This document shows, one piece after another, positions 1 to 64,000 of a DNA stretch of 64,000 nt (position 1 is the first letter of the stretch; each line of letters opens with the position of its first letter). A program made the position numbers and the translations under genes. Under the pieces are notes generated by a model that searched no databases, was not told the DNA's origin, and was given only the letters and a program-made list of their open reading frames with translations. This DNA comes from Pseudoxanthomonas sp. SL93 (GTDB lineage Bacteria > Pseudomonadota > Gammaproteobacteria > Xanthomonadales > Xanthomonadaceae): positions 868,001 to 932,000 of the forward strand of contig NZ_CP113065.1 in NCBI RefSeq assembly GCF_026625825.1. The letters are read 5' to 3'.

Positions 1-21
1 CAGGGCGGTCGTATCGGTCAT
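1..21 (-). CDS. possible 5' end of a divergent gene (partial)
   Basis: Read on the minus strand, the first 21 bases form ATG followed by six sense codons (M-T-D-T-T-A-L) running off the window edge. No strong ribosome-binding site precedes the ATG and the product cannot be identified. It is listed only because the folD upstream region looks like a divergent intergenic region. It could equally be non-coding. Confidence 0.22.
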
Positions 22-52
22 GGCGGGCAATCCGGAGTGCGGAGAAGAACGG

Positions 53-70
53 GGGAGCGACGTCGCTCCC
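53..70. repeat. REP-like palindrome (short copy)
   Basis: Perfect 18-bp palindrome GGGAGCGAC/GTCGCTCCC lying 58 bp upstream of folD. The same GGAGCGACGTC core forms the arms of the longer element at 1011-1071, so this looks like a collapsed copy of one interspersed palindromic family. Such GGAGCGACGT-type elements are, from memory, common in Xanthomonadaceae intergenic regions. Confidence 0.55.
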
Positions 71-127
71 ACAGAAATGCGGGAATCGGGGACAATGGCG
101 GCTCACTTTATACCCCACGCTCCCCCC

Positions 128-2639
<2,512 letters not shown>

Positions 2640-2649
2640 TCGATACCAG

Positions 2650-2677
2650 AGAAGGGAGACGTCGCCGTTTCCCTTCT
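2650..2677 (+). terminator. hairpin between guaB and guaA
   Basis: 8-bp perfect stem AGAAGGGA/TCCCTTCT with a 12-base loop, followed by a T-rich run (tcgttta). It lies in the 60-bp gap between guaB and guaA. It could be a weak intrinsic terminator or attenuator setting the guaA/guaB ratio. The stem is short and AG-rich, so an accidental structure is possible. Confidence 0.35.
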
Positions 2678-2699
2678 TCGTTTATAGCTGCAGGACATC

Positions 2700-4265
2700 A
2701 TGACCAACATCCACACCGACAAGATCCTCATCCTCGATTTCGGCGCGCAGTACACGCAGCTGATCGCCCGCCGTATCCGCGAGATCGGCGTCTACTGCGA
2801 AATCTGGGCGTGGGACCACGATCCGGACGAAATCGCGGCGTTCGGCGCCAAGGGCATCATCCTGTCGGGCGGGCCGGAATCCACCACCCAGCATGGCGCG
2901 CCGAAGGCGCCGCAGCAGGTGTTCGACAGCGGGCTGCCCATCCTGGGCATCTGCTACGGCATGCAGACGCTGGCCGCCCAGCTGGGCGGCGCCACCGAAG
3001 CTGCGGACGCGCGCGAGTTCGGCCACGCCGAAGTGGAGCTGGTCGCGCATGACGCGCTGCTGGGCGGACTGACCGACCATGCCGGGCGCACCAGCCTGGA
3101 CGTGTGGATGAGCCACGGCGACCATGTGGCCAAGGCGCCGCCTGGCTGGACCATCACCGCCGTCACCGACCGCATCCCGGTGGCGGCGATGGCGCTGGAG
3201 GAAAAGCGCTGGTACGGCGTGCAGTTCCACCCCGAGGTGACCCACACCAAGCAGGGCCAGACGCTGCTGCGCCGCTTCGTCGCCGAGATCTGCGGCTGCA
3301 AGACCTTGTGGACAGCCGCCAACATCATCGACGACCAGATCGCCCGCGTGCGCGAACAAGTCGGCACGGACGAGGTGATCCTGGGCCTGTCGGGCGGCGT
3401 GGATTCTTCCGTTGTCGCGGCGCTGCTGCACAAGGCGATCGGCGAGCAGCTGACCTGCGTCTTCGTCGACACTGGGCTGCTGCGCTGGCAGGAAGGCGAC
3501 CAGGTGATGGCGATGTTCGCCGAACACATGGGCGTGAAGGTCGTGCGCGTCAACGCCGCCGACCGCTATTTCAAGGCACTGGAAGGCGTTGCCGACCCCG
3601 AAGCCAAGCGCAAGATCATCGGCAACCTGTTCGTCGAGATCTTCGAGGAAGAGTCCAACAAGCTGAAGAACGCCAAGTGGCTGGCGCAGGGCACCATCTA
3701 CCCCGACGTCATCGAGTCCGCCGGCAGCAAGACCGGCAAGGCGCACGTCATCAAGAGCCACCACAACGTCGGCGGACTGCCCGAGCACATGAAACTGGGG
3801 CTGGTGGAGCCGCTGCGCGAGCTGTTCAAGGACGAAGTGCGTCGCCTGGGCGTCGAGCTCGGCCTGCCGCGCAGCATGGTCTACCGCCATCCGTTCCCGG
3901 GACCAGGCCTGGGCGTGCGCATCCTGGGCGAAGTGAAGCGCGAATACGCAGATCTGCTCGCCAAGGCCGATGCCATCTTCATCGACGAACTGCGCAAGGC
4001 CGACTGGTACGACAAGACCAGCCAGGCGTTCGCCGTGTTCCTGCCGGTCAAATCGGTGGGCGTGGTGGGTGACGCGCGCGCCTACGAATGGGTCATCGCG
4101 CTGCGTGCGGTGGAGACCATCGATTTCATGACCGCGCACTGGGCGCACCTGCCGTACGAACTGCTGGGCACGGTATCCAACCGCATCATCAACGAGCTTC
4201 GTGGCGTGTCGCGCGTGGTCTACGACATCAGCGGCAAGCCGCCGGCGACGATCGAGTGGGAGTAG
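2700..4265 (+). CDS. guaA: GMP synthase (glutamine-hydrolysing)
   Basis: Converts XMP to GMP using ATP and glutamine. The 521-residue product has three parts. The N-terminal class-I amidotransferase has nucleophile Cys85 in LGICYGMQT and the His-Pro-Glu of the triad in FHPEVTH. The central ATP pyrophosphatase has the SGGVDSSV P-loop. The C-terminal dimerisation domain ends PPATIEWE, as in other GuaA proteins. All catalytic residues visible in the family are present. The start ATG at 2700 is followed by the conserved [19 protein letters not shown]. The tadA start lies two bases after the stop, implying translational coupling. Confidence 0.97.
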
Positions 4266-4267
4266 GC

Positions 4268-4747
4268 ATGCCGGAGCTCGATCACGAGCACTGGATGCGG
4301 CATGCCTTCATGCTGGCGGACCGCGCCGAGCAGGAATTCGATGAGATTCCGGTCGGTGCGGTGCTGGTCAGTGCGGATGGCCAAGTGCTGGGCGAGGGTT
4401 GGAACCGCAACCTGGCCGACCATGACCCCACCGCGCACGCCGAGATCGTGGCGATGCGCCAGGCGGGCCAGCGGCTGGGCAACCACCGCCTGGTGGGCAC
4501 TACGTTGTACGTGACGTTGGAGCCGTGCGCGATGTGCGCGATGGCCATGGTGCATGCGCGCGTGGAGCGCGTGGTGTTCGGCGCCACCGACCCCAAGACC
4601 GGCGCCTGCGGCAGCGTGTTCGACCTGATCGCCGATCCGCGCCACAACCACCGCATCGAGGTGCAGGGTGGGGTACTGGGGGAAGACGCGAGCCGTCGCC
4701 TGACCAATTACTTCCGGGCCAAGCGCGGAAAACCGTTGCTGCCCTGA
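4268..4747 (+). CDS. tadA: tRNA adenosine(34) deaminase
   Basis: Zinc-dependent deaminase that converts A34 of tRNA-Arg(ACG) to inosine; essential in most bacteria. It is 159 residues. The zinc/catalytic signature is complete: H57-A-E59 (TAHAEIV) and P-C87-A-M-C90 (LEPCAMC). The frame is open upstream within guaA, but the ATG at 4268 gives the family-typical N-terminus. It sits two bases downstream of guaA, so it is probably co-translated. The C-terminal tail RLTNYFRAKRGK fits TadA rather than cytosine or guanine deaminases. Confidence 0.93.
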   Translation: MPELDHEHWMRHAFMLADRAEQEFDEIPVGAVLVSADGQVLGEGWNRNLADHDPTAHAEIVAMRQAGQRLGNHRLVGTTLYVTLEPCAMCAMAMVHARVERVVFGATDPKTGACGSVFDLIADPRHNHRIEVQGGVLGEDASRRLTNYFRAKRGKPLLP

Positions 4748-4751
4748 CCGC

Positions 4752-5219
4752 TCAGCCGGTGGGGGATGCCCGCCGTTTGCTGTGGCGGTGATCCATTTCC
4801 TCGTTGATCGCGGTGACGGCCAGCGTGGACTCGCGCGCCAGCAGCACGCTGGCCGCCAGCATCGCCAGCACGCCCAGCGCGGCCAACCAGGTGGGCAACG
4901 CACCCAGCCGATGGCCGGTGAACGTATCCACGGCCACCGCCAGGCTGGTGCCCACGAAGAAGGTGATCGCGGTGTACAGCAACTGGCCCGCACGCAGGAT
5001 GATCAGGCTGCGACGGCGCTGCAGCGCGATGCGCTTCTCGAACAGGCCGCGCTCGGCTTCGTCCTCGATGTCCACCAGCTCCTTCAGCAGGCTGCGGGCA
5101 CGGTCGATGATGCGGGACAGCCGGTTGTTGGCCGACAGCAGCAACGAGGCCGTGGCGGTCAGGAAGAAGGCCGGGGCCAGCATCGCAGTCAGCACGGCAT
5201 GGTCGGGGGGAGCGTTCAT
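4752..5219 (-). CDS. DUF2721 family membrane protein
   Basis: 155-residue inner-membrane protein. There is an N-terminal hydrophobic helix (residues about 8-28), then a charged amphipathic stretch LSRIIDRARSLLKELVD, and two further transmembrane helices (about 80-98 and 108-128). This arrangement matches the DUF2721 family, whose function is unknown. The ATG at 5219 (MNAPPDHAVLTAMLAPAFF) is chosen because the longer upstream frame runs antisense through the orn start. It converges with tadA, the stops being only four bases apart. Confidence 0.8.
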   Translation of the reverse strand: MNAPPDHAVLTAMLAPAFFLTATASLLLSANNRLSRIIDRARSLLKELVDIEDEAERGLFEKRIALQRRRSLIILRAGQLLYTAITFFVGTSLAVAVDTFTGHRLGALPTWLAALGVLAMLAASVLLARESTLAVTAINEEMDHRHSKRRASPTG

Positions 5220-5321
5220 GGGCCGGTCGTGGGAGTGGTCTGCGTTATGATGACATGACGCAGCGTCAACGCGATTCCCGGAGTGGATTTCCGGGCCTTT
5301 CCAATCTTCAAGGGCGGGTGC

Positions 5322-5891
5322 ATGACAGCCAACCACACGAACAACGACCGTCTCATCTGGATCGACCTGGAAATGACGGGCCTGGACACCAACCAGGATT
5401 CGATTCTTGAAATCGCCACCGTGGTGACGGACTCGAAGTTGAACGTGCTGGCCGAAGGCCCCGAGTTCGCCATTGCCCATCCGGTGGCCGTACTCGACGC
5501 GATGGACGACTGGAACCGCAACCAGCACCGCAAGTCCGGCTTGTGGCAACGCGTGGTGGAAAGCCAGGTGACGCTGGGGCAGGCCGAGGCGCAGACGGTC
5601 GCCTTCCTGTCCGAGTGGCTGCCGGCCGGCGCATCACCGATGTGCGGCAATTCGATCTGCCAGGATCGTCGCTTCCTGCACCGGCTTATGCCGCGCCTGG
5701 AGAAATACTTCCACTACCGCAACCTCGATGTCAGCACGCTCAAGGAGCTGGCACGACGCTGGGCCCCGGAAGTGCTCGAGGGGGTGCGCAAGCAGTCGAA
5801 CCATACCGCCCTGAGCGACGTGCGCGACTCCATCGATGAGTTGAGGCACTACCGGCGCCACATGGCGGCGCTGGCCGGCGATACGGTGTAG
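5322..5891 (+). CDS. orn: oligoribonuclease
   Basis: 3'-to-5' exoribonuclease of the DEDDh superfamily that finishes RNA decay by degrading two- to five-base RNAs, including pGpG from cyclic-di-GMP turnover. The 189-residue product shows Exo I ([12 protein letters not shown], with D15 and E17), Exo II around [10 protein letters not shown], and Exo III with the catalytic His/Asp in [11 protein letters not shown]. An ATG at 5322 is preferred to an in-frame upstream codon because it gives the standard N-terminus. It is a single gene with a converging MscS gene downstream. Confidence 0.95.
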
Positions 5892-5944
5892 GAAAGGCTC
5901 AGCCCCGGCCTGGCGGGCGCACCGCAGCTGGGCAGGGTATCCGG

Positions 5945-6892
5945 CTAAGGGGCGGGTTTCGCCATGTCGCCGTCATCCACGACGCCTTTCGTGACGATGT
6001 CCATCAGCGGCGTGCCATCCGCGTTGTGGTGGTACACGTGCAGGTCGCGTTGCGGGTAGGGGATGTTGAGGCCGTTGCCGATGATCTGCGTGCGCACGCC
6101 CTCGGTCAGCTCGCTCTTCGCCTGGCCGAAATCCTTGGTCTTGGTCCAGGCCGACAGCGTCAGGTCCACGCTGCTTTCGCTGAGGCGCGTCACCAGCACG
6201 AACGGTTCGGGATCCTCGAGTATCAACGGGTTGGCGCGGGCCAGGTCCAGCAGGATTTCCTTTGCACGGCGCAGGTCGTCGTCGTACCCCACGCCGACCA
6301 GGATGTCGATGCGCCGGCGTGGCTTGGCAGTGAAGTTGATGATGGGGGCGGTGGTGATCATGCTGTTGGGCAGGATGATCAGGCGGTTGTCCAGCGTGCG
6401 CATGCGGGTCTGGAAGATGCGGACTTCTTCGATCACACCCTCAAGTCCCGCGGCCTGCACGAAGTCGCCGTCGCGGAACGGCCGCAACACGATCAGCATC
6501 ACGCCCGACGCGATGTTGGACAGCGAATCCTTCAGCGCCAGGCCCACGGCGAGGCCCGCCGCGCCGAGCACCGCCAGCATCGAGGTGGGGTTCACGCCGA
6601 GCGATGTCAGCGCCGTGACCACCACCAGTACCATCATGGCCGCATAACTGGCGCGGCGCAGGAAACCGCCCAGCGTGGCGTCCGCCTGCGTGCGGCCCAT
6701 CACGCGTTCCAGGCCCGTGCTCAGCCGCTTCGCCAGCCACATGCCGACCAGGAAGATGAGCACGGCCGCCAGCAGCTTGAGACCCCACGTCTCCAGCAAT
6801 TGCAGCCAGTCGATGCCGCGCAGCTCGTTGAGCAGCACCGCGGGTTCGGTGGGGATTTCAGGAAGGGCGGCGGGGGCACGCGGTGCGGACAT
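5945..6892 (-). CDS. MscS-family small-conductance mechanosensitive channel
   Basis: 315-residue inner-membrane channel that probably opens under hypo-osmotic membrane tension. Three N-terminal hydrophobic segments are visible (about 35-53, 80-100, 105-125). The third is the Gly/Ala-rich pore helix (MLAVLGAAGLAVGLALKDSLSNIASG), typical of MscS TM3. The beta domain (FRDGDFVQAAG.EGVIEEVRIFQTRMRTLDNRLIILPNS) is the other hallmark. Its C-terminus (VVDDGDMAKPAP) is short. It lies downstream of ppsA in the same direction, separated by a strong terminator, so it is independently transcribed. Confidence 0.92.
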   Translation of the reverse strand: MSAPRAPAALPEIPTEPAVLLNELRGIDWLQLLETWGLKLLAAVLIFLVGMWLAKRLSTGLERVMGRTQADATLGGFLRRASYAAMMVLVVVTALTSLGVNPTSMLAVLGAAGLAVGLALKDSLSNIASGVMLIVLRPFRDGDFVQAAGLEGVIEEVRIFQTRMRTLDNRLIILPNSMITTAPIINFTAKPRRRIDILVGVGYDDDLRRAKEILLDLARANPLILEDPEPFVLVTRLSESSVDLTLSAWTKTKDFGQAKSELTEGVRTQIIGNGLNIPYPQRDLHVYHHNADGTPLMDIVTKGVVDDGDMAKPAP

Positions 6893-6903
6893 TCTCGGCT
6901 CCG

Positions 6904-6933
6904 GAAAAACAGCACGCCCCTGATGGGGCGTGC
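6904..6933 (-). terminator. rho-independent terminator of ppsA
   Basis: On the minus strand a 9-bp perfect stem GCACGCCCC/GGGGCGTGC with a 4-base loop is followed by TGTTTTTCC. It lies about 60 bases after the ppsA stop and just before the mscS-like gene, which separates the two transcripts. Confidence 0.85.
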
Positions 6934-6992
6934 GATGACATGCGTGGAGATGGTAGCCGGGCTGGCGTGAAGATGGGCTGTCGCCGCCGTGA

Positions 6993-9383
<2,391 letters not shown>

Positions 9384-9534
9384 GCGAATGCTCCGAAGCG
9401 GCCCGCATCGCGCCGATGACCATCGGCGTGGGGCCGTGTCCATGGGGAAAGAAGCGATATGATGCAGTGCATACCAATTGCAGACAAGCTTGATCTGATG
9501 GGGGTTTTCATGGTGAAGCACGGAACCGGCGGAC

Positions 9535-10356
9535 ATGTCTGACCTGCGCCCGGTGTTCTACGTATCGGATGGCACCGGTATCACGGCCGAGACCATCGGC
9601 CACAGCCTGCTGACTCAGTTCGCCGGAATGCGCTTCCAGACGGACCGCATTTCCTTCGTGGACGACGAGGAGAAGGCCAGGGACGCGGCCGACCGCATCC
9701 GTCGCACCGGCGAGAAGCTTGGCAGCCGGCCCATCGTCATCAATTCCTGCGTCGACCCGGCGCTGAGTGCGCACCTGGCCGAGAGCGGGGCACTGATGCT
9801 GGACGTGTTCGCGCCCTTCATCGAGCCGTTGGAGCGGGAACTGGGCCAGCAGCGGCAGTCGCGCGTGGGCCAGGCGCACGGGCTGGTGGATTTCGAGACC
9901 TACCACCGTCGCATCAATGCGATGAACTTCGCGCTGACGCATGACGACGGCATGGCGGTGAACTACGACGAGGCCGACGTGATCCTGGTGGCGGTGTCGC
10001 GCGCCGGCAAGACGCCTACCTGCGTCTACCTGGCTCTGCACTACGGCATCCGCGCGGCCAACTATCCGCTGACCGATGGCGACCTGGAGACGGACCGCCT
10101 GCCGATGCGCCTGCGTCCCTACCGCCGCAAGCTGTTCGCACTGACCATCGATCCGGACCGCCTGCACCAGATCCGCCAGGAACGCCGCCCCAACTCCAGC
10201 TACGCGAAGATGGAAACGTGCAAGCGCGAAGTGGCCGCGGCCGAGGCGATGTTCCAGGTGGAACGCCTGCCCACGCTCAGCACCACCAACAAGTCCATCG
10301 AGGAAATTTCCAGCAAGGTGCTGTCCACGCTGGGCCTGCAGCGGGACATGTACTGA
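9535..10356 (+). CDS. ppsR: PEP synthase regulatory kinase/pyrophosphorylase PpsR
   Basis: Bifunctional regulator that inactivates PEP synthase by ADP-dependent phosphorylation and reactivates it by Pi-dependent pyrophosphorolysis. The 273-residue length is usual for the DUF299 family. The nucleotide-binding loop is seen in [18 protein letters not shown], and the N-terminal [19 protein letters not shown] is diagnostic. The divergent arrangement with ppsA across 151 bp supports the assignment and implies a shared control region. Confidence 0.94.
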
Positions 10357-10379
10357 CGGGAGAGGGGCTTTGCGACGCG

Positions 10380-10397
10380 CCGGACGCGTACGTCCGG
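10380..10397. terminator. palindromic hairpin after ppsR
   Basis: Perfect inverted repeat CCGGACG/CGTCCGG with a 4-base loop, 23 bases after the ppsR stop. It has no T-run, so it may only stabilise the mRNA 3' end. Confidence 0.35.
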
Positions 10398-10473
10398 GGA
10401 ACCCTTAACTTAGGCCGCACGCACCGTCGCGTCAATGCTGCCGCAAGGCGGCGTGCACGTGTAGCATCGAGCC

Positions 10474-10959
10474 ATGTCCCAGGCCCTCGCACGCACCGCA
10501 CGCATCCCCCGGCTCAGCCGGTTCGGCTGGCTCATGGCGCTTTACGCCGAGAACCATGCGCGGCTGATCCGGCTGTTCTCGCCGGAAAATCTCCAGGCGG
10601 GCAGCTATCTGTCCTCCATCGGCGATGGGCTGGACCTGCGGCTGGACGTGATCGAGACGCACCGCTACACGGTGGAACTGCGGCTCACCTACGACATCTG
10701 CGACCCGCTGACCGGCGAACCCGACCCGTCGGCGTTCGTGCGCCTCTACCGGGATGCGCTACAGGCCGAAGCCACGCATTGCTACGTGGGGCGCCGCTGG
10801 CAGGACGTGATCGGTTTGTATCCGCCGCCGGCCGAAGTCATCAGCCACCGCATGCGCATGAACACGTTCCTCGGCAAATGGCTGGAATACCTGGCCGAAC
10901 AGGGCCATGGCGTCGCCACGCTGCGCCCCGTGGACGCGGTCCGGCGCGACGTCGCCTGA
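10474..10959 (+). CDS. DUF1249 domain protein
   Basis: 161-residue soluble protein with no signal peptide. The segments LMALYAENHARLIRLF, LDLRLDVIETHRYTVELRLTY and EATHCYVGRR are characteristic of the DUF1249 (YqiB-like) family, whose function is unestablished. The ATG at 10474 gives the expected N-terminus. It is monocistronic, between ppsR and a small convergent gene. Confidence 0.82.
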   Translation: MSQALARTARIPRLSRFGWLMALYAENHARLIRLFSPENLQAGSYLSSIGDGLDLRLDVIETHRYTVELRLTYDICDPLTGEPDPSAFVRLYRDALQAEATHCYVGRRWQDVIGLYPPPAEVISHRMRMNTFLGKWLEYLAEQGHGVATLRPVDAVRRDVA

Positions 10960-10979
10960 CGGAACGGGCAGGCTGCCTG

Positions 10980-11207
10980 TCAGGCCACCCGCATGAAGCG
11001 GATGGCATTCAAGCGGCGCAGCCCGCTGTTCGCGTCGCGCGACAGGTTCATCACATCTATCGAGCCCATCGTTTCCAGCTCCAGCAGGCGCTGGGCGACC
11101 GCATCGAAGGCCGCATCGTCCAGCCCCAGCGAACCGGGGGTCCACCGCGTGTCGCGATTGATGGGAAGTTGCGAGACCAGCTCATCGGCAAGTGCATCGT
11201 GCGTCAT
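10980..11207 (-). CDS. small hypothetical protein
   Basis: 75-residue predicted soluble protein (MTHDALADELVSQLP...). No domain is recognised. The start at 11207 is preferred because a GGAG lies eight bases upstream. The longer in-frame ATG at 11246 lacks one. Composition (balanced, helix-forming, C-terminal RLNAIRFMRVA) is protein-like rather than the Arg/Pro-rich pattern of shadow frames. It converges on the DUF1249 gene. Confidence 0.5.
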   Translation of the reverse strand: MTHDALADELVSQLPINRDTRWTPGSLGLDDAAFDAVAQRLLELETMGSIDVMNLSRDANSGLRRLNAIRFMRVA

Positions 11208-11393
11208 GACGCAGGCTCCAGGTAAAGGGGCACCACTTTCGACCACACCCGTCTCGGATGACGTGCCGGCAGGGAGAAAAGATGCAGGCTGTCCGATCCG
11301 CTTCTACGGCATTCCGGGTGAGATTCTTGTAAAGCCGTGCGAAAGGGGAATTACCCGGGCAAACGGGCGCCGGCGCGACGGTTCCGGCGACGC

Positions 11394-11427
11394 AAAAACA
11401 GACAGGCCCGGTTTCCCGGGCCTGTCT
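11394..11427 (-). terminator. rho-independent terminator of the tRNA operon
   Basis: On the minus strand a 12-bp perfect stem AGACAGGCCCGG/CCGGGCCTGTCT with a 4-base loop is followed by GTTTTTGC, starting about 10 bases after the tRNA-Glu CCA end. Confidence 0.88.
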
Positions 11428-11436
11428 GATGAAGAG

Positions 11437-11512
11437 TGGCGTCCCCACGGGGATTCGAACCCCGGTCGCTACCGTGAAAGGGTAATGTCCTAGGCCTCTA
11501 GACGATGGGGAC
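11437..11512 (-). tRNA. tRNA-Glu (anticodon TTC)
   Basis: 76-base cloverleaf on the minus strand with an encoded CCA. The acceptor stem GTCCCCA pairs with TGGGGAC. The anticodon loop CTTTCAC gives TTC, and the T-arm is GGGTTCGAATCC. Second gene of a two-tRNA transcript. Confidence 0.97.
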
Positions 11513-11567
11513 GCAGTGAAACACGTTGCCAGGTTTTCAATCCCGGACGGCCTAATGTCCGGAAAAG

Positions 11568-11643
11568 TGGTGGAGCCAGGCGGGATCGAACCGCCGACCT
11601 CCTGCATGCCATGCAGGCGCTCTCCCAGCTGAGCTATGGCCCC
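11568..11643 (-). tRNA. tRNA-Ala (anticodon GGC)
   Basis: 76-base cloverleaf on the minus strand with an encoded CCA. The acceptor GGGGCCA pairs with TGGCTCC (one G-U pair). The anticodon arm CCTGC-ATGGCAT-GCAGG gives GGC, and the T-loop is GGTTCGATCC. First gene of the tRNA transcript, 55 bases before tRNA-Glu. Confidence 0.97.
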
Positions 11644-11663
11644 ACGTCGCTGGCAGGAGCGAA

Positions 11664-11692
11664 ATGATAGCCAGCCCTTTTGCGATGCGCAA
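11664..11692 (-). promoter_or_regulatory. promoter of the tRNA-Ala/tRNA-Glu operon
   Basis: On the minus strand TTGCGC (11687-11692) and TATCAT (11664-11669) are separated by exactly 17 bp. This places the start a few bases upstream of the mature tRNA-Ala 5' end. It is the only sigma-70-like pair seen upstream of the tRNAs. Confidence 0.65.
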
Positions 11693-11783
11693 GCGTTGCT
11701 TTCGTTTTTTTTCACAACTGGCGTGACAAGGTGCAGACAGGTTGAAATAGCCGGCTTGGAAACGACAAGGCCTGCGCACGCGG

Positions 11784-12521
11784 ATGATCGGATTTACAGT
11801 GAAGCAATGGGCCGCATGGGCGCCGGGCCTGACCGATCAGGACGCATGGCGTGCGTGGGCGCGTGCGCCATGGCGTCCGACGGGCGAGGAGACGCCTGCA
11901 TTGCCGGAGGTGCCTGCGATGCAGCGACGGCGCATCGAACGCCTGGGCCGCATGGCCATCCAGACCGCCTGCTGGTGCCGGGAAGCACAGGACGAAGGTG
12001 CGCCGCTGGTGTTTGCTTCGCGGCATGGCGACGTGGCCCGTTCGATGGAACTGCTGGATGCGCTGGCCCGCGAAGAGCCGCTGTCGCCGACCACGTTCGG
12101 GCTGTCCGTCCACAATGCGATCGCGGCGTTGTATTCGATCATCCATGGCGCGCGTGGCAATTACCTGGCGGTCGCAGGCGGAAAGGCCACCGCGGAGGCG
12201 GCCTGCGTGGAGGCGGCCGGCCTGCTCGCGGACGGCGCCAGCGAGGTGCGCGTGGTCGTCTACGACGCGCCGCTGCCGCCCATCTATGGCGATTTCGCCG
12301 ACGAACCCGATGCCGGATTTGCCTGGTGCTGGCGGCTGGCTCCGCGTGGCGCGGAGGGCGCCCACCTGCAGCTCGACTGGAACGGGACGCCCGCCGCCCC
12401 GCCAACGCCCGGTGCCGGCCTGCCGCATGGACTCGAGGTGCTGCGTTTCCTGTTGAGTGAGGAAAGGGAACTGCAGTTGTCGGAAGATGGGCTGCACTGG
12501 CGCTGGCAGCGGCATGGGTGA
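11784..12521 (+). CDS. beta-ketoacyl synthase-like chain-length factor (ApeC-type)
   Basis: First gene of the aryl-polyene/xanthomonadin locus. The 245-residue protein corresponds to a truncated ketosynthase N-terminal fold (FGLSVHNAIAALYSI, YLAVAGGKATAEAACVEAA). It lacks the catalytic Cys of true ketosynthases. In aryl-polyene systems such a chain-length factor pairs with a KS and sets polyene length; here the likely partner is the KS at 24532. The start ATG at 11784 opens the locus about 90 bp after the divergent tRNA promoter. The next gene's ATG overlaps its last codons. Confidence 0.78.
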   Translation: MIGFTVKQWAAWAPGLTDQDAWRAWARAPWRPTGEETPALPEVPAMQRRRIERLGRMAIQTACWCREAQDEGAPLVFASRHGDVARSMELLDALAREEPLSPTTFGLSVHNAIAALYSIIHGARGNYLAVAGGKATAEAACVEAAGLLADGASEVRVVVYDAPLPPIYGDFADEPDAGFAWCWRLAPRGAEGAHLQLDWNGTPAAPPTPGAGLPHGLEVLRFLLSEERELQLSEDGLHWRWQRHG

Positions 12522-13332
12522 TCGACTGGACCACGCCTGGCGGGTGATCGGCACCGGCATCAGTTTCCTGACCTTCGGGCTGGGCGGGCTGTTCCTGCGG
12601 GTGTTCGTCATTCCTCCCATGCAGTGGTTCATCCACGATGACCTGACGCGCCAGAGACGCGTGCGACGCGTGGTGCAACGGAGCTTCGGGCTCTTCGTCG
12701 AATGGATGCGGGTGCTGGGCGTCATGACCTACGAGATCCGGGGACGGCACCGGCTTCAGCGGGACGGTCTGCTTGTCCTGGCCAACCATCCGACGCTGAT
12801 CGACGTGGTGCTGCTGGTTTCGCTGTTGCCGAATGCGGATTGCGTGGTGAAGTCGGCCGTGGCGCGCAATCCGTTCATGCGCGGTCCCGTGCGCGCGGCT
12901 GGTTACGTGGCCAATGACGACGGGGCGGGGCTGGTGGAGGACTGCATCGCAGCGGTGAGGGCGGGGGGCAACCTGGTGATCTTCCCGGAAGGCACCCGGA
13001 CGACGCCCGGGCAGCCCCTCAAGCTGCAGCGGGGCGCGGCCAATATCGCGGTGCGCGGACGCTTCGACATCACCCCCGTCCACATCACATGTAAGCCGCT
13101 GACGCTGGGCAAAGGGGAGAAGTGGTATCGTGTGCCGCCGACGCGGTTTCATATGGTGATCGATGTTCAGGAAGACCTGCCGATCGCCCCGTTCCTGAAC
13201 GGAACGGAGGGGGTGGACCCGCAGGCAGGGGGAGAGGCGCTGGCAGCCCGGCGCCTCACGGAACATCTAGCCAATCATTTCGCGGGGAGAGCCACCACGT
13301 GCAGGCACTTGAGCACGAGATCAAGGAATTGA
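12514..13332 (+). CDS. PlsC-type 1-acyl-glycerol-phosphate acyltransferase, pigment locus
   Basis: 272-residue membrane-associated acyltransferase. There is a hydrophobic N-terminus (ISFLTFGLGGLFLRVFVIPP), then the catalytic HX4D box NHPTLID and the substrate-binding FPEGTRTT motif of the LPLAT superfamily. In pigment loci of this type, acyltransferases attach the polyene to the lipid/glycerol anchor. That role is inferred from context. The start ATG at 12514 overlaps the upstream stop. The downstream ACP starts inside its 3' end. Confidence 0.85.
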   Translation: MGDRLDHAWRVIGTGISFLTFGLGGLFLRVFVIPPMQWFIHDDLTRQRRVRRVVQRSFGLFVEWMRVLGVMTYEIRGRHRLQRDGLLVLANHPTLIDVVLLVSLLPNADCVVKSAVARNPFMRGPVRAAGYVANDDGAGLVEDCIAAVRAGGNLVIFPEGTRTTPGQPLKLQRGAANIAVRGRFDITPVHITCKPLTLGKGEKWYRVPPTRFHMVIDVQEDLPIAPFLNGTEGVDPQAGGEALAARRLTEHLANHFAGRATTCRHLSTRSRN

Positions 13333-13559
13333 TCATTTCATCGTTGTCGCTGGAAGACATCGCGCCGGAGGACATCGACGCGGCGGCGCCCCTTTTCGTC
13401 GAAGGCCTGGGACTGGACTCCATCGACGCGCTGGAACTGGGCCTGGCCCTGCAGAAGCGGTATGGCGTCAGCCTGTCGGCCGATTCGCAGGAGACGCGTC
13501 GCCATTTCTCCAGTGTCCGCGCACTGGCCGACTTCGTGGCTTCGCAGAGCAAGCAGTAG
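13299..13559 (+). CDS. acyl carrier protein (first of two)
   Basis: 86-residue ACP carrying the growing aryl polyene as a phosphopantetheine thioester. The attachment Ser is in LGLDSIDALELG, with a typical acidic helix II. The GTG at 13299 is taken as start because GGGGAGA lies eight bases upstream. The longer frame consists of Arg/Pro-rich shadow sequence. It overlaps the acyltransferase 3' end and is followed 11 bp later by a second ACP, mirroring the ApeE/ApeF pair of aryl-polyene clusters. Confidence 0.88.
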   Translation: MQALEHEIKELIISSLSLEDIAPEDIDAAAPLFVEGLGLDSIDALELGLALQKRYGVSLSADSQETRRHFSSVRALADFVASQSKQ

Positions 13560-13570
13560 GTTCCGGCAAG

Positions 13571-13825
13571 ATGACCAAGAACGAACTTTTCGACCGGATC
13601 GTGACGATCCTGCATGACAGCTTCGAGATCGAGCCGGCACGCATCACGCCCGAGGCACGCCTTTACGACGACCTGGACATCGACAGCATCGACGCGGTGG
13701 ACCTGATCGTGCAGCTGAAGCCGCTGCTGGGCCGCAACCTGCAGCCCGATGCCTTCAAGGCGGTGCGCACGGTGCAGGACATCGTGGACGTGCTGTACGG
13801 GTTGATCCGCGAAGAAGCCGCCTGA
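13571..13825 (+). CDS. acyl carrier protein (second of two)
   Basis: 84-residue ACP with phosphopantetheine attachment motif YDDLDIDSIDAVDLI. Two dissimilar adjacent ACPs suggest that one loads the aromatic starter and the other carries the chain during elongation. That division of labour is inferred from aryl-polyene biochemistry, not visible here. Confidence 0.9.
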   Translation: MTKNELFDRIVTILHDSFEIEPARITPEARLYDDLDIDSIDAVDLIVQLKPLLGRNLQPDAFKAVRTVQDIVDVLYGLIREEAA

Positions 13826-13845
13826 GCCGCGCCGGAGTACTGCCC

Positions 13846-14397
13846 TTGAACCGGGTGCGTGCGACCGTGCTGCTGGCCTTGTCGCTGGCTTATCCGCTGG
13901 TGGTGTACTGGGCGCTGGGACGCTTCGAACCCCGCTGGCTGGCCTTGCTGCTGTTCGCCTTGGCGCTGCTGCGTGCGGTCGCCACGCGCCAGGCGGTCTG
14001 GCTGGTGGCCGCGGCCGGCGCCGGCTTGCTGGCGCTGCTGGCCACCCTGTTCAACGACGCGTTGCCGCTCAAGCTGTATCCGGCGCTGGTCAACGTGGTG
14101 ATGCTGGGCGTGTTCGCCACCAGTCTGGTGTTTCCGCCGTCGGCCATCGAGCGCATCGCGCGCCTGAGTGAACCCGACCTGCCGGCGCATGGCGTGGCCT
14201 ACACGCGCCGCGTCACGCAGGTATGGTGCGGCTTCTTCGTCGTGAACGGCACGCTGGCATTCGCCACCGCCCTGTGGGCGTCGGACCGCGTGTGGGCGCT
14301 CTACAACGGCCTGTTGGCGTACGCGCTCATCGGATTGCTTTTCGCCGGCGAATGGCTAGTGCGCCAGCGCGTGAAGGCGGCCCACCGGCATGGCTGA
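13846..14397 (+). CDS. COG4648 polytopic membrane protein
   Basis: 183-residue integral membrane protein of five or six helices. It resembles the COG4648 protein found in nearly every aryl-polyene locus, with unproven function. The start is a TTG at 13846 with GGAG eight bases upstream. No ATG or GTG better explains the N-terminal helix VRATVLLALSLAYPLVVYWALG. Its last eight bases overlap the AMP-ligase start. Confidence 0.75.
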   Translation: MNRVRATVLLALSLAYPLVVYWALGRFEPRWLALLLFALALLRAVATRQAVWLVAAAGAGLLALLATLFNDALPLKLYPALVNVVMLGVFATSLVFPPSAIERIARLSEPDLPAHGVAYTRRVTQVWCGFFVVNGTLAFATALWASDRVWALYNGLLAYALIGLLFAGEWLVRQRVKAAHRHG

Positions 14398-16078
14398 GTG
14401 GATCCCGCTGGAAGAAGTCGCGCTGCGCCCCGTCGTGGATCGCGCATTCGTGCTGTCGGACGGCAATGCCCGCGACCACGCATATTTCCGGCAGCGCGTG
14501 CGGGACTGGCATGCGCTGTTCGCTGCGTTGCCGGGCGCGGCGTGGGCACTTCATTTCGAAGATGCCGGTGAATTCGCCACCGCGCTTTACGGCGCGTGGC
14601 ACGCCGGCAAGACGGTGGTCCTGGCGGGTGATGCCTTGCCCGGCACGCAGTCGCGACTGGTGGCGCAGGTGGCCGGCTTTGCCGGCGACTGGCAGGCCAG
14701 TGCGCAGCCCGTGCGTGCGCCGTTGCTGACGGAAGACGCGGGGCCGCTGGCTGCGTTGGATGGCGAAGCGACACAACTGGTCGTCTTCACCTCCGGCAGC
14801 ACCGGCGAACCCAGCGCAATCCGCAAGTGCCTGCGACAACTGGCCAGCGAAGTGGTGGCGCTGGAATCCGCATTGGGGGCCGGCATCGGCGATGCGGCCG
14901 TGCATGGCACCGTCTCGCACCAGCACATCTACGGCCTGCTGTTCCGCGTGCTGTGGCCGCTCGCGGCCGGGCGCGCCATCGTGCCGCGTGCTTTCTTCCC
15001 CGAAGATCTGTTGGCGGCGATGAAGGCGCGTGATGCCGTCCTGGTGGCCAGTCCGGCCCACCTGAAACGCATGCCGGCGCAGCTTCCGTGGGCTTCGCTG
15101 CATGGACGCTTGCGCGCCGTGTTCTCGTCCGGCGGGGCCTTGCCTGCCGAGGCTGCGCTGGACGCGGCCCGCATGCTGGGCACGCCGCCCACCGAGATCC
15201 TGGGCAGCAGCGAGACCGGCGGCATCGCGTGGCGCCGCTGGGACGAAGAGCAGCCCGTGTGGCGACCGTTGCCCGGGGTGGACTGGCGGCTGAGCGACGG
15301 CGTGCTGGAAGTCTCGTCGCCGCATCTGCCCGGCGCCGCATGGTGGCGCAGCCAGGATCGTGCGGAAGCGGACGAGCGGGGCGGTTTCCGCTTGCTGGGG
15401 CGTGCGGATCGCATCGTCAAGGTCGAGGAACGACGCGTGTCGCTGGAGGCCCTGGAGGCGCAGCTGCGTGCGCATCCGCAGGTGTGCGAGGCCCGCGTGC
15501 TCCTGCTGGGAGGCGCGCGCACGACGCTCGCCGCCGTGGTGGTGCCGCAGGGCGACGCCGCCGACATGCAGGACGCCGCGGCACGACGCCGTCTGTCGCA
15601 GCGGCTCGGGGCGCATCTGTCGTCGAGCCATGACGCGGTGACGCGCCCGCGCCGCTGGCGCTTCATCGATGCGATGCCGGTCAACGCGCAGGGCAAGGTC
15701 ACAGACGCTGCGCTGACGGCGCTGTTCCGTCCCGAACGGCCCACGCCCCACTGGACCGTGCGTGGAGCCACCCGCGCGCATGTGGAGCTGGCGCTGGACC
15801 CGTCGCTGGCAGTGTTCGATGGCCACTTCCCCCAAGCTGCCGTGTTGCCGGGCGTGGCGCAGCTGGACTGGGCCATCCAGCTGGCACGCGAAGCCTTCGC
15901 CGTGCCGCGCCGTTTCGTGCGCATGGAGGCGCTGAAATTCCAGCGCGTGGCGCGTCCCGGCGACGTGGTGCAGCTGGACATGGAATGGCAGGCGGAGCGT
16001 CATACGCTGACCTTCCGCTATGTCTCGGTGCATGGCCCGCATGCCAGCGGACGCGTGGTGTTCGGCCATGACGAATGA
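14390..16078 (+). CDS. AMP-dependent acyl/aryl-ACP ligase fused to a hot-dog dehydratase domain
   Basis: 562-residue fusion. Residues 1 to about 435 form an ANL-superfamily adenylating enzyme: P-loop VFTSGSTGEP, later motifs SSGGALP, GSSETGGIAW and GRADRIVKVEERRVSLEALE. It probably activates the aromatic starter and loads it on an ACP (ApeH-like). Residues about 450-562 resemble the ApeI-type 3-hydroxyacyl-ACP dehydratase hot-dog fold (FDGHFPQAAVLPGVAQLDWAIQLA). In Enterobacterales these two activities are separate genes, ApeH and ApeI. It overlaps the preceding gene by eight bases. Confidence 0.85.
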   Translation: MAEWIPLEEVALRPVVDRAFVLSDGNARDHAYFRQRVRDWHALFAALPGAAWALHFEDAGEFATALYGAWHAGKTVVLAGDALPGTQSRLVAQVAGFAGDWQASAQPVRAPLLTEDAGPLAALDGEATQLVVFTSGSTGEPSAIRKCLRQLASEVVALESALGAGIGDAAVHGTVSHQHIYGLLFRVLWPLAAGRAIVPRAFFPEDLLAAMKARDAVLVASPAHLKRMPAQLPWASLHGRLRAVFSSGGALPAEAALDAARMLGTPPTEILGSSETGGIAWRRWDEEQPVWRPLPGVDWRLSDGVLEVSSPHLPGAAWWRSQDRAEADERGGFRLLGRADRIVKVEERRVSLEALEAQLRAHPQVCEARVLLLGGARTTLAAVVVPQGDAADMQDAAARRRLSQRLGAHLSSSHDAVTRPRRWRFIDAMPVNAQGKVTDAALTALFRPERPTPHWTVRGATRAHVELALDPSLAVFDGHFPQAAVLPGVAQLDWAIQLAREAFAVPRRFVRMEALKFQRVARPGDVVQLDMEWQAERHTLTFRYVSVHGPHASGRVVFGHDE

Positions 16079-16859
16079 CGTCCAGGCCCTGCCGGCGCAG
16101 GGGACCGGCTTCGTGCCGCTGGTGGTGATCCCGGTGTACGACCACGAACACGCCATCGGCGCGATGGTGGACGGCGTGCTGGCGACGGGCAACACCTGCC
16201 TTCTGGTAGATGACGGCTCGGGCCCCGCCTGCGCCGCGGTACTGGATGCACTCGCGCAGCGCCATGCACCACGGGTCCGGCTGCTGCGGCTGGCCGTCAA
16301 CCAGGGAAAGGGCGGCGCGGTGCTGGCGGGATTCACCGAAGCGGCGCGACTTGGTGCGACCCATGTGCTGCAGATCGACGCCGACGGCCAGCATGACCCC
16401 CGCGACATTCCACGCTTCCTGTCGCTGTCGCGACAGCTGCCCGCGCAGGTGATCTGCGGTACGCCGCAATACGACGCCAGCGTGCCGAAGGGCCGCCTCT
16501 ACGGCCGCTACCTGACCCATGTCTGGGTCTGGATCAACACGCTGTCGTTCGCGATCCGCGACTCGATGTGCGGTTTCCGCGTGTACCCGCTGGCACCGGT
16601 GCTGACCCTGATGGACGAGGAAACCATCGGCAAGCGCATGGATTTCGATGTCGAAGTGCTGGTGCGCCTGTACTGGCGCGACATCGGCGTGCAGAACGTG
16701 CCCACCCGCGTGACCTATCCGCTGGACGGCGTGTCGCACTTCGATGTCTGGCGCGACAACGTGCGCATCACGCGCATGCATACCCGTTTGTTCTTCGGCA
16801 TGGTGTGGCGCCTGCCACGGCTGCTCCGCCGCCGGCTGGCGGGGAGAACGGGCGCGTGA
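16068..16859 (+). CDS. family-2 glycosyltransferase, pigment locus
   Basis: 263-residue cytoplasmic-face GT-A enzyme. The N-terminal segment PLVVIPVYDHEHAIGAMV, the VDDGSG nucleotide-sugar site and the metal-binding DADGQHD motif are the polyprenol/dolichyl-phosphate-mannose-synthase type. In xanthomonadin-like loci a glycosyltransferase adds a sugar linking polyene and lipid tail; the sugar cannot be read from sequence. The ATG at 16068 overlaps the ligase stop by 11 bases. The longer upstream frame is antisense-like. Confidence 0.85.
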   Translation: MTNDVQALPAQGTGFVPLVVIPVYDHEHAIGAMVDGVLATGNTCLLVDDGSGPACAAVLDALAQRHAPRVRLLRLAVNQGKGGAVLAGFTEAARLGATHVLQIDADGQHDPRDIPRFLSLSRQLPAQVICGTPQYDASVPKGRLYGRYLTHVWVWINTLSFAIRDSMCGFRVYPLAPVLTLMDEETIGKRMDFDVEVLVRLYWRDIGVQNVPTRVTYPLDGVSHFDVWRDNVRITRMHTRLFFGMVWRLPRLLRRRLAGRTGA

Positions 16860-17803
16860 GCCGCGAGCAGGGCCAGCACTGGGCGGACATCGGCGAGTCG
16901 ACCTCGGTCGGCGGCATCCTGCTGCTGTGCTGGGTGCACCGCTGGCTGGGCCGCTGGCCGTTCCGCGCGTGCGTGTACCCGGTGGTGCTGTTCCACTGGC
17001 TGGCAAACCGCACGGCGCGGCAGGCGTCACTGGAGTACCTGCGGCGCCTGCAGGCGGATGCCGGCGTGTTCGACACGACACCCGGCTGGCGGCACAGCCT
17101 GAAGCATTTCGCGATGTTCGCCGAAACCCTGCTCGACAAGATCCTCGCACTGGGCCAGCGCTATCCGGCCGATCGCGTGCACATGGAACGGCACGGTGTG
17201 CTGGAGCGGGTCAGGAGCGGGCAGGGCGGGCTGATCATCACGGCGCACCTGGGCTGCCTGGAGCTTTGCCAGGTCATGGCGGACCAGGTGCCCGGCTTCC
17301 GCCTGACCGCGCTGGTGCACACCGGCCACGCCGAACAGTTCAACCGCCTGATCCGCCGGCTGGATGCGGGCAGCCGGGTCGAGCTGCTGCAGGTCACCGA
17401 CCTGGGGCCGGCGGATGCGGTGAAGCTGGCTGAACGCGTGGCCCGCGGTGAATTCGTCGCCATCGCTGGCGACCGGGTGCCGTTGCGCGGCGGTCGCAGC
17501 GTCACCGCGTCCTTCCTGGGCCACGATGCGCGCCTCCCCATCGGCGCGTACGTGCTGGGCGCCGCCTTGCGCTGCCCGGTGTTCACCATGGCATGCACGC
17601 ACCGTGACGATGGCTATGTGGTGCGTTTCGAGCACTTCGCCGAACGCATCGAACTGCCGCGGGGTTCGCGCGACGCGGCGCTCACCGGCTACGCTGTGCA
17701 GTTCGCGCAGTGGATGGAAGTACAGGTCCGCCAGTCGCCCTATGACTGGTTCAATTTCTACCCCTTCTGGGATCAGGTAACGCATGACACCCGCCCCGCA
17801 TGA
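16856..17803 (+). CDS. LpxL/HtrB-like lipid A-type acyltransferase
   Basis: 315-residue membrane acyltransferase of the lauroyl/myristoyl transferase superfamily. The HX4E-type box is seen at ITAHLGCLELCQ, with later AGDRVPLRGG and NFYPFWD segments. It probably acylates the glycosylated polyene at the inner membrane. The GTG start at 16856 overlaps the glycosyltransferase stop (GTGA) and follows GGGGAGA. The longer open frame upstream is a shadow of the glycosyltransferase gene. Confidence 0.82.
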   Translation: MSREQGQHWADIGESTSVGGILLLCWVHRWLGRWPFRACVYPVVLFHWLANRTARQASLEYLRRLQADAGVFDTTPGWRHSLKHFAMFAETLLDKILALGQRYPADRVHMERHGVLERVRSGQGGLIITAHLGCLELCQVMADQVPGFRLTALVHTGHAEQFNRLIRRLDAGSRVELLQVTDLGPADAVKLAERVARGEFVAIAGDRVPLRGGRSVTASFLGHDARLPIGAYVLGAALRCPVFTMACTHRDDGYVVRFEHFAERIELPRGSRDAALTGYAVQFAQWMEVQVRQSPYDWFNFYPFWDQVTHDTRPA

Positions 17804-19337
17804 CCCCACGCCGCCGGTGTTCGGCGACGCCACGCTGCGTATCGAGGACGTGGTGGCGCTGTCGCGCCGCGCCGTGCCCGTGCGCCTCTCGCAGGATCCC
17901 GGCTTCCGCGCGCGCATCGCCCGTGGCGCGGACTTCCTGGACCGCCTGCTGAAGGAAGAAGGCGTCATCTACGGGGTGACCACTGGCTACGGCGATTCCT
18001 GCACGGTCAACATCCCGCCGGCCCTGGTCGCCGAGCTGCCCCAGCATCTGTACACCTACCATGGCTGCGGGCTGGGACGTTTCCTGGACGAGGCCGAGAC
18101 GCGCGCCGTGCTGGCCGCGCGGCTGGCGTCGCTGGTGCGTGGCATGTCCGGCGTCAGCCTGCCCCTGCTGGAAGGGCTGGAAGCACTGCTGCGGCACGAC
18201 GTACTGCCGCTGATTCCGGCCGAAGGCTCCGTCGGGGCCAGTGGCGACCTGACGCCGCTCTCGTACGTGGCGGCCGTGCTGTGCGGGGAACGCGAGGTCA
18301 TGCATGGCGGTCGCCGCCGGCCCGCCGCCGATGCGCTGGCCGAGATCGGCCTGGCGCCGCTCACGCTGCGGCCGAAGGAAGGCCTGGCCATCATGAACGG
18401 CACCGCCGTGATGACGGCGCTGGCATGCCTGGCCTTCCAGCGTGCTGAGTACCTGTCGCGACTGGCGACCCGCCTCACCGCCTTCAACGTGCTGGCCAGT
18501 GCCGGCAACGCGCACCACTTCGACGCGGTGCTGTTCGCCGCCAAGCCTCATCCTGGCCAGTCGCGCGTGGCCCAGCGCCTGCGCGAGGACCTGCACAGCG
18601 ATCGCCCGCCCCGCAATGAGCAGCGCCTTCAGGACCGTTACTCGCTGCGCTGCGCGCCGCACGTGATCGGCGTGCTGGAGGATGCGCTGCCGTTCTTCCG
18701 CCAGCTGATCGAGACCGAGCTCAACAGCGCCAACGACAATCCGCTGATCGACCCGGAGCGCGAGCAGATCCTGCATGGCGGACATTTCTACGGCGGGCAC
18801 ATCGCCTTCGCCATGGACGCGATGAAGAACGCCGTGGCCAACGTCGCCGACCTGCTGGACCGCCAGCTGGCCCTGCTGGTGGATGCACGCTACAACCATG
18901 GCCTGCCGGCCAACCTGTCCGGCGCCAGCGGCCCGCGCGCGGCCATCAACCATGGCCTGAAGGCCTTGCAGATCAGCGTGTCCGCGTGGACGGCCGAGGC
19001 CTTGAAGCTGACCATGCCCGCTTCGGTTTTTTCGCGCTCCACCGAATGCCACAACCAGGACAAGGTCAGCATGGGCACCATCGCCGCGCGCGACTGCCTG
19101 CGCGTGATCGAGCTGACCGAACAGGTGGTGGCCGGCATGCTGATCGCCGCGCGGCAGGGACTGGCGCTTCGCCAGCGCGTCGGCATGGACTCGGACCTGC
19201 GCGATGGCCTGGCGGAAATGTACGCCGCGCTGAGCGAGCAGATCGCCCTGATCGAAGAGGACCGCGCGCTGGACGGCGAGCTGCGCCAGCTGCTGGTGGA
19301 CATCCGTGAACAACGCTGGCCCGTCTATGCCGGTTGA
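17784..19337 (+). CDS. aromatic amino-acid ammonia-lyase (HAL/PAL/TAL family)
   Basis: 517-residue MIO-dependent lyase. The prosthetic-group tripeptide Ala-Ser-Gly is intact in GSVGASGDLTPLSY. The N-terminal active-site Tyr loop (YGVTTGYGDS) and the helical-core NDNPLID and GASGPR segments are conserved. Family members release ammonia from His, Tyr or Phe to give urocanate or cinnamates. The selectivity region reads HLYTYHGCG, which is neither the plain HAL nor the classic TAL pattern, so the substrate is open. Its place inside the pigment operon suggests it supplies an aromatic acid or a related starter. It overlaps both neighbours (20 and 32 bases). Confidence 0.86.
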   Translation: MTPAPHDPTPPVFGDATLRIEDVVALSRRAVPVRLSQDPGFRARIARGADFLDRLLKEEGVIYGVTTGYGDSCTVNIPPALVAELPQHLYTYHGCGLGRFLDEAETRAVLAARLASLVRGMSGVSLPLLEGLEALLRHDVLPLIPAEGSVGASGDLTPLSYVAAVLCGEREVMHGGRRRPAADALAEIGLAPLTLRPKEGLAIMNGTAVMTALACLAFQRAEYLSRLATRLTAFNVLASAGNAHHFDAVLFAAKPHPGQSRVAQRLREDLHSDRPPRNEQRLQDRYSLRCAPHVIGVLEDALPFFRQLIETELNSANDNPLIDPEREQILHGGHFYGGHIAFAMDAMKNAVANVADLLDRQLALLVDARYNHGLPANLSGASGPRAAINHGLKALQISVSAWTAEALKLTMPASVFSRSTECHNQDKVSMGTIAARDCLRVIELTEQVVAGMLIAARQGLALRQRVGMDSDLRDGLAEMYAALSEQIALIEEDRALDGELRQLLVDIREQRWPVYAG

Positions 19338-19758
19338 CGGCGCACGCGACCTGTCGGCCGAGGTGGCGCTCAGCCCGGCCTTCCACGACTGCGACGCGAT
19401 GGCGGTGGTCTGGCACGGGCACTATTTCAAGTACCTGGAGATCGCCCGCTGCGCGCTGCTCCAGCGCCATGACTACGACTATCCGCAGATGCGCGATTCC
19501 GGCTACCTGTGGCCGGTGGTGGATGCGCGCATCAAGTACATCCGCCCGCTGCTGTACGCGCAGCCGCTGAAGGTGGTGGCCCGCATCGTGGAATGGGAGA
19601 ACCGGCTGAAGATCGACTACGAGATCCGCAATGCGGCCGATGACCAGGTGCTGACGCGGGCGCACACCATCCAGGTGGCGGTCGACGCCGCTTCAGGCGA
19701 AATGCTTTACATCTGCCCGCCAATCCTCTGGGAAAAGCTGGGAGTGGAACGTCCATGA
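19306..19758 (+). CDS. 4-hydroxybenzoyl-CoA thioesterase-family hot-dog thioesterase
   Basis: 150-residue single hot-dog thioesterase. The motif AFHDCDAMAVVWHGHYFKYLEIAR carries the catalytic Asp region of the 4HBT family. In aryl-polyene synthesis such an enzyme (ApeK type) hydrolyses stalled or finished acyl-ACPs. Two starts are possible: GTG at 19306 inside the lyase gene and ATG at 19327. I give the longer form, and the true protein may be seven residues shorter. Its stop overlaps the next start by four bases. Confidence 0.82.
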   Translation: MNNAGPSMPVDGARDLSAEVALSPAFHDCDAMAVVWHGHYFKYLEIARCALLQRHDYDYPQMRDSGYLWPVVDARIKYIRPLLYAQPLKVVARIVEWENRLKIDYEIRNAADDQVLTRAHTIQVAVDAASGEMLYICPPILWEKLGVERP

Positions 19759-20408
19759 CACGGAAACGGGGTGGCGTCCTGCGCCGCGGCCTGGCGGGAC
19801 TGCTGGTGTCGCTGCTGCTCTCCACGGGCGCAGCGCACGCACAGGCACAGGCAGGCGATGCGCTTGCACAGGTACAGCAGCGCGTGGCGCAGGTGCCGGT
19901 GTTGCGTGGGCAGTTCCAGCAGGAAAAACAGGTCAGTGGCTTCAGGAACCCGCTGCGCTCACAGGGAATGTTCGTGCTGGCGCGCGAGAAGGGCGTGGTC
20001 TGGACCACGCTGAAGCCGTTCCCGTCGGAACTGGTGCTGACGCGCGAGCGCATCGTCAGCCGCCAGCGCGACGGCAGCAGCCGCGTGGAAGTGGACGCGC
20101 GCCAGCAGCCGGCCCTGCGCTCGGTCAACGCGATGATGTTCGCGTTGATGAGCGGCGACGTGAAAGCGCTTACCGGTACGTTCATCGTGCAGGTGGAGCT
20201 GCAACCGAAGAACGCCTGGCGCATGTCGCTGGTACCGCGCTCCGCGGCGCTGGCGAATGCCTTCAGCCGCATCGAGCTTCAGGGCGACCGTTACGTCCGT
20301 GACGTGACCATCCAGGAAGCCAACGGCGACCGCACGCACCTGGTCTTCAGTGCGCTCGGCGAGACGCCGGCTCGCCTGTCCAGTGACGAGGCCGCACGGT
20401 TTGACTGA
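19755..20408 (+). CDS. LolA-like outer-membrane lipoprotein carrier, pigment locus
   Basis: 217-residue periplasmic protein with a clear signal peptide (RRGLAGLLVSLLLSTGAAHAQAQ, cleavage after AHA). A LolA/LolB-type open beta-barrel is suggested by VLRGQFQQEKQVSGFRNPLRSQGMFVLAREKGVVWTTLKPF. These specialised LolA paralogues occur in aryl-polyene clusters and are thought to ferry the hydrophobic pigment lipid across the periplasm to the outer membrane. That is inference from context. Confidence 0.85.
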   Translation: MTRKRGGVLRRGLAGLLVSLLLSTGAAHAQAQAGDALAQVQQRVAQVPVLRGQFQQEKQVSGFRNPLRSQGMFVLAREKGVVWTTLKPFPSELVLTRERIVSRQRDGSSRVEVDARQQPALRSVNAMMFALMSGDVKALTGTFIVQVELQPKNAWRMSLVPRSAALANAFSRIELQGDRYVRDVTIQEANGDRTHLVFSALGETPARLSSDEAARFD

Positions 20409-20436
20409 ACGGGCGACACCGGCGGAGGGAGATCAG

Positions 20437-22770
20437 GTGCTGCGCGGCTGGCGCTGGCTGGGCGTCGCGTGGCTGCTGGTGCTGGTCGCGGTGGGTTGGC
20501 ACCAGGTGGGTTTCTGGCAGCAACCGCGGATCGACAGCGATGTGCTGGCGCTGCTGCCGGAAGCCGGCGATCCCCTGCTGTCGGACGTCACCCGGCGCAT
20601 CGCGGATGCCAGTTCACGCCAGGTGGTGGTGATGCTGGGTGCGACCTCGGCCGGCTCGGCACTGCGCGCACGAGATGCGTTCCGCCGCCATGTGGCAGCG
20701 GCGGCCGGTGGCGCGACGCTTCCCCTCGTGGAAGGGGAGTCCCCGGAAGACTGGTTCGGTCAGGCGCGGGGGTTCTACGCGCCGTACCGTGATCGGCTGC
20801 TGACGGCGGCGCAGCGCGAGCAGTTGGCTGCCACTCCCACGGGTGCGCTGGCCGAGTCGGCACTGGCAGGCCTGTATGGCCCGATGGGTGCGCCGCGGCT
20901 GACCGAATGGCACAACGACCCGCTTGGACTGTGGCCGCACTGGTGGCAGGCACGCGCGCGCGGCGCGGGGCTTTCATTGGACCAGGACGGCCTGCTGCAG
21001 GCGGAAGGCCGGCACTGGGCGGTGCTGCAGTTCACCACGCGGGGCTCGGCGTTCTCGCTGGATGGCGAGCCACGCATCCGGCACCTTCTCGATGGCGCGG
21101 CGAAGGCGGCAGGCGAGGCCGCGCCCGGGCTGCGCGTGCTGAATGCCGGCGTGCCGCTGCATGCCGAGGCCGCGGCGGTGCAGGCCAGTCGCGAAGTGAA
21201 TACGATCGGGTGGGGGTCGCTGGCGGCGGTGCTGCTGCTGGTCTGGCTGGCGTTCCGCTCGCTGCGGCCGCTGCTGCTGGTGGCGCTGTCCCTGGTAGTG
21301 GGCTGCGCGGTGGCGCTGACCGTGACCACGCTGGTGTTCGGCAAGGTGCACCTGCTGACCCTGATCTTCGGTGCGAGCCTGGTCGGCGTGGCCGAGGATT
21401 ACGGCATCCACTGGTTCGCGTCGCGACAAGCCGCGCCGCAGGATCGGCGCTGGGCATTGCTGCGCCACCTGCTGCCGGGGTTGTGGCTGGCGCTGCTCAC
21501 CAGTGCGCTGGCGTACCTCGCGCTGGGTCTGGCGCCGTTCCCGGGGCTCCGGCAGATGGCGTTGTTCTCGGTGGTGGGGCTGGCGTCGGCGTTCCTGACC
21601 GTCATCCTCGGATTCCCCTGGCTGGACGGCGGCCGCGTGCGCACCACCCTTTTCTCGCAGTGGCTGGGCGGAACACTCGATCACTGGCCGCGCCTGCGTC
21701 GCGGTCGCGCGGCCTGGGTGGCGGTAGCCGTCGTGGTGGGTGTCGGTGTGCCCGGCCTGCTGCTGGTGCGCAGCAACGACGACCTGCGCAGCCTGCAATC
21801 GTCGCCGGCTTCGCTGATCGCCGAGCAGCGCGAGGTCGGTCGCCTGCTGGGCATGCCCAGCCCCGCGCAGTTCTTCCTCGTGCAGGGACGCGATGCCGAG
21901 CAGGTGCTCCAGCGCGAGGAAGCGCTCGTCGCCCGCCTGGCACCGCTGGTGGATGCCGGGCGCATCGGTGGTTACCGTGCCATCAGCGACTGGCTCCCTT
22001 CGCAGCAACGCCAGGCCGCGGACGCGGGGCTTACCGCGCGCATCGAGGCATCGGTACTGCAACAGGTGGGGGGCGCAGTCGGCGAACCCCTGTCGCGCGG
22101 TCGCTTCGCCCCTGCGCCGCTCGACATGCAGAGCTTCCTGGCTTCATCGGCTTCGCAGCCTGCCCGCCACCTCTGGCTGGGCACGGTCGGGCAGGGCAAG
22201 GCCTCGGTGGTGATGGTGGACGATCTGTCGCGCGCGGAAGCCCCGGCGCTGCTGTCTTCCCGGGCAGAGGGCTTGCAGGGTGTGCGGTGGGTGGACAGGA
22301 CCGCGGATTTTTCGCGCCTGCTCAAGCACTATCGGCGCATGATGACGGTGCTGTTGCTGGCGGGCGTGGTGCTGGTGTTCGGCGTGCTGTACGCGCGCTA
22401 TCGCGGCCAGGCGTGGCGCGTGTTCGCGCCCACCGTCATTGCCGGCGTGCTGACGGTGGCGCTGCTGGGCTGGCTGGGCCAGCCACTGCAACTGTTCAAC
22501 ATCCTCGCGTTGATGCTGCTGCTGGGCATGGGCATCGACTACGGCATCTTCCTGGTGGAACACCGCGGCGACGCGAGCGCCTGGCTGGCCGTGTGCGTGG
22601 GCGCGGCGAGCACCTGGCTGGCGTTCGGCCTGCTGGGCCTGTCGGCCACCCCGGCCTTGCGCGGCTTCGGCCTGACCCTGCTTTTCGGTATCGGCCTGGT
22701 CTGGCTGATCTCCCCCTTGTTCCGGCCTTCGCCGGAACCGCATCCCGTGAACGGAAACCCAGCAGCATGA
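20437..22770 (+). CDS. MMPL/RND-superfamily exporter, pigment locus
   Basis: 777-residue inner-membrane transporter with two homologous halves: each has one leading helix, a periplasmic loop and a cluster of five helices. Conserved Asp-containing segments SLVGVAEDYGIHWF and LLLGMGIDYGIFLVEH lie in the first and second halves, as expected for proton-driven MMPL/HpnN exporters of lipids. The start is placed at GTG 20437, which follows a strong GGAGGGAG. The longer frame begins inside lolA. It probably exports the finished polyene lipid to the LolA-like carrier encoded just upstream. Confidence 0.87.
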   Translation: MLRGWRWLGVAWLLVLVAVGWHQVGFWQQPRIDSDVLALLPEAGDPLLSDVTRRIADASSRQVVVMLGATSAGSALRARDAFRRHVAAAAGGATLPLVEGESPEDWFGQARGFYAPYRDRLLTAAQREQLAATPTGALAESALAGLYGPMGAPRLTEWHNDPLGLWPHWWQARARGAGLSLDQDGLLQAEGRHWAVLQFTTRGSAFSLDGEPRIRHLLDGAAKAAGEAAPGLRVLNAGVPLHAEAAAVQASREVNTIGWGSLAAVLLLVWLAFRSLRPLLLVALSLVVGCAVALTVTTLVFGKVHLLTLIFGASLVGVAEDYGIHWFASRQAAPQDRRWALLRHLLPGLWLALLTSALAYLALGLAPFPGLRQMALFSVVGLASAFLTVILGFPWLDGGRVRTTLFSQWLGGTLDHWPRLRRGRAAWVAVAVVVGVGVPGLLLVRSNDDLRSLQSSPASLIAEQREVGRLLGMPSPAQFFLVQGRDAEQVLQREEALVARLAPLVDAGRIGGYRAISDWLPSQQRQAADAGLTARIEASVLQQVGGAVGEPLSRGRFAPAPLDMQSFLASSASQPARHLWLGTVGQGKASVVMVDDLSRAEAPALLSSRAEGLQGVRWVDRTADFSRLLKHYRRMMTVLLLAGVVLVFGVLYARYRGQAWRVFAPTVIAGVLTVALLGWLGQPLQLFNILALMLLLGMGIDYGIFLVEHRGDASAWLAVCVGAASTWLAFGLLGLSATPALRGFGLTLLFGIGLVWLISPLFRPSPEPHPVNGNPAA

Positions 22771-23999
22771 AGACGGAACGTACGGAAATCCTGATCATCG
22801 GCGCCGGCCCGGCCGGCTCGGTGGCCGCGGCCATGCTGCGCCAGCAGGGGCGCAAGGTGCTGATCGTGGAGCGCGAGCAGTTCCCGCGTTTTTCCATCGG
22901 CGAAAGCCTGCTGCCGCAGAGCATGGAATACATCGAGGCTGCCGGCTTGCTGCAGGATGTGGTGGAAGCCGGCTTCCAGTACAAGAACGGTGCCGCGTTC
23001 GTGCGCGGCGAGCGCACCACCGAGTTCGACTTCCGCGACAAATTCTCGCCCGGCTGGGGCACGACCTACCAGGTGCAGCGGGCCGATTTCGACCACGTGC
23101 TGGCGAAGGGCGCCGAGCGCATGGGTGCGGAAGTGCGGTACCGGCACGAAGTGCTCTCCGCCGAACCGGGCACCACCCCGCGCGTCACCGTGCGTTCGCC
23201 GGAAGGCGAGGTGTATGCGATCGAAGCGGATTTCATGCTGGATGCCAGCGGCTTCGGGCGCCTGCTGCCGCGGTTGCTGAAGCTGGAATCGCCGTCCAAC
23301 TTCCCGGTGCGCGGTGCCATCTTCACCCACGTGCGCGACCACATCCCGGCCGAGGCCGGCTTCGACCGCAACAAGATCCTGATCACCACGCATCCGGAAC
23401 ACGTGGACGTCTGGTACTGGACCATCCCGTTTTCGAACGGCTGCTGTTCGCTGGGCGTGGTGGCGGAGCAATCGTTCCTGGACCGCTACGCTGGCACCGA
23501 GCTCGAGCGCCTCCAGGCCATCGTCGGCGAGGACCCCAACCTGACGCGCCTGCTGAAGAACGCCGAGTGGGCTGTGCTGCCGGTGCGCCAGATCACCGGC
23601 TACTCGTCCAACGTGCGTTCGCTGTGGGGCGAGGGTTATGCGCTGCTCGGCAACGCGGGCGAATTCCTCGACCCGGTGTTCTCGTCCGGCGTCACCATCG
23701 CCTTCAAGTCCGCGCAGCTGGCCAGCGACTGCCTGCGCCGCCACTACGCCGGCGAAACGGTCGACTGGGAGGCCGACTTCGCGGTGCCGTTGCGCGGCGG
23801 CGTGCAGACATTCCGACGCTTCGTGGAATCCTGGTATGCCGGGGGCTTCCAGCGGATCATCTTCCATCCCGATCCGCAGCCGGACATCCGCCGCATGATC
23901 TGTTCGATCCTGGCCGGTTACGCCTGGGACAGGAAGAACCCCTACGTCGCCGAAACCCAGCGACGCCTGCAGGTGCTGGAGCAGCTGTGCACCGGCTGA
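22767..23999 (+). CDS. FAD-dependent halogenase/oxidoreductase of the pigment locus
   Basis: 410-residue flavoprotein. The dinucleotide fold GAGPAG (12-17), the SIGESLLP loop and, importantly, W216-Y-W-T-I-P221, the WxWxIP signature of flavin-dependent halogenases, are all present. Xanthomonadins are brominated aryl polyenes, so a ring halogenase is expected here. Alternative monooxygenase activity is excluded only by the motif. The start overlaps the exporter stop (ATGA). The long open frame upstream is a shadow of the exporter gene. Confidence 0.85.
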   Translation: MKTERTEILIIGAGPAGSVAAAMLRQQGRKVLIVEREQFPRFSIGESLLPQSMEYIEAAGLLQDVVEAGFQYKNGAAFVRGERTTEFDFRDKFSPGWGTTYQVQRADFDHVLAKGAERMGAEVRYRHEVLSAEPGTTPRVTVRSPEGEVYAIEADFMLDASGFGRLLPRLLKLESPSNFPVRGAIFTHVRDHIPAEAGFDRNKILITTHPEHVDVWYWTIPFSNGCCSLGVVAEQSFLDRYAGTELERLQAIVGEDPNLTRLLKNAEWAVLPVRQITGYSSNVRSLWGEGYALLGNAGEFLDPVFSSGVTIAFKSAQLASDCLRRHYAGETVDWEADFAVPLRGGVQTFRRFVESWYAGGFQRIIFHPDPQPDIRRMICSILAGYAWDRKNPYVAETQRRLQVLEQLCTG

Positions 24000-24535
24000 T
24001 CGCCCTGCTGATGGCGGTCCTGCTGCTGGCCGGCTGCGCGACGTCGCCGCCCGCACCGGCGGTCGCGCTGCCGGCATTGCGCCTGTCGCCGGCCTCGCTG
24101 GGGCAGGAGCTGGCATTGCAGCAGCGCCTGGTTTTCCGCCATGGAGCGCACCAGCGCGAGCTGGACGCCCTGCTGGAAGTCGATGCGGCCGAAGTGCGGC
24201 TGGTGGTGCAGGCGATGGGCCAGTCCGGCGTGCGCCTGCAGTGGGACGGCAGGGAACTGACCCAGCAGCGCGCCGCATGGCTGCCGGCCAGCGTGCGCGG
24301 CGAACGCGTGCTGGACGACCTGCAGTTCAGCCTGTGGCCCCTGGACGCCATCCGCACCGCACTGCCGCCGGGCTGGCAGGTCACCGAGCAGGGAAATGTG
24401 CGCGAACTCGAACACGAGGGGCGGACGTGGTTGTCGCGCACGCGCGTGGATGCGGCCACCCTGCACCTGCGCAACCACGCCGAAGGCTATGAACTTGTCA
24501 TCGAGTCGGTGGACGACGGAGGCGACAGTCCGTGA
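23987..24535 (+). CDS. DUF3261 outer-membrane lipoprotein
   Basis: 182-residue lipoprotein. A short hydrophobic leader ends in the lipobox LLLAGC, placing the acylated Cys near residue 15. The mature part is LolB-like in character (DUF3261). It is a regular member of aryl-polyene loci and presumably receives the product from the LolA-like carrier. The start is probably GTG 23987, overlapping the halogenase stop. An internal ATG at 24011 would leave too short a signal. Confidence 0.78.
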   Translation: MHRLIALLMAVLLLAGCATSPPAPAVALPALRLSPASLGQELALQQRLVFRHGAHQRELDALLEVDAAEVRLVVQAMGQSGVRLQWDGRELTQQRAAWLPASVRGERVLDDLQFSLWPLDAIRTALPPGWQVTEQGNVRELEHEGRTWLSRTRVDAATLHLRNHAEGYELVIESVDDGGDSP

Positions 24536-25722
24536 GCAGCGCGCCGGTCTTTCTCAATGAACTGGGCATCGTCTGCTCGCTTGGCAACGGCCAGGCAGAC
24601 GTGCGTGCTTCCATGCTCGCAAGCGACAGCCCGCGCGGCGTGGCGATGCACGATGACGTCATCGTCGGCCGCGCTTTGTCGCTGGGTGCGGTGACGCAGT
24701 CCTTGCCGTCGCTGGACGATCATCCGGTCGAACGCCACGGCCGCAACAACGCGCTGCTGCGGGCCGCATACCGGCAGATCCAGGCCGCGGTTCGCGACTC
24801 GATCGGGCGCTACGGCGCCGACCGGGTGGCGATCGTCGTCGGCACCAGCACCTCCGGCATCGGCGAAGCCGAGCATGCGATGACGCACCTGCACCAGCAG
24901 GGTCGCTGGCCGACGGGGTTCCACTACCTGCAGCAGGAAATCGGTGCGCCCTCGCGCTTCCTCGCCGCCGAATCCGGCGCGCGCGGTCCGGCCTGGACCA
25001 TCTCCACCGCCTGTTCGTCCAGCGCCAAGGCACTGGCCTCGGCAGCACGGCTGCTGCGTGCGGGCGCGGTGGATGCGGTCATCTGCGGCGGCGCGGATTC
25101 GCTGTGCCGTTTCACCGTGTCCGGTTTCAGTGCGCTGGAATCCGTTTCGGAAGCCCGCTGCAATCCGTTCTCGCGTCATCGCAACGGCATCAACATCGGC
25201 GAGGGTGCGGCCTTGTTCCTGATGACGCGCGAGCCTGGGCCGGTGCGGCTGGCGGGCTGGGGCGAGAGTTCGGACGCCCATCACGTGTCTTCGCCGGAGC
25301 CACAGGGCATCGGTGCCATCGCGGCCATCGACGAAGCGTTGCGGCGTGCTGGCATCGCGGCCAGCGGCATCGACTACATCAACCTGCACGGCACCGCGAC
25401 ACCGCAGAACGACGCGATGGAGAGCCGTGCGGTGGCGGCGACGATCGGGCTGGACGTGCCGGTCAGTTCCACCAAGCCGTTGACCGGCCACACCCTGGGC
25501 GCGGCCGGCGCGATCGAGGCCGGGCTGTGCTGGCTGGCGATGGTCGACAATCTACAGGCGGGCCTGCCGCCGCAATGGTGGGATGGCGAGCGCGACCCCG
25601 CGCTGCCGGCGCTTGCCTTCGTGGCACCCGGCATGCGGTCAGCGAAACCGCTGCAGTACGTGCTGAGTCATTCGTTTGCATTTGGCGGCAGCAATGCCGT
25701 GCTGCTGTTCGGAGCCGGGTGA
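24532..25722 (+). CDS. beta-ketoacyl-ACP synthase (ApeO-type)
   Basis: 396-residue condensing enzyme with nucleophile Cys161 (ISTACSSSAKA) and both catalytic His residues (LHGTATPQND and TGHTLGAAG). By position it matches ApeO in the KS-DH-KR-KS order of aryl-polyene clusters. It likely forms the elongating heterodimer with the chain-length factor encoded at 11784. The GTG start overlaps the lipoprotein stop. Confidence 0.9.
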   Translation: MSSAPVFLNELGIVCSLGNGQADVRASMLASDSPRGVAMHDDVIVGRALSLGAVTQSLPSLDDHPVERHGRNNALLRAAYRQIQAAVRDSIGRYGADRVAIVVGTSTSGIGEAEHAMTHLHQQGRWPTGFHYLQQEIGAPSRFLAAESGARGPAWTISTACSSSAKALASAARLLRAGAVDAVICGGADSLCRFTVSGFSALESVSEARCNPFSRHRNGINIGEGAALFLMTREPGPVRLAGWGESSDAHHVSSPEPQGIGAIAAIDEALRRAGIAASGIDYINLHGTATPQNDAMESRAVAATIGLDVPVSSTKPLTGHTLGAAGAIEAGLCWLAMVDNLQAGLPPQWWDGERDPALPALAFVAPGMRSAKPLQYVLSHSFAFGGSNAVLLFGAG

Positions 25723-26178
25723 ATGGGAACGCTGTACGACATTGAACGCGTGGTGCCGCATCGCGGCACGATGCGGCTGGTGGATCGCCTGGTCGGTTGG
25801 GACGAGGACACCGTCGCGGTGGAACTGCGCGTGCCCGAGGAGGGGCCGTTCAGCCATGACGACGGCGTACCCGCGTGGGTGGGCGTGGAATACATGGCGC
25901 AGGCCATCGCCGCGTGGGCGGGCTGCCATGCGCGGCGCGCGGGGCGCGAGCCTTCGGTCGGCTTCCTGCTGGGCACCCGCCGCTACCAGAGCACCACCCC
26001 TTACTTCCCCGCGGGAACCCTGCTCAGGGTAGAGGCAACCCGCGAGCTGTTGGGCGAGAATGGGTTGGGCATGTTCAGTTGCCGCATCCTGGGGGACGGC
26101 GAAGAACTGGCAACCGCGAATGTATCGGTGTTCGAGCCACCGGACGCCATGGCTTATCTGGAGAGCGTGCAGGCATGA
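25723..26178 (+). CDS. 3-hydroxyacyl-ACP dehydratase (ApeP-type hot-dog)
   Basis: 151-residue FabZ-like single hot-dog protein: VPHRGTMRLVDRLVGW at the N-terminus and the central-helix segment PAWVGVEYMAQAIAAWAG. It would dehydrate 3-hydroxyacyl-ACPs to build the conjugated chain, together with the dehydratase domain fused to the ligase. It begins directly at the upstream stop and overlaps the reductase start by four bases. Confidence 0.85.
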   Translation: MGTLYDIERVVPHRGTMRLVDRLVGWDEDTVAVELRVPEEGPFSHDDGVPAWVGVEYMAQAIAAWAGCHARRAGREPSVGFLLGTRRYQSTTPYFPAGTLLRVEATRELLGENGLGMFSCRILGDGEELATANVSVFEPPDAMAYLESVQA

Positions 26179-26909
26179 GGGGAGATTCAACAGTCCTGGT
26201 GACGGGGGGAAGCCGGGGCATCGGCCGCGCGATCGCGCTGCGCGCCGCGCAGGACGGGTTCGACGTGGTCGTGCATTGCCGCAGCCGCGTCGAGGAAGCG
26301 CAGTCCGTGGTGGAACAGGTCCGACTGCTGGGACGCGAGGCACGCGTGCTTGCGTTCGACGTGGCCGACCGCGCGGCGACCGCACAGGCGCTGGAGGCCG
26401 ACGTCGCCGAACACGGCGCCTACTACGGCGTGGTCTGCAACGCCGGCATCGCGCGCGACACCGCATTCCCCGCCATGAGCGGGGAGGACTGGGACGCCGT
26501 GCTGGGGACCAACCTCGACGGCTTCTACAACGTGCTCAATCCCCTGGTGATGCCGCTGGTGCGTCGCCGCAAGCCAGGACGCATCGTCACGCTGTCGTCG
26601 GTGTCGGGCCTGGTGGGCAACCGTGGCCAGGTGAACTACAGCGCGGCCAAGGCCGGCATCATCGGTGCGACCAAGGCGCTGGCGCTGGAACTGGCCAGTC
26701 GCGGGATCACCGTGAACTGCGTGGCCCCGGGCCTGATCGATACCGAGATGGTCAGTGGCGAGATCGTGGACGAAGCATTGAAGATGATTCCGATGAAGCG
26801 CGTGGGCAGGCCGGAGGAAGTGGCGGCCGTGGTGTCCTTCCTGTTGTCGCCGCAGGCGTCCTACGTGACCCGCCAGGTGATCTCGGTCAACGGGGGGCTG
26901 GTCGGATGA
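26175..26909 (+). CDS. 3-oxoacyl-ACP reductase (FabG-like, ApeQ-type)
   Basis: 244-residue short-chain dehydrogenase. The NADPH-binding TGGSRGIG (10-17), NAG motif and the catalytic Ser-Tyr-Lys set (LSSVSG, then YSAAK) are intact. It reduces the beta-keto group in each elongation round. The start ATG overlaps the dehydratase stop (ATGA). The longer upstream frame is a shadow. Confidence 0.92.
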   Translation: MRGDSTVLVTGGSRGIGRAIALRAAQDGFDVVVHCRSRVEEAQSVVEQVRLLGREARVLAFDVADRAATAQALEADVAEHGAYYGVVCNAGIARDTAFPAMSGEDWDAVLGTNLDGFYNVLNPLVMPLVRRRKPGRIVTLSSVSGLVGNRGQVNYSAAKAGIIGATKALALELASRGITVNCVAPGLIDTEMVSGEIVDEALKMIPMKRVGRPEEVAAVVSFLLSPQASYVTRQVISVNGGLVG

Positions 26910-28147
26910 GCCGCATCGACCGACGCGTCGTGGTGACCGGCGCAGGCACCATCAGTCCGCTCGGCCACGACTGGCCCAGCGTGCACCTGCGGCTGCGTGA
27001 GTGCCGCAACGCCGTGCAGCACATCGCCGACTGGGACAAGTACGAAGGGCTCAATACGCGGCTGGCGGCCCCGGCGGAACCGTTCGAACTGCCGGCGCAC
27101 TACAACCGCAAGACCACCCGCAGCATGGGCCGCGTGGCCCTGATGTCGGTACGCGCCACCGAATTGGCGCTGGCGCAGGCCGGCCTGCTGGGCGACCCGG
27201 TGTTGAAGAGCGGTCGTGTCGGCGTGTCGTACGGCTCTTCCGCAGGCAGCCACGAAGCGGTGGGCGACTTCGGGCGCATGCTGAACCACCACACCACCGA
27301 AGGCATCAACGCCACCACGTACCTGAAGATGATGAGCCACACCGCGCCGGTCAACATCGGCGTGTTCTTCGGCCTGACCGGCCGCGTCATCACCACGTCC
27401 AGTGCCTGCACGTCCGGCAGCCAGGGCGTGGGCTCGGCGTACGAGGCCATCCGCAACGGCAAGCAGATCGCCATGATCGGCGGCGGCGCCGAGCAGCTGG
27501 ACGCCACGGCGGCGGCGGTGTTCGACACCTTGTTCGCCACCAGCGTGCGCAACCACGAGCCGGCCAGTACGCCGCGTCCGTTCGACGCCAATCGGGACGG
27601 GCTGGTGCTGGGCGAGGGCGCCTGCACCCTGGTGCTGGAGGAACTGGACCATGCGCTGGCGCGCGGGGCGGACATCCTGGCCGAAGTGGTCGGTTACGGC
27701 ACCAACAGCGACGGCCAGCACGTCACCCAGCCCAGCGCGGACACCATGGCGCAGGCGATGCGCCTGGCGCTGGAAGATGCCGGGCTGTCGCCGGACGCCA
27801 TCGGCTATGTCAACGCGCATGGCACGGCGACCGATCATGGCGACATCGCCGAAACCGCCGCCACCGCCGCGGTGTTCGGCAGCCGCATGCCGATCAGTTC
27901 GCTGAAGAGCTACGTCGGCCACACGCTGGGGGCGTGCGGCGCATACGAGGCGTGGATCAGCATCGAGATGATGCGCGAGGGCTGGTTCGCCCCCACGCTG
28001 AACCTGGACGAACGCGATCCGCGTTGCGCCGACCTGGACTACATCACCGGCGAGGGCAGGGAACTGCAGACCGACTACGTGATGAGCAACAACTTCGCGT
28101 TCGGCGGCATCAACACGTCGCTGATCTTCAAGCGCTGGAAAGCCTGA
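26906..28147 (+). CDS. beta-ketoacyl-ACP synthase (ApeR-type)
   Basis: 413-residue second complete ketosynthase, with Cys168 in SSACTSGSQG, HGTATDHGD and GHTLGACGA all present. It is collinear with ApeR, which in aryl-polyene assembly has a distinct, possibly priming, role from the ApeO/ApeC pair. It is the last biosynthetic gene. The start overlaps the reductase stop. Confidence 0.9.
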   Translation: MSRIDRRVVVTGAGTISPLGHDWPSVHLRLRECRNAVQHIADWDKYEGLNTRLAAPAEPFELPAHYNRKTTRSMGRVALMSVRATELALAQAGLLGDPVLKSGRVGVSYGSSAGSHEAVGDFGRMLNHHTTEGINATTYLKMMSHTAPVNIGVFFGLTGRVITTSSACTSGSQGVGSAYEAIRNGKQIAMIGGGAEQLDATAAAVFDTLFATSVRNHEPASTPRPFDANRDGLVLGEGACTLVLEELDHALARGADILAEVVGYGTNSDGQHVTQPSADTMAQAMRLALEDAGLSPDAIGYVNAHGTATDHGDIAETAATAAVFGSRMPISSLKSYVGHTLGACGAYEAWISIEMMREGWFAPTLNLDERDPRCADLDYITGEGRELQTDYVMSNNFAFGGINTSLIFKRWKA

Positions 28148-28171
28148 CGTTCCACATCCACAGGGGGAAGA

Positions 28172-28627
28172 ATGAAGAAGGGTTCCGTTTCGTTGCTGTT
28201 CGCGCTCATGCTGGCAGCGGCCAGCCTGCCGGTCCTGGCGGGCAAGCAGGATCCGATGGTGGTTCCCGCCTACGAGCGCGTGGAATCGACCAACGGCGTT
28301 GCGCCCACCGCCGCACGCATCAAGGCCGCGATCATCCATGCAGGCAAGACGCGCGGATGGACGGTCGCCGACAGCGAGCCCGGCAAGGTCACGCTGCGCT
28401 ACGCGCCGCGCACCCACGAGGTGATCGTCGCGGTCCGCTACGACGCCAACGGGTTCAAGATCGAATACGTCTCCAGCAAGGAGATGAACTACGAGGTCAA
28501 GCGGGGCACGGCGGAGATCCACGGCAACTACAACCGCTGGATCCGCAACCTGGCACTGGACATCCAGAATTCGCCTGTCTTCCATCAGCAGGACGCCGCC
28601 GATGCCGCCCAGGCGGCCACGCCATGA
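28172..28627 (+). CDS. small exported protein of unknown function
   Basis: 151-residue protein with a signal peptide (KKGSVSLLFALMLAAASLPVLAG). The mature part holds ARIKAAIIHAGKTRGWTV and a repeated-strand region, giving an alpha/beta, possibly lipid-contacting look. No family name is assigned with certainty. It begins 24 bp after the pigment ketosynthase in the same direction and overlaps the next gene, so it may be a tail of that operon. Confidence 0.7.
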   Translation: MKKGSVSLLFALMLAAASLPVLAGKQDPMVVPAYERVESTNGVAPTAARIKAAIIHAGKTRGWTVADSEPGKVTLRYAPRTHEVIVAVRYDANGFKIEYVSSKEMNYEVKRGTAEIHGNYNRWIRNLALDIQNSPVFHQQDAADAAQAATP

Positions 28628-29163
28628 GCGATGCCCGCTGGCGTCTGCCGTTGGCCCTGTGCCTGGCCGCGCTCGCAGGGCCGGCGATAGCCAGTGATGT
28701 CATCCGCACCAGCCCGACGATCGTGCTGCGCGACGGGTACGCCGGGTATCCGGAGTTCATGAAGGAATGCGACTGGGCGGCCGAACTTCCTGCACATCTG
28801 GTCGAATATTCGAAAGGCCTGGTCGAACTGACCGACCAGGATCTCGGGACATTGCCCGGCCGCACCCTGCGCATCCGCATCATGAACATGCGCAGCGCCG
28901 AGGGTGGCGCATTCTCCGGCCCCAAGTGGGCGATGATCCGGGCGGAACTTTTCCAGGACGGCAAGCTCATCGGGCAGTACCAGCCCTACCGACAGACGAT
29001 GACGCTGTTCCGCGGCGGTTGCTCGTCGCTGGCCAAGATCAGCGATGCGCTGGCGGCGGATACGGCCGCATGGCTGCGTCGCGGCGACTACAGGGTCCAG
29101 TTCGCCGACGAACAGGCCGTCATCGAGATCGGTCCGGAAGAGGACGTGCCCCCCATCCAGTAG
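28624..29163 (+). CDS. exported hypothetical protein
   Basis: 179-residue protein with a signal peptide ending in AGPAIAS. The mature segment carries three Cys residues (KECDW, GGCSS among them), compatible with a disulfide, and a stretch RTLRIRIMNMRSAEGGAFSGPKWAMIRAELFQDGK. Function unknown. It overlaps the upstream small exported gene by four bases. The long upstream frame is antisense-like shadow. Confidence 0.68.
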   Translation: MSDARWRLPLALCLAALAGPAIASDVIRTSPTIVLRDGYAGYPEFMKECDWAAELPAHLVEYSKGLVELTDQDLGTLPGRTLRIRIMNMRSAEGGAFSGPKWAMIRAELFQDGKLIGQYQPYRQTMTLFRGGCSSLAKISDALAADTAAWLRRGDYRVQFADEQAVIEIGPEEDVPPIQ

Positions 29164-29271
29164 ACCCTCCGTGCGGGCGCCCGAAGCGATCTGCACGACA
29201 GCCAGACACCCGGGCCGGCAAGCTGCTGCCCGGCGCGGCGCCGCCGCCCTTTCCACCACCAGGAGCCTTGC

Positions 29272-29712
29272 ATGAAATCCTTCCTCACCGCCGGCCTGAC
29301 CTTCCTGCTGATCGCCACGCCCCATGCGATGGCCGCCGACACCCGCGTCGAACTGCCGTTCCAGGAACTGGTCAATTCACCCGAAGCCAAGGCCGCCGGC
29401 ATCGACGGCAGCGTGCGTTTCTATCTCGCCGGCCAGAAGACGCCCGCCGTGGTGTCGCGCTTCGGTGAGGACGTGACCAACAAGAAGACCAATGGCGTGG
29501 GCAAGTCCGATGCCGAATCCTGCCGCTGGGTGGCGCTGTCCGCGTTGAAGGCCTTGCAGGAAGGCGCCAAGGACCGCGGCGCCAATGCGGTCATCGACAT
29601 CGTCAGCTACTTCAAGAAGAACGAGTTCCGCAGCGCCACCAATTACGAATGCCATGCAGGCGGCATCATGAGCGGTGTCGCCTTCAAGGCGACCTACGCC
29701 AAGGTCAAGTGA
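29272..29712 (+). CDS. small exported protein, YbjQ-like core
   Basis: 146-residue secreted protein (signal peptide ending HAMAAD). The motif LSALKALQEGAKDRGANAVIDIVSYFKK..YECHAGGIMSGVAFKATYAK resembles the pattern of YbjQ/DUF74-like and mis-named excinuclease ATPase subunit entries. There is no ATPase motif, so that name should not be used. An AGGAG sits six bases before the ATG. Function unknown. Confidence 0.7.
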   Translation: MKSFLTAGLTFLLIATPHAMAADTRVELPFQELVNSPEAKAAGIDGSVRFYLAGQKTPAVVSRFGEDVTNKKTNGVGKSDAESCRWVALSALKALQEGAKDRGANAVIDIVSYFKKNEFRSATNYECHAGGIMSGVAFKATYAKVK

Positions 29713-29718
29713 TTCCAA

Positions 29719-29749
29719 GGGTGCACCCGGTGCATCACCGGGTGCACCC
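29719..29749. terminator. bidirectional hairpin between converging genes
   Basis: 12-bp perfect stem GGGTGCACCCGG/CCGGGTGCACCC with a 7-base loop in the 45-bp gap between the YbjQ-like gene and copB. It lacks a T-run, but its placement between convergent stops suggests a transcription barrier. Confidence 0.5.
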
Positions 29750-29757
29750 CTGCTGCG

Positions 29758-30672
29758 TCAGAACCAGATCCTGACGCCCGCGACGACGCGGGTGTCGCGG
29801 GTGGATTCGCCATCGGCGCGCCGGAAGTCGGCACTGTCGCCCACCGCGCGCTCGTGCACCAGGCCGATGTAGGGCGCGAAACGGCGCGTCATTTCATAGC
29901 GCAGGCGCAGACCCGCCTCGATGCCGGAGATGCCCCTTCCGACGCCGTACTCAGGATCATCCTTCGCTGCAATGTCCAGCTCCACCAGCGGCTGCAGGAT
30001 CAGGCGGTTGGTGATGCGCAGCGTGTACTCGGCTTCGACATTCGCGGTCACCTGTCCGCCCTCGCCGACGTAGGCGGTGGCCGACACCTCGAAGCGGTAA
30101 GGCGCCATGCCCTGCACGCCAAACGCCGCCCACGTGCGGGAATCGCCTGGCTTGAAGTCATGCTTCACGCCGGCCACCACGTCCCACCACGGCGATACGC
30201 TGCGCCCGTAAAGCGCTTCCAGGTCCGCGCTCTCGGTGTGGCCGCCCATGCGTTCGCCTTCGCTGCGCAGCCAGAGGCGGTCGGTATCGGTGCCGAACCA
30301 GGCGCTGCCTTCCCACGCCTGGCCGGTGCCTTCGTCGGCATCCCACGCCTCCAGCCGGTTGAAGGTCACCCTGTGGTTGAACGCCGGCGCGTGCTGCATG
30401 GCATGGTGGTCGATGTCGGGAAACGCCGCCGCCAGATCGTCAGCGGTGACCGGAGGAACGGGCTCACGCGCCGCCGTTCCTGCAGTCGCGGACATCGCCG
30501 CGTGGTCGTGCTGTTCGTGTTGCGCGCGCTCATCCTGTTTCGTTGGCAGCTTGGTCGTCGGCGCCGCGTGCTGCGCATGGTCATGGTGCTGCGCGTATGC
30601 CGGCGTACCGGTGACGGCCAGCATCGCGGCGGCGCACGCGAGACGTAGCGGGGTGGGGAAGGCGGTCTTCAT
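29758..30672 (-). CDS. copB: copper resistance protein B, outer-membrane barrel
   Basis: 304-residue outer-membrane protein. A signal peptide ending PAYAQ is followed by a His/Met-rich linker (residues about 28-62, HHDHAQHAAP..HEQHDHAAM) that can bind copper. The beta-barrel CopB domain ends in a C-terminal phenylalanine (VRIWF). The ATG at 30672 overlaps the copA stop (ATGA), so the two are translationally coupled. Part of copL-copA-copB. Confidence 0.93.
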   Translation of the reverse strand: MKTAFPTPLRLACAAAMLAVTGTPAYAQHHDHAQHAAPTTKLPTKQDERAQHEQHDHAAMSATAGTAAREPVPPVTADDLAAAFPDIDHHAMQHAPAFNHRVTFNRLEAWDADEGTGQAWEGSAWFGTDTDRLWLRSEGERMGGHTESADLEALYGRSVSPWWDVVAGVKHDFKPGDSRTWAAFGVQGMAPYRFEVSATAYVGEGGQVTANVEAEYTLRITNRLILQPLVELDIAAKDDPEYGVGRGISGIEAGLRLRYEMTRRFAPYIGLVHERAVGDSADFRRADGESTRDTRVVAGVRIWF

Positions 30673-32471
30673 GCCTCGATCCTCACTTCCCGCATCATGC
30701 CGGCTTCCATGTGGTAGAGCAGGTGGCAGTGGAACGCCCACCGTCCCAGCGCATCGGCGCGGACCCGGTAGCTGCGACGCGTGCCGGGCGGCATGTCGAT
30801 GGTGTGCTTGCGCAGGTGGAAGCCGCCCTCGGCGTCCTCCAGGTCACTCCAGACGCCATGCAGGTGGATCGGGTGCTGCATCATCGTGTCGTTGACCAGC
30901 ACGATGCGCATGCGCTCGCCGTACTTCAGCCGCAGCGGGTCGGCGCTGGCGAACGGAATGCCGTCGAACGACCAGGCGAACTTCTCCATGTGCCCGGTGA
31001 GGTGCAGTTCGACGGTACGCCCCGGTTCGCGGCCGTCCGGATCGTCGAACAGGCTGCGCATCGCGCCGTAGGTCAGGACCTGGCGCCCGTTGTCGCGCAG
31101 GCCGATACCCGGGTCGTCGAGCTTCGGCTCGCTCGCGGACGACTGCATGTCGACCAGCGGGTTGCCGGTCTCGCTGGCGGGGTGGTTCGGCGCGGTCGAC
31201 GTCCCGCCATGCGCACCGTGATCCATCGCGCCCATGTTCGCGCCGCAGCCACCTTCGCCCATCATGGCGCCGCACCCGCCTTCCATGCCTTTCCCTGCGC
31301 CGTGTCCGCCCATGTCGTGGCCCATGTCCGCCATGGTCAGCAGTGGCCGCGGATCGCGGGCCGGGATGGGCGCTTCCAGTCCATCGCGGACGGCGAGCGT
31401 GCCGCGCGCGTAGCCGGTGCGTCCCATGTCCTGCGCGAAGATCGTGAAAGCGTCCTGGCCGGTGGGCTCGACGATGACATCGAAGGTCTCCGCCACCGCG
31501 ATGCGGAACTCGTCCACGCTCACCGGATGGATGTACTGCCCGTCGGCGGCGACAACGGTCATCTTCAGGCCCGGGATGCGGACGTCGAAGTAGGTCATCG
31601 CGCTGCCGTTGATGAAGCGCAGCAGCACCTTCTCCCCCGGCTTGAACAGGCCGGTCCAGTTGCCCGCCGGCGCCGCGCCGTTCACCAGGTAGGTGTAGGT
31701 GTGCGCGTTGATGTCGGAAATGTCGGTGGGCGTCATCCGCATGCGCCCCCACATGCCGCGGTCCTCGATCGTCTCCGCCAGGCCGTCGCGCTTCGCGTCG
31801 CGCACGAAGTCGACCAGCGTGCGTTGGTAGTAGTTGTCGTGCTCCGGCATTTTCTTCATGCGCCGGTACAGCGCGGCGGGGTCCATGTCGGTCCAGTCCG
31901 ACAGCAGCACGACGTGTTCGCGGTCGTGGTGGTAGGGCGCCGGCTCGCGCGGATCGATGATGAGCGCGCCGTACAGGCCCGCCTGTTCCTGGAACAGCGA
32001 GTGGCTGTGGTACCAGTAGGTGCCGGACTGCTTCACCTGGAAGCGGTACTGGAAGGTCTCGCCCGGTGCGATGCCGTTGAAGCTGAGGCCGGGCACGCCG
32101 TCCATGTTCGACGGCAGCAGGATGCCGTGCCAATGGATCGAGCTCATGTCGCGCAGGCGGTTGGTCACGCGCACGGTGACCGTGTCGCCCTCGCGCCAGC
32201 GCAGCGTGGGTGCGGGCAGGCTGTTGTTGACGGTGATCGCCGGGCGCTCGCGGCCGGTGATGTTGACCGGCGCCGCGCCGATAGTCAGGGCGAAATCGGT
32301 GCCGCTCACCAGAGCGCTGCCACCGCGTCGGGCTGGTGTGCCGGCAGACGCGGGCAGGCGCGCCAAGCCCATCCCCATCGCGGCGCCGCTCGCGGCCAGT
32401 CCGGTGACGAACTGGCGGCGCGTAGCGCGGAAGGCACCCGGGCGTGCGGGTGCGGAATCATCATGGTTCAT
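30669..32471 (-). CDS. copA: multicopper oxidase CopA
   Basis: 600-residue periplasmic cuprous oxidase. A twin-arginine signal (RRQFVTGLAASGAAMG) precedes three cupredoxin domains with copper ligands HWHG, YHSHS, HPIHLHG and C-terminal HCHLLYHMEAGM. A Met/His/Gly-rich insert (about residues 375-410, MADMGHDMGGHGAG... MDHGAHGG) is a likely Cu(I) binding and sequestration region. It detoxifies periplasmic Cu(I) by oxidation. Located between copL and copB. Confidence 0.95.
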   Translation of the reverse strand: MNHDDSAPARPGAFRATRRQFVTGLAASGAAMGMGLARLPASAGTPARRGGSALVSGTDFALTIGAAPVNITGRERPAITVNNSLPAPTLRWREGDTVTVRVTNRLRDMSSIHWHGILLPSNMDGVPGLSFNGIAPGETFQYRFQVKQSGTYWYHSHSLFQEQAGLYGALIIDPREPAPYHHDREHVVLLSDWTDMDPAALYRRMKKMPEHDNYYQRTLVDFVRDAKRDGLAETIEDRGMWGRMRMTPTDISDINAHTYTYLVNGAAPAGNWTGLFKPGEKVLLRFINGSAMTYFDVRIPGLKMTVVAADGQYIHPVSVDEFRIAVAETFDVIVEPTGQDAFTIFAQDMGRTGYARGTLAVRDGLEAPIPARDPRPLLTMADMGHDMGGHGAGKGMEGGCGAMMGEGGCGANMGAMDHGAHGGTSTAPNHPASETGNPLVDMQSSASEPKLDDPGIGLRDNGRQVLTYGAMRSLFDDPDGREPGRTVELHLTGHMEKFAWSFDGIPFASADPLRLKYGERMRIVLVNDTMMQHPIHLHGVWSDLEDAEGGFHLRKHTIDMPPGTRRSYRVRADALGRWAFHCHLLYHMEAGMMREVRIEA

Positions 32472-32599
32472 TGCAGTGCCATCCTGTGGATCGGCTGCAC
32501 GACGCCTGCGCAGGCAGGATAGTCGGCAACAAAGGTCGACGGGCCAGCGTCACCCAACGGGTGCGTGCCGGCATCAGGTACTTGCCGTGTGATACGGCG

Positions 32600-33001
32600 T
32601 CAGGCAACCAGGATGGGAGGTCGGTGCCGATGCGGGAGATGAACGGATGCATGCCCGTGCGCACGGTAGGACGGTGCGTCGGCCTGCAGGGGCACCATGG
32701 GTTGGAGCATCGTCGGCCAGAGCAGCGCCGGCGCGTGCAGGGTGCAGACACCATCACAGCTGCCGGCGGTGCAGCAGTCGGGCAGGGCGGCGCTGTCGTC
32801 CGCAGGCAGGGCGGCGTCCACGGGAACGGGCGCCGGTGCGCCTACGTCTTCGTGGCAGGGTGGATCGTCGTGCTGCGCGGCCTGTCGTGCGGCGGCGCTT
32901 TCCGCTGCAGGCATGCCCGTTGCCGCATGCGCGTAGGTGGTGCCATTCACCAGCAGGATCAGGCAGAGCAGGGCGCGTAGCAGGGGCGCGAACCGGGACA
33001 T
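32600..33001 (-). CDS. copL: CopL-family copper-binding regulator/leader protein
   Basis: 133-residue exported protein with signal peptide MSRFAPLLRALLCLILLVNGTTYAHA. It contains clustered Cys/His residues (DDPPCHEDVG, PDCCTAGSCDGVC) and His-rich C-terminus VHLPHRHRP. In Xanthomonas, copL precedes copAB and is required for copper-inducible expression, possibly as a transcribed leader. Here it lies 128 bp upstream of copA, with a 12-bp palindrome GCCTGCGCAGGC (32504-32515) in the gap. Start ATG 33001 is chosen for the signal peptide. Confidence 0.85.
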   Translation of the reverse strand: MSRFAPLLRALLCLILLVNGTTYAHAATGMPAAESAAARQAAQHDDPPCHEDVGAPAPVPVDAALPADDSAALPDCCTAGSCDGVCTLHAPALLWPTMLQPMVPLQADAPSYRAHGHASVHLPHRHRPPILVA

Positions 33002-33142
33002 GGCGCCATGATACGCCATGGTGGCCGGACATACCTTTGCGTAGGGTGGTTTCGCCGCGCCATGCCGCGGTGTCGCACCCCTATCCTGCGGGGACACGAT
33101 ATCCTTGTGCCGTATTTCAGGCATTGGCAGCGTGGCATTCGC

Positions 33143-34174
33143 ATGGCGGGCACGGTAATGATGAACAAGGTGCCGGCAGGCGTTTCCACCCCGCGCGCCC
33201 AGGAGGCCACCGGGAAGCGCATCATCGTCGCGGACGTCGGCGGTACCTATGCGCGGCTGGGCTGGACACAGGCGGCAGACGCGGAGCAGGTGCACGACTA
33301 TCGACGCTACGCCTGCGCCGACCATCCGGACCTGGCCTCGATCCTGCGCGACTACGCCGCGGACGGCGTCTGCGAGGGCGCCGTGGTGGCCATCGCGGGC
33401 GTGCTTGAGGGCGACCGGCTGATCAATTCCAACCTGCCGTGGGCGGTGTCGGTGGAGCAGACACGGCAGGCCGCCGGCCTGGAATGGGTGCGCCTGATCA
33501 ACGACTTCGAGGCCGTGGCCAATGCCATGCCCCTGTTGACGCGCGACACCCTGTCGCCGTTGACCCGGGCCACGGAGGCCACCGCCACGTCACCGGCCCT
33601 GGTCCTCGGACCGGGTACCGGGCTGGGCGCGGCATTGTGGATGGAAGGTCATCCGCCGCGCGTGCTGGCCACCGAAGTCGGCCAGGCCGCGCTGGCCGCC
33701 GGCAATGACCTTGAGATGGACATCGTGCGGCGGTTGCTGCGCGAGCGCCGCCATCTGAACAACGAGCATGTGCTCTCCGGCACGGGCCTGATGAACCTGT
33801 ATCGGTGCCTGTGCGAACTGCGTGGTGGTTCACCGTTGCATGCCGATGCGGGCGCGCTGGTCGCCGCCGCACAGTCGGGCGATGCGCTTGCGCTGGAAAC
33901 GCTGCAGGTCTTCTGCGGCTGGCTGGGCAGCCTGGTGGGCGACCTGGCCATCATCTTCGGCGCCAAGGTCGTCTACCTGGCCGGTGGCGTCACCGCGCAT
34001 ATTCCCAGCTTCCTGCACGACGGCCACTTCCTGCAGCGCTACCTCAACAAGGGCGTGATGTCCGAACGCCTGGAGCAGGTGCCGGTATGGCGGGTGGAAC
34101 ACGGCCAACTGGGGCTGCTGGGCGCGGCGGCCTGGTATCGGCAGCATGTGGATGTGGCGGCAACGCTGCTCTGA
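33143..34174 (+). CDS. glk: glucokinase
   Basis: 343-residue cytosolic ATP-dependent hexokinase of the Glk family (not ROK). The phosphate-1 motif VADVGGTYARLGW and the adenosine/phosphate-2 region VLGPGTGLGAAL are conserved, as are the substrate-side LINDFEA and EVGQAAL segments. It commits glucose to Entner-Doudoroff/glycolysis. The start is uncertain: ATG 33143 is given, and ATG 33158 or 33161 are in frame, none with a strong ribosome-binding site. Divergent from copL. Confidence 0.9.
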   Translation: MAGTVMMNKVPAGVSTPRAQEATGKRIIVADVGGTYARLGWTQAADAEQVHDYRRYACADHPDLASILRDYAADGVCEGAVVAIAGVLEGDRLINSNLPWAVSVEQTRQAAGLEWVRLINDFEAVANAMPLLTRDTLSPLTRATEATATSPALVLGPGTGLGAALWMEGHPPRVLATEVGQAALAAGNDLEMDIVRRLLRERRHLNNEHVLSGTGLMNLYRCLCELRGGSPLHADAGALVAAAQSGDALALETLQVFCGWLGSLVGDLAIIFGAKVVYLAGGVTAHIPSFLHDGHFLQRYLNKGVMSERLEQVPVWRVEHGQLGLLGAAAWYRQHVDVAATLL

Positions 34175-34212
34175 CCCTGGAGTCGCTGCGTGCCCGTAGG
34201 CGTGGACGGGGT

Positions 34213-34250
34213 GCGTAGATTTACTGGTGATCACCCGGTAGTTTCACGCT
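34213..34250 (+). promoter_or_regulatory. tandem GTA-N4-TAC operator upstream of exported-protein gene
   Basis: Two GTAGTTTTAC-like sites, GTAGATTTAC (34215-34224) and GTAGTTTCAC (34238-34247), with centres exactly 23 bp apart. This is the same spacing as the pairs at 38467-38512 and 42703-42742. They lie in the 275-bp gap between glk and the gene at 34450. I infer a LuxR/NarL-type response-regulator operator. Confidence 0.5.
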
Positions 34251-34449
34251 GGTCATTCAAGGTGCGCATCTTCAGTTTTGGATAGCAGGAAGGACATGAC
34301 ATCCCGGTTGCTTGATGATCAGGCGCAACCGTTTCATGCAACGAAGCGGGGCGGGAGGATTGAATCTAGTTCTAGGTCTGGAACACGATCCGTCGGGATC
34401 GGGACGCCTGTTTAAAAGAACGTTTCACCTTTACCTCGGAGGTCGAATC

Positions 34450-34857
34450 ATGCGCACGATCTTTCGTTTTCGCTTGTCGGTGAATGCAGCCAGGCTGGTC
34501 CTACTGCTGTTGCTGGGCGCGGCGATGCTGCCGCTGCAGGCCTCGCCCTCCAACAAGTGGCGCGTCCAGGCAAGCGGTACCGCCAAGGTGGCTGGCGAAG
34601 TGGAGCTGTCGTTCACGCCCAAGGGCGGCACGGCCAGCACGGTGGTCGTGCAGATCCCCGCGCGGACCGGCGAGAACCAGGCGGCACGGCTGATCCGCGA
34701 CGCGGTCATCGCCAGCTACGGCAAGTCGGTCTACCACACCGAAGTGGATGATGGCGAAGACGTGCTGGTGAAGGCGCGCGGAAGCACGCCGTCGTTCGAC
34801 CTCATCGTGACGCGCAACACCGCGGAGGGATTGCGGTTGAGCCTGGACAAGGAATAG
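34450..34857 (+). CDS. exported hypothetical protein
   Basis: 135-residue protein with a signal peptide (residues about 1-32, ending PLQASPS). The mature domain is small and beta-rich (KWRVQASGTAKVAGEVELSFTP...GKSVYHTEVDDGEDVLVKA). No family recognised. GGAGG lies seven bases before the ATG at 34450, so the longer upstream frame is rejected. A tandem GTA-N4-TAC element 200 bp upstream suggests control by the neighbouring two-component system. Confidence 0.68.
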   Translation: MRTIFRFRLSVNAARLVLLLLLGAAMLPLQASPSNKWRVQASGTAKVAGEVELSFTPKGGTASTVVVQIPARTGENQAARLIRDAVIASYGKSVYHTEVDDGEDVLVKARGSTPSFDLIVTRNTAEGLRLSLDKE

Positions 34858-34874
34858 GCCAGTTTCCAGCGCGC

Positions 34875-36437
34875 TCAGGCCTCGGCGGCCGACAGCGGAC
34901 ACCGGAGTTCCACCCGCGTACCGCCTTCCTCGCGATTGCGGATCTCCAGTCGCCCGCCAAGGCTGCGCGCCCGTTCTTCCATGCTCAACAGGCCCAAGCC
35001 CTGGCCGAACAAGCGTTGCCACTGGTCGGGCAGGCCCTTGCCGTTGTCATCGACCTGCAGCACCACGTCACCGTGCTCGCGGTACAGGCGGATGCGCACC
35101 CAGCTGGCCTGCGCGTGCGTGCCGACGTTGTGCAGCGCTTCCTGGGCCACGCGGAAGAGGTTGAGCTTGGCGTGGCACGACAGCGGCAGGTCCTCCACGC
35201 GACTGCAATCCATCTGAAGTCCGCCCTCGGTTCCCTGCGCCTGGCACAGCCCGATCAGCGACGCCGACAGGCTGGTGTAGCGCAGGATGCTGGGATGCAG
35301 TGCGTGGGAAATCCGCCGGATGTCGCCCGACACGTCCTGCACCTGCTGTTGAATGTCCTCCAGGCGCGCGCGCTCATCGGGTGCGGCCTCGCGCTTGAGC
35401 GCGCTCAGCTGGATGGAGACGGACGCCAGCGACTGGTTGATGTCGTCGTGCAGGTCCTGGGCGATGCGCGTGCGTTCGGCTTCCTGCACCACCAGCATGC
35501 GCCCGGTCAGCTCGCTGAGCCTCCGATAGGCGCGACTCAACGAGGCGCGGTCCGATGTCCGCTGCTCCACCAGCGTGGCCAGATACAGGTGTGTGATGGC
35601 CAGGCACGACGCCCACAGCTGTACCGACAGCGTCGTCATGCCGAGGTCCGGCCACACCATCGGGCCTATGCCGTGGCTGCAGAAATGCATGCACAGCAGG
35701 GTGATGCAGAGCAGGGTGAGCGAAGACACCACGGGGCCATTCACGATCAGGCACCAGATCAGCAGGATCGCCGGTGCCAGCATCAGTGGCGCATGGAAGG
35801 CGGCGGGAAGCACCTCGCTTGTCCAGGCGATGGAGAGCAACACCACCATAGCCACCAGCGCGAACAGGTTGATGGCCGATGGCCGCCAGCGGCGCTCCGG
35901 CTGCGCGCGTTGCAGCAACAGGCTCAGGAAGCCCGGCACCACCAGCAGATAGCTCAGGCTGTGTGCCAGCGCGACGTTGATCCAGCCCCCGATGTGGTGC
36001 GCCATGCCAAGTCGTGGCATCGCCTGGGTCACCCAGTACGCCGCCAGCACCGGCAACACCAGGCCCGCCACGACCACGAAGCGCAGGACGCCGCGGAAAT
36101 CCACCAGCGAAAACCTGAAATCCGTTCGCTTCAACACCAGGCTGGCCAGGACGACCAGCAGGAACACGCCGAGCAACACGACCACGACGCTACCGACCGG
36201 CGTGCCCAACAGCGCGAGGAAACCCGTCGTGCCGATGAGCGCCCCCGCCACGCAGGCCACCCAGCGCCGGCGGGGCAGCGCCAACAGCGCGCACATCAGC
36301 ACCGCGCCCGGCAGCCACAACATGTGCGCACGCGGCGCCGTCATCCAGAGCTCCACCGAGATGAGCTGGCCCAAAGCGGTGGCGGCGGCAACCAGCGCGC
36401 CGGTGAGCAGGTGCTGCGTGACTCGGTTCTGCGGCAT
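34875..36437 (-). CDS. NarX/UhpB-type sensor histidine kinase with MASE1-like membrane domain
   Basis: About 520-residue kinase. Residues about 10-300 contain roughly eight hydrophobic helices in a MASE1-like layout (LWLPGAVLMCALLALPRRRW near the second helix). A coiled linker is followed by the HisKA_3 phosphoacceptor box ERTRIAQDLHDDINQSLAS, then a HATPase_c domain (ALHNVGTHAQAS, DDNGKGL, GLGLLSMEERA). Partners of HisKA_3 kinases are LuxR/NarL-type regulators, and one lies 1.3 kb away (37782). The start is ATG 36437, or a TTG nine bases further upstream that fits GGGAGG better. Confidence 0.88.
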   Translation of the reverse strand: MPQNRVTQHLLTGALVAAATALGQLISVELWMTAPRAHMLWLPGAVLMCALLALPRRRWVACVAGALIGTTGFLALLGTPVGSVVVVLLGVFLLVVLASLVLKRTDFRFSLVDFRGVLRFVVVAGLVLPVLAAYWVTQAMPRLGMAHHIGGWINVALAHSLSYLLVVPGFLSLLLQRAQPERRWRPSAINLFALVAMVVLLSIAWTSEVLPAAFHAPLMLAPAILLIWCLIVNGPVVSSLTLLCITLLCMHFCSHGIGPMVWPDLGMTTLSVQLWASCLAITHLYLATLVEQRTSDRASLSRAYRRLSELTGRMLVVQEAERTRIAQDLHDDINQSLASVSIQLSALKREAAPDERARLEDIQQQVQDVSGDIRRISHALHPSILRYTSLSASLIGLCQAQGTEGGLQMDCSRVEDLPLSCHAKLNLFRVAQEALHNVGTHAQASWVRIRLYREHGDVVLQVDDNGKGLPDQWQRLFGQGLGLLSMEERARSLGGRLEIRNREEGGTRVELRCPLSAAEA

Positions 36438-36513
36438 TGCAGACAAAGCGGGCCTCCCTCTTTCCCTGGCTGACGCGCCGTTGCACCGCAGGCGGCGGCG
36501 TACGGAAGGCCGG

Positions 36514-36533
36514 CGTGTAAATCCGCTTACACG
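36514..36533. promoter_or_regulatory. inverted repeat in the kinase/AraC divergent region
   Basis: Perfect 7-6-7 inverted repeat CGTGTAA-ATCCGC-TTACACG, 77 bp upstream of the kinase start and 114 bp upstream of the AraC-regulator start. Its dyad symmetry and position fit an operator, perhaps of the AraC regulator. It is not the GTA-N4-TAC element seen elsewhere. Confidence 0.4.
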
Positions 36534-36646
36534 ACCATCCATCGGTTTCCCGACCTGTTCGCTTGATGTCACATTTACGGGCCCGCAAGATGGCGCGCTA
36601 TCCAGATTCCGACATCCCCTGTTTTCGTGGCCTGGAGACGTGATGC

Positions 36647-37621
36647 ATGGGTGCCTACCAGAGTGCGACCATCGAGGGGTTCGACGCCGAGGCGCTGCTC
36701 GGCGTGGTGCGCGATACGCGTTTCGATCAGCGCTTGCTGGCTCGGGGACATTTCAGGGCCCAGGTGCAGCGGGTGGTGTTCGATGACTTCAGCCTGGACT
36801 GTGGTGCCTATTCGCTGCCGGTATTCGCCAGCGGCACGTTCGGCCCGCGCGTGATGGCACTGGCGATCGCACTGGAGAGTCGCGAGGCCATGTGGATCAA
36901 CGGCCGTGCCGTACAGCAGGCGGAACTGATGGTCTTCGCGGAAGACCAGCCGGTGGATGTCAGGCCGTCGGCAGGCCTGTGGCAATGGGCCGTCGTGCTG
37001 GTATCGCGTGAGCGCCTGCAACAGGTGGCGCAGGCCTGCCTGGGAAGGGAACTGCCGCTTCCGGCGAGCGGCTGGAAGACGCACCCGCACTGGCGCGCGC
37101 AACACATCGCGACGAGCATCCGGCGGACGCTGCATGCCGCATCCGGATGGGATGCGGCGACGGCCACCGCGACCATGAGGACGGCGGGCGAGGGACTGCT
37201 TGCGAGTTGCGTGCGGGAAATGGGCGGCGCGATCGGTCCCACCGCATTGCCACGGCCCGTGGCGCATGGTCGCGACGCGGCTCGCCTCATCCGCCGCGCG
37301 GAGGCGCTTATCCGCGAGCACTACGGCACCGGCATGGCAAGCGAGCAGCTGTGCGCGGCGCTGGGTGTGGGGGAGCGTCAGGTCGAACGCCTGTTCCAGC
37401 AGGCCTACGGCATGACGCCACAGCGCTGGCAGCAGGTCGCACGACTGAACATGGCGCACCAGGCATTGCTGCATGCGCAGCCCAACGAGCACGTCACCGA
37501 TGTCGCCCTGCGCTTGGGCTTCGGCCACCTGGGACGTTTCTCGACCCGTTACCGGGACCTGTTCGGGGAAGCACCGCGCGATACGCTGCAGCGCGCCAGG
37601 AAAGTAACCGCTGTTACCTAA
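36647..37621 (+). CDS. AraC-family transcriptional regulator
   Basis: 324-residue regulator. The N-terminal half is a variable sensor domain without recognised ligand (MGAYQSATIEGFDAEALLGVV...). The C-terminal about 100 residues hold the double helix-turn-helix of AraC/XylS proteins: ARLIRRAEALIREHYGTGMASEQLCAALGVGERQVERLFQ, then VTDVALRLGFGHLGRFSTRYRDLFGEAPRDTL. Divergent from the sensor kinase and 160 bp upstream of a response-regulator gene, so part of a regulatory island. A second ATG lies just upstream and the exact start is uncertain. Confidence 0.88.
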   Translation: MGAYQSATIEGFDAEALLGVVRDTRFDQRLLARGHFRAQVQRVVFDDFSLDCGAYSLPVFASGTFGPRVMALAIALESREAMWINGRAVQQAELMVFAEDQPVDVRPSAGLWQWAVVLVSRERLQQVAQACLGRELPLPASGWKTHPHWRAQHIATSIRRTLHAASGWDAATATATMRTAGEGLLASCVREMGGAIGPTALPRPVAHGRDAARLIRRAEALIREHYGTGMASEQLCAALGVGERQVERLFQQAYGMTPQRWQQVARLNMAHQALLHAQPNEHVTDVALRLGFGHLGRFSTRYRDLFGEAPRDTLQRARKVTAVT

Positions 37622-37652
37622 TTGTCCTTGTCTGGGTCCGAACCTCTTGGTT

Positions 37653-37668
37653 CCAGTAGTTTTACTGG
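37653..37668. promoter_or_regulatory. perfect palindromic GTA-N4-TAC operator upstream of luxR-type gene
   Basis: Inverted repeat CCAGTA-GTTT-TACTGG, centre 121 bp upstream of the response-regulator start at 37782. The core AGTAGTTTTACT is identical to that of the site at 38467-38488. It probably mediates autoregulation. No partner site at 23 bp is recognisable here. Confidence 0.55.
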
Positions 37669-37781
37669 TCCATGCCAATCCCCCGCGCCTTTGTCACACC
37701 GAATGAAGGTTTGCTCCGTATCATCTGGTGCCGCAGGGGGAGACGTGCGGGGTTTCCTGCGGACGATCGGGGAGGTCGCAG

Positions 37782-38462
37782 ATGGATGCTGTCGAATACC
37801 CATACGCAGAGCGGCAATGTGTCCGCTTGCTTGTTGCCGACGACCATATCCTGGTCGCGCAAGGCATAGAACAATTGCTGCGCCCCTGCTTCGGACACGT
37901 CCGGCTCGTCAACTCGGGGGAGGCGTTGATGGATGCGCTGATGCACCACACCTACGACGTGGTGATCACCGACGTCAGCATGGACGGCATGAGCGGCATC
38001 GAGGCGATGCAGCAGACGCGCCGGTTAGGGTGCACAGTACCTTTCATCTTCCTCACCATGCACGGGGGCGCCGCCATCGCCGCCGAGGCGATCCGTTCCG
38101 GTGCCAGTGGCTACGTGCTCAAGAGCTCTGCCGGGGAAGATCTGCTGCATGCAATCCGGGAAGTACTGGCGGGGCGGACTTATGTGGCGTCGAGTGTCGC
38201 CCTGAGGGCTATCCACGGCATGGAAGGCCAGCCGGGTAGCGGCCTGACCGACAAACAGAGGCGAATCCTGGAATACGTTGGCAAGGGGCTACGCTCCAAG
38301 CAGATCGCCTATGAGCTGGGCATCTCCGTACGCACGGTCGAGTCGCACAAGTACACGATCATGCAGGAGCTGGGGGTCCACGGCACGGTCGAACTGGTGC
38401 GCAGGGCGGAAGAGCTCGGCCTGCTGGATCTGCGTACCCTTCGCACGGCGTCCGTGGCGTGA
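37782..38462 (+). CDS. LuxR/NarL-type two-component response regulator
   Basis: 226-residue DNA-binding regulator. The receiver domain (13-130) has the acidic pocket VADDH and phospho-acceptor Asp64 (VVITDVSMDG). The C-terminal GerE-type helix-turn-helix is LTDKQRRILEYVGKGLRSKQIAYELGISVRTVESH. The start ATG 37782 follows GGGAGG at six bases, and the frame extends 18 codons upstream without a better site. The nearby HisKA_3 kinase (34875-36437) is the natural partner. Palindromes with the same core occur upstream of this gene and of the next, so I infer it binds GTA-N4-TAC. Confidence 0.9.
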   Translation: MDAVEYPYAERQCVRLLVADDHILVAQGIEQLLRPCFGHVRLVNSGEALMDALMHHTYDVVITDVSMDGMSGIEAMQQTRRLGCTVPFIFLTMHGGAAIAAEAIRSGASGYVLKSSAGEDLLHAIREVLAGRTYVASSVALRAIHGMEGQPGSGLTDKQRRILEYVGKGLRSKQIAYELGISVRTVESHKYTIMQELGVHGTVELVRRAEELGLLDLRTLRTASVA

Positions 38463-38466
38463 CCGC

Positions 38467-38512
38467 CGGCAAGTAGTTTTACTTGCCGCGCCTAGGTTGT
38501 TTTCCGCTAGGC
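38467..38512. promoter_or_regulatory. tandem GTA-N4-TAC operator upstream of receiver-only gene
   Basis: The first site is a perfect inverted repeat CGGCAAGTA-GTTT-TACTTGCCG (38467-38488). The second is CTAGGTTGTTTTCC inside a GCCTAG...CTAGGC inverted repeat (38490-38512). Centres are 23 bp apart. The second site matches 13 of 14 bases of the element at 42704-42717. The pair lies 51 bp before the receiver gene start. Confidence 0.6.
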
Positions 38513-38562
38513 AACGCCGCATCCGGCGCGCAACATCGGTTCAGGCGGAGGCGACCTGTGCC

Positions 38563-38988
38563 ATGAGACGTGCGCGCATCCTGTTGGCGGAAGACAGCCC
38601 GGCCGTGGCCAGGCAGCTGCGCCTGCTGCTGGCCAACGTGTTCGACGTGAGCGGTTTCGTGGATGACGGTATTGCACTGCGACAGGCATTCGAGCACCTG
38701 CGCCCGGATGTACTGGTGTCCGACATCTCGATGCCGGGCATGGATGGCCTGCAGGCCATCGAACGACTGCAAGAGGAGTTCGGCCCGTTGCACATCGTGT
38801 TCGTCACCGTCCACGCGGATGAGGCCCTGGTCGCGCGCGCCATGGCGCTGGGGCCGTGCGGTTATGTGCTCAAGCCGGATGCGGGGGAAGACCTCATCGC
38901 CGCCGTGCACAGCGTGTTGGCGGGCAAACCCTACGTATCCTCCTCCATCGCCAAGGCAATGGAGGAACGCGGACAACCAGCGCCTTGA
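38563..38988 (+). CDS. single-domain response regulator (receiver only)
   Basis: 141-residue CheY-like protein. The acidic pocket ILLAEDS, Asp54 (VLVSDISMPGMDG), Thr (VFVTVHADEA) and Lys (YVLKPDAGEDL) are all present, but no output domain follows. C-terminal residues resemble the linker of NarL-type regulators (HSVLAGKPYVSSSIAKAM), suggesting descent from a LuxR-type regulator that lost its helix-turn-helix. It may act as a phosphate sink for the neighbouring kinase. Directly downstream of the LuxR-type regulator, with its own operator. Confidence 0.85.
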   Translation: MRRARILLAEDSPAVARQLRLLLANVFDVSGFVDDGIALRQAFEHLRPDVLVSDISMPGMDGLQAIERLQEEFGPLHIVFVTVHADEALVARAMALGPCGYVLKPDAGEDLIAAVHSVLAGKPYVSSSIAKAMEERGQPAP

Positions 38989-39072
38989 GGCGAGGGGCTG
39001 AACGAAGGTCGAGAACCGCTTTTATGCCAGCCACGCAGTCCTGACAGAACCGAACCCGCAGCGAGGTCATCA

Positions 39073-40056
39073 ATGGAATGCACACGCACGCGCCGCTATT
39101 CGCCAAGGCTCACCCATTTCCTTGCCGGTGGCCTGCTGACTTCGCTGGCGCTGGGCTGCCAGACGGCATGGGCCACGGAAGGCGCCATGGGTCGCCCCAT
39201 CACCGGCATGCAGATCACGCCTTACGCCGGCGTCATCCCGCCCACGCCCGGGATGCAGTGGCAGGTGGGTTATGTGTATTACGACGGCAAGGTCGAAGGT
39301 ACGCGCGAGGTACCGATTGCCGGCCAGGTCTCGTTGGGGCTGGAAGCCGACGTCAACCTGTACCTGGCCGGCGGCGTCTACATCTGGCCGACGGCGGAAG
39401 GCCGCTGGAATTTCGCTTCCATGGTCACGGTTCCCTACATCGACGTGGAAGTAGGCGCCACGCTGGACGTGGGCGGTGCCAGCGCCAGGCGCAGCCAGAG
39501 CGCCGGCAACCTGTTCGACCTGTACTTCGCACCGGTCATCGCCAGTTTCCATATCGACCAGGTGCGCCATCTCTCCTTCGGCCTCTACTTGTACGCGCCC
39601 ACGGCCGACTACGACCCCGACCGCATCGCCAACCCCGGGCTCAACGTCTGGACCGCGTCGCCCACCGTCAACTACACGCAGCTGTTCCAGCAGGGCACGC
39701 TGGAGTTCAGCGTGCAGGGCGCTTTGGACTGGTACAGCGAGAACAAGGACACCGACTACAAGAACGGAGTGGTGTGGCGCAGCGAGGTGCTGCTGATCAA
39801 GCGCACGGCCAGCGGCTGGGGCATCGGCGCGGTCGGCGGTTGGATCCAGCAGCTGGAAGACGATTCCGGCCCCACCGCAGACCGGCTGGGGGGATTCAAG
39901 GGCCGCGCCTTCGGTGTCGGGCCCGTGGTGACGTACGGCAAGAAGTGGCAGGACGGCGAACACGTCGACGTGACCTTCCGCCTGGTGGATGAGTTCTCGG
40001 TCAAGAACCGGTTCGAAGGCGTGCCGGTCAGCCTGATGGTGAGCTTCGGATTCTGA
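39073..40056 (+). CDS. outer-membrane protein of the phenol-MetA degradation family
   Basis: 327-residue secreted beta-barrel. A signal peptide runs to about residue 35 (LALGCQTAWAT), followed by alternating strands (MQWQVGYVYYDGKVEG, LSLGLEADVNLYLAGG) and a terminal Phe (VSLMVSFGF) as in outer-membrane barrels. It resembles the Phenol_MetA_deg/SphA-like transporter family, whose substrate role is loosely defined. It begins 84 bp after the receiver gene, which may place it in the same transcription unit. Confidence 0.78.
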   Translation: MECTRTRRYSPRLTHFLAGGLLTSLALGCQTAWATEGAMGRPITGMQITPYAGVIPPTPGMQWQVGYVYYDGKVEGTREVPIAGQVSLGLEADVNLYLAGGVYIWPTAEGRWNFASMVTVPYIDVEVGATLDVGGASARRSQSAGNLFDLYFAPVIASFHIDQVRHLSFGLYLYAPTADYDPDRIANPGLNVWTASPTVNYTQLFQQGTLEFSVQGALDWYSENKDTDYKNGVVWRSEVLLIKRTASGWGIGAVGGWIQQLEDDSGPTADRLGGFKGRAFGVGPVVTYGKKWQDGEHVDVTFRLVDEFSVKNRFEGVPVSLMVSFGF

Positions 40057-40060
40057 TCAT

Positions 40061-40096
40061 CCGGTCCTGCATGCCCGTTGGCGCATGCACGACCGG
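40061..40096 (+). terminator. long hairpin after the outer-membrane gene
   Basis: Stem CCGGTC-C-TGCATGC paired with GCATGCA-C-GACCGG (one C/C mismatch), with an 8-base loop, starting four bases after the stop. No T-run follows. It could be an intrinsic attenuator or mRNA-stability element before the DUF2092 gene. Confidence 0.45.
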
Positions 40097-40133
40097 CCCT
40101 TGAAGCGGGCCGTGTGCCCAGGAGGCAAGTGCG

Positions 40134-40946
40134 ATGAACGCAAGGCAATGGTTACCTCTCCGGCCCGCGCTGGTGATCTCGATCGCGTTGGCGTGCCCCG
40201 CCATGGCGGCGGAGCCGCCAGCTGAAAGTGTGGCCGCGCCGCAGGGCGCTGCGGTGGAACGCGACCCTGCCGCACTGGCGGCGCTGGACAGGATGGGCAG
40301 CGCGCTGCGCGGGCTGAGGCAGTTCAGCCTGACCTCGGACACCAGTACCGAGGTCGTGCTCGACACCGGCCAGAAGATCGAGCTTGACGGCACGGTGACC
40401 TACAAGGCAGCACGCCCGACCAGCCTGTACGTGGAGATCAAGAGCGACCGCAAGCTGCGCGAGCTTTATTTCGATGCGGGCAAGCTGACATTGCATGCGC
40501 CACGGCTGAAGTTCTATGCCAGCACCGACGTCAAGGCGAAGACACTCGGCGAGTTGGCCATCAATGCCGCGACCGAGTACGGCATCGATTTCCCGATGGC
40601 CGACATGTTCTTCTGGGGTACCGAGTATGCGCCGAAGGACCTGATCCAGTCCGCCATCTACGTGGGCGCAGCCACCCTGGACGGAGAGCGGGCGGACCAG
40701 TACGCGTTCACCCAGGAGGACGTGGAATGGCAGGTCTGGATCTCGCAGGAGACGTCGCTGCCGAAGAAGCTGGTCATCACCAGCCTGGATGATCCCGCGC
40801 TGCCGCAGTACCGCGCGCGGTTGCACTGGGATACGCGCACGCCGGTATCGGCATCCGTGTTCAAGTTCACGCCGCCCGCGGGATCGAGCCAGATCAAGCT
40901 GGTGCCCGCCGGAACAGCGGTGGCCAGCGTCGGACAGGAGAAATGA
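40134..40946 (+). CDS. DUF2092 periplasmic protein
   Basis: 270-residue exported protein with signal peptide ending CPAMAAEP. The mature part has the DUF2092 pattern (LRQFSLTSDTSTEVVLDTGQKIELDGTVTYKAARPTSLYVEIKSDRK..RELYFDAGKLTLHAPRLKFYA) and a LolA/LppX-like curved-sheet character. This fold class binds hydrophobic ligands, but no function is established. The stop overlaps the next start by four bases. Confidence 0.8.
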   Translation: MNARQWLPLRPALVISIALACPAMAAEPPAESVAAPQGAAVERDPAALAALDRMGSALRGLRQFSLTSDTSTEVVLDTGQKIELDGTVTYKAARPTSLYVEIKSDRKLRELYFDAGKLTLHAPRLKFYASTDVKAKTLGELAINAATEYGIDFPMADMFFWGTEYAPKDLIQSAIYVGAATLDGERADQYAFTQEDVEWQVWISQETSLPKKLVITSLDDPALPQYRARLHWDTRTPVSASVFKFTPPAGSSQIKLVPAGTAVASVGQEK

Positions 40947-41530
40947 TCATGCAGACCTCACTGAAGATTCCGTCGCTGCTGCTGGCCTGCGTGGTCGGTG
41001 CGGCGATGCTGGTACCTGCCGATATTGCCGAAGCCGCGCGCGGCGGCGGGCATGGCGGGGGCGCGCGTGCGGGCGCCAAGTCAAGCGTCAACCGTCCGGC
41101 CGCGGGCGCGCACGGCGGCGGACACGCGGCGAACCGGAGTGCAGGCGCCAACCGCGACGGCAATGCCAACGCCAACCGTAGTGCGAACGTCAACCGCAAC
41201 CAGAACATCAATCGCAACACCAACGTCAACCGGAACACCAACGTCAACCGAAACACCAACATCAACGTGGACCGCGACATCGACATCGACGTCGACCACC
41301 ACGGCGGCTGGAACGACTGGGACGACCATCCCTTCGCCACCGCGGCGGCGGTGACCGCCGGTGTCGCGATCACCTCGGCGGTGATCGGCTCGATCGTGTA
41401 CTCCGTGCCGCCGAGCTGCGTCACCACCGTGGTCAACGGCATCGCGTACCAGCAGTGCGGTTCCACCTGGTACGAGCCTCGCTATTCGGGAACGACGGTG
41501 CAGTACGTCGTCATCAATCCTCCGGGCTAA
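40943..41530 (+). CDS. Asn-rich repeat exported protein
   Basis: 195-residue exported protein. After the signal peptide (ending IAEAARG) comes a Gly/His/Ala-rich stretch, then a low-complexity segment of NxNRNT-type hexapeptides (residues about 72-110, e.g. NVNRNTNVNRNTN) leading into Asp-Ile repeats (DRDIDIDVD). A Gly-Ser-rich hydrophobic helix and a Cys-containing C-terminus (SCVTTVVNGIAYQQCGSTWY) follow. The terminal motif is shared by many small envelope proteins of unknown role. Coupled to the DUF2092 gene. Confidence 0.75.
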   Translation: MIMQTSLKIPSLLLACVVGAAMLVPADIAEAARGGGHGGGARAGAKSSVNRPAAGAHGGGHAANRSAGANRDGNANANRSANVNRNQNINRNTNVNRNTNVNRNTNINVDRDIDIDVDHHGGWNDWDDHPFATAAAVTAGVAITSAVIGSIVYSVPPSCVTTVVNGIAYQQCGSTWYEPRYSGTTVQYVVINPPG

Positions 41531-41532
41531 CG

Positions 41533-42672
41533 GTGAAGGCGTCGCGGGCCACGTGCCTGCCGGCATGCCTGGCGATGCCCTGGCCGGCCACGGCCGGGGG
41601 ATCGGAAACCGACGTGGCCAGCCGCCAGGCGATGGATGACGCCTCGGGGATGGAGCAGGGCGCTGCGCGGAAGGACCGGACGAGCTTTGTCGTATTGCCC
41701 ATTCCCCAATCCAACCCGGCCCTCGGCAGCGGGCTGGTGTTGGCGGGCGTGGCTTTCTACCAGCCGGCCGGCAGTCCGCGCCCCTGGATGACCGGGGCCG
41801 CCGTGCTGTGGACCGACAACGGCAGCCGCGGCGGCGGCGTGTTCCAGAAGGCGTACCTGCGCGGCGATCTCTATCGCGTGTCCGCCTTTGCTGGCGGGGC
41901 CAACCTCAACGTCAGGTTCTACGGCATCGGTGCGGGTGAGGCGAACCGCGATGTTTCCGTACCCATCGAGCAGAGCGGCCGCGCCGTGCAGCTGGATGGC
42001 TTGCGACGCCTGCGGCCCAACCTCTACGCCGGCCTGCGCCTGCGTGCCGCCCAGGTGGAGACGTCGCTGAGGTTCGAAGGCGAAGCGTCAGAAGAGTTCG
42101 ACCTGGAATCACTGCAGCTCGATACACGCATAGGCGGGCCCGGCCTGCTGCTGCAGTACGACTCGCGCGACAGCGAGATGTATCCGTTGACCGGCCGTTA
42201 CGCCAACCTGCAGCTGCAGTGGAACCTGGCGTCCTTCGGCAGCGACCTGCGCTACGACCGGCAGGAACTCAGCTACAACCATTACCGCAGCCTGTCGCCA
42301 AAAGGCGTACTGGCCCTGCGCGGCGCCCTGTGCCGGGCCAGCGATGGCGCCCCGTTCTTCGATATCTGCCTGTTCGGTGCCTCCAACGACCTGCGCGGCT
42401 ACGAGACGGGCCAGTACCGGGACCGCGCGATGGCGGCCGTGCAGGCCGAGTACCGGTGGCAGTTCGCACGGCGCTGGGGCGCCGTGTTCTTTGCGGGCGT
42501 CGGGGGCGTGGCGCCGAGCATGAGCGACCTTGCCGATTCCCGAGCCCTGCCGTCCGGCGGGATGGGACTGCGCTTCAAGGCCTCGACGGCGTATAACGTC
42601 AACGTCAGCCTGGATTACGCCGTCGGCCGCGACACCGACGCGGTCTACGTCTACATCGGCGAGTCGTTCTGA
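41533..42672 (+). CDS. BamA/TamA-fold outer-membrane protein (surface-antigen barrel)
   Basis: 379-residue protein. The C-terminal half carries the Omp85 barrel signature (LLLQYDSRDSEMYPLTGRYANLQLQWNL, GASNDLRGYETGQYRDRAMAAVQAEYRWQF) and ends with Phe. No POTRA domains are evident, so it is a barrel-only member like those linked to small exported operons. GTG at 41533, two bases after the preceding stop, is taken as start. The N-terminal leader is not an ideal signal peptide, so the start could be elsewhere. Confidence 0.78.
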   Translation: MKASRATCLPACLAMPWPATAGGSETDVASRQAMDDASGMEQGAARKDRTSFVVLPIPQSNPALGSGLVLAGVAFYQPAGSPRPWMTGAAVLWTDNGSRGGGVFQKAYLRGDLYRVSAFAGGANLNVRFYGIGAGEANRDVSVPIEQSGRAVQLDGLRRLRPNLYAGLRLRAAQVETSLRFEGEASEEFDLESLQLDTRIGGPGLLLQYDSRDSEMYPLTGRYANLQLQWNLASFGSDLRYDRQELSYNHYRSLSPKGVLALRGALCRASDGAPFFDICLFGASNDLRGYETGQYRDRAMAAVQAEYRWQFARRWGAVFFAGVGGVAPSMSDLADSRALPSGGMGLRFKASTAYNVNVSLDYAVGRDTDAVYVYIGESF

Positions 42673-42702
42673 AACCCGTCGCAGTCCTTCGTGCAGCACT
42701 GC

Positions 42703-42742
42703 TCTAGGTAGTTTTCCCCAACCCGCACCCGTAGTTCTTCGC
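42703..42742 (+). promoter_or_regulatory. tandem GTA-N4-TAC-like operator upstream of DUF4136 lipoprotein
   Basis: Two degenerate sites, CTAGGTAGTTTTCC (42704-42717) and GTAGTTCTTC (42731-42740), centres 23 bp apart, with the second 140 bp upstream of the lipoprotein start. The first matches the site at 38492-38505 in 13 of 14 bases. Same architecture as at 34213 and 38467. Confidence 0.5.
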
Positions 42743-42755
42743 ATTACCGGACGTA

Positions 42756-42780
42756 CATGCCCGTTTATCGTGCGGGCATG
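42756..42780. promoter_or_regulatory. perfect hairpin/inverted repeat in the DUF4136 upstream region
   Basis: 8-bp perfect arms CATGCCCG/CGGGCATG separated by nine bases, immediately downstream of the tandem operator and 96 bp before the start codon. It could be a second protein-binding site or a 5'-UTR hairpin. Confidence 0.35.
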
Positions 42781-42875
42781 GCGCTGCCGTTCCGGTGTGC
42801 GCGCACTCCCACGCATTCAGCACCCGCTGGCCACGCAGGTTTCCGGACAAGGTCCGACAACACAGGAGAGCTTCG

Positions 42876-43412
42876 ATGAACCGATTGTCTTTGGGAGGGC
42901 TGGTCCTGCTGCTGGCAGGCTGCGCATCCACGCCCACGGTCACCACGGACCACGACCCGGCGGCGAACTTCGCCTCCTACCGCACCTACAGCTGGGCGGC
43001 CAAGCCGCAGGCCGGCTCGCCACTGGTGCAGCAGCGCATCGTGGACGGCATCGATGCACGGCTGCGCGCGAAAGGCTGGACCCAGGCGCCCAACGGACAG
43101 GTGGCGATCGCGGCGCACGTGGTCGCCAGCCAGAAGCAGACCATCGACACGTTCTACAGCGGCACCGGCATGGGCGGGTGGGGGTATCGCGGTGGCTGGC
43201 GCGGCGGCATGGGCACCGCGACCAGTACGGTGCGCACCTACGATGTCGGCACGCTGATCGTCGACATGTTCGACGCCAGCACCCAGCAGGCCGTCTGGCG
43301 TGGCAGTGCGAGCAGCACCGTGCCGAGCTCACCCGAGAAGGTCAACCAGACCGTCGATGCGGCGCTGGACAAGATGTTCGCCGGTTTCCCGCCGGGAACG
43401 GCATCGCCCTGA
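42876..43412 (+). CDS. DUF4136 lipoprotein
   Basis: 178-residue lipoprotein with lipobox LLLAGC (acylated Cys about residue 16). The mature part matches DUF4136: FASYRTYSWAAKP, DARLRAKGWTQ, and a Gly/Trp-rich loop (GMGGWGYRGGWRGGMG) before the final sheet VGTLIVDMFDASTQQAVWRG. Function unknown. AGGAGAG precedes the ATG at 42876. It opens a co-directional run of exported genes to 50.4 kb. Confidence 0.85.
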   Translation: MNRLSLGGLVLLLAGCASTPTVTTDHDPAANFASYRTYSWAAKPQAGSPLVQQRIVDGIDARLRAKGWTQAPNGQVAIAAHVVASQKQTIDTFYSGTGMGGWGYRGGWRGGMGTATSTVRTYDVGTLIVDMFDASTQQAVWRGSASSTVPSSPEKVNQTVDAALDKMFAGFPPGTASP

Positions 43413-43583
43413 GCGGAAAGGTTCCTCTTGCGCGGGCCCGGTGCCCCCCTCCTGGGCACTCTCCTATGCCGGGTCCGCGCACCTTTTCCTCCGCCGCCCA
43501 CGCACCCTCCCTCGTCGCGACGCGCGGCGGAATGGAGGATGCGTCCGCGCCCTCGCGGGCATGCACGAGATCCGGAGCGCCAC

Positions 43584-46112
43584 ATGAAAGCCACTGCCAT
43601 CCTCCTGTGCCTGGTCGCGTTGACCGGCCTGCTGTCCACGCCGGCGGGACGCGCGCAGACGGCCGAGCCTCCAGCCGCGATCGATGCGCGCCCGTTCCCG
43701 CGCGAGTTCACCGTGCAGGGTACGCAGTTCAGCATCCACCAGCCGCAATACGAGCGTTGGCAGGACAACCGCCTGACCGGCCACATGGTGATGTCGGTGA
43801 AGGCCGGCGTGCATACCGGTGCGGACGGCAAGTCGCAGGACTCGCTGGACCACGGTTCGCTGGATTTCAGTGCGCGCACCCAGGTCGACAAGGCCGCGCG
43901 CGCCGTGGTGCTGACCGACATGGAGATCACGCGGGCCAGTTTCCCCACGGCGACCGCCAAGCAGGACAAATACCTGGCGCTGGCGCGCGAGCAGCTGAAG
44001 AAGAAGAGCACGCTGACGGTCTCCCTGGACCAGCTGGAATCGGCGATGGCCATCGCCGCGGCCGACGCGGCCACGCCGTCGCAGGTGGTCAGGAACGATC
44101 CCCCCGACATCATCTTCAGCACCACGCCGGCCGTGCTGGTGATCGTCGATGGTCCGCCCGCATTGAAACCTTCCGGCGCCGCCGGCGTGCAGCGCGTCGT
44201 CAACAGCCGGTCGCTGCTGCTGCAGCAGGGTGGGAAGTTCTTCCTCTACATGGCCGGGCACTGGGCCGGCGCGCCTGCATTGGAAGGGCCGTGGACGCCG
44301 GTGGCCAAGGTGGACGGCGCACTTGCCGAGGCGATGAAGAAAGCGGTGGCGGACAAACAGGTGGAGACGATGGAGTCGCCGCCGGATGCGCTGAAGCAGG
44401 TGTTCGCCTCCGGGGCATGGCCGGAGGTCCATGTGCGTACGCAACCGGCCGAGCTGGTGTCGGTGCAGGGCGATCCGCAGTTCATCGCGATTCCCGGCAC
44501 GCGGCTCAGCTACATCGACAATACCGGCGCCGATGTGTTCGTCGACGCGGGCAAGGACAATGCCTGGTACGTGCTGGTGTCGGGCCGCTGGTTCACCGCC
44601 GCCGGCAGCAAGGGGCCGTGGTCCTACGTGCCGCCAAGGTCGTTGCCGGCCGACTTCGCGAAGATTCCGCCCGACAGCCCCAAGAGCGGCGTGCTGGCGT
44701 CGCTGCCCGGCACGCCCGAATCGCGCGAGGCGCTGATCGCCAATGGCATTCCGCAGACCGCGACCGTGCAGCGCACGCAGACGAAGCTCGACGTGCATTA
44801 CGACGGCGCGCCGCAGTTTGCCGCCATCACCGGCACGTCGCTGCAGTACGCGCGCAATACCGCCGTACCGGTGATACGTGTGTCGGCCGACAGCTACTTC
44901 GCGGTGGACAAGGGCGTGTGGTTCACCGCGGCCGCGGCGACCGGCCCGTGGTCGGTCGCGACGGAGGTGCCGGCGGTCATCTACACCATCCCCGGCAGCT
45001 CGCCGCTGCACTACGTCACCTACGTGCGCGTCTACGGCCAGAACGGGGACGAGGTCTACGTCGGTTACACGCCGGGCTATTACGGCACGGTGGTCAGCAA
45101 CAACGTGGTCGTCTACGGCACCGGGTATCCGTGCACGCCCTGGATCGGCGCGTACTGGTACGGCTGCCCGCTGACCTACGGCATGGGGGTCTATTTCGGC
45201 TGGAATGCGTGGGTCGGCTGGACCTTCGGCTGGGGCTGGGGCTGGTACGACGGCTGGTACGGGCCCTACAGCCCGTGGTGGGGACCGTGGTATGGGCCGG
45301 TGTATCCGTATGGCTGGTGGGGCGGCGGTGCCGCCGCATGGAACGTGTACGGCCACTGGGGCAATGCGGCCGTCCGCGGCACGGCCGCCGCATGGGCCGA
45401 TCCATGGACCGGGAATGTCGGCCGCGGTGCACGCGGCGGCTACTACAACGAAGCCACTGGCGGCCGCGGGGCAGGGCGGGCGGGCGTCAACACCAATATC
45501 TACACCGGCACCACCACCGCAGGCGCGCAGGGGATCCGCTACAACCCGCAGACAGGCCGCGTGGTGGCGGGGGGCGGTGCGATTGCCGCCAATCCCTACA
45601 CGGGGCAGGCCGGCGCCGCGGGCCAGCGCACCGTGGTGAACACCAACACCGGACGCGTGACCCAGGCCGGGGGCGCAGCAGGCGTCGGTCCCGATGGCGC
45701 GGCCGGCGCGGGCGCGATCAACAGCGAAGGCCCGCGTGGCGACATCAAGGGGATCGGCGGATTCCATTACAACGCCGACACCGACACGCTGCACCGCGGC
45801 GGCGTGGTCAATGTCAACGACAACGTGTATGCCGGCCGCGATGGCAAGGTCTACCACTATGACGATGGTCAGTGGAACCAGGTGACGCGTCCCGACCGTT
45901 CCCAGAACCTCAGTGGCCAGACGCGGGAGAACCTGCCCGACAACCTGGACAGCGACCGATTCGCACGGCAACGCGGCAACGAGCGCATCAGCGGACGGCA
46001 ACCGTCGCAGGTCAACATTCCCCGCAGTGGTGGGGGCGCGTCGCGGCCCGTCGGCGGCTTCAGGCAGGGGCTGGGGGGTGGCATGCGTGGCGGCGGTTTC
46101 CGTCGCCGATGA
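43584..46112 (+). CDS. large Trp/Tyr/Gly-rich exported protein
   Basis: 842-residue exported protein (signal peptide ending AGRAQTA). The region to about 450 contains repeated modules of YVLVSGRWFTAAGSKGPWSYV type. Residues about 470-590 are extraordinarily rich in Trp, Tyr and Gly (e.g. WGWYDGWYGPYSPWWG), and the C-terminus is Gly/Asn/Arg-rich. The layout fits entries annotated carbohydrate-binding family V/XII, a name of doubtful meaning. No catalytic motif is seen. A surface-structural role is plausible but unproven. Start ATG 43584 chosen for the signal peptide. Confidence 0.78.
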   Translation: MKATAILLCLVALTGLLSTPAGRAQTAEPPAAIDARPFPREFTVQGTQFSIHQPQYERWQDNRLTGHMVMSVKAGVHTGADGKSQDSLDHGSLDFSARTQVDKAARAVVLTDMEITRASFPTATAKQDKYLALAREQLKKKSTLTVSLDQLESAMAIAAADAATPSQVVRNDPPDIIFSTTPAVLVIVDGPPALKPSGAAGVQRVVNSRSLLLQQGGKFFLYMAGHWAGAPALEGPWTPVAKVDGALAEAMKKAVADKQVETMESPPDALKQVFASGAWPEVHVRTQPAELVSVQGDPQFIAIPGTRLSYIDNTGADVFVDAGKDNAWYVLVSGRWFTAAGSKGPWSYVPPRSLPADFAKIPPDSPKSGVLASLPGTPESREALIANGIPQTATVQRTQTKLDVHYDGAPQFAAITGTSLQYARNTAVPVIRVSADSYFAVDKGVWFTAAAATGPWSVATEVPAVIYTIPGSSPLHYVTYVRVYGQNGDEVYVGYTPGYYGTVVSNNVVVYGTGYPCTPWIGAYWYGCPLTYGMGVYFGWNAWVGWTFGWGWGWYDGWYGPYSPWWGPWYGPVYPYGWWGGGAAAWNVYGHWGNAAVRGTAAAWADPWTGNVGRGARGGYYNEATGGRGAGRAGVNTNIYTGTTTAGAQGIRYNPQTGRVVAGGGAIAANPYTGQAGAAGQRTVVNTNTGRVTQAGGAAGVGPDGAAGAGAINSEGPRGDIKGIGGFHYNADTDTLHRGGVVNVNDNVYAGRDGKVYHYDDGQWNQVTRPDRSQNLSGQTRENLPDNLDSDRFARQRGNERISGRQPSQVNIPRSGGGASRPVGGFRQGLGGGMRGGGFRRR

Positions 46113-46229
46113 CGTACGCGTACTCGCGCAAGGGCATTGACCCTGCATCGGGAGCAGAGGACCAAACCCTCTGGATGCCGACGGGCAGCGCATGCGCCGA
46201 ACACTGCCACCATTGAAACGAGGTGACAC

Positions 46230-47213
46230 ATGAAGACCTTCATCCGATGCATGCTGTGCCTGCTGCTGGCCGTGATGGGGATGCCCGGGTGGGCACGCGA
46301 TGCGCTGCCGTCCTGGCAGGACGGCGACACCAAGCGCGCCATCGTCGCCTTCGTCGAGAAGACCACGCGCGAGGGTGGTCCCGACTTCGTGCCGGTGGAA
46401 GCACGCATCGCCACCTTCGACAATGACGGCACGTTGTGGGCGGAACAGCCCGCCTACTTCCAGCTTATGTTTGTCTTCGACCGCATCCGCGCGCTGGCGC
46501 CGCAGCATCCCGAGTGGAAGACCACCGAACCCTACCGCTCGGTGCTGGCGGGCGACATGAAAGGCCTGGCGGCCGGCGGCGAGCACGGACTGATGGCACT
46601 GCTCGCCACCACCCATGCCGGCATGACGACCGACGAGTTCAGCGCCACCGTCAGGGACTGGATCGCCACCGCGCGTCATCCCGAGACCAAGCGCCCCTAC
46701 CCGGCGATGACCTACCAGCCCATGCGCGAACTGCTGGCGTACCTGCGCGCGCACGGCTACAAGACCTACATCGTCTCCGGCGGGGGCCAGGAGTTCATGC
46801 GGCCCTGGGTCGAGCAGACGTACGGGATTCCACCCGAGCAGGTCATCGGCAGCTACGGCGAGCTGCGTTATGAACTGCGGGACGGCACGCCCGTGCTGGT
46901 GAAGGAAGCCAAGGTCGGCCTGGTGGACGACCATGCCGGCAAACCCGTCGGCATCCAGCGTTTCATCGGACGAAGGCCGGTGCTGGCGTTCGGCAACTCC
47001 GATGGCGACCTGGAGATGCTGCAGTGGACGACGGCTGGCGATGGTCCGCGTTTCGCCGGCCTCGTTCACCATACCGACGGCAAGCGGGAATGGGCCTACG
47101 ATCGCGCATCGAAGATCGGCACGCTCGACAAGGCACTGGACATGGCCGGCCTGCGCGGCTGGACGGTCGTGGATATGGCACGCGACTGGCGCGTGGTATA
47201 CAGCAACCCATAA
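46230..47213 (+). CDS. exported HAD-superfamily phosphatase
   Basis: 327-residue protein with a signal peptide (CLLLAVMGMPGWARD), so it probably acts in the periplasm. HAD motif I is FDNDGT (Asp64, Asp66), motif II YIVSGGGQEF, motif III in VKEAKVGLVDDH and motif IV FGNSDGDLEML, so the catalytic set is complete. It resembles phosphoserine-phosphatase-like family members. The substrate is unknown. The ATG at 46230 lies about 117 bp after the preceding gene. Confidence 0.85.
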   Translation: MKTFIRCMLCLLLAVMGMPGWARDALPSWQDGDTKRAIVAFVEKTTREGGPDFVPVEARIATFDNDGTLWAEQPAYFQLMFVFDRIRALAPQHPEWKTTEPYRSVLAGDMKGLAAGGEHGLMALLATTHAGMTTDEFSATVRDWIATARHPETKRPYPAMTYQPMRELLAYLRAHGYKTYIVSGGGQEFMRPWVEQTYGIPPEQVIGSYGELRYELRDGTPVLVKEAKVGLVDDHAGKPVGIQRFIGRRPVLAFGNSDGDLEMLQWTTAGDGPRFAGLVHHTDGKREWAYDRASKIGTLDKALDMAGLRGWTVVDMARDWRVVYSNP

Positions 47214-47314
47214 CGGGATTGAGGAGCTGGGCGTCCCGTCGGCGCCGGCGGAGGCGCTGACCACCGACGTCCTGCCGTGTCCAACGCCACGATCAGATGG
47301 GGAGGGGAGCCTGC

Positions 47315-48094
47315 ATGAACTTCGCGTGGGTGGCACCGCTGGCGGCCGTCGGCCTGTTCGTGGGAATACTGGCCGTGGCCGAACTGGGACGACGGTTGGG
47401 GCAGGCAAGGCTTCAACGCGATCCCGACGATCCCACCAAGGGCGCCGCAGCCGCGGAAGCGGCCGTCTTCGGCCTGCTGGGCCTGCTGATCGCCTTCACC
47501 TTCTCGGGCGCGGCCTCGCGTTTCGAGGATCGCCGCCACCTGATCACCGATGAGGCGAATGCCATCGGGACCGCCTACCTGCGCATCGACCTTCTGCCCG
47601 CAGAAACGCAGGCGCCGATGCGGAGCATGTTCCGCCAGTATCTCGACCTGCGCGCCGAGGCGTACCACGCCGCCACGGATTTCGCGATCGTCGAACAACG
47701 GCTGGCGGCAGCGGCCGCGATACAGCAGGACATCTGGACGAGCGCGGTCACTGCGGTACGCCGGCCCGATGCGGCACCGCACGCCGCCATGCTCCTGCTG
47801 CCCGCGCTGAACGAAATGATCGACATCACCACCACGCGCGCGATGGCCACGCGCAACCATCCACCGGCCGTGGTCTTCCTGCTGCTGTGCGGCCTGAGCC
47901 TGGTGGGCGCCTTGCTGGTGGGGTACGGCACGGCGATGCGCCGGGAACGGAGCTGGCTGCACACCGTGACGTTCGGCGCCATCCTGGCACTGACCGTATA
48001 CGTCATCTTCGACCTCGAATTCCCGCGCATGGGGTTCATCCGCGTCGATGCGGCCGACCAGGTGCTGGTGGAACTGCGCCGGAGCATGGATTGA
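47315..48094 (+). CDS. DUF4239 (bestrophin-like) membrane protein
   Basis: 259-residue inner-membrane protein with helices at about 5-25, 50-68, 192-212 and 222-242. The loop GLLGLLIAFTFSGAASRFEDRRHLITDEANAIGTAYLRID is the DUF4239 hallmark. Some related proteins resemble bestrophin channels, but transport is not shown. ATG 47315 follows GGGGAGGGG. The next gene starts at its stop. Confidence 0.82.
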   Translation: MNFAWVAPLAAVGLFVGILAVAELGRRLGQARLQRDPDDPTKGAAAAEAAVFGLLGLLIAFTFSGAASRFEDRRHLITDEANAIGTAYLRIDLLPAETQAPMRSMFRQYLDLRAEAYHAATDFAIVEQRLAAAAAIQQDIWTSAVTAVRRPDAAPHAAMLLLPALNEMIDITTTRAMATRNHPPAVVFLLLCGLSLVGALLVGYGTAMRRERSWLHTVTFGAILALTVYVIFDLEFPRMGFIRVDAADQVLVELRRSMD

Positions 48095-50356
48095 ATGGCG
48101 ACGAAGCCGACCCTGCGCCAGCGGCTTTGCCTGGTTGCGGGGCTCTGCGCCGCCGCCTGCGTTTCGGTTCCATTGCCTGCTGCCGCCCAGCAGGCTTCCG
48201 CGGACACGACATCCTGCATCCAGCGTGACGGCAACCTGGCAAGACCGCGTATCGGGCTGGCGCTGGGCGGAGGCGGCGCGCGCGGCATGTCGCACGTACG
48301 CATCCTGAAGAAGCTGGAGACCCTGGGCATTCCCGTCGACTGCATCGCGGGCACCAGTGCCGGTGCGCTGATCGGCGCGATGTACGCCTCCGGACGCTCC
48401 ACCGACGAGATCGAACAGCTCATCCTCACCACCGACTGGAAGGACGTGTTCAACGATGCGCTGCCGCGCCGTGACCGCTCGCTGCGCCGCAAGGCGGAGG
48501 ACACGACGCGGCTCACCCAGGTCGGCATCGGGTTCCGCTCCGACAAGGGCGTGGGCATCGCGGCCGGTGTCAGCGAAGGCGCGAAGCTGCTTGCGCTGTT
48601 CGAACGCGCCACCGGCAGCGGCCGCGTCAGTGGCCGTTTCGACGACCTGCCCATTCCGTTCCGCGCGGTCGCGACGGACATCAACACCGGCAAGCCGGTC
48701 GTGATCGACCATGGCAGCCTGCCCATGGCGATGCGCGCCAGCATGTCGTTGCCGGCGATCTTCCAGCCGGTGGCGATGGAGGGAAAGATCCTGCTGGATG
48801 GGGGTGTCTCCGACCAGATTCCGATCGACGTGGTGCGTGCCATGGGGGCCCAGCGCATCATCGCGGTGGATGTGGGTACGCCGCTTTCGGTGCTGGACCG
48901 CAGCGCCAGCATCGTGGAAGTGCTGGACCAGCTGAGTGGCTTCCTGACCACCGGCAGTGCCGCACGGCAACTGGAAACGCTGGGGCCGGATGACCTGGTG
49001 ATACGCCCTGACCTGGATGACCGCGTGGCCACCGGGGATTTCCAGAAAGCCGCGCTGGCGCTGGAAATCGGCCAGGCAGCAGCGGACGCGGCCACGCCGG
49101 CCCTGCGCAGCTTCGTGTACGCACCGCCCGCGCACGCCACGACGCCACGCCCGGTGCCGGTGCCGCCCGACCCGGAGATCGCCTTCGTCCACATCGTCAA
49201 CCACACCGACTATGCCGACGACCTGCTGCTGTCGTACCTGCCCGTGACGCCGGGCCAGCGCCTGGACACGGGCGCGATGCAGGCCGGCATCATGCGGGCC
49301 TACGGCCTGGGCACGCTGGCCAGCATCACCTATGAAGTGAAACGCGAGAACGGACAGGTGGGTGTGGAAGTCGTGGCCACGCCCAAGCCCAACGGACCCG
49401 CCTATCTCGAGGCTGGCCTGACCCTGAGCAACGATCTGCAGGGCAACCGCGAAACCAACCTGCGTGCGGGCGTGCTGTTCGCACCCTTGTCACCGTATGG
49501 TGCCGAAGCGCGCGTGGTGCTGCAGCTGGGCAGCGAGCCGGGCCTCACCGGCGAGTACTACCATCCGTTTGACCTGGCCAACCGCTACGCCGCCAGCGTG
49601 CAGGGCGGCTACCAGAGCCGCAGCTTCAATGTCTTCGATGCGCAGGGCTACCAGGTCGAGCGTTACCGCCTGGACCGCTACGGCGTATCGGCGTTCCTGT
49701 TCCGTAACTTCTCCAATGTCCTGAGCATCGGCGTGGGCGCCGAGCGCTACGCCGGCAGTGCGCGCGTCGAGATCGGCGACCCGGCGGTGCGCCGCGAGGA
49801 TTTCCAGGACGGTGCGGTCAGGGTGGTCGCCACGCTGGATGACATCGACAGCCTGTTCTTCCCCCGTGATGGCGTGCTGGCCCGGTTCGGTCTGCGCGGT
49901 TCACGCGACTGGATGGGCGCAGACGCGGAGTTCGACCAGATCGACTTCGACGCCTACGCGGCGAAGAGCTTCGGCCGCCATGCCGTGCAGCTGGGAAGCA
50001 GTTACCACGTGACCGCGTCGGGCGAGGCACCCCTGCAGAGCATCTACCGCCTGGGTGGCCGCTGGCGACTGGCGGGATTCCAGCACAACCAGCTCACCGG
50101 CAAGCACTACGCACTGGTGTTCGCCGGCTATACCTACGAGCTGGCCAACTTCCGCGGACGTTCGGCGCAGGTGGGCGGCACGCTGGAATACGGCAATGCC
50201 TGGCAGCGCCGCAGTGACATGGACCTGGATGACGGCATCCTCAATGCCAGCGTCTTCATCGGATTCGATTCGTGGATCGGCCCGCTCATCTTCGGCATCG
50301 GCGACCGCAAGGGGAGCGACCCCATCATCTTCGTCGAGCTTGGCCAGGGTCTGTAG
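48095..50356 (+). CDS. patatin-like phospholipase with outer-membrane barrel (type Vd autotransporter, PlpD-like)
   Basis: 753-residue secreted lipase. A signal peptide is followed by a patatin domain with the oxyanion box GGGGARG (58-64), nucleophile Ser88 in GTSAG and Asp235 in DGG, forming a Ser-Asp dyad. A single POTRA-like region (about 345-420, FVHIVNHTDYADDLLLSYLPVTPG) and a C-terminal 16-strand-type barrel follow. This order is that of PlpD, which passes its own lipase domain through the outer membrane. It begins exactly at the DUF4239 stop. Confidence 0.9.
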   Translation: MATKPTLRQRLCLVAGLCAAACVSVPLPAAAQQASADTTSCIQRDGNLARPRIGLALGGGGARGMSHVRILKKLETLGIPVDCIAGTSAGALIGAMYASGRSTDEIEQLILTTDWKDVFNDALPRRDRSLRRKAEDTTRLTQVGIGFRSDKGVGIAAGVSEGAKLLALFERATGSGRVSGRFDDLPIPFRAVATDINTGKPVVIDHGSLPMAMRASMSLPAIFQPVAMEGKILLDGGVSDQIPIDVVRAMGAQRIIAVDVGTPLSVLDRSASIVEVLDQLSGFLTTGSAARQLETLGPDDLVIRPDLDDRVATGDFQKAALALEIGQAAADAATPALRSFVYAPPAHATTPRPVPVPPDPEIAFVHIVNHTDYADDLLLSYLPVTPGQRLDTGAMQAGIMRAYGLGTLASITYEVKRENGQVGVEVVATPKPNGPAYLEAGLTLSNDLQGNRETNLRAGVLFAPLSPYGAEARVVLQLGSEPGLTGEYYHPFDLANRYAASVQGGYQSRSFNVFDAQGYQVERYRLDRYGVSAFLFRNFSNVLSIGVGAERYAGSARVEIGDPAVRREDFQDGAVRVVATLDDIDSLFFPRDGVLARFGLRGSRDWMGADAEFDQIDFDAYAAKSFGRHAVQLGSSYHVTASGEAPLQSIYRLGGRWRLAGFQHNQLTGKHYALVFAGYTYELANFRGRSAQVGGTLEYGNAWQRRSDMDLDDGILNASVFIGFDSWIGPLIFGIGDRKGSDPIIFVELGQGL

Positions 50357-50509
50357 CGCCCCGCGATACCCAACCCGCGGATTTGAGCAGGTAGTCACGC
50401 TCAGGTTTGTGAAGCTCTGCGACCATGTGCCCGAGGCAAGGATCGCGGTGGTGGAGACGGCGATCCGTATGACGCTCTGACCCCCCGGATTCACAAGGAG
50501 CCGTGCTCG

Positions 50510-53329
50510 ATGTTCGCTTCCCTCGTCAGGCTGCGGGTACGTACACCCGTGGTGGTCTTACTGCTTGCGTTGCTGCCGCTGCTTGCCGCTTGCGGTGTCG
50601 ATTCCTCTGCCGATGGCGACACCGACGGGGAGGGCGGCTTCTGGTCTTCCACGCGCGCCGCACCCGGCACGGTCATGGCGGGCGCGAGCCAGCAGATGGC
50701 CGCGGCGGAGCCGCCCAGGAACATCGCCGTGAACCCGGTGCCGCCCGGCCGCTACCGCATCGCCAGTGCGCACAGCGGCCTGTGCATCGAGATCCGCGAC
50801 GGCAGCATGGCCAACGGTACGCCGCTGGTGCAGTCGGCCTGCGAAGCCACGCTGCACCGGCAGTTCTTCGACATCGGCGAGACCGCTGTCGGCCAGTACC
50901 GCCTGCGCAACCTGCAATCGCAGAAATCCGCGGACATTCCCGGGGCATCCGGCGCCGACCACGTCATCGTGCAGCAATGGGACGACAACGGCAGTGGCGC
51001 ACAGCGTTTCCGCCTGCAACAGCTGGACGCCAGCGACCGCTACCGCATCGTCAACGTCAACAGCGGCAAGTGCCTCGGCATCGTCGGCGCATCGACGGCG
51101 GCGGGCGCGTCCGTCGAGCAGGTCACCTGCGCCACCGCGACGGCGCAGCAGTTCCACCTGGCCGCCGGCGAGCCGGAGGCCGTGCGCCAGAACGGATCGC
51201 AGCCGTTGCTGCCGCCACCACCGGCGGTGCCCGCATCGGCCAGCTACCAGCCACTGGCGTGGCCCGATGACGCCGCCGCCATCCACTTCACCCAGGAAGA
51301 CGGAACGCTGGTCACCCACGTCGGTGGCCGCGTGCGCGACCGCCACGCCCGCGAACCCATCGTCGACGACAGCTATCAGGTATTCCCGCCGCAGTATTTC
51401 GAACGGCGTACGCACGAGATCGTCATCCATGACGATGCCGTGCCCGGCACGTCCGGCGAGCAGCGCATCCTGACCATCGTGGTCAGGCCGCAGCACTACT
51501 GGTATGGCACCAACTTCCGCCACGGCTACATCGGCCGCCGCAGCGAAGATCCGCTCGAGCCCACGTCGGTGGCGCTGTATGCCGACAACGGCGGCATGAA
51601 GCTGCTGCCCGGCGGCGTGGCCGCGCAGACGCCCATCGCCAACTACGCGCAGCTCGGCCAGGATCCGAACGGCAACTACACGCCGCCGGCCGGCGCACCG
51701 GGCAACGCGTTCGTGCTGGTCAAGGAGATCCGCACGGCAGCGAACGATGCGCACCGCCCGCTGCGCAAGGGCGACCTGGTGGAGTTCGAACTTGGCATCT
51801 TCCTGGCCGGCAACCCGGACCTCATCGGCCGCTTCAACTACTACGCCGAAGCGCTGGTCTACCGGGCCGGTGCGCACGGCATCGTGTCCTGGTATCGCGG
51901 GCCCGGGTATGGCGTGCAGCGGCCGCTGGACTCGCTGGCGATGCCGGCGGAAGCGCTCAGCGCCGGGCCTTGGATGACGCTGCACGAAGACACGTCCAGC
52001 GAACCGTTCCGCATGCTGCAGCAGGCCTCGCACAACATCGCCGGCTACAACATGCAGCCCTGGGCGGAGGGGCGCCGGCTGATCCACACCTCGTTCGCCA
52101 GCGGGCGGCATTCCGAAGAGAGCAACACGGTGTTCAGCGCGCACGCGGGCAAGACCGCGCCCAATTTCTCGCAGACACGCTGCGTGGACTGCCACACCGG
52201 CAACGGACGCAGCTCGCCGGTGGTGGGTGCGCCCCTGAACCGGCTGGGCGTGTTCACCGGCGTGGCCGGCGCGGGCACGCAGGCGCCCGATGCGCGCTTC
52301 GGCCTGCGCCTGCAGCAGGGCACCTACCGCGAAGCCGGCGCCAACCTCGACGGTCGCGAAGCCGAACTGGTGCTGACGGGTTACACCGAGTCGCCGGGCC
52401 GCTACGCCGACGGCAGCGGGTATGTGCTGCGCAGGCCGAACTACCTGTTGCGCGATCGCGCCGGCCAGCCGATGGCATTGCCGACGGCGCTGTCGGTGCG
52501 CGTCGCGCCTTCGCTGGTGGGGCTTGGCCTGCTGGAAGCCGTGCCCGAACAGCAACTCGAACGCCTCGCGCTCGCCCAGCAGGGCGATCCTGACGGTGTG
52601 GCCGGGCGCCTGCAGATCGTGGCCGACTCGCGTGACCCCGGGGTCAGCCGGGTGGGCCGCTTCGGTTGGAAGGGCGGCACCGCCACGCTGGAGCAGCAGA
52701 CGTCGCTGGCATTCAACACCGACATGGGCGTGAGTTCGCCCCTGATGCCTTCACTGGAATGCGCACGCGGCAGCCTGGGCGCGGCCTGCGCCCAGGTGAA
52801 CAACGGCAGCGCGAAGCTGACCGCGGCCGACATCCACCAGACCACGCTCTACCTGAGCCTGCTGGGCGTGCCGCCGAAGCGCGATTTCGACAATCCGCAG
52901 GAGCAGGATGCACAGGCGCGGGCGCGGCAACTGCGCGTCAAGCGCGGCGCGCAGATGTTCGAGGCCGCGCGTTGCGGAACATGCCACGCGCCCGAGTTGC
53001 GTACCGGACATCACCGGTTCGTCGAACTCCGCTACCAGACCATCCGCCCCTATACCGACCTGCTGCTGCACGACATGGGGCCGGACCTGGCCGACACGTA
53101 CGTCGAGGGCCGTGCCACGGCACGCGAATGGCGTACGGCACCGCTGTGGGGGCTGGGACTGGCGGCCGCGATCAACCCGAACGTGCGCTACCTGCACGAC
53201 GGTCGCGCGGCCACGCTGGAAGAGGCCGTGCTGTGGCATGGAGGGCAGGGCACGGCAGCCCGGCAGCGTTTCGAAGCGATGAGCGCCGCGGACCGCCAGG
53301 CATTGATGGATTTCCTCCGATCACTGTGA
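50510..53329 (+). CDS. ricin-domain/di-haem oxidoreductase lipoprotein
   Basis: 939-residue lipoprotein. A lipobox (PLLAACG) sits at about residue 28, and two ricin-type beta-trefoil repeats at about 80-225 (GLCIEIRDG, GKCLGIVGA, QQW motifs) suggest glycan binding. The C-terminal two-thirds resembles the DHOR/DUF1111 di-haem oxidoreductases, with haem-binding CVDCH (558-562) and CGTCH (822-826). The substrate and electron partner are unknown. The fusion of a lectin-like module to a di-haem enzyme is unusual. It lies 150 bp after the patatin gene. Confidence 0.85.
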   Translation: MFASLVRLRVRTPVVVLLLALLPLLAACGVDSSADGDTDGEGGFWSSTRAAPGTVMAGASQQMAAAEPPRNIAVNPVPPGRYRIASAHSGLCIEIRDGSMANGTPLVQSACEATLHRQFFDIGETAVGQYRLRNLQSQKSADIPGASGADHVIVQQWDDNGSGAQRFRLQQLDASDRYRIVNVNSGKCLGIVGASTAAGASVEQVTCATATAQQFHLAAGEPEAVRQNGSQPLLPPPPAVPASASYQPLAWPDDAAAIHFTQEDGTLVTHVGGRVRDRHAREPIVDDSYQVFPPQYFERRTHEIVIHDDAVPGTSGEQRILTIVVRPQHYWYGTNFRHGYIGRRSEDPLEPTSVALYADNGGMKLLPGGVAAQTPIANYAQLGQDPNGNYTPPAGAPGNAFVLVKEIRTAANDAHRPLRKGDLVEFELGIFLAGNPDLIGRFNYYAEALVYRAGAHGIVSWYRGPGYGVQRPLDSLAMPAEALSAGPWMTLHEDTSSEPFRMLQQASHNIAGYNMQPWAEGRRLIHTSFASGRHSEESNTVFSAHAGKTAPNFSQTRCVDCHTGNGRSSPVVGAPLNRLGVFTGVAGAGTQAPDARFGLRLQQGTYREAGANLDGREAELVLTGYTESPGRYADGSGYVLRRPNYLLRDRAGQPMALPTALSVRVAPSLVGLGLLEAVPEQQLERLALAQQGDPDGVAGRLQIVADSRDPGVSRVGRFGWKGGTATLEQQTSLAFNTDMGVSSPLMPSLECARGSLGAACAQVNNGSAKLTAADIHQTTLYLSLLGVPPKRDFDNPQEQDAQARARQLRVKRGAQMFEAARCGTCHAPELRTGHHRFVELRYQTIRPYTDLLLHDMGPDLADTYVEGRATAREWRTAPLWGLGLAAAINPNVRYLHDGRAATLEEAVLWHGGQGTAARQRFEAMSAADRQALMDFLRSL

Positions 53330-53333
53330 TCGG

Positions 53334-53541
53334 CGGGAGCGCGATCGGGCAAGACACTGCCCGGATCGCACCAACGGCGGGGTAAGCAATGGCGGCCGCG
53401 CTCAGGACTTCTTCCATGCCGGCCAGCAAAGATCCGGGTGAAACCCCGCACGCGGACCGCACCGATCCAGAAACCCAGCGCGAGCGCCAGGTAGACCGCC
53501 AGTTCCGGATGCCGCGACAGGAGGGAAGCCAGCCCGTCCAA
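53334..53541 (-). pseudogene. remnant of a second AspT-like antiporter gene
   Basis: On the minus strand the first 34 codons read MDGLASLLSRHPELAVYLAL... FWIGAVRVRGF, resembling the N-terminus of AspT-family transporters. The sequence then shifts frame near 53440-53460 into GSLLAGM and AIAYPAVGAIRAV, with no room for the expected ~560 residues. It lies immediately downstream of the oprD-like gene in the same orientation. I infer a decayed copy left after an internal deletion; a chance hydrophobic frame cannot be excluded. Confidence 0.38.
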
Positions 53542-53562
53542 CGTCGGAGCCCTGTGCCGTCT

Positions 53563-54969
53563 TCAGAGCTTCGGCGGGTCGTAGTAGATCATCACGCGCA
53601 GGTCCTTCAGGTCGCTCGACATCGGGGCCTCCTGGTCCACCTGGGCATAGCGCAGGCGCAGCAACAGTCCCTTGAACACGCCTTCCGGTACCGCCCACTG
53701 CACGTTGAAGTCGAATTCCTTCTTGGAGTAGTCGGTGGGCGAATCGGGATCCGAACCATCGACGTACAACGCATACACGCTGGCCCCCTTCACCGACTGG
53801 AACGCATAGGACGCACGCAGCAGCCAGGCGCCTTCGCCATCGCGGTTGAAATCCTCGACCTGCACGCTGGTGTAGCCCGGGTAGCCGCTCCAGGGGTTCT
53901 GCATGTTGGTGTCGCCGCGCGCACGCGTGTAGGCCGTGGTGAACAGCGCGCCCTTGTACGCCAGTTCCGCCTTGGCACCCCACTGGCTGGAGGAGAAATC
54001 CGTACCGCGCAGCAGGTCGTCGCCGGCGCTGCCCTGGTCGGAATACTGCAGGCCCAACGAAAGTTTCAGGTTTTCCGCCAGCGGTATGCCGTATTTCGCT
54101 TCGGTATAGAAGATGCTGATGATGTCGTCGCTGTAGTAGCCGATCGCGCCCACGGACAGCTCACCCGACTTGAAGTTGGCGCCCAGTGCGTAGACGCCAC
54201 GGTCCACGCCATCCGGCGCGCCGGCGTCTTCGGCCATGGACACGAACTCGTCCGAGTTCCGTTCCTTGATCCTGTCGAAATAGCCACCACCCACGCGCCA
54301 TTCCGGCCGACCGTCGCTGCCGCCGTAAAGGCCCTGCACCGCGATCGCCTCGAAGGTGTTGGGCGTCATGCGCGCATCGTTGCGGTTGAGATAGGGCGTA
54401 TCGATGCCAAATCGGCCCAACGTCAGGCGGGTGCCCGGGTTGAGCAGGAATTCGCCATACAACTCCCCCAGCACCGTGTAGCCTTCCTGGCCGGGCGCGA
54501 GCAGCAGGGTGCCATCCTTGTCTTCCGGGCCATACAGCTTCTGCGACGTGTAGCCGGTGGCGCCGAGAGCGAAACGTTCGCGGAAATAGCCGGTCTTCAA
54601 GCCCAGTGAACCACCAAGGGCCCACGCGGTGCTGTCACTGTCGTCGAACTTCTCCCGGTCCAGGTAGAACGAGCGCACCTGCAGGTTGAACCTGGTGTCT
54701 TCGAAAGCCTTGCGCCGGGTTTCGCGTATCCAGTCGGCACGGCTCGGCGGACCGAAGGCTTCATCCAGCGGCGTCTGGCCCTGTTCGATGGAAGTGGGCT
54801 CGGCCTCCACAGCCTCCGCTTCGATGGCTTCCTTCTCCACCATGTTCGCCGATGGCGGAACGCCCTGTGCCATGGCCAGCTCCGGCACCAGGGCCAGCGC
54901 CACGGCCAGCGGCAGGGCAGCCCGGAGGCGGCACGGGTCGCCCGCCAGGACGTTCACTGTTCGCTTCAT
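53563..54969 (-). CDS. OprD-family outer-membrane porin
   Basis: 468-residue porin. A signal peptide ends in ELAMAQ, followed by a Glu-rich stretch, then an 18-strand-type barrel (RFNLQVRSFYLDREKFDD..AWALGGSLGLKTGYFR) and the DLRVMIYYDPPKL C-terminus. OprD-type porins transport basic amino acids and small carboxylates. Here it lies downstream of an AspT-like antiporter and an Orn/Lys/Arg decarboxylase, so basic-amino-acid uptake is a reasonable inference. Same operon direction, 14 bp gap to aspT. Confidence 0.85.
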   Translation of the reverse strand: MKRTVNVLAGDPCRLRAALPLAVALALVPELAMAQGVPPSANMVEKEAIEAEAVEAEPTSIEQGQTPLDEAFGPPSRADWIRETRRKAFEDTRFNLQVRSFYLDREKFDDSDSTAWALGGSLGLKTGYFRERFALGATGYTSQKLYGPEDKDGTLLLAPGQEGYTVLGELYGEFLLNPGTRLTLGRFGIDTPYLNRNDARMTPNTFEAIAVQGLYGGSDGRPEWRVGGGYFDRIKERNSDEFVSMAEDAGAPDGVDRGVYALGANFKSGELSVGAIGYYSDDIISIFYTEAKYGIPLAENLKLSLGLQYSDQGSAGDDLLRGTDFSSSQWGAKAELAYKGALFTTAYTRARGDTNMQNPWSGYPGYTSVQVEDFNRDGEGAWLLRASYAFQSVKGASVYALYVDGSDPDSPTDYSKKEFDFNVQWAVPEGVFKGLLLRLRYAQVDQEAPMSSDLKDLRVMIYYDPPKL

Positions 54970-54983
54970 GACCGCCTCCTTCG

Positions 54984-56684
54984 CTACTGCGACAGCACCA
55001 TGGCGAAATACCCGAACACGGTATACAGCACGCCGGAGACCGCGTAACCAACCGGGAATCCAACCCAGGGTACGCTGCTGTCGATCTCCTTCGCTGCCTC
55101 GCGCGCGGGGCCGGAGTGGGAACGCGAGCCGGCCACGCCCCCCATCAGCACCGCAGGATTGATCTTGAAGAAGTGGTAGCCGATCGCCCAGGTGACGAAG
55201 GGTGGGATGGTGCTGGCAACGAAGCCGGCCACGAAGATCTTGATCGCGATCGCGCCGGTCAGCTGTTCCAGCAGCGTTGCGCCGGCGTTGATGCCGACGA
55301 TGGCGATGAACGTCACCAGCCCCAGGTCTTCCAGGATGTTGCGCGCGGCGTTCGGCGTGCTGCCGAAAAAGCGCAGTCGCGACGCGAGAGAGGAGACGAA
55401 GATGCCGGAGAGCAGCAGGCCGCCGGCGTTGCCCAGACCCACCTCAAAGTCGCCTACCGGTACGTTGATCTTGCCGATCAGCAGGCCAAGGACCATGCCG
55501 GCCGACAGCGTCAGCAGGTCGGTCGATGTACTGGGACGTGCGATCCGGCCCAGCTTTTCGGCCACCTTGTCGATCGTTCCCTTCAGGCCTGCAACGAAGA
55601 GCACGTCGAAACGCTTCAGTTCGGTCTCGGAGCCCAGCGGGATGGGCTCGCCGGCGCGTTCGATGCGGCTGATCTGCAACTGGCCGGCAAAGTCTTCCTT
55701 GGCGAAGGTCTTCAGCACCTTGCCGTCGGCCTCCTTCTCGGTCACCAGGATCTCGGCCTGGTCCAGCGGGATGTTCAGCACCTTGGCATCCGGCACTTCG
55801 GGCCCGATCAGCCCGAGGTTCGCCGTGAGTTCCTCCAGGCGGCCACCCAACGCGATCAGGTCACCCTGGCGCAACACTGTCGCCGGATCCGCACCCAGTG
55901 CTTCATCGCCACGCACGACATTGACGATCCGGTACTGCGGATAGGACTGACGGAAGTCATGGATGCTCTTGCCCGCCACCGCCGCATTTTCCAGACGGTA
56001 GGCGCGCAGGCTGGCGGCGCGATACCCGGTAATGCCGGCATCGTCCACATTCTTGACGCCGTGCTCGGCCTCGTACTGCTTGGCGGCGGCCTTGGCGTCG
56101 ACGCCCCACCAGCGTGGCAGGTACTTGCAGACCAGGATGATGCCCACGGTGCCCCAGAGATAGGTCACGCCATAGCCTAGCGCGATCATCGCGGAGATGG
56201 ATTCCGCGGTCGACCCTGCCGGTATCTTGTACGCGCCCTGTTCGACCGCCATTTCCGCGGTGCCGATCGCGGCCGACATCGTCTGCGAACCGGCGAGTAC
56301 GCCGCCGGCTGCACCGGCGGGCAGCGCCAATACCTTGCTCATCACGACGACGAGAAGCAGGCCCAGGCCTGCACAGATCACCGCCAGCACGGTGAAGGTG
56401 ATGCCGTCCTTCTTCAGGCTGTTGAAGAACGCCGGACCCACGCGCAGGCCGACGCCATACATGAACAGATAGTAGAAGAGGGACTTGGCGAAATTGTCGA
56501 GCTGCAGCTTGACGCCATAGATCGAAGCCCACGTTGCGATGGCCGCACCGACGACCACCGCCGCCGCGACCATGCCCAGTCCGTACCCCTTGACGGAGAA
56601 CTTGCCAACCCAGACGGCCATGCCCACGGTGAAGAAAAGCAGGATGTACGGGTTTGTACCCAGGAATTCAAAGAACGCTTGCAT
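54984..56684 (-). CDS. AspT/YidE-family antiporter
   Basis: 566-residue inner-membrane carrier with the AspT duplication: helices at about 10-130 (NPYILLFFTVGMAVWVGKFSVKGYGLGMV), a cytosolic pair of TrkA_C-like domains at about 210-375 (AAVAGKSIHDFRQSYPQYRIVNVVRGDEALG), and the second helical repeat to the C-terminus (GKINVPVGDFEVGLGNAGGLLLSGI). Aspartate-alanine exchange is the prototype. With a decarboxylase next door, substrate/product exchange is plausible. Start ATG 56684. It shares an operon with the porin and decarboxylase. Confidence 0.87.
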   Translation of the reverse strand: MQAFFEFLGTNPYILLFFTVGMAVWVGKFSVKGYGLGMVAAAVVVGAAIATWASIYGVKLQLDNFAKSLFYYLFMYGVGLRVGPAFFNSLKKDGITFTVLAVICAGLGLLLVVVMSKVLALPAGAAGGVLAGSQTMSAAIGTAEMAVEQGAYKIPAGSTAESISAMIALGYGVTYLWGTVGIILVCKYLPRWWGVDAKAAAKQYEAEHGVKNVDDAGITGYRAASLRAYRLENAAVAGKSIHDFRQSYPQYRIVNVVRGDEALGADPATVLRQGDLIALGGRLEELTANLGLIGPEVPDAKVLNIPLDQAEILVTEKEADGKVLKTFAKEDFAGQLQISRIERAGEPIPLGSETELKRFDVLFVAGLKGTIDKVAEKLGRIARPSTSTDLLTLSAGMVLGLLIGKINVPVGDFEVGLGNAGGLLLSGIFVSSLASRLRFFGSTPNAARNILEDLGLVTFIAIVGINAGATLLEQLTGAIAIKIFVAGFVASTIPPFVTWAIGYHFFKINPAVLMGGVAGSRSHSGPAREAAKEIDSSVPWVGFPVGYAVSGVLYTVFGYFAMVLSQ

Positions 56685-56714
56685 GGCGCTTTCTCCTTGA
56701 CGTACCGCAGTCGA

Positions 56715-59471
56715 TCACTTGTCGGATCCGGCCCGGCGGCCGGCGAGGATGGAGGCCTTGATCAGCTTGATGCCCTGCGCGGCGTGGTAACCGTGGATTT
56801 CCTTGACGTCCAGCTTGCGCATGTAGGTGATGGTGTCGGCGGTGATCACCTGGCCGGGCACCATGATCGGGAAGCCGGGCGGGTAGGGGATCACGAAGTT
56901 GGCTGAGACCATTTCCGGCCCCTCCTTCAACCGTTTGTCGACCTCAGGGCTGGCCAGCTTGACGAACTCGCAGTTCGACTCGTCGTAGGCCATGAAGAAA
57001 GCCGGGCGCATGTGGCCCTCGTTGCTCCTGCCCTGCGGGTTGTCGCGGAACGCATCATGGAACCGGCTGAAATTGGGGAGGTCCGGCACGTCGACCATCA
57101 GCGACTGCACCCGTGCGGCGAAGGCTTCCTTCCCGGCGGAACTGGCCTGCTCCTGGCGCTGGTCGATCTCGCGCGACAGGTCGGCCAGGGCCTTGATCAG
57201 CAGCGCCGCGTCGCTGCGCGTGTTGTTGATGTTGGTCTGTACCAGGATGCTGTTGCGCGAAGTCTTGTTGATCTGGATGTCGAACCGTTCCGCCAACAGC
57301 CCCTTCAGCTGGCTGCCGTCGAAGCCGCCGTCGCCGCAGACCAGCGTCAGGCGGGTGGGGTCGAGCGCGAACTCGTCGCTATGCCACGCCTCCACCAGAT
57401 CGGTCCAGGTGCCGTGCGGTGGGCCATAGTCCTTGATGCCGGACGCGCGGAACTCGGCAGGGATCATCTCCTCCGGGGTCGCCACCCGGAAGTACTTCGA
57501 GATCAGGGGATGCGTGTTGATCGAGTGGCGCAGCCGCAGCGCCAGGTCGGTCATCTGCATGGTCATGCCATACCCCTCCAGCTCCATCTGCCGGCGGGCG
57601 AGGTCGAGCGAGGCGATGAGCTGCAGGTTGGGCGAGGTGGATGTGTGGGCGAAGAAGGCCTCTTCGAACGGGCCCTCCACATGCTGGAAGTCGTCGTCCC
57701 AGACCAACATCATCGAGCCCTGCCGAAAGGCCGACATCGACTTGTGGGTGGAGTTGGTCTGGTAGACGCGGATGCGCACCCTGTCCGGGTCGGGCAGCAG
57801 CGGCATGTCCAGGGACTTGCTGTCCTTGGGGTCGATCTCGGGATGCTTCTGCTTCCAGGCGTCGTATTCCGCGCGATAGGCCTTGCTGCGATAACGCTCG
57901 GACAGGAACGCCGCCGCACCCATCGCGGTGCGCATGCGATGGAACGGATCGAACCTTGCGAATCCGAACCAGGCCTCGTCCCACAGGAAGATCAGGTCGG
58001 GTTTGATCGCCAGGCACTCTTCCATCACCTTGCGCGGGTTGTACATGTGCCCGTCGAAGGTGCAGTTGGTCATGTCGATGACCTTGACCCGGTCGAGCTT
58101 GCCTTCCGCCTGGCAGTCGAACAGTGCCTCCTTGATGGTGCGCAACGGTACGGCGCCGTACATCGAGAAGGACGTCAGCGGGAACGCCTCCACGTAGTAC
58201 GGCTGCGCGCCGCTGAGCACGAAGCCGTAGTGATGCGACTTGTGGCAGTTGCGGTCCACGATGACGATGTCGCCCGGCTTGCAGACCGCCTGCACGACGA
58301 TCTTGTTGGAGGTGGAAGTGCCGTTGGTGCCCAGATAGGCACGCTTGGCGCCGAAAGCGCGCGCCACGGCGTCCTGCGCCTTCTTGATGTTGCCCGTGGG
58401 CTCCAGCAGGCTGTCGAGGCCGCCCGTTGTCGCGGAGGATTCGGCGAACAGGATGTTGGTGCCATAAAAATGGCCCATGTCGCGGATCCAGTTGGAGCCG
58501 AAGATCGACTTGCCGCGCGCGATGGGCAAGGCATGGAAGGTGCCGATCGGGCGCAACGCGTACTTCTTCAGGTTGTCGAAATAGGGGGTTTCGTAACGGT
58601 CCCGGATGCCGTCCAGGATGGCCAGGTGGATCTCCATCGGCTCCTCGATGGAATGGAAAACCCGGCGCAGTGGCGCGGCTTCATCGCTGCCCGCGAGCTT
58701 CTCGGCCGCGCGGTCGGTCAGCAGGTACAGGTCGAGTTCGGGGCGAAAACGCTTCAGCGTGCGGGCCAAGGACGTGGACAGCGCGCCGGTCTCGAGCTGA
58801 TCCGGGTCGACGTTGACATGGCGGGAAATGAATTCGTGAAGGTCTGGCACGCCCAGCAGTGAAGGGAAGCCGAAGCCGTCGATGATCACCACCGCCTGCA
58901 CGTCGGCATTGACCATCGCTGCCAGCGCTGCGTCTTCGAAACTGCCCGCATGCACGACGGCGTAGTTGAACGCGTCATCCGGCCGGCGCATCAGCCGCAT
59001 TTCCCGGTTGGCCTGCTCCCATTTCGCCGGATCACCGGGCGTGACGATCAGTACTTCGAAGTAGGGTTTGTCGTGCGAGCCGAGCAGGTCGGGCGGCAAC
59101 GCGTCCAGCAGCGTGCGATCGTCATCCTTGACTGCATCCCAGGCCTGCTCGTCGCGGCGGTAGTCTCCGGACAGGATGGAGGCGGAAACCTTGCGTACCA
59201 GACGCGCGAACTGCGGTGCATCGCCGGCGCTCAGGGCCTCGTCCAGCAGGACCAGCAGCGCCTCTCCGGGATAGGCCCAGCATTGTTCCAGCGGGCGCAG
59301 CTGCGCCAGCCCGGCGCTGCAGCGTTCGCGCAGGGCGCTCGTGTCCTGCTGGGCACGCGCGCCCGCCCACGCACGTGCATCGGCATTGAGCTGGCGCCAC
59401 TGGTCCGCACGCAGCGACGCAGCCACCAGGACGCTGGACAGTTTGGTTTGGGACGGCGATTCGGCAGTCAT
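56715..59471 (-). CDS. Orn/Lys/Arg decarboxylase family, large form
   Basis: 918-residue PLP enzyme of fold type I. The PLP-binding Lys577 is in NSTHKSMSA, Asp498 in LWDEAW would hold the pyridine nitrogen, and the GTNGTSTSNK and CHKSHH segments are conserved. The common inducible decarboxylases are about 710-760 residues. This one has a longer N-terminal region (about 1-300, response-regulator-like wing) and an extended C-terminus. The exact amino acid (Arg, Lys or Orn) cannot be read. Decarboxylation consumes a proton, so with the antiporter it could give acid resistance or energy. Confidence 0.87.
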   Translation of the reverse strand: MTAESPSQTKLSSVLVAASLRADQWRQLNADARAWAGARAQQDTSALRERCSAGLAQLRPLEQCWAYPGEALLVLLDEALSAGDAPQFARLVRKVSASILSGDYRRDEQAWDAVKDDDRTLLDALPPDLLGSHDKPYFEVLIVTPGDPAKWEQANREMRLMRRPDDAFNYAVVHAGSFEDAALAAMVNADVQAVVIIDGFGFPSLLGVPDLHEFISRHVNVDPDQLETGALSTSLARTLKRFRPELDLYLLTDRAAEKLAGSDEAAPLRRVFHSIEEPMEIHLAILDGIRDRYETPYFDNLKKYALRPIGTFHALPIARGKSIFGSNWIRDMGHFYGTNILFAESSATTGGLDSLLEPTGNIKKAQDAVARAFGAKRAYLGTNGTSTSNKIVVQAVCKPGDIVIVDRNCHKSHHYGFVLSGAQPYYVEAFPLTSFSMYGAVPLRTIKEALFDCQAEGKLDRVKVIDMTNCTFDGHMYNPRKVMEECLAIKPDLIFLWDEAWFGFARFDPFHRMRTAMGAAAFLSERYRSKAYRAEYDAWKQKHPEIDPKDSKSLDMPLLPDPDRVRIRVYQTNSTHKSMSAFRQGSMMLVWDDDFQHVEGPFEEAFFAHTSTSPNLQLIASLDLARRQMELEGYGMTMQMTDLALRLRHSINTHPLISKYFRVATPEEMIPAEFRASGIKDYGPPHGTWTDLVEAWHSDEFALDPTRLTLVCGDGGFDGSQLKGLLAERFDIQINKTSRNSILVQTNINNTRSDAALLIKALADLSREIDQRQEQASSAGKEAFAARVQSLMVDVPDLPNFSRFHDAFRDNPQGRSNEGHMRPAFFMAYDESNCEFVKLASPEVDKRLKEGPEMVSANFVIPYPPGFPIMVPGQVITADTITYMRKLDVKEIHGYHAAQGIKLIKASILAGRRAGSDK

Positions 59472-59591
59472 TGCAGTGCTCCGCGTTGAAGGGGCGGGAG
59501 GCGGATCACCGACGCCGTTGCGGAAAAGCGGGCGTGGCAGGGCCGCGGGATGAATGATCCGGATCGCAGGCTATCGGCCGCTTGCGCCCGC

Positions 59592-59611
59592 GGTAATTGG
59601 CCCTTGGGCCC
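59592..59611 (+). promoter_or_regulatory. GGCAATTGGCCCTTGG element, copy A
   Basis: GGTAATTGGCCCTTGGGCCC, containing a perfect 5-2-5 inverted repeat GGCCC-TT-GGGCC. It matches copy B in about 17 of 20 bases. It points toward the OmpA gene, with about 180 bp to the start codon. Confidence 0.5.
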
Positions 59612-59658
59612 ATGCCGGGCAGGGCAAGGGCACGCCTTCGCGAACGAACAGGCTGTGT

Positions 59659-59678
59659 AGCCCCAAGGGCCAATTGCC
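59659..59678 (-). promoter_or_regulatory. GGCAATTGGCCCTTGG element, copy B
   Basis: Read on the minus strand: GGCAATTGGCCCTTGGGGC. It points toward the decarboxylase gene, about 190 bp from its start codon, and is separated from copy A by 47 bp. The mirror arrangement suggests one regulator controlling both operons. Confidence 0.5.
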
Positions 59679-59788
59679 GTGTCCCGAGGGGGCGCCTAGC
59701 GTGTCTCCACGACGGCATGGCCGCGCACCCGAGTCGGTCAGGGCGGATGGCCGCGCCCAACACTCATTCCCCGTGGAGGAAGCACGCA

Positions 59789-60571
59789 ATGGCTACCCGC
59801 ATCTCACTGAAGGCACGGATTCCCGCGCTGTTGCTGCTGGGCGCGCTCTGCGCGGCTGCCCACGCCGCCGATGGGGACAAGACCAGGATCAAGGGCGTCA
59901 TCACCGGCGTGCAGGGCGATACGATCACCGTGGTCGACGCGAACCGCACCCAGCACAGCATCAATGTGTCGGACGAAACGCTGCTGAAGCGGACCCGCGG
60001 TCTCACCGGTGTCATCTATGAAAAGGCCGACCGCGCCGTGCTGGCTGCAGGCCTCCCTGTCACCGTGGAAGCGACGCCGTCCGGGGATCAACTCGCCGCG
60101 ACCGAAATCAGCTTCAAGTCCGAGGACCTGCGCACCACGCAGCAGATCCAGGCGGGCATGGCGCCGACCAACGCCCGCATGGACCAGTTCGGTACATACG
60201 AACAGCTGGACGCCGCCGAAGTGACGTTCGCCAGCGGCAGCGCCGCGCTGTCCGCCGAAGGGAAGGCGGCACTGGATGCGTTCGCCGAGAAGGCCAAGCA
60301 GACCACGAATTACCAGGTGGTCCTTCAAGGCTTCACTGATTCCACCGGGAGCGCCGCCGCCAACCAGCGCTTGAGTACGCAGCGCGCCAACGCGGTGGCC
60401 AACTACCTGCAGCAGAAGGGTGGGCTTGCGCCTGGCCGGGTGCGTGCCGGCGACGGCATGGGCGTGGCGCCGGATGCTGGCAGCGGCGACAACGCCAGCG
60501 CACGCAAGGTCATCGCCAAACTGGTGGTCGACAAGGGCGTGCAGGCCGGTGCACAGAAGCCAGCCAAATAG
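59789..60571 (+). CDS. OmpA-family outer-membrane protein with N-terminal OB-like domain
   Basis: 260-residue exported protein. A signal peptide (ending AAHAAD) is followed by a DUF5666-like segment (KTRIKGVITGVQGDTITVVDANRTQHSINVSDET) and an OmpA_C peptidoglycan-binding domain (VTFASGSAALSAEGKAALDAF...VVLQGFTDSTGSAAANQRLSTQRANAV). It probably anchors the outer membrane to the wall. GGAGGA lies eight bases before ATG 59789, so the longer upstream frame is rejected. First gene of an operon with DUF3300 and DUF2950. Confidence 0.87.
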   Translation: MATRISLKARIPALLLLGALCAAAHAADGDKTRIKGVITGVQGDTITVVDANRTQHSINVSDETLLKRTRGLTGVIYEKADRAVLAAGLPVTVEATPSGDQLAATEISFKSEDLRTTQQIQAGMAPTNARMDQFGTYEQLDAAEVTFASGSAALSAEGKAALDAFAEKAKQTTNYQVVLQGFTDSTGSAAANQRLSTQRANAVANYLQQKGGLAPGRVRAGDGMGVAPDAGSGDNASARKVIAKLVVDKGVQAGAQKPAK

Positions 60572-60609
60572 GCCCGACCGCGTGAGTGGCGAGGCCAGGT
60601 GGAGGTGAC

Positions 60610-61920
60610 ATGCGTACGCAAAGGGTTGTGTTGGTGGCGTTGGCGTTGCTGGCATCGTTGGCGCTGGACCCGGCGGCTGCACAGACGGCCAAGCCGAAAG
60701 CCACGCCAGCCAGCACGGCGCAGGCGGCCGGGGAGAACTTCTCGCGCGAGCAGCTGGACCAGATGCTTGCGCCGATCGCCCTGTACCCCGACGCCCTGCT
60801 GGCGCAGGTACTGATGGCCTCGACATACCCGGGCGACGTCACCGATGCCGTCGCCTGGTCGAAGGCACACCCCGATGCCAAGGGCGAGGTCGCCGTGCGC
60901 GAGGTGGCGAGCCAGTCGTGGGACCCCAGCGTGCAATCGCTCGTCGCCTTCCCGCAGTTGCTCGCGGTGCTGGGCCAGGATCCCTCGTGGGTACAGAAGA
61001 TGGGTGACGCGTTCCTGGCGCAGCCGGATGCCGTGATGGATTCGGTGCAGCGGCTGCGCCGGCAGGCCGAGGCCGCCGGCAACCTGGAATCCAATCAACA
61101 GCAGAAGGTCAGCCATCAGGCTGCGTCGTCGGGCAGTACGGCGACTACGACGGGCAACACGCCACAGACGATCATCATCGAATCGGCAGAGCCCGACGTG
61201 GTCTACGTGCCCAGCTACAACCCCAGCGTGGTCTACGGCTCGTGGGCGTACCCCTCGTATCCCCCGTACTACTATCCACCGCCGCCGTACTACTACCCCG
61301 GCGGCGCATTGCTGAGCTTCGGCATCGGCGTGGCGGTGGGCGGCGCGCTGTGGGGCAACTGCAACTGGGGTGGCGGCGACATCGACATCGACGTGAACCG
61401 CTACAACAACTTCAATTCCAACCGCCAGATCGACCGCAGCAGCAGCAAGTGGAATCACAACGCCGCCAACCGGGACGGCGTGCCCTATCGCGACAGTCGC
61501 AGCCGCGAGCAGTATGGCAACCGGCGCGAAGGTGCGGCAGGTCGGGAAGGCTATCGCGGCCATGCCGATGCCCGTTCCGGGGATCGTGATCGGGCCCGAC
61601 AGTCGCTGCAGAGCCGCGGATTCGAAGCGCCCGCCACCAGCAACCGGGAGGCGCGTGACCGTGCCGGCAGTTCGCAGCGGCAGATGACGCAGCGGCAGGC
61701 GGGGCAGGGACAGGCCGGTCGCACGCCGTCAGGACAGGCGGTCGCGCGTGGACAGAATGCCTTCCAGGGCGCGCGCAGTCCGACCCAGTCCCGCACGGAC
61801 GCGAGTCGCGGTCACCGCAGCGTGCAGAGTTCGCAGCGGCCTCAGAGTGCACGCCCGCAGGGGCGTCAGATGAGCCGCCCGGCCGGCGGAGCCCGCGGCG
61901 GCGGCGGCCGGCGTCGTTGA
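60610..61920 (+). CDS. DUF3300 exported protein
   Basis: 436-residue exported protein. After the signal peptide comes the DUF3300 core (REQLDQMLAPIALYPDALLAQVLMASTYPGDVTDAVAW..WDPSVQSLVAFPQLLAVLGQD). A Tyr/Pro-rich segment (YPSYPPYYYPPPPYYYPGG) and an Arg/Gln/Ser-rich, probably unstructured tail (about 290-436) follow. DUF3300 and DUF2950 genes usually sit together, as here. Function unknown. GGAGG precedes ATG 60610. Confidence 0.88.
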   Translation: MRTQRVVLVALALLASLALDPAAAQTAKPKATPASTAQAAGENFSREQLDQMLAPIALYPDALLAQVLMASTYPGDVTDAVAWSKAHPDAKGEVAVREVASQSWDPSVQSLVAFPQLLAVLGQDPSWVQKMGDAFLAQPDAVMDSVQRLRRQAEAAGNLESNQQQKVSHQAASSGSTATTTGNTPQTIIIESAEPDVVYVPSYNPSVVYGSWAYPSYPPYYYPPPPYYYPGGALLSFGIGVAVGGALWGNCNWGGGDIDIDVNRYNNFNSNRQIDRSSSKWNHNAANRDGVPYRDSRSREQYGNRREGAAGREGYRGHADARSGDRDRARQSLQSRGFEAPATSNREARDRAGSSQRQMTQRQAGQGQAGRTPSGQAVARGQNAFQGARSPTQSRTDASRGHRSVQSSQRPQSARPQGRQMSRPAGGARGGGGRRR

Positions 61921-61929
61921 ACGGAGAGC

Positions 61930-62826
61930 ATGATGATCCCGCGCATCCCCACGTTGATCCTGGCCGGTACCCTGGTGCTTTCGGCACCGGCCACTGCCCA
62001 GCAGCTCTATCCGACGCCCGCGGCAGCGGCCGACGCGCTCGTGACCGCGCTGGAAGGCAGGGACACGGACGCCACGCCTCTCTCCACCGTGCTGGGTGCG
62101 GATTGGGAACTCTACGTGCCACGCGGCAGCGTGGAGCGCGAGGACGTGGACGCCTTCATCGAGAAATACCGGCAGCAACATGCATTCAAGTCGACCGATC
62201 CCACCCATTCGGTATTGAGCGTGGGTGCCGATGCCTGGACGTTGCCGGTGCCCGTGGTGAAGAAGGAGGGGGGCTGGGCGTTCGACCTGAAGGCCTCCGA
62301 GCCGGAGATACGTGCGCGCCGGATAGGGCGCAACGAACGCGATGCGCTGCAGGCCGTGCTGGCCTATTACGACGCGCAGATGGAGTACGCCAGCAAGGAC
62401 CGCGACGACGATGGCCTGCTGGAATACGCCACCCGCTTCCGGAGCACGGAAGGCAAGCGGGACGGCCTCTACTGGGAGGCCGACGCGGCTGGGCAAAGCC
62501 CGCTGGGGCCGCTGTTCGGCGACGACACGCCCGATGGCGAGTGGCATGGCTACCACTACAGGATCCTGCTCGAGCAGGGACCCTCGGCGCCGCGGGGTGC
62601 CTACAGATACCAGCTGGGCTCCGCCATGACCCGCGGCTTCGGCCTGGTGGCCTGGCCGGCACGCTATGCCTACAGCGGGGTGACGAGCTTCATGATTAGC
62701 CACGCCGGCGACATCTTCGAGAAGGACATCGGACCGGACACCGACCGGATAGCCCGTGCCATGGTTTCGTTCGACCCGGACAGCAGCTGGACCGAAGTGG
62801 AGCCGGATGCGGAAGAAGCGCGGTAG
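61930..62826 (+). CDS. DUF2950 exported protein
   Basis: 298-residue exported protein with signal peptide ending APATAQQ. The conserved DUF2950 pattern is clear: VALEGRD-type N-terminus (ADALVTALEGRDTDATPLSTVLG), YYDAQMEYASKDRDDDGLLEYATRF, LFGDDTPDGEWHGYHYRILLEQG and the end region FMISHAGDIFEKDIGPDT. Function unknown. Nine bases after the DUF3300 stop, in the same operon. Confidence 0.88.
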   Translation: MMIPRIPTLILAGTLVLSAPATAQQLYPTPAAAADALVTALEGRDTDATPLSTVLGADWELYVPRGSVEREDVDAFIEKYRQQHAFKSTDPTHSVLSVGADAWTLPVPVVKKEGGWAFDLKASEPEIRARRIGRNERDALQAVLAYYDAQMEYASKDRDDDGLLEYATRFRSTEGKRDGLYWEADAAGQSPLGPLFGDDTPDGEWHGYHYRILLEQGPSAPRGAYRYQLGSAMTRGFGLVAWPARYAYSGVTSFMISHAGDIFEKDIGPDTDRIARAMVSFDPDSSWTEVEPDAEEAR

Positions 62827-62914
62827 CTGACGCGCACGACACGACGTGTGGCCAGGACTCCCACCCGCAGCAGGTTGGGCTGGCCGGGCCCTCAGGCGGG
62901 CCAGGGTGGGCGCC

Positions 62915-63337
62915 TCACGTCAAACGCGGTCCTGCCGCCGGGGCCGTTGAACGATTCGCTCGTCGGCAACGGTTGATCGCCGCCAGCACCGCGTTGATCA
63001 GCGCATCGCCGTCGACCGGCTTGCAGAGGTAGGCATCCGCGCCGCGCTTCATCGCTTCGCGGCGACTCTCATCGCTGTCGTTCCCCGTGAGCACCACCAC
63101 CGGAATCGACGGGTGCCGTTCCTTCATCGACGCCTGGACGTCGAAGCCACTGACGCCTGGCATGCGCAGGTCGAGCACGACGCAATCGGGCGGACTGCGC
63201 GGCACGTGGTGGAGGAACTCCGACCCCGACTCATAGGCCAGCACGTCGAACCCGGCCGACCGCAGCAGGCGTCGCAGTGCGAGCCGGACGTCGCCCTCGT
63301 CATCGACCACGGCTACCAGGGGCGCTCTGCCAGTCAT
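62915..63337 (-). CDS. FixJ/CheY-type receiver-only response regulator
   Basis: 140-residue single-domain regulator: DDEGD acidic pocket, phospho-acceptor Asp56 (CVVLDLRMPGVSG), Thr (VVVLTGNDS), Lys (AYLCKPVDGDAL). The receiver is of the FixJ type, but no helix-turn-helix follows, so it cannot bind DNA by itself. Start ATG 63337 chosen for the canonical N-terminus. It is divergent from a membrane sensor kinase, and could be its phospho-relay intermediate or sink. Confidence 0.85.
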   Translation of the reverse strand: MTGRAPLVAVVDDEGDVRLALRRLLRSAGFDVLAYESGSEFLHHVPRSPPDCVVLDLRMPGVSGFDVQASMKERHPSIPVVVLTGNDSDESRREAMKRGADAYLCKPVDGDALINAVLAAINRCRRANRSTAPAAGPRLT

Positions 63338-63369
63338 TGCGGCCCAAGGTCGCTCCAAGCGCGCCGGTG

Positions 63370-63389
63370 GGCAATTGGCCCTTGGCCCC
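63370..63389 (+). promoter_or_regulatory. GGCAATTGGCCCTTGG element, copy C
   Basis: GGCAATTGGCCCTTGGCCCC, 33 bp upstream of the receiver start and oriented towards the 7-TM kinase. It is identical to copy B across its first 16 bases, about 3.7 kb away. It links this regulatory pair to the decarboxylase/OmpA locus. Confidence 0.5.
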
Positions 63390-63462
63390 ATCCGCATCCG
63401 GACCAGCGCGCTAACCACCGGGGAACAAGTGTTGCCGAGCGACGGGCCGGCAAACGCACTCA

Positions 63463-63472
63463 GTAGAAATAC
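63463..63472 (-). promoter_or_regulatory. GTA-N4-TAC site near the 7-TM kinase
   Basis: GTAGAAATAC on the plus strand. Read on the minus strand with its flank it is CTAGGTATTTCTACT, which agrees with the CTAGGTAGTTTTCC sites at 38492 and 42704. It has no clear partner at 23 bp; a weak GTGGAATAGC lies at 63486. Confidence 0.4.
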
Positions 63473-63668
63473 CTAGTCGGGGGCAGTGGAATAGCGGTTG
63501 CTGAAAGTGTGGCCTGTCTCCATGCTGAATGCCTTGGTGGGAAGCTCGATGGACGGTTTCCGCACTGTCCCGCTGCAGTTCCTCCAATCGGTGGAAAGAG
63601 ATGGATGGCCGCACGAGGTTCCACCCTTTCAGAACGCTGGCGACGGACTGTGCCGGGACGGCGGCCGC

Positions 63669-64000
63669 ATGAACTGGGTCGAGGTGGTGTGGCCGCTGGT
63701 CATGTCGATGAGCCTGGTTTTCGGGTTGGTGCACCTGCTCATCTGGCGGACACGCCAAGGGGAATGGGTACACCTTGCGCTGGCCGTCGCTGCTTTCAGT
63801 CTGGGCGCGTTGACGGGCCTGGAACGCCTGATGCTGTCCAGCGAATCCACCGTGCAGACGGGCGTGCTGATCCACTGGATGCATGTCCCGGTTGCCGTGA
63901 TGGTGGTATCCCTGATCGTTGCCGTGCATCTGGCTTTCCGCCATGGATCGCTCTGGTTGGCGGCCGTGGCCATCGGCCTGCGGCTCGTGGCGCTGGTCCT
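63669..64000 (+). CDS. 7-TM PAS/FixL-type sensor histidine kinase (N-terminal fragment, runs off the window)
   Basis: At least 110 residues. About three hydrophobic helices are seen (VEVVWPLVMSMSLVFGLVHLLIW; WVHLALAVAAFSLGALTGL; a later GVLIHWMHVPVAVMVVSLIVAVHLAF), ending in VAIGLRLVALVL. The start MNWVEVVWPLV and the HWMHVPV-type loop are those of a seven-helix N-terminal domain common in FixL-like kinases of Proteobacteria, from memory. The kinase domain is beyond the window. The start codon is uncertain because in-frame ATGs lie upstream. Divergent FixJ-like receiver is the expected partner. Confidence 0.6.
   Translation, partial: MNWVEVVWPLVMSMSLVFGLVHLLIWRTRQGEWVHLALAVAAFSLGALTGLERLMLSSESTVQTGVLIHWMHVPVAVMVVSLIVAVHLAFRHGSLWLAAVAIGLRLVALV

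Follow-up and report, generated by a model that had tools for sequence, protein, structure and literature searches.

Tandem Decamers at a Fixed Spacing

Which protein binds the short tandem sites that recur around a LuxR-type response regulator gene of Pseudoxanthomonas sp. SL93, and what would it do there? The window, that is the whole stretch of 64,000 nucleotides analysed, contains three pairs of GTAGTTTTAC-like decamers, each exactly 23 bp apart from start to start (34215/34238, 38473/38496 and 42708/42731), and the invariant spacing claimed by the sequence-only reading was thus recovered in full. With a site defined by at most two mismatches from GTAGTTTTAC, 150 dinucleotide-preserving shuffles of the window returned a mean of 0.007 pairs at any spacing from 10 to 60 bp, against three in the real window, all at 23 bp, and no shuffle put two pairs at one spacing. 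The pairs are given below as proposed operators, with E-values from a search profile trained on 18 pairs, mostly those lying between the response regulator genes RR1 and RR2.

34215..34247, forward strand: operator pair of a small putative exported protein, GTAGATTTAC at 34215-34224 and GTAGTTTCAC at 34238-34247; profile E 6.3e-4 (training-set member)
38473..38505, forward strand: RR2 operator pair, distal GTAGTTTTAC at 38473-38482 and proximal GTTGTTTTCC at 38496-38505; profile E 4.3e-7 (training-set member); 23 bp kept in relatives
42708..42740, forward strand: operator pair of a DUF4136 gene, GTAGTTTTCC at 42708-42717 and GTAGTTCTTC at 42731-42740; profile E 4.1e-4 (training-set member)

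Mismatches to GTAGTTTTAC were distributed unevenly within pairs (1+1, 0+2 and 1+2), and just two of the six pair members carry a strict GTA-N4-TAC. This core occurs eight times in the window, as compared with 1.17 expected, a count reached in none of 100 shuffles, and only two of the eight occurrences are pair members.

RR1 as the Candidate Binder

The genes surrounding the pairs were assigned as follows.

34450..34857, forward strand: small putative exported protein, proposed target of the 34215 pair; no Pfam family, export judged by eye
34875..36437, reverse strand: histidine kinase with HisKA_3 and HATPase_c domains (Pfam); adjacent in relatives too
36647..37621, forward strand: AraC-family regulator (Pfam); judged not the binder
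37782..38462, forward strand: RR1, response regulator and proposed binder, with a receiver and a LuxR-type HTH; Pfam scores of 83.6 bits (Response_reg) and 60.2 bits (GerE), both exceeding the cut-off
38563..38988, forward strand: RR2, receiver without output domain (Pfam Response_reg only), first gene under the 38473 pair
39073..42672, forward strand: genes that follow RR2 in the same orientation, MetA-like (Phenol_MetA_deg), DUF2092, an unnamed gene and Omp85-like
42876..43412, forward strand: DUF4136 gene (Pfam), proposed target of the 42708 pair

The order of domains in RR1, a receiver followed by a LuxR-type (GerE) HTH, is that of the NarL/FixJ family. The adjacent LuxR-type regulator and a "NarX-type" kinase had both been put forward as binder candidates; the regulator stands, while the kinase has to be withdrawn. 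The kinase scored 98.9 bits against the NCBIfam NarX equivalog, whose cut-off is 578, and resembles NarX at the domain level only. The kinase adjoins RR1 here and in relatives and is probably its partner. The gaps between the genes at 39073..42672 suggest that these possibly form one operon with RR2, whose active-site residues were conserved in 20 of 20 relatives.

The Pairs Accompany RR1 in Related Genomes

Homologues of RR1 occur in 21 family genomes; a pair at 23 bp between RR1 and RR2 was present in 14 of these, and in all 13 in which the homologue reaches at least 57% identity. Counted per locus, it was found at 14 of 23 RR1 loci of the family genomes and at nine of 11 named loci, three of the latter being identical to three of the 23, and again no RR1 of 57% identity or more was without it. 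The spacing itself is maintained across genera: 23 bp was measured in 18 of 24 pairs of one locus comparison and in 15 of 20 pairs in the family-genome RR1 loci. The excess of 23-bp pairs over other spacings, which the sequence-only reading had made a test of its proposal, was borne out in the loci covered, this distance being by far the commonest around RR1 and its proposed targets. The DUF4136 homologue is likewise preceded by a pair at 23 bp in two compared loci (L023 and L024). No relative of the small exported-protein gene (34450), which the 34215 pair precedes, was found in the loci compared.

Across 198 genomes, profile matches occurred in 14 of 21 with RR1 and in three of 177 without it, a co-occurrence whose Fisher values ignore relatedness. 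Where RR1 shares 41-54% identity, the motif was present in only one of eight genomes, and RR1 of one further locus (L029, 55%) is accompanied by a strong site with no clear partner at 23 bp. The RR1 proteins accompanied by a pair do not form a single clade.

Position of the Pairs Relative to Predicted Promoters

Each of the 35 promoters compiled has a -10-like hexamer 25-27 bp downstream of the proximal site, where 7.4% would be expected to have one; the distance was picked after inspection of the promoters. Among 12 further loci the distance fitted seven (L147 on the minus strand only), was 24 bp in one and lacked a hexamer in four, three of which represent one promoter in related genomes. 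In the window, the following elements are proposed, each 25 bp past the proximal site.

34273..34278, forward strand: putative -10 CAGTTT of the 34215-pair promoter
38531..38536, forward strand: putative -10 CAACAT of the RR2 promoter
42766..42771, forward strand: putative -10 TATCGT of the DUF4136 promoter

Hexamers at 25-27 bp place the two sites near the predicted positions -42.5 and -65.5. The arrangement is that of a tandem-dimer class-II activator, with at least two sites about two helical turns apart and, as judged from the -10-like hexamers of all 35 promoters, a proximal site adjoining the -35 region of a predicted sigma70-type promoter.

Two single sites had also been noted, and the same geometry gives them no support as members of the regulon. 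The site ahead of RR1 (37656..37665, forward strand) is a lone exact GTAGTTTTAC; no sequence resembling a partner was seen at 22-24 bp in either direction, and neither strand carries a -10-like hexamer 25-27 bp beyond the site. The site at 63463, with two mismatches to GTAGTTTTAC, showed neither partner nor -10 at the usual distances. Single near-matches are not rare in the genome, since 32 places lie within one mismatch of GTAGTTTTAC, below the 70 of the reversed control; it is therefore the pairing that is unusual and not the single site, and the abundance of single sites was dropped as evidence.

Candidate Targets outside the Locus

At E<=10 the profile found four places in the genome (3.85 Mb), namely the three pairs of the window and one beside a DUF1254 gene, between divergent MetA-like and DUF1254 genes. 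The window and loci L001-L020 account for 29 of the 32 one-mismatch places; up to two mismatches are found at 536 places, of which 100 were covered. Pairs with at most three mismatches in total in L001-L020 numbered one at 23 bp and three at 24 bp (L001, L018 and L019).

RR1 reaches 54% identity or more in 13 other genomes; in ten of these the profile returned 20 unlinked matches outside its training set, half of them weak (E 0.05-0.29) and one (L130) with a 22-bp spacing. Nine of these, fetched with their surroundings, lie ahead of DUF2092 genes in three genomes (family assignment tested in one of the three loci, L138) and ahead of sulfatase, DUF1622, DUF1254, DUF3300, PAP2 and one unclear gene. 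When loci of DUF1254 homologues were fetched by protein, sites or pairs lying beyond the gene itself were seen in five of 12 where the genome has an RR1 of 54% identity or more, in none of 12 where RR1 is absent and in none of six where the sole RR1 is more distant. The L144 site is located at the end of a kinase gene, 83 bp ahead of the G039 MetA-like gene, and no -10 was detected there at 25-27 bp on either strand.

Activation, Repression or Another Binder

The decamer is also found in the operator of RccR from Pseudomonas, a member of the RpiR family. One site of the aceE promoter includes GTAGTTTTAC, while the RccR operator is a TGTAGT/ACTACA palindrome with two sites 68 bp apart and carbon-metabolism targets, so that palindrome centre, site distance and targets all differ (PMC5489143). 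By this definition (PMC5489143) an RccR-type operator was rejected, the window sites having no ACTACA half. Further parallels come from two NarL-type response regulators. BvgA of Bordetella occupies Pfha and Pptx as regularly spaced head-to-head dimers on one DNA face, the nearest abutting -35, with strong and weak sites mixed (PMC7250471). Regular spacing, a nearest site beside -35 and the mixture of strengths are shared by the present sites, for which head-to-head dimers on one DNA face are proposed; however, BvgA dimers number three to six and are spaced at 22 bp (PMC7250471), as opposed to two sites at 23 bp here, and site sequence and targets are different. DevR/DosR of Mycobacterium, of the NarL subfamily, binds close-packed sites of which the proximal overlaps -35, a weak neighbouring site being filled by cooperative recruitment (PMC3029386). 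The present pairs are likewise close-packed with the proximal site at -35, and the cooperativity demonstrated for DevR (PMC3029386) is proposed for them too, whereas site, signal and targets differ.

The same geometry would suit a repressor: the proximal site ends near the -35 region, a position from which an RR1 dimer could block RNA polymerase as well as activate in the class-II manner. We consider a mainly repressing role unlikely, since the promoters have weak -10 elements and carry the site in place of a good -35 hexamer, which would be usual for activated promoters, and BvgA and DevR, with the same layout, are activators (PMC7250471, PMC3029386). It is quite improbable that RR1 is a mere neighbour and that the pairs are bound by the AraC protein or by another protein of LuxR type. 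The AraC gene adjoins here and in several relatives, and the recognition helix alone fails to separate RR1 proteins with a pair from those without. Its residues are shared by L116 and L151 of the motif-poor group (RR1 41-54%), and the helix is unsupported as the cause of the motif distribution. Yet the motif tracks the presence of RR1 across the 198 genomes, and the AraC protein (36647) was rejected as the binder because it had no match at E<=1e-20 in nine of the 14 genomes with RR1 and the motif. A reading of the sites as hairpin parts (terminator, REP-like or RNA elements) instead of protein operators is suggested by the 38473 site, which in the sequence is a perfect 9-bp inverted repeat with a 4-base loop. 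This we regard as extremely improbable, and discarded, because the long stem is lost in relatives (e.g. L025, L026, L104, L105 and L108) while core and spacing persist, and the profile found only four places in the genome at E<=10.

A Candidate Envelope Regulon

The pairs are very likely operators of RR1, at which two tandem dimers abutting -35 would, in the manner of BvgA or DevR, activate a mostly envelope regulon that includes RR2. Pairing, spacing across genera, co-occurrence with RR1, recurring target families and the fixed -10 distance, all read from the sequences, uphold the LuxR-type (NarL/FixJ-family) regulon with tandem operators that had been proposed; from them we infer RR1 binding, phosphorylation, activation, cooperativity and a role for RR2. 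The kinase 34875 (HisKA_3) probably phosphorylates RR1, one head-to-head dimer of which would bind each GTAGTTTTAC-like decamer at its symmetrical core GTA-N4-TAC. Two dimers 23 bp apart would lie about two helical turns from each other, the proximal centred at about -42.5 beside the -35 region and the distal at about -65.5, and would jointly recruit RNA polymerase to promoters whose putative -10 elements are weak, mostly CAnnnT or TAnnnT. As one site per pair is usually the stronger, it is probably through cooperativity that the weaker one is filled. Predicted targets are RR2 with the envelope genes that follow, the gene of the small putative exported protein, the DUF4136 gene and the distant divergent MetA-like/DUF1254 genes. 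RR2, an output-less receiver under RR1 control, may act as a phosphate sink damping the system.

A wider reading can be offered tentatively: an undescribed two-component regulon of the Lysobacteraceae, with a NarL-family regulator, a strict 23-bp double operator (about -42.5/-65.5), exported and envelope targets of unknown role and the output-less RR2 as phosphate sink. Its candidate targets would comprise sulfatase, DUF1622, MetA-like, DUF2092, DUF4136, DUF1254 and DUF3300 genes, with RR2 the most constant. Within the same reading, RR2 is also described as a relative of RR1's own receiver domain.

The operator layout is of a known type and the gene set is apparently undescribed: in the portions of the literature covered on the decamer, the DUF/regulator combinations, FixJ sites and NarL-family tandem sites, no paper on the regulon was found. 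Several families of unknown function would come under one regulator and share a promoter code open to testing, so that the signal activating the system offers a way to look for what they do in common. With the rule of two decamers at 23 bp and a -10 at 25-27 bp, members of the regulon can be predicted in related genomes; if true, RR2 as a phosphate sink under RR1 control would be a simple conserved feedback design.

Paired Operators and Neighbouring Genes

Three tandem pairs of GTA-N4-TAC-like sites, all at 23-bp spacing, occur at 34215/34238, 38473/38496 and 42708/42731 (start to start), where the sequence-only reading had placed them. Dinucleotide-preserving shuffling of the window (150 replicates, up to two mismatches allowed per site) gave 0.007 pairs on average at any spacing of 10-60 bp, and none of the replicates contained two pairs at one spacing. 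Single sites say little, since GTAGTTTTAC with up to one mismatch is found at 32 places in the genome versus 70 for the reversed pattern. The genes concerned are listed below.

34450: small putative exported protein, preceded by the pair 34215/34238
34875-36437: histidine kinase, on the strand opposite to the small exported protein gene
36647: AraC-family regulator, between the kinase and RR1
37782..38462 (+): response regulator RR1, a receiver with a LuxR-type HTH
38563..38988 (+): RR2, a receiver alone, preceded by the pair 38473/38496
After RR2, in order: Phenol_MetA_deg (MetA-like), DUF2092, an unnamed protein, an Omp85-like protein and DUF4136, the last preceded by the pair 42708/42731

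The genes from RR2 through Omp85 share one strand with small gaps and may therefore form one operon. The RR2 operator sites (window 38465-38518) are embedded in longer inverted repeats, CGGCAAGTA/TACTTGCCG and GCCTAG/CTAGGC, the stems of which are not kept in relatives.

At about 498,400 in the same genome, two GTAGTTCTAC sites in opposite orientation are 23 bp apart and a second pair, spaced 24 bp, follows 142 bp beyond, all lying between divergently oriented MetA-like and DUF1254/DUF1214 genes. A sequence-only profile built from 18 pairs returned four own-genome matches at E<=10 (150 of 1117 candidates scored), namely the three window pairs and this place; as all four belong to the training set, they support the absence of others and not an independent discovery. 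Further pairs with 24-bp spacing in the own genome (L018 1569, L019 1540) gave no profile match at E<=10.

Conservation around RR1

RR1 loci were drawn from two sources: named genomes, with 80 loci kept out of 568 relatives (the close L021-L031 and 69 distant ones), and family genomes. Three loci appear in both counts (L025 = L107, L026 = L110, L030 = L114). A strong and a weaker site at 23 bp occupied the RR1-RR2 gap in 9 of the 11 close loci from named genomes (L021-L028, L030) and in 14 of 23 family-genome loci (L101-L112, L114, L150); L029 showed a strong site with no clear partner, and L031, L113, L115-L119 and L151-L153 carried no such pair between the two genes. With one site at <=1 mismatch and a total of <=4, the 23-bp spacing accounted for 18 of 24 pairs in the window, L001 and L021-L031, and for 3 of 37 across the 1.03 Mb covered by the 69 distant loci, where no pair had <=3 mismatches.

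The kinase, RR1 and RR2 cluster is kept in relatives, most of which carry further on genes for a sulfatase, a sulfatase-modifying factor, DUF1622, MetA-like and DUF2092 proteins; the window stretch from RR2 to the MetA-like gene is without the first three. The AraC-family gene by RR1 contains an in-frame stop in G032:C1:1063208-1064158 and G125:C21:26540-27490. The L021 record (JAHREJ010000048.1) is titled Bacillus subtilis SK7B5, yet its cluster is Stenotrophomonas-like, so that it is probably mislabelled or contaminated.

Behind RR2, eight relatives have an unnamed reverse-strand gene, with no Pfam family in the L028 copy tested, preceded by an invariant GTATTTTTAC and a -10 of TATGCT or CATGTT (L021 9628, L022 10421, L023 6230, L024 10410, L025 10387, L026 5485, L027 4216, L028 10425). 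Near distant RR1 homologues, GTAGATTTGC occurs at L113 528, L116 508, L151 534 and L115 528, followed 60-63 bp later by GTAGTTGTAC in three of the four (L113 591, L116 569, L151 594); this layout differs and perhaps marks a sister regulon.

Co-occurrence of the Motif with RR1

Among 198 family genomes, 17 had profile matches at E<=0.3 under stricter filters and 21 had RR1 homologues at E<=1e-40, giving 14 with both, 7 with RR1 alone and 3 with a weak match alone (G063, G109, G152). A match was found in 13 of 13 genomes with RR1 identity >=57% and in one of eight (G021) at 41-54%. Fisher values were 7e-14 and 3e-17; they take account neither of relatedness nor of the profile's training on RR1-RR2 pairs. 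The matches numbered 47: 23 lay within ~10 kb of RR1, RR1-free genomes accounted for 3, and the other 21 came from RR1 genomes but from another contig or a greater distance; 20 of these 21 lay outside the own genome and had no part in training. The 20 unlinked matches alone gave 10 of 13 RR1 genomes versus 3 of 177 (Fisher 6e-12), and E was <0.05 in 10 of them.

Loci were retrieved for nine of the 20. The site precedes a DUF2092 gene in three genomes that are related to one another (L137-L139, the family having been tested in the L138 locus) and genes for a sulfatase (L142), DUF1622 (L143), DUF1254/DUF1214 (L146), DUF3300 (L130) and PAP2 (L149), the downstream gene in L147 being unclear. Beside RR1 in G021, a pair is followed by a DUF1622 gene (L148). 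Among DUF1254 homologues retrieved by protein, L154 (own genome), L176 and L181 showed a 23-bp pair, and L170 and L183 a lone site. With near-matches within genes left out, this amounts to 5 of the 12 loci in genomes whose RR1 has >=54% identity, to 0 of 6 where the only RR1 is more distant, and to 0 of 12 in RR1-free genomes.

Promoter Geometry

A -10 core, defined as a hexamer of the form NANNNT, was sought in 35 promoters of seven types: 20 of RR2, 3 of DUF4136, 8 of the unnamed reverse-strand gene, which have a weak upstream partner site, and a single promoter for each of four others (the small exported gene, the MetA-like gene of L001, DUF1254 and DUF1622). All 35 had the hexamer 25, 26 or 27 bp past the proximal site, against 7.4% by chance, the distance having been picked after inspection; three-distance blocks clear of 25-27 gave 0 to 2 of 35. 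Seven of 12 further loci had it at 25-27 bp (L130, L142, L143, L146, L176, L181, and L147 on the minus strand), L149 had it at 24 bp, and it was absent at 25-27 bp from L137, L138, L139 and L144. If the hexamer spans -12 to -7, the proximal site would be centred at -42.5 to -44.5, with the distal site 23 bp farther upstream.

Candidate Binder and Mode of Action

RR1, which had earlier been put forward as a LuxR-type binder, is the predicted one because its family, the size and symmetry of the sites and the co-occurrence all fit. The AraC regulator was rejected as binder, being unmatched at E<=1e-20 in 9 of 14 genomes with RR1 and motif. RR1 proteins with a pair do not form a single clade but have in common the recognition helix S(V/I)RTxESHKYxxMQ; this helix is not fully discriminating, since the pair-less L116 and L151 have the same residues.

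RR1 would act as a class-II activator through two tandem dimers. BvgA dimers are spaced 22 bp, versus 23 bp at the pairs here, and the nearest abuts the -35 (PMC7250471); the proximal DevR site overlaps the -35, with a weak neighbour occupied cooperatively (PMC3029386). RR2 could, as a guess, be a phosphate sink, because its acidic pair, phospho-acceptor aspartate and lysine are kept in 20 of 20 relatives and these, at 129-155 residues, have no room for an output domain.

No description of the regulon was found in the literature searched; the mechanistic kind is already known. The pairs are a conserved, real operator system, which, judging from the sequence comparisons, very probably belongs to RR1.
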